From: a virus
Virus record (IMG/VR): IMGVR_UViG_3300006845_000030
Span: 1-36,882 of that record
Direction: 5' to 3' (one strand)
Length of the DNA stretch: 36,882 nucleotides
Positions 1 to 36,882 of this stretch are shown here, in pieces. Positions within the stretch are counted from its first letter, which is position 1, and the number at the start of each line of letters is the position of its first letter. The notes below the pieces were generated by a model. The model ran no database searches. It had not been told where the DNA came from and worked only from the letters and a program-made list of their open reading frames with translations. A program made the translations under genes and the position numbers.

Positions 1-168
1 CCCTCCCACCTCACCTCGCTCCTGACTACCTACCCCGCCCCATTTCCAGCCCTCCCGACTACCCGTTCCTCGCCGTGCCGGCCCTGTCCGACCCGTCCCG
101 ACGACCCACCCCATGCCGAACCTCCCCATGCCGACGACCCATCCCACTTAAATTTTAAAGGAGTCAAT
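1..168. other. C-rich non-coding left end with direct repeats
   Basis: The plus strand is strikingly rich in C and poor in G. It carries a 16-bp direct repeat (CCGACGACCCACCCCA at 98-113 and CCGACGACCCATCCCA at 131-146) and an 11-bp repeat CCCCATGCCGA at 109-119 and 124-134. An abrupt AT-rich patch (148-159) follows and runs into the ribosome binding site of the first gene. No plus-strand gene is seen. The minus strand stays open from an ATG at 129 to the window edge but encodes a glycine- and arginine-rich, low-complexity peptide. If the molecule is circular, this region would be a divergent intergenic spacer. Confidence 0.6.
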
Positions 169-918
169 GTGGGAGTTTTTGAAGCCTGGAAACCTCAGGC
201 TTACCCGTACGTCTACGCAGCGGAATTCCGCATCCCGATCATCAACGGTGGTACCCCAACGGACCCCAACGTTGCTGAGGGATGGCTCAAGAGCAAACTG
301 GGCATCGACAAGGATGACTTGATCCGTGAGGCCGCTGCGGAGATCATGGCCGAGCGAGGAGTCACCGCCGACGTTGCCATCGAGACCGTCTCAGAGAACC
401 GGCACCTGAACGGCTTCAAGCGACAGCGGTGCTCACAGTGTCCACCAGAGGGAGTTTCAAAATGCTCCGCTGGTCCGCACGTCCTGTACATCGAGGGACG
501 GTACGTGAAGGCCGGGATCAAGGAGGCCGGCAACATTCGCTGGCCCAACGGCCGCTGGTCCTTCGATAAGGACGGCAAGGTCCGGTTGCTGATCAAGTCT
601 GGCACTGAGCGGACCTCAGGCAAGGTGACGAAGTCGTTCCTGGCTGAGCACGTGTCAGTTCAGGAGTCGATCATCCCGCTGGGGGTCACCGAGCCCACCG
701 GTATCAACCAGCGGTTCGTGCACACCTGGCGTGGCTCCGGTATCCAGTACGAGGAGTACGTGGAGGATGTGAAGATCTCCTTCAACGTGGCGACCGACGT
801 CAAGTTCACCGATGAGCAGTGGGCGCTACTGTGGCTCACCGGCCAGGAGCAGGGCATCGGAGCCTCACGCTCTCAGGGTTACGGCCGTTACGAGGTGATT
901 CGCTGGGAACTGATGTGA
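169..918 (+). CDS. Conserved phage protein with RAMP-like glycine-rich loop
   Basis: The 249-aa protein begins at a GTG five bases after AAAGGAG (157-163). The overlapping ATG at 167 is out of frame. It has a CxxC with further cysteines (CSQC, then KCS) near residue 90, possibly a metal knuckle. Near the C-terminus is GIGASRSQGYGRYEV, which resembles the glycine-rich loop of the RAMP fold found in Cas5, Cas6, Csm3 and Cmr proteins. Similar proteins occur in actinophages as hypotheticals, as far as I recall. No CRISPR array, Cas10 or Cas1 is nearby, so a CRISPR role is not supported; an RNA-binding role is only inference. It heads the tRNA and AAA ATPase transcription unit. Confidence 0.85.
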   Translation: MGVFEAWKPQAYPYVYAAEFRIPIINGGTPTDPNVAEGWLKSKLGIDKDDLIREAAAEIMAERGVTADVAIETVSENRHLNGFKRQRCSQCPPEGVSKCSAGPHVLYIEGRYVKAGIKEAGNIRWPNGRWSFDKDGKVRLLIKSGTERTSGKVTKSFLAEHVSVQESIIPLGVTEPTGINQRFVHTWRGSGIQYEEYVEDVKISFNVATDVKFTDEQWALLWLTGQEQGIGASRSQGYGRYEVIRWELM

Positions 919-941
919 TGACCCGGTAAGTTGCAACAACC

Positions 942-1026
942 GGAAGATTGGCCGAGTGGTAAGGCAGCGGCTTGCTAAGCCGTAGTCCCGGGCAACCGGG
1001 CGGGCGTTCGAATCGCTCATCTTCCG
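942..1026 (+). tRNA. tRNA-Ser (GCT)
   Basis: An 85-nt class II tRNA. The acceptor GGAAGAT pairs fully with ATCTTCC (1019-1025), and the discriminator base is G at 1026. The anticodon stem GCGGC/GCCGT encloses the loop TTGCTAA, so the anticodon is GCT at 974-976 (reads AGC and AGU). A long variable arm (CCCGGGCAACCGGG) and the T-loop TTCGAAT are present. No CCA is encoded. It lies 23 nt after the first gene and abuts the next coding sequence. Confidence 0.93.
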
Positions 1027-1027
1027 C

Positions 1028-1273
1028 ATGGACTTTTTTGATGATGATGACCAAGACGAGAAGATGCCTGTCTATGACCCGATCAGGCGAGAGCATCTCT
1101 GGGTGCTGCTGGCAGCGTTCCGGGTGGATCCCACGGTGGTACATCCCGACAACGCTCAGCTGCTCACTAACGAAGACCTGTTGAACACCGCAGGTCCGGG
1201 CTGCTACTACTGCGAGATCGAGTGGCGCGATCAGGCTCTGGCGATGGCGCCGTGCACCGGGCCTGATGACTGA
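1028..1273 (+). CDS. Small acidic CxxC protein
   Basis: An 81-aa protein with a very acidic start (MDFFDDDDQDE) and a conserved-looking core ending in GPGCYYCEIEW. The CYYC pair suggests a small metal site or redox pair, but the partner ligands are unclear. Short actinophage proteins of the form LTxEDL...GPGCxxCE are familiar, so it is probably real. The ATG is one base after tRNA-Ser and no Shine-Dalgarno sequence is visible, because the tRNA fills the upstream space. It may be translated from the transcript after tRNA processing. The function is unknown. Confidence 0.65.
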   Translation: MDFFDDDDQDEKMPVYDPIRREHLWVLLAAFRVDPTVVHPDNAQLLTNEDLLNTAGPGCYYCEIEWRDQALAMAPCTGPDD

Positions 1274-1283
1274 TAGTTTTCAC

Positions 1284-1356
1284 GCGGACGTAACTCAATG
1301 GGTAGAGTTCCTGCCTTCCAAGCAGGCGGTTGCCGGTTCGAACCCGGTCGTCCGTT
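1284..1356 (+). tRNA. tRNA-Gly (TCC)
   Basis: A 73-nt tRNA. The acceptor GCGGACG pairs with CGTCCGT (one G-U). The D arm is ACTC/GAGT, and the anticodon stem CCTGC/GCAGG encloses CTTCCAA, giving anticodon TCC (reads GGA). The T arm is GCCGG-TTCGAAC-CCGGT. It lies 10 nt after the preceding stop codon. A long hairpin (1395-1442) separates it from tRNA-Asp. Confidence 0.93.
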
Positions 1357-1394
1357 CGTTGCTCAGGCCGGTGGAGTGGTTTTGTATGATAGAC

Positions 1395-1442
1395 GTGTGC
1401 ACGTACGTGTGGGCCGGCAGCTCTGAGCATGTACGTGCACAC
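1395..1442 (+). repeat. Perfect 12-bp hairpin between tRNA-Gly and tRNA-Asp
   Basis: GTGTGCACGTAC (1395-1406) and its exact complement GTACGTGCACAC (1431-1442) enclose a 24-nt loop. The hairpin ends 3 nt before the 5' end of tRNA-Asp. A TATGAT box (1385-1390) lies just upstream but has no convincing -35. No U-run follows, so a processing or spacing role for the tRNA transcript is as likely as termination. Confidence 0.75.
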
Positions 1443-1445
1443 CCT

Positions 1446-1518
1446 GGCTACGTAGCCCAATAGGTAGGGCACCACCCCGTCAAGGTGGAGGGTGCGGGTT
1501 CAAGTCCCGTCGTAGTCG
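1446..1518 (+). tRNA. tRNA-Asp (GTC)
   Basis: A 73-nt tRNA. The acceptor GGCTACG pairs with CGTAGTC (one G-U), and the discriminator is G. The D arm is GCCC/GGGC. The anticodon stem CCACC/GGTGG encloses CCGTCAA, so the anticodon is GTC (reads GAC and GAU). The T arm is GCGGG-TTCAAGT-CCCGT. Hairpins begin 3 nt before and 2 nt after it. Confidence 0.93.
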
Positions 1519-1520
1519 CT

Positions 1521-1569
1521 GCACAGGTGCCGAAACCTCGCTGGGTTCACGCACACACGGCACCTGTGC
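1521..1569 (+). repeat. Perfect 12-bp hairpin between tRNA-Asp and tRNA-Ala
   Basis: GCACAGGTGCCG (1521-1532) pairs exactly with CGGCACCTGTGC (1558-1569) around a 25-nt loop. The loop contains an inner AACC/GGTT match. The geometry is almost the same as the hairpin before tRNA-Asp, but the stem sequence is different. It starts 2 nt after tRNA-Asp and ends 4 nt before the Ala-like tRNA. Confidence 0.75.
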
Positions 1570-1573
1570 TTAT

Positions 1574-1643
1574 GGGGATGGCGCTGGGTACGCGAGTGAT
1601 CCTTGCAAGATCGCTGCGATGGGTTCGATTCCCTTCTTCTCCA
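1574..1643 (+). tRNA. Degenerate tRNA-Ala-like gene (TGC)
   Basis: A 70-nt tRNA-like fold. The anticodon stem TGATC/GATCG encloses CTTGCAA (anticodon TGC, Ala). The T-loop TTCGATT is canonical. The acceptor GGGGATG/CTTCTCC has one T-T mismatch and one G-U. The T stem ATGGG/CCCTT has another T-T mismatch. The D arm appears to be only three pairs (GCG/CGC). It is either a decayed tRNA, a tRNA needing editing, or a tRNA-like element. Confidence 0.6.
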
Positions 1644-1644
1644 C

Positions 1645-1690
1645 GAACCGCCATCAGTCGTTGTCGGGGGACGGCGACTGGTGGCGGTTC
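1645..1690 (+). terminator. 16-bp hairpin after the tRNA cluster
   Basis: GAACCGCCATCAGTCG (1645-1660) pairs with CGACTGGTGGCGGTTC (1675-1690), with a single G-U, around a 14-nt loop. It begins one base after the Ala-like tRNA. The sequence that follows (TTCATCTT) is only weakly T-rich, so it could be a terminator for the tRNA transcript or a 3' processing and stability element like the two hairpins upstream. Confidence 0.6.
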
Positions 1691-1711
1691 TTCATCTTAG
1701 GAGGGTGGTCC

Positions 1712-1945
1712 ATGGCGGAGAGCAGGTTGAACCTGGCAAGAGCTAGGTGCCCCTCGTGCGGATCGATGGGGCTTGTGGCCGAGGAGTGGCCGTTAACTGC
1801 TGGCGAGATCAGCGAGACGGGCCGGAAGAAGTTGCCGGTGCTCATTTGCGAGGCACGGTGTGGCTGGCATGTGTGGGGGTGGTACCAGGGCCGGCGGATG
1901 GTGTTCGGGAACTTCTGGACGATGACCCCGGAGGCTGGTGCATGA
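1712..1945 (+). CDS. Small zinc-ribbon-like protein
   Basis: A 77-aa protein (MAESRLNLARARCPSC...). The ATG follows AGGAGGG at 1699-1705; longer versions of this frame would run through the hairpin and are rejected. A CPSC pair near residue 13 and CEARC near residue 51 form a likely four-cysteine zinc ribbon of the CxxC...CxxxC type. The C-terminus is tryptophan-rich (GWHVWGWYQG). Its stop overlaps the next start as ATGA, indicating translational coupling. The function is unknown; the zinc site suggests nucleic-acid or protein binding. Confidence 0.75.
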   Translation: MAESRLNLARARCPSCGSMGLVAEEWPLTAGEISETGRKKLPVLICEARCGWHVWGWYQGRRMVFGNFWTMTPEAGA

Positions 1946-2124
1946 GGACGGTCACGATCACCTTCACCGACAAGGAAGTTAAGGAGATCAAGTTCGTGGA
2001 CCACCTACTGGTTCACGACGGGGTCCTGTCGCTGTACCGGGATCGGACCTATAGCGGAGGCCGGGACCACCTCGGATCTTGGCCCTTGATGAACATCAAG
2101 GGTTGGCATGCCGTAGAAAGTTGA
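1942..2124 (+). CDS. Small protein of unknown function
   Basis: A 60-aa protein starting MRTVTITFTDKEVKEIKF. The ATG overlaps the preceding stop (ATGA), and GGAGG at 1930-1934 is a good ribosome binding site seven bases upstream. It is rich in charged and aromatic residues, has no membrane segment and shows no recognised motif. It ends 33 nt before the AAA ATPase, and that gap holds the putative promoter and operator for the ATPase. Coupling to the zinc-ribbon gene suggests the two are expressed together. Confidence 0.7.
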   Translation: MRTVTITFTDKEVKEIKFVDHLLVHDGVLSLYRDRTYSGGRDHLGSWPLMNIKGWHAVES

Positions 2125-2150
2125 CGGTCATCTTACTAGGGGGGTACCCT
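2121..2150 (+). promoter_or_regulatory. Putative promoter of the AAA ATPase
   Basis: TTGACG (2121-2126), an 18-bp spacer and TACCCT (2145-2150). The expected start point is about 2157, next to the ATG at 2158. The -10 is a weak match, but the arrangement parallels the XRE-gene promoter and the -10 lies inside a 12-bp inverted repeat. Confidence 0.4.
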
Positions 2151-2156
2151 CGGGTA
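2144..2156. promoter_or_regulatory. Putative operator GTACCCTCGGGTA, copy 1
   Basis: A 13-bp sequence containing the palindrome TACCC-TC-GGGTA. An identical 13-mer lies at 35309-35321 in the spacer of another promoter. Here it overlaps the presumed -10 and start point of the AAA ATPase, so a bound protein would be expected to block that promoter. Confidence 0.5.
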
Positions 2157-2157
2157 C

Positions 2158-3747
2158 ATGAAGACAACCAGAGGAGAGAGCAGAGGAGACAAGTTGTCTG
2201 CAAACGCAACATTTTCCGTTGATGATCTGGTGTCACTCAGCCAGCGGACGGCGAAGAAGATCAGCGCGGACCAGAAGATCCGGGCCGCGATCCTGGAGCA
2301 GCTCGATGCACTTGGGCGGCTTCAGGTCAGCGATGAGGCCCTGATCTTCGAAGGAGAGAAGTTTGTCCTCCCCAAGCACATGGAGGGCAACATCGGCGCG
2401 GCGGCCAAGTACCTGCTTGACTACGAGAAGGCGCAGCAGAAGGCGTTCAACTTCTCCAAGGTCTTCCAGTACCGGCCGTTCGACGGCGCAGCTGCTTTCC
2501 AGCGGACCATGATGAAGGTCTTTGGGTCGATGGGTATCGGCAAGTCGACCTTCGGGTTCTTCGGCGAGGAGTACAAGCCGGAGATCCGAACCATCTCCAT
2601 CAGTCCCACCGAGACGATGCAGGTGCCCTGGGGTGACGTGATGTTCCCTCCGCTGGAGGCGACGTTTACGCTCGGCTTCACCAGGGACCCTGAGCTGGGG
2701 ATCCTTTTCACCCTGTACGTGGAGGCGCCGAAGAAGCACGAGGCGCGTGTTCACGCCTTCTTCTCGATCGTGGATCAGGAGCTGAAGGACAACTCCATCT
2801 ACAAGGGCAAGGCGATCAACGGAGCGCAGGAGCCCGGATTCGAGGACGTGTTCCAGGTCGACCCGCGCAAGGTCATCTACTCGGAAGAGGTGCTGACCCA
2901 GCTCGACGCCAACCTGTGGACCTTGATCCGTCACGCGGACACCATGCGCGACCTGGGCATCTCCCTCAAGCGAGCGGTGCTTGTGGAAGGTCCGTACGGC
3001 ACCGGCAAGTCGCTGTGCGGCATCCTGACCGCGCAGGAGGCGGTACGTAACGGCTGGACGTTCATCCTGGCCCGGCCAGGCAAGGACGACTTGTTCGACG
3101 TACTGAAGACGGCGCGGCTCTACGCCCCAGCAGTGGTGTGGTACGAGGACATCGACGTGGTGGCCAAGGGTGGCTCCAGCTCACACCTGAGCCAGCTCCT
3201 GGATGTCCTGGACGGCATCAGCGCCAAGGGCAACGAGATCATCGCCGGGTTCACCACGAACCACGTCGAGAAGATCCAGAAGGGTGTACTGCGCCCGGGT
3301 CGGATCGACGCCATCGTCCCGATCGGACAGATGGATGCGGTGGGCTTCCGTAAGCTCGTTCAGGTTGCGGTGCCAACCAACCTGCTCGGCGAGGTGGACT
3401 ACGACAAGATCGCTGAGGCGTTCGATGGGCTCGTACCCGCATTCGCCCTGGAGGCCATCGAGCGGGCCATGCGGTACACGATCGCCCGCAACGGTGGTAC
3501 CCCTGGTCTGATCGAGACTCAGGACCTGGTGGACGCTGCGGCGGGTCTACGGCCCCAGCTGGAGATCATGGCCGAGGCCAAGGAGGGCTCGGACCAGCAC
3601 ACCCTGGACAGGGCGGTTACCCGCATTGTGGAGGACGTCAACGCGCGTACCTCATTGCAGGCGGTTGGCTCCCCGTTCCGGGTACAGCAGCCCAAGGTCG
3701 GCGTGAACACCAACGGTGCGAACACTGACGACTACGACGAAGACTGA
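2158..3747 (+). CDS. AAA+ ATPase
   Basis: A 529-aa protein. The AAA+ module in the second half has Walker A GPYGTGKS (278-285), Walker B VVWYEDID (about 326-333), a sensor-like FTTNHVEKI and RPGRID (about 377-382), the layout of classical Cdc48/FtsH/BCS1-type AAA proteins. The N-terminal 270 residues are of unknown type and also contain GSMGIGKS (123-130), which fits the P-loop pattern. It probably remodels or unfolds a phage or host protein complex. Two starts are possible: ATG 2158 (leaderless from the promoter above) or TTG 2194, which follows GAGGAG. The tail is acidic. A strong terminator follows. Confidence 0.88.
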   Translation: MKTTRGESRGDKLSANATFSVDDLVSLSQRTAKKISADQKIRAAILEQLDALGRLQVSDEALIFEGEKFVLPKHMEGNIGAAAKYLLDYEKAQQKAFNFSKVFQYRPFDGAAAFQRTMMKVFGSMGIGKSTFGFFGEEYKPEIRTISISPTETMQVPWGDVMFPPLEATFTLGFTRDPELGILFTLYVEAPKKHEARVHAFFSIVDQELKDNSIYKGKAINGAQEPGFEDVFQVDPRKVIYSEEVLTQLDANLWTLIRHADTMRDLGISLKRAVLVEGPYGTGKSLCGILTAQEAVRNGWTFILARPGKDDLFDVLKTARLYAPAVVWYEDIDVVAKGGSSSHLSQLLDVLDGISAKGNEIIAGFTTNHVEKIQKGVLRPGRIDAIVPIGQMDAVGFRKLVQVAVPTNLLGEVDYDKIAEAFDGLVPAFALEAIERAMRYTIARNGGTPGLIETQDLVDAAAGLRPQLEIMAEAKEGSDQHTLDRAVTRIVEDVNARTSLQAVGSPFRVQQPKVGVNTNGANTDDYDED

Positions 3748-3762
3748 CTTTTCCGGTAATAC

Positions 3763-3811
3763 CGAAAGGCCCCACGCTCCGCTCCTGGCTTGGTGCGCGT
3801 GGGGCCTTTCG
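3763..3811. terminator. Bidirectional-type terminator between convergent units
   Basis: CGAAAGGCCCCACGC (3763-3777) pairs perfectly over 15 bp with GCGTGGGGCCTTTCG (3797-3811) around a 19-nt loop. The stem has AAA and TTT at its base, as in terminators that work on both strands. It sits between the AAA ATPase (plus) and the end of the late operon (minus), touching the stop codon of the last minus gene. Confidence 0.85.
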
Positions 3812-3958
3812 CTATGCGTAGGCGCCGAGCAATGAGATCGTGACCGCTACAGCCCAGATGCACAGCCCTAGGGCCAGGAGGCTGCGGCGGAGGAACGCTT
3901 CGATGCCGAGGCACGTTGACGCAACGATCATTAGAACGATCACGAAAATGGCTAGCAT
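3812..3958 (-). CDS. Small two-span membrane protein
   Basis: A 48-aa protein, MLAIFVIVLMIVAS..., with two hydrophobic spans at about residues 2-18 and 27-46 separated by a short loop with paired arginines (FLRRSL). It is too short for most gene finders. The ATG lies five bases after the upstream stop, with AGGAG immediately before it and GGGGG further up. It is the last gene of the late operon, next to the endolysin region, so a holin, antiholin or other lysis-accessory role is plausible but unproven. Confidence 0.6.
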   Translation of the reverse strand: MLAIFVIVLMIVASTCLGIEAFLRRSLLALGLCIWAVAVTISLLGAYA

Positions 3959-3963
3959 GGCTC

Positions 3964-4383
3964 CTATGTACCCCCTGAAGCCGCCTCAGAAGCGTTTGCA
4001 GCCCGCTTCTCCTGGAGTTCCTCCCAGCGCCTTAGGGTGGACTTGGGGCCTGAATTAGGGTTACGCTCAGGGGCTTTCAGGGCTCGTTTGTCGGGGAGGA
4101 TCTGAACGGTCACCAGCTCCACCGAGGACGCCGGCACCTTCGCCTTGGCGAGCAGCGCGGCCATGGCGAACCGTACTCGCTTGGACACCCACCATCGGTC
4201 GACCCCCTTGTACTGGATCTTGATGATGAACTTAGTGCTGTCCTCGTGGTGCTCGACGGAAGCACTGTCCATGTGGCGATCCAGTCTCACCGCGCGATCA
4301 ATCGCCAGCTGGATGCGTTCCTGGACTAGGTCCACGACATCTTCAGCTGGCACGCTCACGGAGTACGTGAAGAGCTGTCTCAT
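3964..4383 (-). CDS. Conserved phage protein of unknown function
   Basis: A 139-aa protein starting MRQLFTYSVSVPAEDVVDLV. The ATG is chosen because it overlaps the upstream stop (ATGA) and follows GTAAGG; the longer reading frame runs inside the upstream gene. It is soluble, mixed alpha/beta in appearance, with a basic C-terminal tail (KSTLRRWEELQEKRAAN). No family was recognised. It lies between two small membrane proteins downstream of the endolysin, so it may belong to the lysis cassette. Confidence 0.75.
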   Translation of the reverse strand: MRQLFTYSVSVPAEDVVDLVQERIQLAIDRAVRLDRHMDSASVEHHEDSTKFIIKIQYKGVDRWWVSKRVRFAMAALLAKAKVPASSVELVTVQILPDKRALKAPERNPNSGPKSTLRRWEELQEKRAANASEAASGGT

Positions 4384-4616
4384 GGCCTTACAAGGGCTAG
4401 GACTAGAGCGGCCAACGCGATCAGTACCGAGAGCGCGGGGAGCGGCCAACGTGCCTTCTCCAAAAGGCGGATGCGACTCTCATGGTCCGCTATCTCGTGG
4501 GCCGCGCCGTTGGTCTGACTGACCAACGTGGTTACTTGTCCGTTCAATGAGATCACCGCCTCGTAGATCTCGCGCAGTCCGATCACCACTACGGGTCCTG
4601 GGTCATTGGGCTGCAT
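4380..4616 (-). CDS. Membrane protein with one C-terminal span, holin-like
   Basis: A 78-aa protein starting MQPNDPGPVVVIG. The ATG at 4616 follows AAAGGGA, a better site than the TTG five codons upstream. The first 50 residues look helical (EIYEAVISLNGQVTTLVSQ, then ADHESRIRLLEK). The C-terminus is a single hydrophobic span (residues about 55-76) ending ALVRP. One-span proteins with a helical N-terminal half often follow the endolysin in actinophages and are called holin or holin-like. The topology would put the N-terminal helix in the cytoplasm or periplasm-like space; which one cannot be told. Confidence 0.7.
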   Translation of the reverse strand: MQPNDPGPVVVIGLREIYEAVISLNGQVTTLVSQTNGAAHEIADHESRIRLLEKARWPLPALSVLIALAALVLALVRP

Positions 4617-4634
4617 TGAGTCCCTTTCCAAAGG

Positions 4635-4964
4635 TCAAAGCAAACTAAACGCTCTCAGTTTGAGATCAGCATGGTCTGTGTTGAACAGTAGATGATCCCC
4701 ATAAATATCCACTGGGTACGGACCGAGCGGAACAAATGAGTTTGCCGGAATAGTGTAGGAAATGACCGTGGGAGTTTGTCCATCTACGGTCTTCAAAATG
4801 ACCGCCTGTGCGATATGTGAAGACCCGCCGATGTTGTTCACAAGAACTACGGTGTAGCCATTATTGACCATGTCGTGATCATTTGTCGCATCACCCACGG
4901 CCGCGTTCATGGGGAACACGTCGATACGACTAAGCCGGCTCACCGGCAACGCTACCCGTGCCAC
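4635..4964 (-). CDS. Small beta-rich structural protein
   Basis: A 109-aa protein from GTG 4964, which follows GAGGAGTAA at the end of the endolysin gene. The pattern (TNDHDMVNNGYTVVLVNNIGGS, then PLGPYPVDIYGDHLLFNTDHADLKLRAF; here shown in parts) matches a small beta-sandwich protein common in actinophages, placed among head or tail decoration proteins. It is probably a virion-surface or connector component, not an enzyme. Its place between endolysin and holin-like gene is unusual for a virion protein. Confidence 0.7.
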   Translation of the reverse strand: MARVALPVSRLSRIDVFPMNAAVGDATNDHDMVNNGYTVVLVNNIGGSSHIAQAVILKTVDGQTPTVISYTIPANSFVPLGPYPVDIYGDHLLFNTDHADLKLRAFSLL

Positions 4965-5822
4965 TTACTCCTCCGGGCCAAGTACCTTAGTCGCGCCACC
5001 AACAGCCAGGTCAGCTACGGCATCTTCAACCTGAGCCTCGATCTCCTTCTTCAGGATCTCAGTCTGCTGTTCGATCTTCTCGATGATCACTACACCTTCA
5101 GCGGTGCCACCACCGGCCTGAAGCATCGCCTTGATCTCGGACAGGGCGGTTTGAACATCAGCCAAAGCCTTTGCGTTCGCCTGTGACTGGCTCAGCGTCT
5201 TCCATGCTGCATAGTTAGTACCAGCAAGCATGTCAGCGGCCGAGAAGTCGTACGGTTGCCCCGTATCGGGGTTGTTACCAGTAATACGGTGTGCCCAGAC
5301 CTCGTCTGCTGTGGTCATGTCGTCATCTTCCCTCAACGGATCGTAATTAGCAGCCCGTGTGTCGTTATCGGCATCTGAACGACCGGAAATGTGTACATGG
5401 CCAGCGTCGGCGGACGGACCCACCGAATAATTGGGCTGCCATGACACATGGAACGTGTTGCCCTTTTCGTCGGTCCAGTTCAGATACTTGATCCACTCCG
5501 TGCCAACGACCTTGTTGTTCTTGTCCTGAATGATTCGCCGAGCGATGTCCGCGTTCTCCTTCTTGGCTTCAGCCAAGGGCACATTGGTGCGCGGCATGAT
5601 GTCAAGAGCCCGAGCATTCCAACGTGCATTAGTTCCCGGCCAACCGGTAACAGAGAACGGTGTGTGATCTTCAGGTCGCGATGCCTGAAGATGATCCTCG
5701 TCCGGGTAGTCGTAAACGGTGAGCCCGTGGACACGGAGGATTCGTTGCAGATCACGAGCAGGCCGTATGAGGTTGTACTGCTTGCCCGCCTTGACCCAAT
5801 CCCAATAACCTTGTGATGCCAT
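4965..5822 (-). CDS. Endolysin, M15-like peptidase
   Basis: A 285-aa protein starting MASQGYWDWVKAG. The ATG at 5822 is preferred over 5849 because it follows AGGGTGG and lies one base after the upstream stop. The N-terminal half (about 1-160) has a histidine (EDHTPFS), an aspartate (NARALDIMP) and a terminal HVH (AGHVHISG), the zinc-ligand pattern of D-Ala-D-Ala carboxypeptidase/VanY-like M15 peptidases, which cut peptidoglycan cross-links. A linker rich in Asp/Glu leads to a helical C-terminal half with a coiled coil (IIEKIEQQTEILKKEIEAQ), probably for multimerisation or wall binding. The family assignment rests on spacing of motifs read by eye. Confidence 0.75.
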   Translation of the reverse strand: MASQGYWDWVKAGKQYNLIRPARDLQRILRVHGLTVYDYPDEDHLQASRPEDHTPFSVTGWPGTNARWNARALDIMPRTNVPLAEAKKENADIARRIIQDKNNKVVGTEWIKYLNWTDEKGNTFHVSWQPNYSVGPSADAGHVHISGRSDADNDTRAANYDPLREDDDMTTADEVWAHRITGNNPDTGQPYDFSAADMLAGTNYAAWKTLSQSQANAKALADVQTALSEIKAMLQAGGGTAEGVVIIEKIEQQTEILKKEIEAQVEDAVADLAVGGATKVLGPEE

Positions 5823-5823
5823 A

Positions 5824-6483
5824 TCACGCCACCCTAATGAGGGTCCCATAAGACTGTGCCCGGATCAGGGTATTGGAGGCAACCGCCGAGTTCTGAGTGA
5901 ACTGAAGTAGGAGCGTGCCAGCAGTACCACCTACAATGACCAAGCCCTGGAACAGCACCGTGAAGTCCGAGCCGGAACCCTCGAAGGCTGGCACAGTGGT
6001 CTGGATGGCGTTCTGGAAAGTGAGCGCCGAACCAGCCACCGCGATGCCCAGGGCCATGTAGTTCATGGTCAGGCCGGCAGGGAACGTCCACTGGAACTTG
6101 ATGTCAGGGCCGGTGGCACTGGAACACAACAACCGGTTCCGGAAGTCGTACACCGCGTTGGCCCTGACCGGGAAGCTAATGCCCGTGTTGGCGAATGTGG
6201 TGCTGTTGTTGACCGGCGCCGAGTCTGAGGTCAGGCGACTGAACAGTGGAGTGATCTCCCGGTAACGAGGGACGGTGTCAGTCCAGTCCATCGTGGTGCC
6301 GTTGTAGGTGATCTCACCAGCGGCAGGGGAGGTGTCACGCGCCGTACGGTCAGCATCGTTGGTGTACCTACGCACGAGCCGGTTCTCGACCACGCCCGTG
6401 TAGCTGGTGAAGGCGACGGGAGCGTCAGCGGTGTCCGCGTCGATGGGGAGCGGGATCTGCTGGTCGGCAGTGTTAGTAGGCAT
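5824..6483 (-). CDS. Minor tail protein / tail fibre (C-terminal beta domain)
   Basis: A 219-aa protein. The N-terminal stretch (IPLPIDADTADAP...) is flexible and Asp/Ala-rich. The rest is rich in Thr, Ser, Asn and hydrophobic beta strands, like the jelly-roll or C1q-like ends of actinophage tail fibres. It is one of four similar-sized proteins in a row downstream of the tail-tip genes, ending two bases before the endolysin start. Receptor binding or virion-surface decoration is the likely role, inferred from position and composition. Confidence 0.75.
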   Translation of the reverse strand: MPTNTADQQIPLPIDADTADAPVAFTSYTGVVENRLVRRYTNDADRTARDTSPAAGEITYNGTTMDWTDTVPRYREITPLFSRLTSDSAPVNNSTTFANTGISFPVRANAVYDFRNRLLCSSATGPDIKFQWTFPAGLTMNYMALGIAVAGSALTFQNAIQTTVPAFEGSGSDFTVLFQGLVIVGGTAGTLLLQFTQNSAVASNTLIRAQSYGTLIRVA

Positions 6484-6492
6484 GGGAACCTC

Positions 6493-7059
6493 TTAGACGA
6501 GCGGGCAGACAAAGTGGGCGGCCAAATTGGCCAAGAAAAGGTTGGCGGTACCCGTCCCGGTCCATAGAACCGTAACCTGAATAGCATCACCTGGATTGCA
6601 ACGAATCAGCCCATTCACAGTTGTCTGTGGCAGGGACGTACTGTTGACGTCATTTTTACGTTCACCATATTGTCGGATAGCGTTCTGGTAAATTTCCCAG
6701 AGTACTGAAGTCTGAGTGGAGGCACCGCCAAGATTCAGGCTGTTCTGGGTAATTTGGACCATGTAGATGCCAGCCGTCTGGATAGTGATCCGATCGGGGC
6801 TTGCTGCGCTGTACATTCCGGTGTTGTCACGCTTAGGGGTTCCCCAAGTGTTGATAGTAGTTTGCACGGCTAGCGGTATAGCCATGCTGTTAGCAACTAC
6901 CTCAACCTGAGGTTTATCCAAGTTTGCGTTCACCGCTGTTTGAACGGTACCGATAGCAGTGTCTACTGCATTGGCGAAGTTCTGGAACATTGTGGCGTTC
7001 ATGACCTCGTCAATGTATGGATACGGGATCGAGTAGATCGGCGTAGTTCCACCCATCAC
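6493..7059 (-). CDS. Minor tail protein, C1q/TNF-like
   Basis: A 188-aa protein starting MMGGTTPIYSIPYPYIDEVM. The N-terminal part (PYPYIDEVMNATMFQNFANAVDTAI) is a typical attachment segment of phage tail-fibre proteins. The C-terminal part (IQTAGIYMVQITQNSLNLG..., LIRCNPGDAIQVTVLW) has the strand order of C1q/TNF-like jelly-rolls that trimerise and bind host surfaces. The start overlaps the upstream stop as ATGA. Confidence 0.78.
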   Translation of the reverse strand: MMGGTTPIYSIPYPYIDEVMNATMFQNFANAVDTAIGTVQTAVNANLDKPQVEVVANSMAIPLAVQTTINTWGTPKRDNTGMYSAASPDRITIQTAGIYMVQITQNSLNLGGASTQTSVLWEIYQNAIRQYGERKNDVNSTSLPQTTVNGLIRCNPGDAIQVTVLWTGTGTANLFLANLAAHFVCPLV

Positions 7060-7685
7060 GTCACCGTAATCTGGTCAAGGGTACCGAGGTAGGTACGCCA
7101 AGCCAAGGCGCCTACCTGAAGGTTCATGTCGCTACTGGTATTGCCATGGGTGAACTCAGTGACCGCCTTCCACGCCTGATAGTCCTGATCGATGATGACC
7201 ACACCTTCAGAACCAAAGAAATTGCCCCCCGCGATGCCCTCTTCACCAATCAAGCGATCAATGTTGTAGAAGGTCACACTTCCAATGTTCGTCTCTTTCT
7301 GAATCTTCATGTCCACCCGGCGGAAACTGTCCGCATTAGCCGCGCCTACCGTAGTGGTGTTGACGAAGAAACCCATGTGGTACACGCCTGGCGCAGGAAA
7401 GGTCCCCGAGCTTCCCCCGAACCGGGGGGCGCCGGAAAGCGTGTAGTTACGGAAAACTAGGTTATTCAACCAATCAATGAACAGTATTCCAGACGAAGAA
7501 ATAGGTCCAAAAATAGCAGTCGTTTTCCAAACGTCAGTGAACGGGCGATAGGCGAGGTTAGCGCTCACCTGCTCTGCATTTAGTTTCTCCTCAATCTCAA
7601 ATGCCAACCGCTGCATATATAGAGCAATGGCTCCGTAGTCTTCAGGGGAGGGGCACGGGAAGTTGAGGTTAGGGGAGAACTCCAT
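7056..7685 (-). CDS. Minor tail protein
   Basis: A 209-aa protein. The N-terminus (PCPSPEDYGAIALYMQRLAFEIEEKLNAEQ) is a helical attachment region, followed by beta-rich sequence (GVYHMGFFVNTTTVGAANADSFRR). It has the same general plan as its two neighbours and is translationally coupled on both sides (TGATG upstream, ATGA downstream). It probably forms part of the fibre or baseplate decoration that contacts the host. No enzymatic motif is seen. Confidence 0.75.
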   Translation of the reverse strand: MEFSPNLNFPCPSPEDYGAIALYMQRLAFEIEEKLNAEQVSANLAYRPFTDVWKTTAIFGPISSSGILFIDWLNNLVFRNYTLSGAPRFGGSSGTFPAPGVYHMGFFVNTTTVGAANADSFRRVDMKIQKETNIGSVTFYNIDRLIGEEGIAGGNFFGSEGVVIIDQDYQAWKAVTEFTHGNTSSDMNLQVGALAWRTYLGTLDQITVT

Positions 7686-8287
7686 CAGGTAATCCGATCG
7701 CTGATCCAGTACACCGTGAACTCAATCTTGTTGAAGTTCAAGGTGATTGCACTGATATTTTCAATCACCACGCCAAACCCAAAGGTGTCAGTTCCGTCCC
7801 AGACCATAGGACCGCTAACCCTCATCTTGTAGTCTGCCGACGCATACAAACGGATCATGTCCTCAGTGTTGCCGCCCAGGATAAAACCACTTCCACTTGG
7901 ACCGGCGAACCCGTCCGTAACGATGACCCCCAGCACGCCACCAGCAGTGGCAGTTCCCGAGACTTCACCAGTAACTACGCAGTAGTAGGTGCCGTTACGT
8001 CGGGGTACCACCTTGCTGTTAATGCGGTCTAGGTCAACCATGTTGTCAGTGTCGAACTCCACCGTGTCGAACTCCACCACGGTAGGGCTACCGAACAGTT
8101 GGAAAGTGTTGTTAACTACAACTTTTGCCATGGGAATGGTAGGGGTCAACCGTCCCAAAGTTTGGTCGAACCCGAACAGAAGACCGTCAAGCTCATCAGT
8201 GAAATCGCACCATACCTCGGGTGCATCGCATGGAGCATCAGTACCCTGCTGGTACGGCAAGGCGAATGTGGATGTGAACGCAACCAT
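7685..8287 (-). CDS. Minor tail protein
   Basis: A 200-aa protein starting MVAFTSTFALPYQQGTDAP, preceded by GGGAGGTG. The N-terminus contains a proline/cysteine patch (TDAPCDAPEVWCDF) that may anchor it to the tail tip. A beta-rich C-terminal domain (RRNGTYYCVVTGEVSG..., TLNFNKIEFTVYWISD) follows. It belongs to the same tandem set of tail-fibre-like proteins and overlaps the next start by one base. The function is inferred from location and composition. Confidence 0.75.
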   Translation of the reverse strand: MVAFTSTFALPYQQGTDAPCDAPEVWCDFTDELDGLLFGFDQTLGRLTPTIPMAKVVVNNTFQLFGSPTVVEFDTVEFDTDNMVDLDRINSKVVPRRNGTYYCVVTGEVSGTATAGGVLGVIVTDGFAGPSGSGFILGGNTEDMIRLYASADYKMRVSGPMVWDGTDTFGFGVVIENISAITLNFNKIEFTVYWISDRIT

Positions 8288-8299
8288 CGATACACCTCC

Positions 8300-8518
8300 C
8301 TACGGAGCTAGGACTTCCCCAAGCACAAGCCAACTGTTCTCTTGACGTGATACAGCTACGATGTCACCCACGTTGATCGTAGTATAAGAGGCCAGTCGGC
8401 CCGCTTCGAAAACCCCACCGGCAACGTTAATGGTCAACGGGCTTACCGTGACCACCTTGCCGATCCGAACCCCGTGGGCGGAGGCATTTGAAGCAATCTG
8501 GCTGGCAATATTAGCCAT
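8300..8518 (-). CDS. Small beta-barrel-like tail-associated protein
   Basis: A 72-aa protein, MANIASQIASNASAHGVRIGKVVTVSP... The sequence IGKVVTVSPLTINVAGG and VGDIVAVSRQENSWLVLGEV has the alternating pattern of a small OB- or SH3-like barrel. Small proteins with this look directly follow the tail hub gene in other actinophages and are probably tail-tip parts. The start overlaps the upstream gene by eight bases. Confidence 0.72.
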   Translation of the reverse strand: MANIASQIASNASAHGVRIGKVVTVSPLTINVAGGVFEAGRLASYTTINVGDIVAVSRQENSWLVLGEVLAP

Positions 8519-9641
8519 TCGAATCGAATCCTGTCAGCTCATCCAATGCGCCTAGAACCTGCGAACGACACTGCACTGCCATGAGTCCACCCTGTACATC
8601 CATGGGCAACGTGAAGGACTCGATCACCTGAACAATCGGACTCCTGTCTCGAACTTGAAGTCCGAGCACGTCACCTAGCTCCAAGGACGCATCAGGCGTA
8701 CAACTGAAGCCCCACTGTTCAGTGAGCGCTGTCGTGTGACGAAGGTAGGACTCGGCAGCTGATCTGGCGTTACCCTGAGTCGTCGGCGTACTCAGCTGGA
8801 CTAGTTTGTTGCGTACCCCAAACGGGCCAGAGATGAAGGTGGGCGAGTTTGGGCTCTCATCCCGTGCGGTGTAGAAGACAGGTTCAGTTCCATCTGCTCG
8901 CTCACCAGTTACCGTGATCGAGTTGAACACCGACTCGCGGGACCGGGTAGCAGTGGAACCCTGGATGATCCCACCTGCGCCATCTGACAGGACAACGACA
9001 ACCTGCCCAGAGACCGTCCATGGGGCAAGCCGCATCACAAAGTCTCCATTAGCAAGTGGGTACCAGAAGGCACCTGTTGCAGTGGCCATCTCGTCGAGGG
9101 CTCGCCCCCGATCATGCTCCCAGGTCAAGAGCGGTACGCGCTGGTCAAAACGATCGCTGACCCCGAAAACGGCATCGGGCAACGCATCGGACACCAGACG
9201 CTTGAACTCGTCGATAACAAAGGCACCGACCTGGGATGATTCGGGCTTCTCAAACCGAGCCTGAACTATGTCATCAGCACGGTCGTTGCAGAGGATCTGG
9301 CACTGACCATCAGTGCTCAAATCAGCACGGGCAATACGGCCCCGAAAGACCTGCCACACATACTTATGGCCATCAGCGAATTTAATTCCCCGGTAAGCCT
9401 TAACGTAGTTCCCGAACGGAGCCAAAACGTCGTCGGAACTGAAGGGGTACATGGTCTCGTAAACCGACAGGTTCAGCGTCCGGGACACCCGAGAAGCCAA
9501 CGTTGCCCGCAGCTGACCAGACAGGTAGACCAGGTCATCTATCAGGCGCTCATCTCCTCGCCATACCTCCACCCGAAAATAAGGCTCATGGCTGGTGGCC
9601 AGGGCGTTTCGATAGAGCAGGTCAGTTCCACCGGCCAGCAT
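8511..9641 (-). CDS. Tail hub / minor tail protein, DUF5047-like
   Basis: A 376-aa protein starting MLAGGTDLLYRNALATSH. ATG 9641 is chosen because it forms TGATG with the upstream stop and follows GAGGG; a GTG at 9668 in frame has no good site. Features such as VEVWRGDERLIDDLVYLSGQ, the central RGRIARADL and the C-terminal LELGDVLGLQVRD fit the DUF5047-type minor tail proteins, which resemble the hub (gp27/gp44-like) that caps the tail tube. It follows tape measure and one other tail protein, as expected. Confidence 0.78.
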   Translation of the reverse strand: MLAGGTDLLYRNALATSHEPYFRVEVWRGDERLIDDLVYLSGQLRATLASRVSRTLNLSVYETMYPFSSDDVLAPFGNYVKAYRGIKFADGHKYVWQVFRGRIARADLSTDGQCQILCNDRADDIVQARFEKPESSQVGAFVIDEFKRLVSDALPDAVFGVSDRFDQRVPLLTWEHDRGRALDEMATATGAFWYPLANGDFVMRLAPWTVSGQVVVVLSDGAGGIIQGSTATRSRESVFNSITVTGERADGTEPVFYTARDESPNSPTFISGPFGVRNKLVQLSTPTTQGNARSAAESYLRHTTALTEQWGFSCTPDASLELGDVLGLQVRDRSPIVQVIESFTLPMDVQGGLMAVQCRSQVLGALDELTGFDSNG

Positions 9642-10603
9642 CACAGTCCCTCTCGAAGCTGACGCCACGTGCGGCCAGTGCCCTCAACCGCTAGCCAGTT
9701 TGCGAAACCTGTCTCCACGTCAATCCAGTCACGCTGATCCAGGCCAGGCTGGGATGCCTCACCCTTCACCAGGTCGACGCTGGTAAGTCCCGCTGTAGTC
9801 ACATCAGCCCAAGTGGCGAACGTGTCACAAAGGTCCATGAACCTGGATCCGCAAATGCCCTGGGTAGTTCCGACCGGACGGTCAACTTGAACATGAGGCA
9901 GGCTGATGAGCCTGGGCTGGTAGCGGTGATCGGGTAGGCCGCGAGCGACCATTACCTCACCGATCGACATGTACCGGTCAGGGATCCCGTACTCGATTGG
10001 ACCCTGGAAGAGCAGCGGTGAGCCGGGGTCGTTGATGGTTAGGACCGCATCACGGTCGATGAACTTGCGGGTCCCCAGGATGAGAGTGGAAGTGGCTCCA
10101 CGCCTGGTACGGGAGATCGCCACAGGATACTTGGCGTTGTTGGGGAGCAGGGTGAACGAGTTTTCCCGGTACAGTTCCTCCTGCATCTGAAGGAAGAACG
10201 TGCCTTTGGCTGGATCGCAGTTGTTCAAACTGCTCACCAGGACGGGAATGTCACGGCAAGGACGAACTGGGTCCTTTAGCCAGAAGCTGCTGTTGCTGGG
10301 CAGGGTCAGTAGGTCGCTGCTGCTGACCGTGGTGATGACCCCGGAGCAGTCGGTAGCTTCGTAATGGAACTGGATGTCTAGTGGCGGTTCCGTGTCGTAG
10401 AAGACGGCCAGTCCATTGCTTAGGGTAAGGCACTCTCCTAGTTCCTGGCACGGTGCTATGTAGGCCCGAAGTGGAATACGGGTGCCATTGTCAGTGCGTA
10501 CCCGTTCCACCTTTATGCAAGTGACCGCTGGGATGTCCGCCCAATCGACCTGGACCCACATGTAGGCCCGGTCAACGACTGGGTCGACGCTGATGCTGGG
10601 CAC
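9641..10603 (-). CDS. Minor tail protein (distal tail type)
   Basis: A 320-aa protein directly after the tape measure, starting with ATG on the tape-measure stop. It has two beta-rich halves. Several cysteines (TCIKVERV, PCQELGEC, TDCSG, RPCRD, NNCD, GICGSRFMDLCD) are unusual for a phage protein and may form disulfides or bind metal. Position after the tape measure is where siphoviruses encode the distal tail protein that links the tube to the hub, so that role is likely, but no motif proves it. Confidence 0.72.
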   Translation of the reverse strand: MPSISVDPVVDRAYMWVQVDWADIPAVTCIKVERVRTDNGTRIPLRAYIAPCQELGECLTLSNGLAVFYDTEPPLDIQFHYEATDCSGVITTVSSSDLLTLPSNSSFWLKDPVRPCRDIPVLVSSLNNCDPAKGTFFLQMQEELYRENSFTLLPNNAKYPVAISRTRRGATSTLILGTRKFIDRDAVLTINDPGSPLLFQGPIEYGIPDRYMSIGEVMVARGLPDHRYQPRLISLPHVQVDRPVGTTQGICGSRFMDLCDTFATWADVTTAGLTSVDLVKGEASQPGLDQRDWIDVETGFANWLAVEGTGRTWRQLREGL

Positions 10604-12336
10604 TAGTCTCCCCTCGGTCCTCGGGCAAGGTCACGGGAAAGGTCCTGGAATCCTCGGTCGATACGAGTATCCAGGATGTCAATGATTTGTGTGGTTCCTA
10701 GCCACACCGTGACGTTGGTAGTCCCGGTGGAGAGACCAGCTTGACGCATTACCTCGGCAGCACGACGTGGATTGTTCAACGGGATGATCGCCTCGGGTCC
10801 CCTTTCGCCTCCCTGAAGGATGGTGGGTCGGGTGACAATGCCGCCTTCAGCGAAGTGTGGGATTGCGGCCCTGCTAGCGGCGGCGGCCAGTCCACCTATA
10901 CCGGACCCAATACCGCCGAGCAGGTTCTTAGCGTTGGTGATCAGCTCAATGATCTTCCGAATACCGAAGATGATCTCATTAATGATCTTCGAAACGGCGA
11001 TGAACGGGAGCAGCATCAAGGACAGGATGGGCAACATTGCCCTGAGGTTGTCGGTGAACACCACAGCCAGGTCGGCAAGGTTCTCCAAGAGATCCCGACC
11101 ATCGGGCGAGTTAAAGAAGTCAGTCGCATCCTTGAAGAACTTAGTGAAGATTTCAATGATGCTGCCGCCCTCATCCTCAGTCTGGGCAAACAGCGTGCCT
11201 AGGAACCCAAGGATCGCCTGGACTAGGCCAGAGATGTCCTGGAACGTATCGAAGGCTTTCGTCAACCAGTCCTGGAAAGACCCGTCACGTACCGACTTCT
11301 CGATGAAGTCAGCAAACCTGTTCAGGAACCCAGCCAGTCCACGGAAAACCTGTTCCAGGGCCGGTAGCCCGGCCTCAGCTGCGTCCGTGAAGGCGGAGAG
11401 CAGATGGATGATGGCAGGGCTAATGGTCTGGAGGATCCTGCCGATCGAGGGGAACAGCTTAGTCAGGAAGTCCCGGAACAGTGGACTCGCCAGGAAGGTT
11501 CCTATTTGCGCGAACAGGGCACCAACCTGAGCCGCAACGGTGGCAAATCCGCCGGACAGTAGAGGTAGGAGCGCCTTGAGAACTGGTGTCAGGATCTGGT
11601 TAATGGGTTCAAACAGCGACTTCTGAACCAGGTTCGCTATGGCTGTGAAAGCGGGAGCGAACGTGCGGAGGATCCCGGTCAGAGTCTGAAGGGCCGGGGA
11701 TAGCCCCTTAAGTCCTTCCTTGAGCTTTTCCGGATCTTTCTCAAAGATTAGATCGAATACGTCACTGAGGTTGTGGAACGCAATTATCAGTGGCGCGACT
11801 ACAGCGAGAATGAAGCCGAGACCGGCTGGGACCAGGGCCAACAGTCCAATCAGGTTGGACACGGCACCAGCCACGGCAATGAGCAATGGCAACAAGGCAG
11901 GCAGAACAACGAATGCCAGAGCAGTCAGGATGGCGGCCAACGGGCTACCGGCTGGCACATTGAACAGGTTCGCGATCAGGTCACTGAACGGTCCAAGGAC
12001 TTTGTTAACAGCTGGTCCAAGACGTGCCCCAATATCCTGGAACTGTTCAACGAGGTTGGAAAAGAATCGCCTTATCCGACCACGATCAACATCAACATCA
12101 ACATTGACTCTCGGCTTGGTCTTTTCGACTTCTTCCTTAATCTTGCGGCCAATGCCACCGGCCTTCTTCGCAATTCCTTCCCCGACACCATCGGCTACCT
12201 GGGCGCCAATTTTCACCGAGAGTGGCCGGATGCTCCGTTCGATCACCTGAACGGCAAGGAGCACCTCCTCCAGCAGTTCTTTCTTGAACGGCTTGGTATC
12301 GGCGTGAATCTCGATAAAGGCACGGCCCAGCGCCAT
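10603..12336 (-). CDS. Tail tape measure protein
   Basis: A 577-aa protein. The N-terminus (MALGRAFIEIHADTKPFKKELLEEV) is typical of actinophage tape measures. A long hydrophobic central block (about residues 120-215, such as ALAFVVLPALLPLLIAVAG) is followed by repeated amphipathic helices and a C-terminal segment (EGGIVTRPTILQGGERGPEAIIPL) very common in this family. It sets tail length and is ejected during infection. At the usual 0.15 nm per residue the tail would be about 85-90 nm. The ATG follows AGGGGC. Confidence 0.92.
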   Translation of the reverse strand: MALGRAFIEIHADTKPFKKELLEEVLLAVQVIERSIRPLSVKIGAQVADGVGEGIAKKAGGIGRKIKEEVEKTKPRVNVDVDVDRGRIRRFFSNLVEQFQDIGARLGPAVNKVLGPFSDLIANLFNVPAGSPLAAILTALAFVVLPALLPLLIAVAGAVSNLIGLLALVPAGLGFILAVVAPLIIAFHNLSDVFDLIFEKDPEKLKEGLKGLSPALQTLTGILRTFAPAFTAIANLVQKSLFEPINQILTPVLKALLPLLSGGFATVAAQVGALFAQIGTFLASPLFRDFLTKLFPSIGRILQTISPAIIHLLSAFTDAAEAGLPALEQVFRGLAGFLNRFADFIEKSVRDGSFQDWLTKAFDTFQDISGLVQAILGFLGTLFAQTEDEGGSIIEIFTKFFKDATDFFNSPDGRDLLENLADLAVVFTDNLRAMLPILSLMLLPFIAVSKIINEIIFGIRKIIELITNAKNLLGGIGSGIGGLAAAASRAAIPHFAEGGIVTRPTILQGGERGPEAIIPLNNPRRAAEVMRQAGLSTGTTNVTVWLGTTQIIDILDTRIDRGFQDLSRDLARGPRGD

Positions 12337-12361
12337 GCCCCTATGTTAGGGGTAGAAACGG

Positions 12362-12910
12362 CTAAAGAGGACCTTGTGCCTCGCTCATCATGGTCATGAA
12401 CGCCTGTGCCTCAACGTCCTCATCGAATGGCACCTCCACACCTGGTGGGGGAGAGTTCAATTCCAGGTCCAAGAGTTGCAGCTTCTCCTTGGGAATATTC
12501 CTTGAGATAAGGGCATAGGCAGCATCGAAGAAGCCGGCTAGGGACAGCTTGTCCCAATCAACCCCGGCCAGGATCAGGTGGCCACTGAGGGTGTTCCAAG
12601 CGACACCCATTCCAGCTGCGAAGGACAGGCACCACCACCAGGACCGTCCCCCGGCAACAGCGATGGCATCTAGCGACGCCTGGTACACCTCATCCAGGTC
12701 AACTTCAGCTTCGGCCATACGCATGGCCAGCTCAATCCCATCCTCATCTCCAAGTAGACCTGGAATGACGCCCAACACTTGGACCCGAGAGGCAAGGAGA
12801 ACCTCTAGCCACACAGAGGCAGGTAGGGCTGGGATGGTGTAGTCCTGGCCAGCGATCGTGACGGTTATTGGCCAGGGACGCAAACTTGCAATCGGGTCAT
12901 GTACGGGCAC
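12362..12910 (-). CDS. Tail assembly chaperone, downstream part (T)
   Basis: A 182-aa reading frame, rich in tryptophan and leucine (RSWWWCLSFAAG), lying between the short chaperone G and the tape measure. This is the place of the T part of the G/GT pair that guides tape-measure folding. The GTG at 12910 has no Shine-Dalgarno sequence, and the frame is open upstream across the end of the first gene. It is therefore probably made as a frameshift fusion with the 12897-13232 product, not by independent initiation. Confidence 0.8.
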   Translation of the reverse strand: MPVHDPIASLRPWPITVTIAGQDYTIPALPASVWLEVLLASRVQVLGVIPGLLGDEDGIELAMRMAEAEVDLDEVYQASLDAIAVAGGRSWWWCLSFAAGMGVAWNTLSGHLILAGVDWDKLSLAGFFDAAYALISRNIPKEKLQLLDLELNSPPPGVEVPFDEDVEAQAFMTMMSEAQGPL

Positions 12911-13232
12911 GCCGCGCTCGCGGCTTCGGTCCGGTGGTGGGGGCTTCCTCGTCCTCTGAGAACTGTTTGATCACGTTCATGAGTTCCATGAGGTCCAACT
13001 TGCCGGAGATCATCATGTCCTCGACGTGCTCAACGTCTTCTGGGTCCGCCATCAAGGCATCGAAGATGCCAAGTAGTCTGGCAAACAGGCGCATGACTTG
13101 ACTGTTGGCCTGTGCGCTATTCGCCTTACGGATACCCTCCACGAGTTTGATAAGGGCTGCGATCTGTCCGTCAGTGGGCCGGTTGAAAACGACCTCGCGA
13201 TCCCCGATCACGTACTTCACCTGATCCGTCAT
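12897..13232 (-). CDS. Tail assembly chaperone, upstream part (G)
   Basis: A 111-aa protein (MTDQVKYVIGDREVVFNRP). It has the size, acidic middle part (EHVEDMMIS, FSEDEEAP) and location of phage tail assembly chaperone G. Start ATG overlaps the stop of the preceding gene (ATGA). It ends in a basic Arg-rich tail (RARRART). Near its end a run GCCCCC (minus strand, 12944-12939) offers a slip site to the downstream frame, which would give ...EEAP-PPPDRS... instead. Confidence 0.8.
   Translation of the reverse strand: MTDQVKYVIGDREVVFNRPTDGQIAALIKLVEGIRKANSAQANSQVMRLFARLLGIFDALMADPEDVEHVEDMMISGKLDLMELMNVIKQFSEDEEAPTTGPKPRARRART
12939..12944 (-). promoter_or_regulatory. Candidate +1/-2 programmed frameshift site
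   Basis: On the coding strand the codons are GAA-GCC-CCC-ACC. A Pro tRNA on CCC can move two bases back onto another CCC, or one base forward onto CCA. Either places the ribosome in the downstream chaperone frame, which is open here (its nearest upstream stop is a TGA about 38 bases earlier). The geometry excludes a simple -1 shift. Confidence 0.45.
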
Positions 13233-13678
13233 GGGGTCAGGGTACCCTCCCGTGGCCTTAGACGTGCGGGGAGCGAGCGCTCCACAATGAACCCCTCCGG
13301 AATGGCCACGGCACGTAGCGCTGCGGTGAGGTAGGGGGTTGATCCAATGCCCGGATGACGCACCTTGGCTCGGATGTACACCACCCCTGCGGCATTGAAC
13401 TTGAGCGCCTTACGGTGGGTGGGCCGAATGGTGTGGCGTCTGGTGCCCTCGTGAAGGTAGTGCGCCTTCTTCAGGGTTGACCCGACCCGCATCGTGACGC
13501 CGTTGCGGGTCACTTTGAACATGAGGATGCCCAAGCTCGCCCGCGTCTCGCCGGTCTTCACCGGGACCAGGGACTTGGCTCCGTTCAACGTTCTGCGCCC
13601 GGTCCTGGACACCAGAACCGAGGCACGCTCACTGACAAACGCCTGAGCCTGCGCCTTATCGATCTGAACCCTTGCCAC
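13229..13678 (-). CDS. Tail completion protein, HK97 gp10-like
   Basis: A 149-aa protein from GTG 13678 (VARVQIDKAQAQAFVS). A longer frame to 13804 overlaps the upstream gene and is not used. The pattern GAKSLVPVKTGETRASLG..., HYLHEGTRRHTIRP and HPGIGSTPYLTAAL matches the HK97 gp10 family, which closes the tail tube at the neck. It overlaps the upstream gene by 23 bases and the next by three (ATGA). The ribosome binding site is weak, which suggests coupling. Confidence 0.8.
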   Translation of the reverse strand: MARVQIDKAQAQAFVSERASVLVSRTGRRTLNGAKSLVPVKTGETRASLGILMFKVTRNGVTMRVGSTLKKAHYLHEGTRRHTIRPTHRKALKFNAAGVVYIRAKVRHPGIGSTPYLTAALRAVAIPEGFIVERSLPARLRPREGTLTP

Positions 13679-13853
13679 GACGCTTGGGCTCCTCAACTGC
13701 CGGTTCCTCGACGGGTTCCTCGGGAACGTCCACGTACTCCTGGTACCCAGCTGCAACAAGGGCCTCTGTACGCTCGTCAACCTCTGTTTCGTAGACGTCG
13801 CCAATGGTCATCATGTCAAACGACGTAAGCACCCTGACGGTCCGCTTGTCCAT
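13656..13853 (-). CDS. Small neck-region protein
   Basis: A 65-aa protein starting MDKRTVRVLTSFDMM. The ATG forms TAATG with the preceding stop and follows GAGGAG. A folded part (IGDVYETEVDERTEALVAAGYQEYV) is followed by a Pro/Glu/Val repeat (PEEPVEEPAVEEP) and a basic end (KRRGKG). Small proteins of this kind occur beside the connector genes of actinophages. The function is not known. Confidence 0.75.
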   Translation of the reverse strand: MDKRTVRVLTSFDMMTIGDVYETEVDERTEALVAAGYQEYVDVPEEPVEEPAVEEPKRRGKGSDR

Positions 13854-14644
13854 TACAACTCCTCGCAACCATCGCAGTTAGGTACCTGCACAGTGACGGT
13901 TCGAATGCCACCGGTACAGCGTCCCTCAGTAGGTAGAGGTTCCCATACCCCAAGCATCTTCATGTCATTCGCTACCGGCAAACAACAATAGGCCCGACGC
14001 ATCGCCGCATCATCGTTCATGACATTAGTGGCGGCTAGGGTCCACTCGGTACAGGTTGGGTTGACATACAGGTCCCCCGTAGGCATACACCGCACCACGC
14101 CCATTTCCAGCACCACGGCAAACCAGTCCGGAGGGCAGCCACCGCCAGGTGCTGGATCCTGCTCTGGGAAGTTCTGCTCGGATGGATAACTGGTCACGTA
14201 CCGTACCCAAGCTAGACCGGTACAGCACTCATCCTCGTTGAGGCTAACCCCTGGAACCACGGTCAAACCTGTACGCAAGCAGCACTGCGCTGGGGGATCA
14301 GGTACCAAGGCAATTTCAGTGCACAGGCAGGCCAACAGCGCGTTGGCTATCGGCAGAATAGTCATGTCGACCTGCCCCGTAGGTTGCTCCGACACCGCAG
14401 GGGTGCCGAGTTGCGTGTTCGGACCAATGGACGGTGGAGCAAGAAAAGCATCACCTGTACTCGTAACTGTAGGACTTCCCAGTGTGATGTTCGGGCCAAT
14501 GGATGGTGGGCTTATCGATACGTCACCAGACGCATCAACCGAAGGGGTGCCCAGTACCGAACCCGGACCTATCGAGGGAACATCGAGCGCCCCACTGCCC
14601 GCATCTTCCAGATAGTGGGCGAGGTACGTGGTGTAGGTGGACAC
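13853..14644 (-). CDS. Neck-region structural protein with PSIGP repeats
   Basis: A 263-aa protein from GTG 14644, after GAGGAG. Residues about 23-84 are two and a half near-identical 24-residue units, each starting PSIGP and containing LGTP or LGSP and a Gly-Asp turn (positions 14578-14392). The C-terminal 170 residues are rich in cysteine (CLCTE, QCCLRTG, ECCTG, YCCLP, NCDGCEEL). The latter half looks like an actinophage head-tail connector-region protein. The repeat part may be a flexible or fibrous extension. Function inferred from location only. Confidence 0.72.
   Translation of the reverse strand: MSTYTTYLAHYLEDAGSGALDVPSIGPGSVLGTPSVDASGDVSISPPSIGPNITLGSPTVTSTGDAFLAPPSIGPNTQLGTPAVSEQPTGQVDMTILPIANALLACLCTEIALVPDPPAQCCLRTGLTVVPGVSLNEDECCTGLAWVRYVTSYPSEQNFPEQDPAPGGGCPPDWFAVVLEMGVVRCMPTGDLYVNPTCTEWTLAATNVMNDDAAMRRAYCCLPVANDMKMLGVWEPLPTEGRCTGGIRTVTVQVPNCDGCEEL
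14392..14578 (-). repeat. Tandem 24-residue PSIGP coding repeats
   Basis: Three units in the 5' part of the gene. Unit 1 reads PSIGPGSVLGTPSVDASGD, unit 2 PSIGPNITLGSPTVTSTGD, unit 3 PSIGPNTQLGTPAV. Units 1 and 2 are spaced exactly 24 residues (72 bases) apart. The third is cut short. Confidence 0.75.
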
Positions 14645-14665
14645 CCGCCCACTCCTCTCAACTCA

Positions 14666-14998
14666 TTAATCGAGTGTGTACACGGCCCACGGAAACGCGC
14701 GTCCCGTTCCGGCGGTCTGCTTCAGTGAGAACTCCCCGTCAGCTGCTGCCATAGGTACCGGGATCGAGAAGGACAGCGGCTGGCCTAGTGGCCCAATGAA
14801 AGTCGCTAGGTAACACTCACGACGAGTGTCCGCAGCTCGTGCCTTGGACTTGATCCGCAGCTCGACGGTGTCGCCGGCAACAAGGTTGTTCAGGTCTACC
14901 GCCAGGACGCGAGTCTTCGCGGTAGCAACAGTGGCCAGTGAGTGTTCCACGCCGATAGTGGCGGTCTGCGATCCTGACGACTCAACGGCAAGTGCCAT
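14666..14998 (-). CDS. Small beta-rich structural protein
   Basis: A 110-aa protein starting MALAVESSGSQTATIG, after AGGAGG. Alternating strand pattern (TATIGVEHSLATV, VLAVDLNNLVAGDTVELRIKS) and a lone Cys. It resembles the small beta-sandwich proteins that decorate capsids or tails in actinophages. It lies between two other beta-rich proteins in the head-tail region. No enzyme motif. Confidence 0.7.
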   Translation of the reverse strand: MALAVESSGSQTATIGVEHSLATVATAKTRVLAVDLNNLVAGDTVELRIKSKARAADTRRECYLATFIGPLGQPLSFSIPVPMAAADGEFSLKQTAGTGRAFPWAVYTLD

Positions 14999-15008
14999 GG
15001 TCTACCTC

Positions 15009-15833
15009 CTAGTCGAATCCAATGACGACCACGGAGGGCCGCTCAGTAGGAGCACCGCTGGTGGCATCCGCCTGATAACGGGCTACCAATCGTGTGCCAA
15101 TGGGCAGCTCACATGGAATGAGAATTGGATTACCGGTGTACGACTCTGAGCTGGACCAGCTACCTGCAATGTTACTTATCAGCGCTACTTCACTCGCCGC
15201 TGCACCGAACCCGATGTCCGTCAGACAGGTCCGTGAGGTCCACGTTGCCTCATCTACCGGGCCGCTGATACTTACCAATAGCCACCGCAACGGGTTCGTG
15301 GTGCTCGCGGTCAGCTGCGTCCAGGCCGCCTTGGTGTTGCCAGCCACAATGGCAGTTAGCAGGGTTCCCGATGAAGAAGCTCCGACATCGCCATAGGTTG
15401 TGGCTCGTGACGCTGAAGCTATCTGGTTCCAGCCCCCACCACGAGCAATGAGCTGAACCTGTGCCGTGTCCACAGTCACTGCCGCCCTGATACGGGCCGA
15501 GAGCCGGGTACCAGTAGGAACCCGAATGGGCAACTCGTAGTAGCGGGAACCAGCCTGGGAGCCAATGTAAACGTGCGAGACCAGGACCGTCTCACTGCCA
15601 GCGCCACCGACACCAATGTCCAACAGAATCGGCCGAGCTACACCGGCGGTAGCAGTGGCGTTAATCAGCGTAAGGATCAGGCTTGACACTGGAAATGTAG
15701 TCAGCGTTATTAGCTCTACCCATGCACCATCAGCATTTGGAGTCGCATTTGCCGTGAGCGTGGTTGGCAAACTGGTAGCAGTGTCAGCCCCGCCCAAGAG
15801 GGCTATGCCTGAGTCCATCATTGGCCAGGTCAT
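15009..15833 (-). CDS. Structural protein with a tandem beta-domain duplication
   Basis: A 274-aa protein. Two halves share the same order of landmarks: GAWVELITLTTFP / AAWTQLTASTTNP, LLDIGVGGAGSETVLVS / LTDIGFGAAASEVALIS, ELPIRVPTGTRLSARI / ILIPCELPIGTRLVARY. This indicates an internal duplication of about 120 residues. Similar two-domain proteins occur among actinophage virion proteins. A fibre or decoration role is likely; function unproven. Confidence 0.75.
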   Translation of the reverse strand: MTWPMMDSGIALLGGADTATSLPTTLTANATPNADGAWVELITLTTFPVSSLILTLINATATAGVARPILLDIGVGGAGSETVLVSHVYIGSQAGSRYYELPIRVPTGTRLSARIRAAVTVDTAQVQLIARGGGWNQIASASRATTYGDVGASSSGTLLTAIVAGNTKAAWTQLTASTTNPLRWLLVSISGPVDEATWTSRTCLTDIGFGAAASEVALISNIAGSWSSSESYTGNPILIPCELPIGTRLVARYQADATSGAPTERPSVVVIGFD

Positions 15834-15838
15834 GATGC

Positions 15839-16243
15839 CTACAGCGCGAAGATCTTGGCGGCACCAGCGGACCAGGTAATGACCACATTGGACCCATTGG
15901 GGGTAAACGGCAAACCGGAAACACCCGTATCCCAGAAGGCGATTAGTCTAGATGTGGCGTCCACACCGGTGTGCTGATAAAGGATTAGTGCTTCGGACTG
16001 GTCCCCGGTCACCGAGTTGATGGTGACGTCATCGGCATCAAAAACCCCGTTCACGAAAGTCTTGTTGACCAAGGCGCCCGAGACCGCTACTCGGGCGGCC
16101 CCGGGGACGTCGTCCAAGAAATCGTGCGCCGCCGAAAACGTGTAATCAGCCAGATCAACAAGGATTACCCGGACGTCATTGTCTAGGTCCAAGTCGGCCT
16201 TCAACAGAGCCGTCTTCGCCGGATCATAAAGAACATTGGCCAT
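15839..16243 (-). CDS. Conserved phage structural protein
   Basis: A 134-aa protein, MANVLYDPAKTALLKADLDL..., with AGGAC before the ATG. The pattern DVRVILVDLADYTFSAAHDFLDDV and the C-terminal SGLPFTPNGSNVVITWSAGAAKIFAL match a protein frequently found between the connector and fibre-type genes of actinophages. It is presumably a virion component. Whether head or tail cannot be told. Confidence 0.75.
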   Translation of the reverse strand: MANVLYDPAKTALLKADLDLDNDVRVILVDLADYTFSAAHDFLDDVPGAARVAVSGALVNKTFVNGVFDADDVTINSVTGDQSEALILYQHTGVDATSRLIAFWDTGVSGLPFTPNGSNVVITWSAGAAKIFAL

Positions 16244-16251
16244 ATCGGGTC

Positions 16252-17034
16252 CTATGGACTAGTAACTATTCGTGGCGGTGTGTTGCTCGGGGTCCATACA
16301 CGGGGACCACGGGCCAGGTTGTTGGGGTTGTAGGCCATGAGCAACTGGTCCACCTCAATGATGCCGGTAAGCCCGTTACGCAGGAGCGTGTCGGTGTCCG
16401 TGAACGACACCTCAATACCTGTACGGGTTAGTGACCGGATGCGGCCAGGAAGGCGGCATGTGCCGTCCCCGATGCACGCCTTGGCGAACTCGCACGCCAG
16501 CGTTCCAGCTGCCACCAAAAGATCATCTGGAACAGGCCAGCCCTTCAGGTACGTGACCTCGAAGAACCCCTCCCCCGAGTCCACGTTGTAGTCAACACAG
16601 TCGGGCCAGCAACCCCCGTCCGTCCGGACCAACCACCTGTAGTCATCCACTCGATATGCAGTGTCAGTGATGACGACCCCATCAACGACCACCTCACTCA
16701 CCGAGTTCACCGGTGCCGGGAGCAACACCTCACACAGGGGTCGGCACGTGCAACATTCGCTCGGGCAGACACAGTTACGCCATGCGCCCAAGCCATCGAT
16801 GAATGGGATCATCCACGTGCCCGCGCTGTACTCAAACCCGGCGATCGACGGCCATGGGGTTATGTAACGACCACAAGGACGAACGGTCTTCTCGCACAAT
16901 CCGAACCTGCGTCCAGTGCGTGCCCAGATGACCTGGATCGCATACCGTTCCGCGTTGGCTTGTACTCCCGGATCTAGGGTGTCCCATGAGCTACAGCACG
17001 CTGGGTCAACAACCCATCCGCACGGTACCTGCAA
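16252..17034 (-). CDS. Head-to-tail adaptor, cysteine-rich
   Basis: A 260-aa protein. The start is TTG 17034 (MQVPCGWVVDP), seven bases after AAGGGGG and just beyond the stop of the upstream gene. The longer frame to 17103 lies wholly inside that gene. The family pattern (PGVQANAERYAIQVIWARTGRRFG, then TYLKGWPVPDDLLVAAGTLACEFAKAC and FTDTDTLLRNGLTGIIEVDQLL, quoted in parts) fits the helical connector/adaptor proteins at the capsid portal. It has many cysteines (CCSSW, CVCPSECCTCRPLC), suggesting metal or disulfide stabilisation. Confidence 0.78.
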   Translation of the reverse strand: MQVPCGWVVDPACCSSWDTLDPGVQANAERYAIQVIWARTGRRFGLCEKTVRPCGRYITPWPSIAGFEYSAGTWMIPFIDGLGAWRNCVCPSECCTCRPLCEVLLPAPVNSVSEVVVDGVVITDTAYRVDDYRWLVRTDGGCWPDCVDYNVDSGEGFFEVTYLKGWPVPDDLLVAAGTLACEFAKACIGDGTCRLPGRIRSLTRTGIEVSFTDTDTLLRNGLTGIIEVDQLLMAYNPNNLARGPRVWTPSNTPPRIVTSP

Positions 17035-17045
17035 ATGGCACCCCC

Positions 17046-17993
17046 TTATGAAACGATAATCGGTACTGACGTGTAGTACTGCGAAGAGAAGTTCTTCGGC
17101 CAATACCGCACAGTGTAAGTACCTGGCGCAGCATAGGTGTGGTTAACGGTCGGGCCTACAGTGACCTGCTGAAGCGCCGTGCCGTCACCCCAGTCCACAA
17201 CCGCCGGAAGGGTCGACCCACCACTTGGCGATGTGGGCACAGTCAGGACTCGCGCCACCGCCGCAAGGCCCGTGGTAGGTGCCACCGCGAGAGCAAGTGG
17301 CAGAGCAGAACAGCCACAAGACTCAACCGGTGGGGCCAATGCCGTCACCTGGATGTGCCGATGGTCATCGGCAGTGATCGCGGTCAGCAACGGGCCAGGG
17401 TTACCGGCGTTGGGTCCGGTCTGGTTCGTAATAACCGTGTAGGGACCAACACCCCACAGCGAGTTGCGGTGCGACCGGGCGGTGACGGTGAAGTTGGCGA
17501 GACCATTCTGGAGGGTCATGTCCCCGACCATTCCTTCAACCATCCATGGCAGAAGGAAGTAGCCGTAGTTCACGACACCCTCGGCGCAGTTGCTGGAACC
17601 ACCTAGCCGGGACCACGCTTCAAAGCCGAAGTTCGACGTGTTCACGGATCCACGCCGGGTGCGGAAACCAACCGCCTTAGGGCTCGCCGCATCGTCTAGT
17701 ACAAGTGGCTCACCGGTCATGATGTTGAACATTTCCGGGTCAACATTGCAGAAGGTCACAGTGACGTTGATCCACTTAAAGATCGGTGGACTGGTGTCCT
17801 CCATGCATGCCTGGCCATCACCGTTGAGGGCGAAGAAGTCCTGGCGATCGTTCAGCTCTGCGGTCTGCTCCACCGTGATGATTCCACTGGTAGTCACCGA
17901 CGAGCACGCGCTGAGAACCGGGGTGCCACAGGCGTCTGTCTTGGTCACCCGAACAATCGGAACCCGGAACGGCTGGAAACAGATCGAGGCCAT
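17046..17993 (-). CDS. Major tail protein with C-terminal PKD-like domain
   Basis: A 315-aa protein. The N-terminal 215 residues (ITVEQTAELNDRQDFFALNGDG..., FNIMTGEPLVLDD) fit tail tube subunits. The last 75 residues contain VDWGDGT and NHTYAAPGTYTVRYW, the signature of PKD/Ig-like domains that decorate tail tubes and bind sugars weakly. Major tail proteins with an Ig-like C-terminal extension are well known in siphoviruses. The order here (upstream of the connector genes) is unusual, since the tube gene generally comes after them. Start overlaps the upstream stop as TAATG. Confidence 0.7.
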   Translation of the reverse strand: MASICFQPFRVPIVRVTKTDACGTPVLSACSSVTTSGIITVEQTAELNDRQDFFALNGDGQACMEDTSPPIFKWINVTVTFCNVDPEMFNIMTGEPLVLDDAASPKAVGFRTRRGSVNTSNFGFEAWSRLGGSSNCAEGVVNYGYFLLPWMVEGMVGDMTLQNGLANFTVTARSHRNSLWGVGPYTVITNQTGPNAGNPGPLLTAITADDHRHIQVTALAPPVESCGCSALPLALAVAPTTGLAAVARVLTVPTSPSGGSTLPAVVDWGDGTALQQVTVGPTVNHTYAAPGTYTVRYWPKNFSSQYYTSVPIIVS

Positions 17994-18250
17994 TACTCCT
18001 CCGTGGTCTTAGGTGCTTCAGCTACCTTGCGTGGACGGCCACGGCGCTTGGGCTTGTTCTCCTCGGCATCGTCGGAGTCCCGGTCAGCGAGGTATGCATC
18101 CAACAGGTCATCGGGAACGATGAATGCCACATGACCAGTACTATCCGCCGTGTCGGTGGTTACCTTGACGTCGGCTGGGTTCTCGGCCAACTCCAGGAGC
18201 CGATTCGCAACCTCGGCCTCTTCGCCCGCGCCGGGGTAAACAACTGCCAT
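17993..18250 (-). CDS. Small neck-region protein with AT-hook-like tail
   Basis: An 85-aa protein from ATG 18250 (MAVVYPGAG), after AAGGGAG. The N-terminal two-thirds is an acidic alpha/beta segment. The C-terminus has DSDDAEENKPKRRGRPRK, with the RGRP core of the AT-hook that binds the minor groove of AT-rich DNA. The position is between the second capsid-like protein and major tail protein. A role touching packaged DNA is possible but speculative; a charged linker is the plain alternative. Confidence 0.72.
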   Translation of the reverse strand: MAVVYPGAGEEAEVANRLLELAENPADVKVTTDTADSTGHVAFIVPDDLLDAYLADRDSDDAEENKPKRRGRPRKVAEAPKTTEE

Positions 18251-18262
18251 GATCAAACTCCC

Positions 18263-19081
18263 TTATGCCAAGGTCGCGTCAATAGTCGCAACAAAGCAGT
18301 CAAACGTGACGACATATTCGCGTTCCGCCACCATGAACATTTGGTTCGTGGACCGGTTAATCGTCTGCCCATAAGGTGATACGAAAATCTCACTGTCAGG
18401 GGTACGCCATACCGCTACCTGACCAGTGATGTAAAGGAATTCATGGTTAGCGGCTGGAGCTGCGCCCACGGCGCTGGTACCGGCATAGTTACCGAAGGAG
18501 ACCGCCGTACCCAATGGTGTACGCCAAATCTGCCCATCCTTGATCATCTGCGTGTGGTCCATCATCCAGGCGCCCACCGAAGCGGGAGCGTGGATTACGC
18601 CAGGCAACCCGTACCGGCTATAAAGCCAGTCCTCAAGTGCCGAGATCGCGGCGGGGATGGTGGTAGCGGCAGCCAAAGTGACCACGGCGGCGTTGTTGGA
18701 CAAACCAGGTGACTGACCGTTGGCCTGCGCCGAGAAGATCGCCTCGACCGCCGCCTGCTCGCCGGCCTTGAGTCGAGCCACAACAAGCTCACGAGCCCGC
18801 TCCTCAGTCATTCCCACAGTTCCACAAGTGAACGTGGACAGGACTACGAACGGGTTGCCGGTAATGGTGGCAGGACCAGCATCAAACGTCTTGGTGGCTG
18901 GGGTACAGGCAACTGCATAACCATCGGGCAACTCGCAGGTGGCCACTTGGTACTGAAGACCACCGTTACGGGCATGCACAGGAAGGTCCAGTGGACCGGT
19001 AGCCACCGTGAACAGCCCGTATCGCGGCACCGCAGGAGTCGGCGGTGTCTCGATATAGACCGGACCAGTAGTTACGGCCAC
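18263..19081 (-). CDS. Virion protein, possible second HK97-like capsid protein
   Basis: A 272-aa protein from GTG 19081. N-terminal prolines (YIETPPTPAVPRYG) lead into a mixed domain. The middle (TEERARELVVARLKAGEQAAVEAIF) is a long helix, and the C-terminal half (GLPGVIHAPASVGAWMM, YITGQVAVWRTPDSEIF, AEREYVVTFDCFVATIDATL) looks like the A-domain and final strands of HK97-fold capsid or encapsulin proteins. This is a reading by eye; the main capsid protein is at 19473-21170. It may be a minor capsid or head-completion protein. Confidence 0.65.
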   Translation of the reverse strand: MAVTTGPVYIETPPTPAVPRYGLFTVATGPLDLPVHARNGGLQYQVATCELPDGYAVACTPATKTFDAGPATITGNPFVVLSTFTCGTVGMTEERARELVVARLKAGEQAAVEAIFSAQANGQSPGLSNNAAVVTLAAATTIPAAISALEDWLYSRYGLPGVIHAPASVGAWMMDHTQMIKDGQIWRTPLGTAVSFGNYAGTSAVGAAPAANHEFLYITGQVAVWRTPDSEIFVSPYGQTINRSTNQMFMVAEREYVVTFDCFVATIDATLA

Positions 19082-19112
19082 TGGACTTTCCCTTCAGCCA
19101 CTTGGTCGACGA

Positions 19113-19415
19113 TTAGTCGGCGAGGACCGAACCGACGATGTTCGGGGTGGTGCCGGTAATGGCAACAGTAATTCCGATTGCTGCTCGGATTGCTGCCGGG
19201 AATATCACCTGGGCGAACGAGTTCGCGGCACCGGCGGTTGCCAGTGGCCCAAACGAGGCAAGAACTGTTCCCGACGCTGCGGTGTTGTCGAAAACGGTAA
19301 CCACGTTGTCGGTGGTACCCGCTGCGTTGCGCAGGGTTATTCCGTAAAAGTTGACCGGACCGGTGTGGATGACCGTGGTTCCGGAAGTGGTAAACGCCTT
19401 CGCGCCGATTGCCAT
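19113..19415 (-). CDS. Small decoration-like protein
   Basis: A 100-aa protein starting MAIGAKAFTTSGTTVIHTGP, after AAGGAG. The strand pattern (VIHTGPVNFYGITLRNAAGTT, VVTVFDNTAASGTVLASFG) matches small beta-barrel proteins found next to capsid genes in actinophages. A capsid decoration or fibre-base role is likely from its place right after the major capsid gene. No enzymatic residues were seen. Confidence 0.72.
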   Translation of the reverse strand: MAIGAKAFTTSGTTVIHTGPVNFYGITLRNAAGTTDNVVTVFDNTAASGTVLASFGPLATAGAANSFAQVIFPAAIRAAIGITVAITGTTPNIVGSVLAD

Positions 19416-19472
19416 TCTTAAATCTCCTTGTGGTTATCGGGGCCAGGGCGAACCCTGACCCCGAATCACGTG

Positions 19473-21170
19473 TTACGCGACGGTGCAGTCCACTGCGCGG
19501 GTTGCGGTTGTTGCACCACTTGGGCACAGCGGCACTGTGTAGACGCGGGACAGTGGGCACATCCGCATTGGCAGCCAGCCATCCTCCATGAACAGCTGGG
19601 TCACCAGGTTGTTCGCCAGGTTCGCAGCGTCATACACGGAGTCGAGCCGGATAACGTCCTGGCGAGCCAGAACCCAAGTGCCAGCTGGGAACATCAAGAA
19701 CTGGACTGTGGCAGGGAGTGCAGTAACCGCAGTTGCCGCACCGAATCCACCGTTCGCGCCGGTGACACCGGAGAAGAAGTCCTGCCAGTCATAAACCCAC
19801 TGGGCACGGATGTTCCGGGTGGCGAACCAGGCGTTGATCTGTGCATCGTTCACGTTCGGGTCGTCCACGCCGGTGCGACGCGACCAGTCAGCCCGGAACA
19901 TGTGGTACAGCCAGAATGGGAAAACAACCTCAAGGGTCGCGTTCCGTGCCAGACGTAGGCGGTACTTCATGTCGGTAGCTGCATGATCCACCGCGTGAAG
20001 AATCTGTGAAACGACCGTTCCGTCGCTGACCCATGGCTCAGCTGCGGCCAGGGATACGGCTGTTGAACCGGTGACGATCGCGGCGATGACCTCACGGTTG
20101 ATGAGGTGACCAAATGCGGTGATCGCGCCCTGGGTGAACTGGGCAACGAACTCTGGGTAGCCACGGTTCTGGAGCAGCGAACCGGTCAAACAGAGCGCTG
20201 CAACGTTGAGCCGGTCATCCACGAAGGTCGGGCAGGGGATTGCCACACAGGTCTTTGTCGGTGAACCGGCAATTACCTGGGCCTCGGTCAGGATGTTGTA
20301 GCCCGGGATCGGCAGGGTGAAGTCGTCCCCGAACAGGGTCGAGAAGTCGATGCCCTGGTTGTGTCGGATACCGCCACGGCGAGCAACAACCTCAGGAGTG
20401 TCGAGCATGCCATCCGCGCTCACCTGGAGGCAGGTTTCGTACAGCGTCTCGGACGGTGCACACCATCCAGCGGCGGCCAGGAGGGACCCACCCTCTAGAC
20501 GGCGCTCGTTAGCGGCGTACTCCAAAACTGCCTGCTGCTGCTCACCTGACCAGGTGTCGTCAACGATCAGCTCGTCCGGGTAATCCCTACGGATCTTGGC
20601 AACACCATGCTGCATGCTCTGGTTGCCGCTGTACCCACGGGTCCGGTTAACGAACGCCCGACCGATGTCTTCCCAGCTCTCCAGTTCAGATCCGGTTGAG
20701 TAACCATCCACGTCTGCGGAGACGATGAAGCTGTGGAACTCGATGCTCTTACGCTTCGTGTCCTTGGTCTGCGGTGCATGTGGGGCAATGTTGCTCACGC
20801 CCACCTTGACCGGAGTCTTCTTCGGGTCGATGATCTCGCCCTCGATGGCAAGCTCAACAACAGGAGGAGTCTCGGGGACTACCGCCGCATCAGGTGCGGG
20901 CTCGACTACCTCTTCGGTCTCTGGGTCACCTTCGGGCGCGGTGCTCAGCGCAGTGAAACGCTGAACCTTGGCCTCACGAACAGCGATCTCCGCAGCAACC
21001 TGAACGCCGAACTCCTTCAGTGCCTCGGCACGTTCCAGGCTCTCCTCAGGGATGTCCTCTGGGTTCTGGAAGCTTTCGAGAAGAGTGGCGAACTCTTTGG
21101 CTGCGATTGTCGCCAGGTCCTTGAGACCAGCAACTGAGTACTGGTTTAGGTTCTCTGGAATGACAAACAT
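19473..21170 (-). CDS. Major capsid protein with N-terminal helical arm
   Basis: A 565-aa protein. Residues 1-75 form charged helices (NQYSVAGLKDLATIAAKEF, EESLERAEALKEFGVQ), followed by an acidic Pro/Glu linker to about 115, then the capsid core (SFIVSADVDGY, RDYPDELIVDDTWSG, FPFWLYHMFRADWSRR). The arm resembles the scaffolding or delta domain of HK97-type proheads that is removed by the head protease, which here lies upstream in the same operon. ATG follows GGAAGG. It is the most abundant virion protein by expectation. Confidence 0.85.
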   Translation of the reverse strand: MFVIPENLNQYSVAGLKDLATIAAKEFATLLESFQNPEDIPEESLERAEALKEFGVQVAAEIAVREAKVQRFTALSTAPEGDPETEEVVEPAPDAAVVPETPPVVELAIEGEIIDPKKTPVKVGVSNIAPHAPQTKDTKRKSIEFHSFIVSADVDGYSTGSELESWEDIGRAFVNRTRGYSGNQSMQHGVAKIRRDYPDELIVDDTWSGEQQQAVLEYAANERRLEGGSLLAAAGWCAPSETLYETCLQVSADGMLDTPEVVARRGGIRHNQGIDFSTLFGDDFTLPIPGYNILTEAQVIAGSPTKTCVAIPCPTFVDDRLNVAALCLTGSLLQNRGYPEFVAQFTQGAITAFGHLINREVIAAIVTGSTAVSLAAAEPWVSDGTVVSQILHAVDHAATDMKYRLRLARNATLEVVFPFWLYHMFRADWSRRTGVDDPNVNDAQINAWFATRNIRAQWVYDWQDFFSGVTGANGGFGAATAVTALPATVQFLMFPAGTWVLARQDVIRLDSVYDAANLANNLVTQLFMEDGWLPMRMCPLSRVYTVPLCPSGATTATRAVDCTVA

Positions 21171-21274
21171 GAGGGCCTTCCACGGGTCGCGATGTAACTC
21201 ATCGACCGACCGGCCCCTAGCACAGCATCAGTTGAGCTGAAGATTAACTACATAGTCAGGCAATAGCAAGCATG

Positions 21275-21421
21275 TCACTTGATTCGGTAACTTCCACCGC
21301 CACCTTTGGTGACTTCTACCTTGGCGGCGAATTCACCCCTGACCTCCAGGGTTGTGCCATTGCGCAGGGTCACGACATACATTTTGTTGTCCGTTTTCTG
21401 TCCACCGCAACCGCAGCCCAT
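21275..21421 (-). CDS. Small conserved phage protein MGCGCGG...
   Basis: A 48-aa protein too short for many gene finders. It begins MGCGCGGQKTDNKMYVVTLR and ends GGGGSYRIK. The ATG is one base after the preceding stop and follows AAAAGGTG. Short proteins with an N-terminal CGCGG, a YVVTL strand and a final Tyr-Arg are commonly found beside actinophage capsid genes, so it is very probably real. The CxC pair could bind a metal. The function is unknown. Confidence 0.75.
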   Translation of the reverse strand: MGCGCGGQKTDNKMYVVTLRNGTTLEVRGEFAAKVEVTKGGGGSYRIK

Positions 21422-21422
21422 G

Positions 21423-23003
21423 TCACACCTTTTCTGAGAGTTTCTTGAACCGCCTTATTCTAGCTTCCGTAGCAAGGCCCTCAAGGTATTCCTGAAGCGC
21501 CTTGACCCGAGAAGTCACGTCCAGCCGCTCTCCAGTCTCAGTGTCGTCGGTTACCTGCGTCTCGACCTGAACGATGCCGGCAGCAACGAGGCTCATCTGC
21601 TTGCCATCGGTCTCACGCACGATCGGGAATCCAGGGGTGTTCACTGCAAGAGCGGCCACCAGTTCCAGGTTTCCACCAATCCGGCGCCAGTCACCAGACA
21701 GTGGAGAGCGACGTAGTTCAGCTACCTTTTCGTCCGAGAGTCCTGGGACGGTAACCCCACTGACGAAGATCCCGTGCTTGTCTTCCCGGGCCTGAACGAT
21801 CGCAGCACAGGTTGCTGACGAGTCGTAATGCTCAATAGCAGGGATGAAGCCCAACTGCGCATTGGCGTGACCAACACCAAGGGTGATCTTGCCAACCGGA
21901 AGGTGCTTACCGTCTGAGCAAACAACCTCACCGGTGTGGAAGTACTTGTACCCGGTGATGCTCTTAGGCGGGGACACGCACGAGTTGCCTATACCGGTAT
22001 GACAAGAACCCCACTGGGCCAGGTGACCAAACACGCGACCATCCTCGGTCACGGTCAACGGGGTCGGGCCTGTAGGCGTAGGAGCTTCGAATACAGATGA
22101 GTCAGGTGCAACTGACGAGATCGCGGCCACAAGGGCAGCGTACGTGTCCTTCTGCGTCTTCTTCTTAGCCATCTCATCCTCGGAATCGTTGATTTCGATT
22201 CCCAGCTCCTTGGCCGCCTTCACAATCCGAGCCTTTACCTGCTTCAACTGTTCAGGGGTGTACTCTGCCGCATTGTCCTCTTGGTTTATGTACGACCAGG
22301 CGGCACGGACGTGCTTCTCTGTGTCGATGGGGTAGCGGGCCTTACCCCGGTAACCGGGGTCGGCGTACTCCACATCACCGTACGGCTTGTCTGGATCCCC
22401 GCCCTTGACCGCGAACTCTTCCTCGCCTGTCTCTTCATCCTCATCGACGAGGGTGAAGTTCGGACTGAGAGTGATGGTGGGAATGGTGGGGTTAGTGGTC
22501 CCGGTGGTGTTGTTGTAATAGTTCACCGTAAACGGAAGCATGACCTCGTCGCCTTCACTGAATCCGAATGTGTAGTCGATGGTCATGTTCGCGTCGCTCC
22601 TGCGCTCGGGGGGCTGGCCCCGATCCCAAGGGGGCCTAATCCGTGGGTCGTTGAAGGTCTCCCTTAGTTTGACGTAGATCTCGCTGATCACGTCACGGAT
22701 CTGATCCTTCTGCTTATCCGGAACGTTGGGAAGACCACCGTGGGCACCGGACAAGAGGGCAGCTGCCGCGTAAACAGCGTGCGGGATGAGCGCGAGCTTG
22801 TTACCTACCACGTCCAGAATGGGCAACCGGTAAGACTCCCGGTTCGCTGGGTCCGCGCCATCCTCCCGGTACAGGAACGCCTTACCGAACTCGGAAGGCG
22901 TACTGCTGCGCTGGATGAGGCGGGCAATGGCGTCGTCGGCATCAAACTCCTGGTCGCGATCGGCGATCGGAGCGCTTCTCCAGGATGTCCTATTAACTGC
23001 CAT
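21423..23003 (-). CDS. Capsid-associated protein with DUF6582-like segment
   Basis: A 526-aa protein. N-terminal third is mostly helical; the middle (about 215-275, PGYRGKARYPIDTEKHVRAAW and KQVKARIVKAAKELGI) resembles DUF6582, a short domain attached to phage prohead proteins. The C-terminal half (VFGHLAQWGSCHTGI..., YFHTGEVVCSDG, VGKITLGVGHAN, SGDWRRIGGNLELVAAL) is a conserved part of actinophage capsid-assembly proteins. It includes a Cys/His-rich patch. It lies between the protease fusion and major capsid gene, so a scaffolding or head morphogenesis role is likely. Confidence 0.78.
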   Translation of the reverse strand: MAVNRTSWRSAPIADRDQEFDADDAIARLIQRSSTPSEFGKAFLYREDGADPANRESYRLPILDVVGNKLALIPHAVYAAAALLSGAHGGLPNVPDKQKDQIRDVISEIYVKLRETFNDPRIRPPWDRGQPPERRSDANMTIDYTFGFSEGDEVMLPFTVNYYNNTTGTTNPTIPTITLSPNFTLVDEDEETGEEEFAVKGGDPDKPYGDVEYADPGYRGKARYPIDTEKHVRAAWSYINQEDNAAEYTPEQLKQVKARIVKAAKELGIEINDSEDEMAKKKTQKDTYAALVAAISSVAPDSSVFEAPTPTGPTPLTVTEDGRVFGHLAQWGSCHTGIGNSCVSPPKSITGYKYFHTGEVVCSDGKHLPVGKITLGVGHANAQLGFIPAIEHYDSSATCAAIVQAREDKHGIFVSGVTVPGLSDEKVAELRRSPLSGDWRRIGGNLELVAALAVNTPGFPIVRETDGKQMSLVAAGIVQVETQVTDDTETGERLDVTSRVKALQEYLEGLATEARIRRFKKLSEKV

Positions 23004-23015
23004 CTGTACCTGCCC

Positions 23016-23043
23016 CTGAGATTCCTAGTGCTCTTGTCATACT
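23016..23043 (+). promoter_or_regulatory. Putative leaderless promoter for the antisense-strand ORF
   Basis: CTGAGA (23016-23021), 16-bp spacer, CATACT (23038-23043). The start point would be 23050, the first base of the plus-strand ATG. The -35 matches four of six consensus bases. The arrangement parallels the leaderless promoters at 29842-29870 and 29812-29817. Confidence 0.35.
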
Positions 23044-23049
23044 AGAGGC

Positions 23050-23301
23050 ATGACAGAGCCGGTAGATGAGCCAAAGGTCGTAAAAGAACAGATCATCATG
23101 CTAGATGAATCTGGAAATATCATCGATAGCCCGGAGAGGGCAGTTCGTGGTGAAATCATCCAGACTCTCTCAGATGGTACGGAGTTGTCCACGATTTTCA
23201 TCGTGTCGGCTTCTGAGCCCGCTTTGCCGCCTTCTGGGCGCGCGCAATCTCGGGGAAGATCCGGTCCAAGATCGCAGCCCGATGTGGAAATAGGTCTCTG
23301 A
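23050..23301 (+). CDS. Plus-strand ORF embedded in the late minus-strand operon
   Basis: An 83-aa reading frame, MTEPVDEPKVVKEQIIMLDE..., in the 194-nt gap where no minus-strand gene exists. It runs 104 bases into the end of the protease-fusion gene on the other strand. The first 55 residues have sensible charge balance and beta-like segments; the Pro/Arg/Ser-rich tail comes from the antisense overlap. There is no good Shine-Dalgarno sequence, but the promoter above would give a leaderless mRNA. It may be an independently expressed accessory gene. Function unknown. Confidence 0.45.
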   Translation: MTEPVDEPKVVKEQIIMLDESGNIIDSPERAVRGEIIQTLSDGTELSTIFIVSASEPALPPSGRAQSRGRSGPRSQPDVEIGL

Positions 23302-25369
23302 AGTAGATCTGCTCCAATGGACCATCTGGCGTACGCCTGCCCCAGCCCACGGGACCGTGAAGGTAATGGCTCACCGACTCGGCATAGTCCTCCCCTACTG
23401 AAGACTTTCCGTATTCACTTACCCCATGAGGGAATAGCCTCGAACGGTCAACCTTAATGTCAATTCCATGAGTCTCGTGCAAAATATGATGGGTAAATTC
23501 AATGCTGCTTGGTCGTTTAGCGCTGGTATCAGCGTGGTAAGCATGACGCCACGCAACACTTATCGCGCTGAGGTCTCCATCGGAACGATGTGCAACCTTT
23601 TGAGAAACGTTATGGCCAAACTCATGAGCAAGTGAATCCTTGTGCCACTTTGGAGTCCGAGCTGCACCCATTCGGTTCCAAATACGAACTCCCCCGTGAC
23701 CTGCCGTGGCCAATGACGAGAAACCTGGCATCTGGTACTGCTTGGCCCAGAACGAGTCCTTGGGGTTAGGTCCTGCCAGCCACGCATAACCGGTCTGGTA
23801 CCTGGAAGCTCCTGGGAGACCGTCATGAACCTCCTGAAGTTCCCTAACAATGTCCTCGTGAGTTATTGTCCCACCAAAAGCCCTCTTTGCAAATGAGCCA
23901 TTCTCGACAAGGTATGTCACACCGTCAATACGGTATGCCCTGCCATGCTGGATTACATAGCCCTCGCCATGTGGAACCTCCAAGGACCTAATGGGTACCC
24001 AATCGAATCCAGTTTCCTCGGTAAGAATCTCGTCCCAGGTACGTGGACTACCGGTCACCTCCTTAGCTGCATTCCTGGATACGCGCTCAGCTGCGTCCTT
24101 AGAATCAGTCTCGGATGAACCAGGCAGAACCTTCTTGCCCCTGCCCTTTTCCCATGACTGAATGTGCTTAATGATGTCAGCCTTGCGAAGTTTCGACGGC
24201 ACCGGAATTCCGTTGTCCTTCGCAATTGCTCTTAGCTGAACAACGGTTAGCTGTTCAGCAGACGTGATGTCCTTCGACTTAACGGTTCTCGTGCGTGGGC
24301 CTGCGTCCTTCTTGTCCTCAATAATCTTCTCAATGACCTCGGCCTTACGAGCCCTGCTTGGTACGTAGACCCCTCTCTCCTTGGCCAGTACGCGCAACTG
24401 CGGAACGGTCAACTTATTAAGATCCTCGGCTGTTTCTTCTTTTTTGCTGTGCCGCCCACCTTCACTGCTCGTCGCCTTGCCCTGGCTCTTTTGCGTAGTC
24501 CGCTTCCTCGGCTTCTCCTCTTCCTTGGCCCTATGTGCCGCCGGAGGGTGCGGCGCGCTCATGCGTGGCGCATCGGCCGTTTCCCTGAACCGTCCATGGA
24601 ACCCGCGCGGGTGCTTCTGCTCCTTCCATTCGCGCAGGGTGATGAACTCAAAAGGGAGCACCAACCCCTCGTCCACTCCACATGAAGCAACCAAGACACC
24701 ATTTTCAAAGATGCGGAACGCACGGGCCTCCGCAAACGCAGGCACCGGGAGCAACGTTGCTGCCGAGATGCGACCTTTCACGATCACGGCCTCACCGTTA
24801 CGCATCTCGAAGGTCACGTCATCTAGGTCCACGCTTGGACCAATCACGCCCTTCTGAAGCAGGAACCTCACCTCGGCGATGTCCTCGGCAAGTCGAGGCA
24901 TGCCGATGGTGTCAGGATCGAACAGGTCCCCTTCACCGATCACGTTGTTGTTATCGATGTGGATGTTGTCGAGGGTGCCGATGACCACGGATCCGTCGTG
25001 CTTGCCCCCCACGGACATGCGCTGCCACATCAGGGGTAGGGGTAGCGGTCGGTGGCTCAGGGCTCCGGGTACAAATTTGCGCCGGTCGCCAGTAGGTGCG
25101 TTAACCGGGGCCAGGAGTCCCATCCATCGAGTACCAAACTCCATGGTCTGGGCCGCCGACTCGATGCCCTTTTCTGCTGGCCATTCACCGGTAGCTGCCT
25201 TGTGGTATTCCGCGCACAAACCACCAGGGTCACGAACCTTGCCAGTGAGATGTCGAATGCACCGGTCCATGGAACCGTCAGTACCCCAACGGACCTTGAG
25301 CGCGCCCTCGCCATGAACCCAATATTCGAACAGGGTACGAGCACCTGGACTGCTTAGATCAACGGCCAT
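23198..25369 (-). CDS. Capsid protease fused to SAP-like repeats and zincin metallopeptidase
   Basis: A 723-aa protein; ATG 25369 is chosen over GTG 25375 because it sits seven bases after AGGAG. Residues 1-245 resemble the actinophage capsid maturation protease (APTGDRRKFVPG, LDNIHID, VIGPSVDLDD), followed by the usual HPRGFHGRFRE linker. Then come two copies of a 33-residue helix-turn-helix unit, LTVPQLRVLAKERG and LTVVQLRAIAKDNG, like SAP or Rho-N domains that bind nucleic acid. The C-terminal 160 residues contain HEFGH (582-586) and later GEDYAESVSHYL, the pattern of a zinc metallopeptidase. The zincin may be an effector or a structural-protein processing enzyme. Confidence 0.75.
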   Translation of the reverse strand: MAVDLSSPGARTLFEYWVHGEGALKVRWGTDGSMDRCIRHLTGKVRDPGGLCAEYHKAATGEWPAEKGIESAAQTMEFGTRWMGLLAPVNAPTGDRRKFVPGALSHRPLPLPLMWQRMSVGGKHDGSVVIGTLDNIHIDNNNVIGEGDLFDPDTIGMPRLAEDIAEVRFLLQKGVIGPSVDLDDVTFEMRNGEAVIVKGRISAATLLPVPAFAEARAFRIFENGVLVASCGVDEGLVLPFEFITLREWKEQKHPRGFHGRFRETADAPRMSAPHPPAAHRAKEEEKPRKRTTQKSQGKATSSEGGRHSKKEETAEDLNKLTVPQLRVLAKERGVYVPSRARKAEVIEKIIEDKKDAGPRTRTVKSKDITSAEQLTVVQLRAIAKDNGIPVPSKLRKADIIKHIQSWEKGRGKKVLPGSSETDSKDAAERVSRNAAKEVTGSPRTWDEILTEETGFDWVPIRSLEVPHGEGYVIQHGRAYRIDGVTYLVENGSFAKRAFGGTITHEDIVRELQEVHDGLPGASRYQTGYAWLAGPNPKDSFWAKQYQMPGFSSLATAGHGGVRIWNRMGAARTPKWHKDSLAHEFGHNVSQKVAHRSDGDLSAISVAWRHAYHADTSAKRPSSIEFTHHILHETHGIDIKVDRSRLFPHGVSEYGKSSVGEDYAESVSHYLHGPVGWGRRTPDGPLEQIYFRDLFPHRAAILDRIFPEIARAQKAAKRAQKPTR

Positions 25370-26126
25370 CGCCACGCTCCTTCATCAACATGTTGCAGCG
25401 GCAGTTGATGACTTCTTCTGGTGGCGCCATTGGATCACCAGGAAACTGCAAAGGGAACCCGCCAACGATAAATGGCTGACTGAGTGGTTGTTCTTGACCG
25501 TCTGCTTCTCGGTGGGTTGGTCGGGTACGTGCATCTTCGGTGGCCAACCATTCCTTAGTCATGGGGACACCTTCAATTTGCTCCGCCTGTAGTCCTGAGC
25601 CATACGCACCAGCGTTATAGGCGCGCATGGTCTCAGTCCGGGCAATAGTGATGGCACGGTTCTTCCACCGTTCAGAGCGGGTCATGGAGAGCAGTTTGTC
25701 TACCCGGGCAGCAATCTGACGGTTGTCCTCACCCTTGTTCATGCCGTCACTGATCTCGGCGAAGATTAGGTTGTAGGTGTCATCAGGAATACGTACAAGA
25801 AGGTTCCTAGTCACCGCAAGCTGCGCCTGAACGAAGGAGTTACTGGTGACGAATGAACGATCACTGGCCAGCTCCCAGCCTCGTTCGGCTGCATCGTTTA
25901 GCGGACCATGGATCAACTGATCAACTTCGTGCTCCCAGCTGTTTGATGTTGCCCATACCCCTGAAGGATCAGGTGGGGACCCGAACCGACGAAATGCGGC
26001 TAGTACCTTTTCGGCAACCCTTTCCAGCCACTTGGTCAGGGCGTCAATGATGGCCTTGAGAACGTCGGCTTCAGCGGCGTCCATCGCCGCCTCACGCTGG
26101 CGACGCATCTCATCTCTGGTGGCCAT
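25359..26126 (-). CDS. Head morphogenesis protein, MuF-like
   Basis: A 255-aa protein. N-terminal helices (RRQREAAMDAAEADVLKAI) are followed by the MuF core ending in ATEDARTRPTHREADGQ and the final EEVINCRCNML, the signature of the Mu gpF/SPP1 gp7 family (PF04233). These proteins sit near the portal at the capsid vertex. Start follows the portal stop by one base; the end overlaps the protease gene by 11 bases. Confidence 0.9.
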   Translation of the reverse strand: MATRDEMRRQREAAMDAAEADVLKAIIDALTKWLERVAEKVLAAFRRFGSPPDPSGVWATSNSWEHEVDQLIHGPLNDAAERGWELASDRSFVTSNSFVQAQLAVTRNLLVRIPDDTYNLIFAEISDGMNKGEDNRQIAARVDKLLSMTRSERWKNRAITIARTETMRAYNAGAYGSGLQAEQIEGVPMTKEWLATEDARTRPTHREADGQEQPLSQPFIVGGFPLQFPGDPMAPPEEVINCRCNMLMKERGDGR

Positions 26127-26127
26127 T

Positions 26128-27948
26128 TCAGATCATGCCACCCCTGGTAAGGGTCATGGACAGTAGCGAACGACCATGCTCCATGGAGCGAATGAGCAGC
26201 TCGATGCAGTAATTGTGCAAAAGCAGCCGGAACTCGTCTGGATTAACGTCAAGGTCGCCGGTGACTACGTCCATGTGCTCCCAGGCGCCCATCAGGATCC
26301 GTTCTGCATGTGCACGGTCCTGCACCTTAATGAAGGTGTGCAACTTGTGGGCAGGGATGTGCATCCACTGATCACGTTCACGGCTCTTGTGAAGCCTCTT
26401 GCCCGCGAGCCGAAGAGCGTGATGTACGAGAAGGTCAGCGGCCACCATGGTGGAACTTGCTCGTGGAACAAGATCCGGCACAACAGATGCCACGACAGCG
26501 TCAGTGGTTGCTGGCTGCTGAGGCAGGGCCTCCGGGCTGGCACCCTCTATGGACTGATCTGGCGCCGGTGGCGGAGGTGCGCCCGGTGGTGGCTGTTCCG
26601 GCTCGGCGAACTCGACAGTGATGCCGATGAGTTCACGAACCTCGGGGATAGCGAACAGGCTTGGGTCGCGGAGCAGTAGCTCACGCATGTACCGCCGGTT
26701 GTCCTCGTCCTCGTCGGGCGCATCAGTATTCGGGTTGTACGAGCCCGCCTCCAGGACCGCTTCCCGAGACACCACATTCTGCTGGTACAGGTTCAAGGTG
26801 TCCTGAAGCCGGTTAGGACGCACCGTCAGTGGCGCTGTATCGAACCAGAAGGTGTACGCCTCGGTGTCTTTACCAAGGATCTTCAGGGCTGGCTGGAGGT
26901 ACGCCTTCGTGAGCGCGTCGCAGATCCGGTTGAGCATCGGCTCAACGTGGATCTTGACGGTGGACTCCTCAATGTGCCAGGCGCTCCAGTGGTTCGTGTC
27001 CCCGGTACCAAGCAGGATCTCCGGCGGCATGTCCAGGCTGAGCGCAAGTCGACGGATCGCCTCGTCGCGCATCTCCTTAGCCTCTTTAGACAGCGGAGAC
27101 TCGAAGCTGAGCAGCTCAAACTTGTTGTTCTCACCTTCACCGGCAGGACGCTCAACCACGATCGGTACCACGGCCTGAGCCGAACCGTCCTGAATGGCAG
27201 GGGCAGTCATGGCGTCGGTGAGCACCCGGACCACACTCTCGGCAGGGGTCTCCTCCGGGTCCGCATCGGGGAAGTCCATCTTCGGCGGAATGATAAGCAT
27301 TCCGGTACCGCTGGTGAGCCGTGAATCGATCTGAGAGAAGGTGTGTCGGGTCAGTAGCTCCAATTGCCGTAGAGCCAGTAGTGATCCCCGAGTTGGTGAG
27401 TCAGCAGTCCAGCCCATTCGCGGGTGTGGTGTCCAAACCCGAATGGCAATGTCAGCGTTGGGTCGCAGCATCTCCTTGTGGCCGTAGCCGAGATCGCAGC
27501 TGACCGCGTCACCGTTAAATCGCAGGGAGTTGGGGGAGAGGATGTACCACTCATCTCGTTCACCGTTGATGGAACGTCCAACGATGTAACACTCACCGGC
27601 GATGGTTAGGTTAATGCCAATGGAACGCATTGCCTCGGCTCTGGCTGCTGGCCCACCAAAGAGGCTGTCGGCGATGGCCTGGATCTCGTCACCGGCCGCT
27701 TCTTCACCGATCCGTCCGTACTTATCGATGTCAGCAACGTAAATACGGACCCGGGAACAGGCACTGCCCATCCAGTTTGCAGCGGCGTGGAGTTCGCCAA
27801 TCAGGTCATAGAAACGCCACGCTTCCACCTGCCACTGCTCATTACGGAACCGATAGCTCTTCCAGTTCGGAGCCTTAAGGTCAAGTCGTGCCGCCGCCAT
27901 AGAGGTGTGCGCGGTGACGGGCGGAGTCCCCTTCTTACGCAGTGCCAT
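26128..27948 (-). CDS. Portal protein
   Basis: A 606-aa protein. Features such as NWMGSACSRVRIYVADID, the conserved EILLGTGDTNHWSAWHIEES and the C-terminal helix region match actinophage portals, which form the dodecameric DNA channel at one capsid vertex. A proline-rich stretch (PEQPPPGAPPPPAPDQ) lies in the C-terminal third. It overlaps the upstream gene by one base (TGATG) and lies between the terminase/membrane protein and MuF genes, as expected. Confidence 0.92.
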   Translation of the reverse strand: MALRKKGTPPVTAHTSMAAARLDLKAPNWKSYRFRNEQWQVEAWRFYDLIGELHAAANWMGSACSRVRIYVADIDKYGRIGEEAAGDEIQAIADSLFGGPAARAEAMRSIGINLTIAGECYIVGRSINGERDEWYILSPNSLRFNGDAVSCDLGYGHKEMLRPNADIAIRVWTPHPRMGWTADSPTRGSLLALRQLELLTRHTFSQIDSRLTSGTGMLIIPPKMDFPDADPEETPAESVVRVLTDAMTAPAIQDGSAQAVVPIVVERPAGEGENNKFELLSFESPLSKEAKEMRDEAIRRLALSLDMPPEILLGTGDTNHWSAWHIEESTVKIHVEPMLNRICDALTKAYLQPALKILGKDTEAYTFWFDTAPLTVRPNRLQDTLNLYQQNVVSREAVLEAGSYNPNTDAPDEDEDNRRYMRELLLRDPSLFAIPEVRELIGITVEFAEPEQPPPGAPPPPAPDQSIEGASPEALPQQPATTDAVVASVVPDLVPRASSTMVAADLLVHHALRLAGKRLHKSRERDQWMHIPAHKLHTFIKVQDRAHAERILMGAWEHMDVVTGDLDVNPDEFRLLLHNYCIELLIRSMEHGRSLLSMTLTRGGMI

Positions 27949-28241
27949 CAGTCACCCTTCAACCTGTTCAGCACAACCGCCAGGTAAGAGAAAGCCAGCC
28001 CGACCGGGCCAATAAGCCATACATTAAGGTCGAGAACCGCCCAGGCATAGACTGCGACAATCATGCCCACCCATACCGAGACGCACATTAGACAGTGAAC
28101 AAGATAAGTCAGTAGCCCCTCCTCGCCGAATCGACGGATCGCGGCCATTCGAATCGGCTCGGAGATCTTGTCGTCCACGATGACTTGACTCGCCCTGGTC
28201 ACTGCCAATGCGAGGATCAGGAGTATCAGTGGATGGATCAC
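27948..28241 (-). CDS. DUF1360 membrane protein
   Basis: A 97-aa protein from GTG 28241. It has three hydrophobic segments (residues about 2-15, 47-67 and 70-90). The motif VTRASQVIVDDKISEPIR followed by YLVHCLMCVSVWVGM matches DUF1360, a small membrane family seen in Gram-positive phages and bacteria. The two cysteines in HCLMC are typical. Its role is unknown. Location between terminase and portal is unusual for a membrane protein; superinfection exclusion is one untested idea. Confidence 0.82.
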   Translation of the reverse strand: MIHPLILLILALAVTRASQVIVDDKISEPIRMAAIRRFGEEGLLTYLVHCLMCVSVWVGMIVAVYAWAVLDLNVWLIGPVGLAFSYLAVVLNRLKGD

Positions 28242-28277
28242 GAGAACAGCGTAACGGTAAGGCGCGGCATATTAGCA

Positions 28278-29804
28278 TCACATCCAGGATGGATGCCTAC
28301 CGTCCGCTCGGCTTATCTCTGAGAAGTAGTCAGGTACATACATCTCCCCAGGGGCAGTGACCCGGACCTTGCGTCGGGCGATACTGACCTGGCGCTTGTC
28401 GAAACCGATCAAATGCCAAGCGGCATGGACGAGTGCGTCGAGTCGGTCGGGGGAGTCCCGGTGGGTTCGTGCGGTTGTTTCGGGTACCCAGCTGACCATT
28501 TGCCGCTCTAGGGCATCGAAGTAACCGACGTGATGCATGCGCCCCTGTTCCATGCGCATGGCAACGGGCTGGGCACGTAGCCGCTTACCCCGTTTGGAGT
28601 CGACCGCTTTCATGGGCGGGCCAGATAGCGCCTGGTACTTGCTGCCATCGAAGTAGCCCTGCCTCTTCAATTCTTTGTACGCATCGAGCATGACCTGAGA
28701 GAGCCACTCCTTGCCCTGAGTGTTCTCGTAGATCAACATGTCGCACTTATACCGGGTGAAAATCTCCCAGGCGTACTCCGCAACCAACTTGCCGGTGCCG
28801 GGAACTGTCTCATCGCCCAACACGTACAGGTGTCCTTCGCGGTCACGACCAACGACCACGATGCCCATTTCCGCGTTTTCGCCAGTGAGCGACGGGTCTA
28901 CACCCAAGGCAATCTGGGCCAACTCTGGCGGGATGTCGATCCGGTACCGGTCGATGTCGCCCTGACGGAACAGGCTTCCATCGAAGGAGTCCAGCAGCTC
29001 TCCGTACAACTCCTGGCGTCCGATCGTGGTGCCCTCGTACCGGGTACGCATCTCCTGCATGGCCTGCTCGGACAGGTTGTCCGCGTTGTCGTATGTGGAG
29101 CCACGGACGATGTGAACTGAACCGTCGTCACGGGCTACCCACTCATACAACAAGTCGAGTGGCTTGGGGGTGGTAGTGACCAGGATCCGGGGGTGGTCCC
29201 CCACCAGGTTGGCCCGCATCGAGGGCATGATGCCTTCTATCCACGCCTGCTTGGGGTACGGCCACTTGATGATCTCGTCAAGCCACCCGGATGATGCGTT
29301 GTAGCCACGGCCAACGTCGGGCTTGTCTGCCCCCTCGAAGTAGATCTTGGTACCCGGCGGTCCGATCTCCAGCTTAGGTTTAGGGCTCTTGGTGTACCGG
29401 TACGTGCGCTCGCCCAGTTCACGTAACCCTGAGATTTGCTGGTAACCACGTCGATCAAGCACCCGAAGTAGCCCACTGGGACCTTCTACGCAGATGGTCC
29501 TTGCGTCGGAAAGTGTTTCTGCTACAACCAAGTGCTCAGTAGCCGCCCCCGACTGGTCTACTGGATATTCCTCGACCCGAGAGATCAACCATTCCGCCCC
29601 GGCCCTGGTCTTGCCCGCGCCACGTCCAGCCAGGTAGAGGAGCACAAACCATCCACCGTCAGGTGGGATCTGCTCCGGACGTGCAGTCCACCACCATTCA
29701 CCCCTGTCAATTTCCTCAAGCATGTCCTGAGAAAGGCTATTAAGCCATTCCTCTTGAAGAGCATTGGGCAACATGCTGAATCGTTTGGCCAGGGACAATC
29801 CCAT
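28278..29804 (-). CDS. terL: Terminase large subunit
   Basis: A 508-aa protein packaging DNA into the prohead. ATG 29804 is chosen; longer frames to 30038 run under the divergent regulator and its promoter. Walker A GRGAGKT (60-66) and the Walker B-like SGWLDE are present. The nuclease domain has GVDPSLTGENAEMG and the terminal DSPDRLDALVHAAW. There is no Shine-Dalgarno sequence; the TATTAT box at 29812-29817 places transcription start at the ATG, so translation is likely leaderless. No small subunit gene was recognised. Confidence 0.93.
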   Translation of the reverse strand: MGLSLAKRFSMLPNALQEEWLNSLSQDMLEEIDRGEWWWTARPEQIPPDGGWFVLLYLAGRGAGKTRAGAEWLISRVEEYPVDQSGAATEHLVVAETLSDARTICVEGPSGLLRVLDRRGYQQISGLRELGERTYRYTKSPKPKLEIGPPGTKIYFEGADKPDVGRGYNASSGWLDEIIKWPYPKQAWIEGIMPSMRANLVGDHPRILVTTTPKPLDLLYEWVARDDGSVHIVRGSTYDNADNLSEQAMQEMRTRYEGTTIGRQELYGELLDSFDGSLFRQGDIDRYRIDIPPELAQIALGVDPSLTGENAEMGIVVVGRDREGHLYVLGDETVPGTGKLVAEYAWEIFTRYKCDMLIYENTQGKEWLSQVMLDAYKELKRQGYFDGSKYQALSGPPMKAVDSKRGKRLRAQPVAMRMEQGRMHHVGYFDALERQMVSWVPETTARTHRDSPDRLDALVHAAWHLIGFDKRQVSIARRKVRVTAPGEMYVPDYFSEISRADGRHPSWM

Positions 29805-29811
29805 GATCGAT

Positions 29812-29817
29812 ATAATA
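29812..29817 (-). promoter_or_regulatory. -10 box of the leftward late promoter
   Basis: TATTAT on the minus strand. The start point seven bases on is 29805, adjacent to the terminase ATG (29804). The -35 region is weak (an 18-bp spacer would place it at AGACCT), so an activator may be needed for late expression. Confidence 0.55.
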
Positions 29818-29841
29818 CATAGGGTGTCCACTAGCAGGTCT

Positions 29842-29870
29842 TTGACATAGGGGGTACGGGGGTCTACTGT
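29842..29870 (+). promoter_or_regulatory. Leaderless promoter of the XRE regulator
   Basis: TTGACA (29842-29847, perfect -35), a 17-bp spacer and TACTGT (29865-29870). The expected start is 29877, the A of the ATG. The spacer contains GGGGGTACGGGG, sharing GGGTACGGG with the spacer of the promoter at 35298-35326. Confidence 0.8.
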
Positions 29871-29876
29871 CCTGGC

Positions 29877-30281
29877 ATGGATGACAGCGACGAACTCCTT
29901 GTACGAATTGGTTTCAGCGTCGCTACACAGGGTGATCTTGTAGAACTCCGCGACAAGCTGGGCCTTTCCCGTACCGCTCTCGCCGCTCTCATTGGTACGT
30001 CTCCGGACAGCCTGAGGAAATGGGAGACGGGCAAACAAGGAATGAAGAGAACGTCAGCAATGCAGGTGGGTTCCTGGTGGACGGCGGCACAAAAGGAACT
30101 GGATAAATACGAGCTATCAGGTCATGACATCTATGAATTGACGCCGGTAAGTAACGTCGTGTGGCAATTAGGAGTCAGCCTCGCCACGATTATGCGCTGG
30201 TGTACCGAAGGCGAACTTGACCACGAAGATCTCGGAGTTCTGGGTCTGTTCATCTACAAGTATGAGGTGAAGCCCAGTTGA
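29877..30281 (+). CDS. XRE-type HTH regulator
   Basis: A 134-aa protein. Residues about 20-52 (LVELRDKLGLSRTALAALIG, then SPDSLRKWETG) form a clear XRE/Cro-type helix-turn-helix. A second region (VVWQLGVSLATIMRWCTEG) looks like a second HTH. It has its own leaderless promoter carrying a GGGTAC-type motif. It is thus a good candidate for the phage regulator that reads that motif and autoregulates. It heads the replication operon and diverges from the terminase. Repressor or activator action is not known. Confidence 0.85.
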   Translation: MDDSDELLVRIGFSVATQGDLVELRDKLGLSRTALAALIGTSPDSLRKWETGKQGMKRTSAMQVGSWWTAAQKELDKYELSGHDIYELTPVSNVVWQLGVSLATIMRWCTEGELDHEDLGVLGLFIYKYEVKPS

Positions 30282-31141
30282 AGTGCGTCGTATGCCGTGA
30301 GGAAATGATGCCTTACGAGCCAGGGCAGACCCGACACCCCACCTGCTACGAGATAAGTCCAGGAGCCTGGATTGAGTTCGTTGACCCTCCGGGGTCAATA
30401 ACAGGTGAGGCACTAGCGGTTCGGAAGGAACTCACTGATGTCATTGGGTGGGCAGACAAAAATTCTTCACGTAGCCAGCAAGTGGCTATCGGTCCCTCTG
30501 AGCTCGGTGACGCCTGTGATCGACGACTCGGCTACCGTATCGCTGGAATTCCTTTCGCCAATGACTATGACCACTGGCCAGCTGTTGTGGGAACAGCAGT
30601 CCACACCTGGCTCGAAGCGGCGGTCACTGACTACCAAAGAGTCCACGGGCTCCAGCGATATCTGACCGAGCGACGAGTCCACCCCAACGACTGGGTCATG
30701 GGACACAGCGACCTATACGACTCAGAACGAAAAATGATCATCGACTGGAAAACGGTCTCGTCCAAGAACCTCGCGAAGTTCAAAGCGGAAGGTCCCCCAG
30801 AGAGTTACGTGATCCAGGTCAACCTGTACGGGATGGGGCAGATCAATGCGGGATTCCCGGTTGAGAAGGTGTGCCTCGTTGCCCTACCTCGGGCTGGCTG
30901 GCTGTCCGACATGTGGGTCTGGGTCGGTGACTATGACCCCACGATCGCCCAGCTGGCCCTTGACAGGGTCAACAACATCGGCGCTAAGCTCATCGCCCTG
31001 GATGTGATCGACAACCCACACCGCTGGGTTGAAGTGGAAGCGCAACCGTCCAAGCTATGTGGTTGGTGCCCGTTCTATCGGCAAGGAACACCACCAGACG
31101 ACGGGGTAGGTGCCAATGAGCACGGCTGTCCCGGCTGGTAA
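30278..31141 (+). CDS. Cas4-like exonuclease (PD-(D/E)XK, Fe-S type)
   Basis: A 287-aa protein from TTG 30278, overlapping the upstream stop as TTGA after GAGGTGA. Nuclease motifs are H109 in GTAVHTWLE, D145 in GHSDLYD, D156-W-K158, and Q180-x-x-L-Y. A cysteine in PSELGDAC (80) plus C-terminal CGWC and a final GCPGW fit the four ligands of the Cas4/AddB iron-sulfur cluster. The N-terminal CVVC...C may add a zinc knuckle. Phage Cas4-type proteins process DNA ends in recombination or replication. No CRISPR array is nearby. Confidence 0.88.
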   Translation: MKCVVCREEMMPYEPGQTRHPTCYEISPGAWIEFVDPPGSITGEALAVRKELTDVIGWADKNSSRSQQVAIGPSELGDACDRRLGYRIAGIPFANDYDHWPAVVGTAVHTWLEAAVTDYQRVHGLQRYLTERRVHPNDWVMGHSDLYDSERKMIIDWKTVSSKNLAKFKAEGPPESYVIQVNLYGMGQINAGFPVEKVCLVALPRAGWLSDMWVWVGDYDPTIAQLALDRVNNIGAKLIALDVIDNPHRWVEVEAQPSKLCGWCPFYRQGTPPDDGVGANEHGCPGW

Positions 31142-31155
31142 CAGAGGAGCAGAGA

Positions 31156-31755
31156 ATGCAGCCATTCGGTGAACCTAGTGGCGGGGATCGGCTAAACCCC
31201 CGTGACATTGTGGGCCAGCTGCTCATTGTGCGGCCCATGGAGTACAAAACGGGAATTGTTACTCAGTACACGCCACCCGGTGAGACCTCAGACGCCATCG
31301 CGTGCGACGTGGTGAACATGGACGAGAAGGACGACTACGGAGCTGCGGGTCACGTTTACCGCAACGTGCTGTGGTTCCAGTCCAAGCTCATTCAGGGTCT
31401 CCGTCCGTGTGTGGGTCAGCTTCTCCTGGGTCGCATCGGTCGAGGAGCAGGTACTCCTGGACGTACGGCCCCGTTCATTTTTGAGTCGGCGTCTCAGGAT
31501 CAGGTGGCGGTAGGGCGGGCACAGACGTGGCTCGCAACTCATCCAGAGTTCGCGGCTTCGCCCGTACCAACTGCACAGTCACCCGTCGCACCAATCGCCC
31601 CTGTGACGGCACCCCCAAGTCCAGGTCCCAGTCCTCATACAGTTCCAGATCCTCAGGCCCAGCAGAGTCTTCTGGATCGGATGCGCCAACAGCAGCCTGC
31701 TTATCCACGGACACCCCCATCTTCGGATCCCAGCTACAACGAAGCCCCGTTCTAA
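31156..31755 (+). CDS. Single-stranded DNA-binding-like protein
   Basis: A 199-aa protein after GAGGAG. Its first 120 residues (NPRDIVGQLLIVRPMEYK, VYRNVLWFQSKLI, VGQLLLGRIGRG) have OB-like strands. A long Pro/Ala/Gln linker follows, ending in SDPSYNEAPF, which resembles the acidic, PF-ended tip by which SSB proteins recruit partners. Many actinophages have this protein between Cas4-like and primase-helicase genes. SSB function is inferred from tail and context. Confidence 0.75.
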   Translation: MQPFGEPSGGDRLNPRDIVGQLLIVRPMEYKTGIVTQYTPPGETSDAIACDVVNMDEKDDYGAAGHVYRNVLWFQSKLIQGLRPCVGQLLLGRIGRGAGTPGRTAPFIFESASQDQVAVGRAQTWLATHPEFAASPVPTAQSPVAPIAPVTAPPSPGPSPHTVPDPQAQQSLLDRMRQQQPAYPRTPPSSDPSYNEAPF

Positions 31756-31794
31756 AAGCAAACGCCCCGGATGGCAAGTCCGGGGCGGTTGCTT
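31756..31794 (+). terminator. Intrinsic terminator after the SSB-like gene
   Basis: CGCCCCGGA (31763-31771) and TCCGGGGCG (31779-31787) form a perfect 9-bp stem around TGGCAAG. An outer AAGCAA/TTGCTT (31756-31761 and 31789-31794) extends it, with one A-G mismatch between. It begins directly after the stop codon. Confidence 0.85.
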
Positions 31795-31887
31795 CAGAGA
31801 AGGCAGAGTTGCAGAAGTGCAAGGTACCACGAGCCACCGGCTGGGCGTACGATCAGAAAACCTTTTCGTTTAACCGGAGGCTCACAT

Positions 31888-31924
31888 GATGCAGGGACCT
31901 CTTTCTCAAGGAGGTCCCTGCATC
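31888..31924 (+). terminator. Perfect 14-bp hairpin upstream of the PrimPol gene
   Basis: GATGCAGGGACCTC (31888-31901) pairs exactly with GAGGTCCCTGCATC (31911-31924) across the nine-base loop TTTCTCAAG. No U-run follows. Loop and 3' arm spell AAGGAGGT, a complete Shine-Dalgarno match, here sequestered. It is either a second terminator in the gap 31756-32040 or an RNA switch. A short frame (31886-32044, 52 codons) starts in it and reaches the PrimPol start. Confidence 0.6.
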
Positions 31925-31994
31925 GGGATCAGCTTCAGCCTACTGATCCTCTGCTGTGCGTTTCCTGTTCCCCGTTGGTCACATAACCAGAAGA

Positions 31995-32037
31995 GGGGTA
32001 CTCCAAATGATCACAGTAACCATGTAGGGGGGTACTC
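31995..32037. promoter_or_regulatory. Paired GGGGTACTC sites before the PrimPol gene
   Basis: GGGGTACTC occurs at 31995-32003 and at 32029-32037, 34 bp apart centre to centre. The second is within TAGGGGGGTAC, shared with the AAA ATPase promoter region. AGGGGGG at 32026-32032 may also serve as the ribosome binding site for GTG 32041, so a bound protein or structure could affect both transcription and translation. Confidence 0.5.
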
Positions 32038-32040
32038 ATC

Positions 32041-34608
32041 GTGACTGTACAGGTAGACACCACATCTAGCCAGTCCAGGCTGGACCTGGCACAAGTACAG
32101 TCCTTTATTGAGCTGATTCATGGCGATTCCAAGGGCCTGCTCCATGTGTCCACGTCGAACGGCTGGACAGGGCGTACGTTTACCCTCGACAAACTTAATG
32201 ATCTTCTACGGTACGTGGAAGAGTGCCATGAGGCACGGGTAGCCGGGATCTACTTGCGGGCCTGCACGCTACGGGAAGAACCCAAGCTCGGTGGTCGTGG
32301 CGGAGAGTCCGACTCCCTTGAGTTTCCAGGGCTCTGGGCCGACATCGACATCGCCGGCCCGGGGCACAAGACCAAGAATCTGCTACCCCCTGATGAGAGC
32401 ACGGCCCGTTCGATCGTAGGAGCAGCTGGACTCCCCACTCCTTCCTTGTGGATCCACAGCGGTGGCGGGCTGTACCCCTGGTGGCTGCTGAGGCAGCCAG
32501 TGATGGTCACCGACCAGGACGTGCTGGAGCGGGTCAAGGCGCTCTCCACGGGGTGGCAGGACATCCTTGCCCGTGGTGCCGAACGACTCAGCTGGCACTA
32601 CGGCACCGGAATTGGTGATCTTGCTCGGGTACTCCGGATACCTGGGACAGTGAACCTCAAGGTCGAGGGTCGACCACAGCCGTGTCGGATCGTGCACGGT
32701 GACGGTGACGGACAGATGTACACGTTCCAGGAGCTGGAGGGGCACCTGGACAGGGCCAGGGCAACTCTGGAAACAACGGCTCCCGTCGTGTCCCACTTTT
32801 CATACATTCCTATTAACAGTGATCGATCAGAAGTAACTCCATTTAACGATTTCGAGAATAAGGTCGATTGGGCTGACATCCTTGAAGGGTGGACGCTAAG
32901 CAAAACCGTGGGTGGTACCCGCTACTGGACGAGGCCGGGAAAGCGTAAGAGTGACGGACACTCGGCTACCACGGGTCGTAATGCGGAAAGGGATCGGCTA
33001 TTCATCTTCACCACTGAGACCGAATTCGAGCCCTGGAGGTGTTACACCAAGGGTGCCGCATGGGCAATCATCAATGGCTATGGAAATGATTTCTCCGCAG
33101 CCGCAAAGGCCCTCAGGAGTCAAGGTTACGGGGTTCAGATAGCACAGATAACGCCCATCACTGAAGCGCCTAGTTTCGTGCCCCCGCGCCCAGCTGACAC
33201 CAACGGCAACGGTCACCACGAACCTGAATACGTACCCAGTGAAAGGCACATGCTCAACGACATTGGCAACGCCGAACGACTAGCGGAAGTTGCTCAGGGC
33301 ACGTTCAAGTTCGTATCCCAGGACAAGCACTGGCGACACTGGACCGGTACCCACTGGGCACGCGACAAGGGGGCCAAGGTCAGTTTGAAGTACCGGGGAG
33401 TCATGGAGTACCTCCGGGCCGAGGTCGACCAGGCCAGGGGAACCAGCGACTTCAAGGAAATCAACAAGTGGTATGGCTCTTCGGGTATGGCCACACACGT
33501 TAATGGTGCAATTGGCTTGTTCGCCAGTATGGTAACGGCGAATGTCCTGGACTTTGACAGTAAGCGGAACCTGCTCAATCTCAAGGACTGCACGCTGGAT
33601 CTAGACACTCTCCAGGTCCACGCACACGATCCTAAGGACATGCTCACCAAGCAGTTCAACGCCAGCTGGAATCCAGACGCAACTGCTCCGGAATGGGTCA
33701 AGTTTATTGAACGGGCCATTCCTGATACGGCTATGCGGAACTACCTTCAGCGGGCTCTGGGGTACACCCTGCTCGGTGACTCTGACCAGCGCGCGGTGTT
33801 CCTCCTGCATGGACCTTCAGGTACCGGTAAGTCTCAGCTGTGTCGGGCCATCGAACTGATCTTCGGTGACTACGGGGCCTCGGCTGCCGCGTCCACGTTC
33901 AAGTCCCGTCGCGGTGACTCGTTGCCGGCTGACCTCCACCTGCTCATGGGCAAGCGGTTCGTCACCTTCTCGGAGACCTCGATCGGCGCGCTCATGGACG
34001 AGGAGCTGATCAAACGAATCACCGGTAACGACACCCTGACAACTCGTCCCCTGTACGGCGAGTTCGTGTCATGGCGTCCAAACTGTGTCATTTGGATGTC
34101 AACCAACCACCTGCCCACCTTGACCTCCGACGACGATGCCATCTGGCGCCGGGTCAAGCCGATCCGCATGGACTGCCCTATAGGCGAGGAGCAGGAGGTC
34201 GGGGCGTTCGCTGAGCGGGTACTCCTGGCCGAGAGCAGCGGGATCCTCAACTGGCTCATCGAGGGCGTGCGCATGTACCGCGAGGAGGGGTTGCGCAACG
34301 AGCCGAATGCCCTGCGCTCCGAGGTGGACCAGTACAAGCTGGAGACCGACACGGCCGCCATGTTCGTCCACGAGAGCCTGGAGGAGGGCACGCTCCTTGC
34401 CCAGGAGGACGGCCTAGTCGCTACTCGTGCCCTCTACGTTCAGTACGTGGACTGGTGCAACCTGAACCTCCAGCGACCACTGGGTAGTCGCCGGTTCAAG
34501 TGGCGGATCGAGAACCTCGGATACGAGTACACGCGGGAGAAAGGGTCCAACTGGAAGGGTCTGGCCCAGAACATGATGTTCGGTGTCCTGGGCACTATGC
34601 GGCGTTAA
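32041..34608 (+). CDS. PrimPol-type primase fused to SF3 helicase
   Basis: An 855-aa replication protein from GTG 32041. The N-terminal part has primase-polymerase motifs: WADIDIAGPG (D101, D103), HSGGGLYPWW (139-148) and RVLRIPGTVNLK (196-207), typical of archaeo-eukaryotic primases in mobile elements. A D5_N-like part (DKHWRHWTGTHWARD) leads to the SF3 helicase with Walker A GPSGTGKS (591-598), FVTFSETS and NCVIWMSTNH. It likely unwinds origins and makes primers. No DNA polymerase is encoded nearby. Its TAA overlaps the convergent holin stop. Confidence 0.9.
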   Translation: MTVQVDTTSSQSRLDLAQVQSFIELIHGDSKGLLHVSTSNGWTGRTFTLDKLNDLLRYVEECHEARVAGIYLRACTLREEPKLGGRGGESDSLEFPGLWADIDIAGPGHKTKNLLPPDESTARSIVGAAGLPTPSLWIHSGGGLYPWWLLRQPVMVTDQDVLERVKALSTGWQDILARGAERLSWHYGTGIGDLARVLRIPGTVNLKVEGRPQPCRIVHGDGDGQMYTFQELEGHLDRARATLETTAPVVSHFSYIPINSDRSEVTPFNDFENKVDWADILEGWTLSKTVGGTRYWTRPGKRKSDGHSATTGRNAERDRLFIFTTETEFEPWRCYTKGAAWAIINGYGNDFSAAAKALRSQGYGVQIAQITPITEAPSFVPPRPADTNGNGHHEPEYVPSERHMLNDIGNAERLAEVAQGTFKFVSQDKHWRHWTGTHWARDKGAKVSLKYRGVMEYLRAEVDQARGTSDFKEINKWYGSSGMATHVNGAIGLFASMVTANVLDFDSKRNLLNLKDCTLDLDTLQVHAHDPKDMLTKQFNASWNPDATAPEWVKFIERAIPDTAMRNYLQRALGYTLLGDSDQRAVFLLHGPSGTGKSQLCRAIELIFGDYGASAAASTFKSRRGDSLPADLHLLMGKRFVTFSETSIGALMDEELIKRITGNDTLTTRPLYGEFVSWRPNCVIWMSTNHLPTLTSDDDAIWRRVKPIRMDCPIGEEQEVGAFAERVLLAESSGILNWLIEGVRMYREEGLRNEPNALRSEVDQYKLETDTAAMFVHESLEEGTLLAQEDGLVATRALYVQYVDWCNLNLQRPLGSRRFKWRIENLGYEYTREKGSNWKGLAQNMMFGVLGTMRR

Positions 34609-34823
34609 ACGACACTGGGATCGTCTTTTGTGGGGCCTACCTGAGATGAGATAAGGGACACGGCAACGCAGGCAATCATAGAACCAACTGCCAACTTCCA
34701 CATGTCGTTGTAGTTGACGCTAAACCAGTTCGCGCCATCAGCACCAATAGCGATGACATACACCTCAAGCGGCGTTTTAATCGCACGCTCGATGGTTTTT
34801 TTCCAGAAATCCCAACTCCACAT
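34605..34823 (-). CDS. r1t-like holin
   Basis: A 72-aa protein. The start MWSWDFWKKTIERAIKTPLE matches the N-terminus of r1t-family holins. Hydrophobic spans at about residues 20-35 and 43-60, with an acidic tail (GPTKDDPSVV), would make pores that release the endolysin. The ATG lies at the edge of a 14-bp hairpin (34808-34851) with no clear ribosome binding site. It ends on the convergent stop of the PrimPol gene (shared TTAA). The endolysin lies 29 kb away in the late operon. Confidence 0.8.
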   Translation of the reverse strand: MWSWDFWKKTIERAIKTPLEVYVIAIGADGANWFSVNYNDMWKLAVGSMIACVAVSLISSQVGPTKDDPSVV

Positions 34824-34851
34824 ACCCCGAAGGATAGGTGGAGTTGGGATT
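34808..34851 (-). promoter_or_regulatory. 14-bp hairpin enclosing the holin start codon
   Basis: On the minus strand AATCCCAACTCCAC (34851-34838) pairs exactly with GTGGAGTTGGGATT (34821-34808). The 16-nt loop ends with GGGGTAT; A and T of the start codon are in the loop and G begins the 3' arm. The arm also encodes residues 2-5. No U-run follows, so translational control of the holin is more likely than termination. Confidence 0.7.
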
Positions 34852-34859
34852 CAAGGGAA

Positions 34860-35069
34860 CTAGTCGATCTGGCTGAGCACCCACAACGTGACCGCGATAC
34901 CGGCGATCACCGCGATGAGCACCTTGGGGTGCTTCCAGAGCCGGGACAGCACGATGGCTAGACCTATGGCGGCCATCGCCGGCCAGAACCATGGTTGACC
35001 CATCAGCTCATCAAGGCCGGGGATGTGCTGCCCAGGGATACCTGGGGTATCAGCAGCGAGCCAGTCCAT
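34860..35069 (-). CDS. Small membrane protein of the lysis-like cassette
   Basis: A 69-aa protein. The N-terminal 25 residues are soluble (DTPGIPGQHIPGLDELMG), followed by two hydrophobic segments (WFWPAMAAIGLAIVLSRLW, then VLIAVIAGIAVTLWVLS) with a basic loop (KHPK). It lies between two other small membrane proteins and starts five bases after the preceding stop. A holin, antiholin or holin-like role is plausible; no defined family was recognised. Confidence 0.75.
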   Translation of the reverse strand: MDWLAADTPGIPGQHIPGLDELMGQPWFWPAMAAIGLAIVLSRLWKHPKVLIAVIAGIAVTLWVLSQID

Positions 35070-35074
35070 TGAGG

Positions 35075-35251
35075 TCAGCTGCCTGCCTTGGACTTGAACA
35101 GTGAACCAAGGGCAGCTACGGCGAGACCGATCACTGCCATGATCACACCGCCCCGTACGGCACTGTCGTTGCCCTCCTGGCTGGCCAAGAAGCTGGCCAG
35201 CCCACCAAGGATCACGATAATGATGCCGACCGTCTTCAGGATGAAGTTCAT
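35075..35251 (-). CDS. Small two-span membrane protein
   Basis: A 58-aa protein, MNFILKTVGIIIVILGGLAS..., from ATG 35251 after GGAG. A longer frame to 35371 runs over the promoter and is rejected. Two hydrophobic spans (about 5-23 and 35-51) flank an acidic loop (QEGNDSAVRGG), and the tail is basic (FKSKAGS). It is first in a three-gene membrane cassette with its own promoter (35298-35326), giving a leader of about 40 nt. Holin or antiholin function is possible. Confidence 0.72.
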   Translation of the reverse strand: MNFILKTVGIIIVILGGLASFLASQEGNDSAVRGGVIMAVIGLAVAALGSLFKSKAGS

Positions 35252-35297
35252 GTGCTCCTGTTCTCCTTGTGGTAGAAGATCACTTTCCGTGACTCCT

Positions 35298-35326
35298 ACC
35301 TTACACCCGTACCCTCGGGTAGACAA
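35298..35326 (-). promoter_or_regulatory. Promoter of the membrane-protein cassette
   Basis: On the minus strand TTGTCT (35326-35321), 17-bp spacer, TAAGGT (35303-35298). The spacer contains the palindrome shared with the AAA ATPase promoter. The start point would be near 35291. Confidence 0.65.
35309..35321. promoter_or_regulatory. Putative operator GTACCCTCGGGTA, copy 2
   Basis: Identical over 13 bp to 2144-2156. It overlaps the end of the -35 and the spacer of the leftward promoter, so a bound protein could block the holin-like cassette. Confidence 0.55.
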
Positions 35327-35327
35327 A

Positions 35328-35603
35328 TCACATACCGGGATACCTTGGGACCGGATCATCTTCGTGGACAAGGATCACGAAAGCGACACCGTCATCGACC
35401 ATGTAGGTGTGCGCCGCCGTTCCTGCTATCCGAGCGTGGGCGTATACGGCGGTCCGGAAAGAAGCGGACGTACAGGTGTAGTCCACACCCTCCCGGGCGA
35501 AGCGCCACTGGCCATCGCGCCAGGTCTCCCATGGATAGCGGGGACGGCGACCTCGTGGCGGTAGAGGATGATCGTGAGCACCTTCAGCGATAACTTCAGC
35601 CAT
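35328..35603 (-). CDS. Small phage protein with RYPWETW motif
   Basis: A 91-aa protein. The core RGRRPRYPWETWRDGQWRF, the short GVDYTCTSASFRTAVYAHAR and a final strand (AFVILVHED) match a family of small actinophage proteins with YPW and DG motifs. The arrangement (basic N-terminus plus helix) suggests nucleic-acid binding but this is inference. It follows the metallophosphoesterase by ten bases. Confidence 0.75.
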   Translation of the reverse strand: MAEVIAEGAHDHPLPPRGRRPRYPWETWRDGQWRFAREGVDYTCTSASFRTAVYAHARIAGTAAHTYMVDDGVAFVILVHEDDPVPRYPGM

Positions 35604-35613
35604 GTCAGGGATC

Positions 35614-36420
35614 TTACTGGTCTGACTCTGGCGAACGGCCAGTAACCGCCTGAATGTCGACCAAATCCACTATCCGGATGTTCTGCTGGTAACTGGTCCC
35701 GTCACAGTCCAAACCCCAGACGATCACGCCGCCATGTTCAAACTGCTCGTGGGCTGCGTACGCCCGGTGGTAGTGCCCGTGCACAATGATCGTCGGAGTT
35801 ACCGCGCTAGTCACCATGGACAGTCTCTGCCGGTGAGCACGGGCCAACTGCAACTGCTCAGGTGGGAAGTCTGAGTACCGGTTCTCCGCCCGATCGTCAA
35901 TGCCTGGGATGGTCACCTCTTTCGGGCAGTCATGGGAAACCAACACGTCAACTGGACCCTCTGCGGCAGCCTTGGCGATCTCAGTGAACGTGATCAGTTC
36001 CTCTGGCCACCACGAGATCCCCTGCTGGCGCCAGGGCCGGTCGACTGAATGCGCGCCACCCATGCCCATGAACCGCACACCGCCCCAGTTCCAGCGGAAG
36101 CCCCGGGGAACATGCCAGATATGCGGAGCCAGTTCTCGGAGACCGTTCTCTCCCACTGGAAACGAGTACAACTGTTCGTAGTCCTCGTGGTTTCCGTCCA
36201 CGAAAAGGAGATGGATCCCAGCCTTATCAAGTGCCTCTTCCAGGGCGTTCAGGTAGCTGGTGTTGAACGTGTAGCCAAAGTCGCCGGCATGGATGATGAC
36301 GTCAACGTCCTGGTACGAGACATTTTGGATCATTGAGACTGCCCATGGTGCATTCATGTGCCAATCGCCAGCAAAGGCAATGGTTGTGGGCGTAGCTAGC
36401 GGATCAGTCAGTTCGGTCAT
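35614..36420 (-). CDS. Calcineurin-like metallophosphoesterase
   Basis: A 268-aa protein with all metal-binding blocks: GDWH (about 18-21), GDFG (46-49), GNHED (75-79), SHD (about 161) and GHYH (about 212). This is the two-metal phosphoesterase fold, which cleaves phosphate esters in nucleotides, DNA ends, cyclic nucleotides or phosphoproteins. The substrate cannot be told. GAGAGAGAAGA precedes the ATG. It overlaps the upstream gene by 17 bases. Confidence 0.9.
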   Translation of the reverse strand: MTELTDPLATPTTIAFAGDWHMNAPWAVSMIQNVSYQDVDVIIHAGDFGYTFNTSYLNALEEALDKAGIHLLFVDGNHEDYEQLYSFPVGENGLRELAPHIWHVPRGFRWNWGGVRFMGMGGAHSVDRPWRQQGISWWPEELITFTEIAKAAAEGPVDVLVSHDCPKEVTIPGIDDRAENRYSDFPPEQLQLARAHRQRLSMVTSAVTPTIIVHGHYHRAYAAHEQFEHGGVIVWGLDCDGTSYQQNIRIVDLVDIQAVTGRSPESDQ

Positions 36421-36634
36421 TCTTCTCTCTCCCCATCGTCTCCCACTCGATCTCCTCCGGTGGGTCCAAGCTCGCCGCGTACTTCATCAGACAATCCCAA
36501 GAGCAGAAGTCGTACAGGTACGGGTTCTCCGTAGGTAGCCGCATGACCACCAACAGCCACCCGGTGATGGGCCGGGCTTCCGAGGCCGAGGTCTGCTTGT
36601 TCTCGCACTTGGGCTCTTCGCAGTAGTAGGTCAT
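36404..36634 (-). CDS. Small zinc-finger-like protein
   Basis: A 76-aa protein from ATG 36634, one base after the preceding stop. CEEPKCENK near the N-terminus and FCSWDCLMKYA near the middle give four cysteines as two CxnC pairs, the pattern of a treble-clef or MYM-like zinc finger. Similar small proteins are common in actinophages. It overlaps the phosphoesterase start by 17 bases. DNA or protein binding is likely; role unknown. Confidence 0.75.
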   Translation of the reverse strand: MTYYCEEPKCENKQTSASEARPITGWLLVVMRLPTENPYLYDFCSWDCLMKYAASLDPPEEIEWETMGREKNDRTD

Positions 36635-36635
36635 C

Positions 36636-36818
36636 TCACGGGTCAAGATCTTCCTCCCTGGGACCATCTGTGAGCCTGCGTAGAACCTCATGGTGCCTTT
36701 CAACGACGACTTTCAACGCCTCAACAAAAGCCGGGTCCAGACGCCACAAGGAGTGCCCGGATAACTGATCAGCATCAGCCAACACATCGGCCGGGATCTC
36801 TTTCTTCTCCTTGCCCAT
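36636..36818 (-). CDS. Small helical protein
   Basis: A 60-aa protein, MGKEKKEIPADVLADADQLSG..., with an excellent GGAGGAGGG upstream. A longer start at 36839 lacks a ribosome binding site. The sequence is predicted helical by eye, basic at the start and acidic at the end (GPREEDLDP). No family was recognised. It heads the minus-strand operon that continues to the phosphoesterase, although a gene from beyond the right edge may precede it. Confidence 0.65.
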   Translation of the reverse strand: MGKEKKEIPADVLADADQLSGHSLWRLDPAFVEALKVVVERHHEVLRRLTDGPREEDLDP

Positions 36819-36845
36819 GGCCCTCCTCCACCGTTCCATGATCGT

Positions 36846-36882
36846 CTACGAACTGTTTGAACTGCGTCCTGAACTGCGTTGA
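36846..36882. repeat. Right-edge direct repeats TGAACTGCGT
   Basis: TGAACTGCGT occurs at 36858-36867 and 36870-36879, with a third GAACTG at 36850. On the minus strand one frame reads TQFRTQFKQF and continues into the next gene; another ends at a TAG (36848-36846). Either could be the 3' end of a gene entering from outside the window. Too little is present to decide. Confidence 0.4.

Follow-up and report, generated by a model that had tools for sequence, protein, structure and literature searches.

Hairpins ending a few nucleotides ahead of phage tRNA genes may keep the RNase P entry site clear

What purpose could be served by long hairpins that alternate with tRNA genes in a phage genome? 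The question is raised by an IMG/VR virus record of 36,882 bases (the window, meaning the whole stretch of DNA analysed), in which a Gly-Asp-Ala tRNA cluster carries three hairpins, here called H1, H2 and H3 (Table 1). The excision of phage tRNAs, which are scattered among ORFs and spacers, from long transcripts is little studied, and if each tRNA has a hairpin ahead of it at a defined spacing, a direct prediction follows for processing by RNase P.

The presence of three strong hairpins within the cluster, first noticed from the sequence alone, was confirmed by stem search, by folding and by a ranking across the window. They are three of the seven strongest hairpins of the window, compared with about one of such strength in a shuffled window. 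Folding gave z-scores against shuffles of -4.3 for the whole cluster, -2.1 for the spacer with H1, -4.9 for H2 and -8.6 for H3. Read in the tRNA sense, all imperfect positions in the three stems are G.U. The stems of 12 bp with 24- and 25-nt loops described for H1 and H2 in the sequence-only reading hold, that of H1 being the perfect core of a longer stem, but the 16 bp described for H3 become 21 bp when three G.U pairs are counted. A covariance-model scan found no Rfam family at or above its gathering score in H1-H3.

That reading had also placed a hairpin after each tRNA. Only H3 is purely 3' in this sense, lying 1 nt downstream of the Ala-like tRNA; after it come a ribosome-binding site and an ORF of 77 aa with no match in Pfam or PHROG. 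The spacing of H1 and H2, in contrast, is set by the next tRNA. H1 is found 38 nt downstream of tRNA-Gly and 3 nt upstream of tRNA-Asp, and H2 occupies the 55-nt Asp-Ala spacer, 2 nt past tRNA-Asp and 4 nt ahead of the Ala-like tRNA. Both are thus directly upstream of a tRNA and end a few nucleotides before its position 1, and because of this 3-4 nt spacing, they belong to the tRNA downstream of each. H3, a borderline hit in a scan for terminator-like structures, is probably a different element, namely a hairpin of the 3'-end or processing type that closes the cluster.

Table 1. Location of the tRNA genes, hairpins and ORF of the cluster, with sites of the ACAGCAA element in other loci
Feature	Position	Strand	Details
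tRNA-Ser(GCU)	942..1026	+	ARAGORN; Rfam 59.6 bits
tRNA-Gly(UCC)	1284..1356	+	ARAGORN; Rfam 66.3 bits
H1, leader hairpin of tRNA-Asp	1395..1442	+	16 bp including 2 G.U, 16-nt loop
Gap CCT, H1 to tRNA-Asp	1443..1445	+	3 nt; U at -1
tRNA-Asp(GUC)	1446..1518	+	ARAGORN; Rfam 67.4 bits
H2, leader hairpin of Ala-like tRNA	1521..1569	+	12 bp perfect, 25-nt loop
Gap TTAT, H2 to Ala-like tRNA	1570..1573	+	4 nt; A(-2)U(-1), fits phage leader consensus
Ala(UGC)-like tRNA, weak	1574..1643	+	Rfam 22.3 bits, under 29-bit cut-off
H3, 3' of Ala-like tRNA	1645..1690	+	21 bp including 3 G.U, 4-nt GGGG loop
77-aa ORF	1712..1945	+	ribosome-binding site AGGAGG just after H3
ACAGCAA element, L014	14951, 15708, 19601
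ACAGCAA element, L015	451, 617, 943
ACAGCAA element, also in L055, L065, L068, L072, L087, L097, L098, L100, L101, L102, L160

In the stem test neither tRNA-Ser (upstream stem not significant) nor tRNA-Gly (p=0.90) had a leader hairpin, so such a hairpin is present for two of the four tRNAs of the window. One of the two, the Ala-like tRNA, was not called by ARAGORN and is possibly degenerate. Further strong hairpins of the window, distant from the tRNA genes, occur at or near ORF ends (3759-3815, 31756-31794, 31887-31925 and 34808-34851), and these are perhaps terminators.

A search of INPHARED found no near relative of the window. The sole IMG/VR contig with an identical portal had no match to the tRNA/hairpin cluster, and exact-match searches of IMG/VR returned none for an H3 arm or for the H1 arm joined to the start of tRNA-Asp. 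Relatives were located via the AAA-ATPase, among them G003, with 29 tRNAs, and G005, with 26 tRNAs; a search for closer homologues of these two found none. In both of these, many tRNAs are preceded by hairpins, with unrelated sequences, and histograms of strong-stem positions have their peak 3-5 nt ahead of the tRNA.

The main survey covered tRNA flanks, de-duplicated and having 30 nt or more of spacer upstream, and took random positions in the same sequences as control. Counted stems end 2-6 nt upstream of the tRNA, and the reported score penalises G.T and A.C alike; several earlier scores and thresholds, used in turn, left the direction of the result unchanged. Folding energies of the flanks with multiloops allowed were noisy and far less clear, and stem scoring was used instead. 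Leader stems preceded 37 of 55 tRNAs in the window, G003 and G005 together (control 16%, p=2e-14), 154 of 633 in random IMG/VR loci retrieved with a tRNA-Asp pattern (control 9.9%, p=3.5e-23) and 36 of 124 in named phages (control 14%, p=9e-5). The excess was not significant in G011 (7/31 against 17.6%). Bacterial loci showed none (41/284 against 13.7%, p=0.39); this set, in which Lachnospiraceae and Saccharibacteria are abundant, does not represent the phages' own hosts and was defined by a tRNA-Asp pattern slightly unlike the viral one. The 3' ends of strong stems peak 3-6 nt upstream of the tRNA. On the downstream side, at 2-6 nt from viral tRNAs, hairpins likewise occur in excess (150/633), part of which may be the same hairpins viewed from the other side.

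Selection appears to act on the RNA. In the pooled viral leader stems, G.U outnumbers A.C by 71 to 37, compared with 277 to 291 in the controls (p=8e-4). Leader stems occupy the same place in different phages, are unrelated in sequence between them, and covary within a genus. The suggestion that structure is kept rather than sequence therefore holds in other phages. For example, the Asn leader of Streptomyces phages has the stems GCGTAGG/CCTACGC, GCGTGAG/CTCACGC and GCGCAAG/CTTGCGC, and a constant 5-nt gap, ATCAT. All seven pairs are paired in 100% of cases, and three of three varying pairs are altered on both sides, although these are three distinct sequences only and the score was reached by 19 of 500 shuffles. 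Similar compensation was seen in the Leu(caa) leader of Wakanda and Muntaha, and in the Pro leader, for which the alignment containing the unrelated Phredrick row was excluded from the counts. Gilson and Moab are among the Streptomyces phages whose leader hairpins covary.

A recurrence so far above chance suggests that phages may use the hairpin to keep the start of the tRNA clear for the trimming enzyme. For the window, we propose, with a probability of about 0.5, that H1 and H2 are 5'-leader hairpins of tRNA-Asp and tRNA-Ala in one polycistronic phage transcript, and present the tRNA 5' end to RNase P. Co-transcription, presentation as the selected function, and a behavior of H1 and H2 like that of the class are what we infer here. 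The stem would sequester the distal leader, whether this is spacer, ORF or an upstream tRNA, and prevent the leader from pairing with the acceptor stem or the 3' end. Ahead of the mature 5' end, 3-4 nt (generally 2-7) would stay single-stranded, matching the range read by RNase P, from N-1 to about N-5 with U at -1 and A at -2. The tRNA would then be a good substrate regardless of the sequence upstream.

What is known of the E. coli enzyme bears on this proposal. Its leader contacts extend to about N-5, a leader of 2 nt lowers kcat/Km about 5-fold, the enzyme is slowed when leader and 3' end pair, and a distal stem-loop has been engineered to prevent inhibitory leader structure (PMC9433436). 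The proximal leaders of phage tRNAs have U(-1) in about 60% and A(-2) in about 55% of cases, and with 2-7 nt left free, an insulation of RNase P entry therefore fits. This consensus alone does not tie the hairpin to RNase P, because phage tRNAs without a hairpin share the identical one. Several observations count against presentation to RNase P: the leader stem-loop of E. coli valV, which inhibits the enzyme as cited in PMC9433436, the two hairpin-less tRNAs among the four of the window, the possible degeneracy of the Ala-like tRNA, and the lack of a significant excess in G011.

A somewhat unlikely alternative is that the hairpin serves the RNA on its other side. After the RNase P cut, the upstream RNA would end in a hairpin with a tail of 3-6 nt, which would block 3'-to-5' exonucleases and stabilise the upstream mRNA or pre-tRNA. 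The anchoring of the hairpin on its 3' side, the short tail resembling a terminator end, the RNA-level selection and the ORFs interleaved with phage tRNAs are all consistent with such a barrier. However, leader hairpins are no rarer in short spacers, which leave little room for a gene and usually have a tRNA just upstream (61/208), than in long ones (119/507), and H2 would hinder the 3' trimming of tRNA-Asp.

It is unlikely that the hairpins are RNase III sites, at which the polycistronic transcript is cut between tRNAs ahead of trimming by RNase P. In the window the lengths would suffice, as all three stems have the approximately 11 bp or more expected for this enzyme, with H1 (16 bp) and H3 (21 bp) well suited, and in Streptomyces the rpsO-pnp intergenic hairpin is cut in this way (PMC10126417). 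Yet the viral leader hairpins have a median of 9 Watson-Crick bp, and because only 29% reach at least 11 (71% do not), RNase III is improbable as the general reason; nor does the enzyme require a fixed spacing of 3-6 nt to the tRNA. We consider it highly unlikely that the stem-loops slow RNase P and thereby set the order of processing, for which valV, again as cited in PMC9433436, is the precedent, since the contact nucleotides are left free rather than paired, the gap peaking at 3-6 nt. Intrinsic termination of the genes upstream is most improbable. Although H3 is terminator-like, a T-rich tail is found in only 11 of the 181 leader hairpins from viruses, the tails of H1 and H2 (CCT and TTAT) contain no U tract, and a terminator 4 nt ahead of a tRNA would abolish the transcription of that tRNA. 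Finally, DNA-level palindromes acting as mobile or recombination units, to which the near-perfect inverted repeats had pointed, are scarcely credible, because the strand-specific G.U bias indicates RNA, neither the H3 arm nor the H1-Asp junction has an exact copy in IMG/VR, and different phages do not share their stems. From the functions suggested by the sequence-only reading, RNA processing and the insulation of tRNA folds thus remain the leading ideas, and recombination finds no support.

A sequence-conserved element, absent from H1-H3 and from the rest of the window, was also found at tRNAs in G003 and in several further viruses. It consists of a covarying 7-bp stem, two nucleotides of any kind, the motif ACAGCAA, 27-149 nt, the closing strand and a G. 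This G followed the closing strand in 28 of 28 selected cases and was not a selection criterion. The 24 distinct stems are paired in 168 of 168 cells, compared with 111 in shuffles, a count that stems partly from selection, because the cases were chosen for having a stem. Near phage tRNAs, the density of the motif is about three times that in other places, and the element sometimes encloses a whole tRNA. No Rfam family covers it, save that one copy overlaps weakly with YrlA, and compared with the open-access literature, it may be an undescribed RNA family.

Other structured RNAs and related genes were seen at these viral tRNAs. In a phage tRNA cluster (L015:625-741), an ACAGCAA stem encloses a YrlA (Y RNA-like) permuted tRNA of 37.7 bits, under the Rfam cut-off. 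The viral tRNA cluster of L068 contains, at 667-1085 and 3067-3353, a GOLLD RNA that stays below the cut-off, and also a permuted tmRNA. Genes for TROVE (Ro-like) proteins lie near or within the tRNA clusters of G005 (67405-67590) and Streptomyces phage Moab (71446-72309). A link between Ro/TROVE and the ACAGCAA element was considered and rejected, as TROVE is encoded in only these two of 17 records, and not in carriers of the element.

Taken more broadly, we tentatively suggest that a leader hairpin insulating RNase P entry is a phage-wide, context-independent tRNA architecture with no excess in the sampled bacterial loci, and that its second, sequence-conserved form is perhaps an undescribed RNA family. 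Such hairpins help to identify tRNA genes in phage sequences, and could account for the continued function of these genes after relocation within a phage genome.

Among known systems, the leader stem-loops of bacterial pre-tRNAs come closest. Those of E. coli valV and of engineered substrates, as far as PMC9433436 relates them, are likewise leader hairpins that affect the access of RNase P. Unlike them, the phage hairpins are repeated at many tRNA genes, with a set spacing by which the nucleotides contacted by RNase P stay free; as a class they are not in excess at the sampled bacterial tRNA loci. The stem-loops upstream of CR3 and CR4 in cluster M mycobacteriophages are also gene-boundary hairpins in tRNA-rich actinobacteriophages, but they precede conserved intergenic repeats, which lie in the right portion of the genome (PMC7953290). 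The RNase III hairpin of Streptomyces rpsO-pnp is likewise a processing hairpin between co-transcribed genes (PMC10126417); in comparison, the phage leader hairpins are mostly not long enough, and it is the tRNA 5' end that fixes their spacing.
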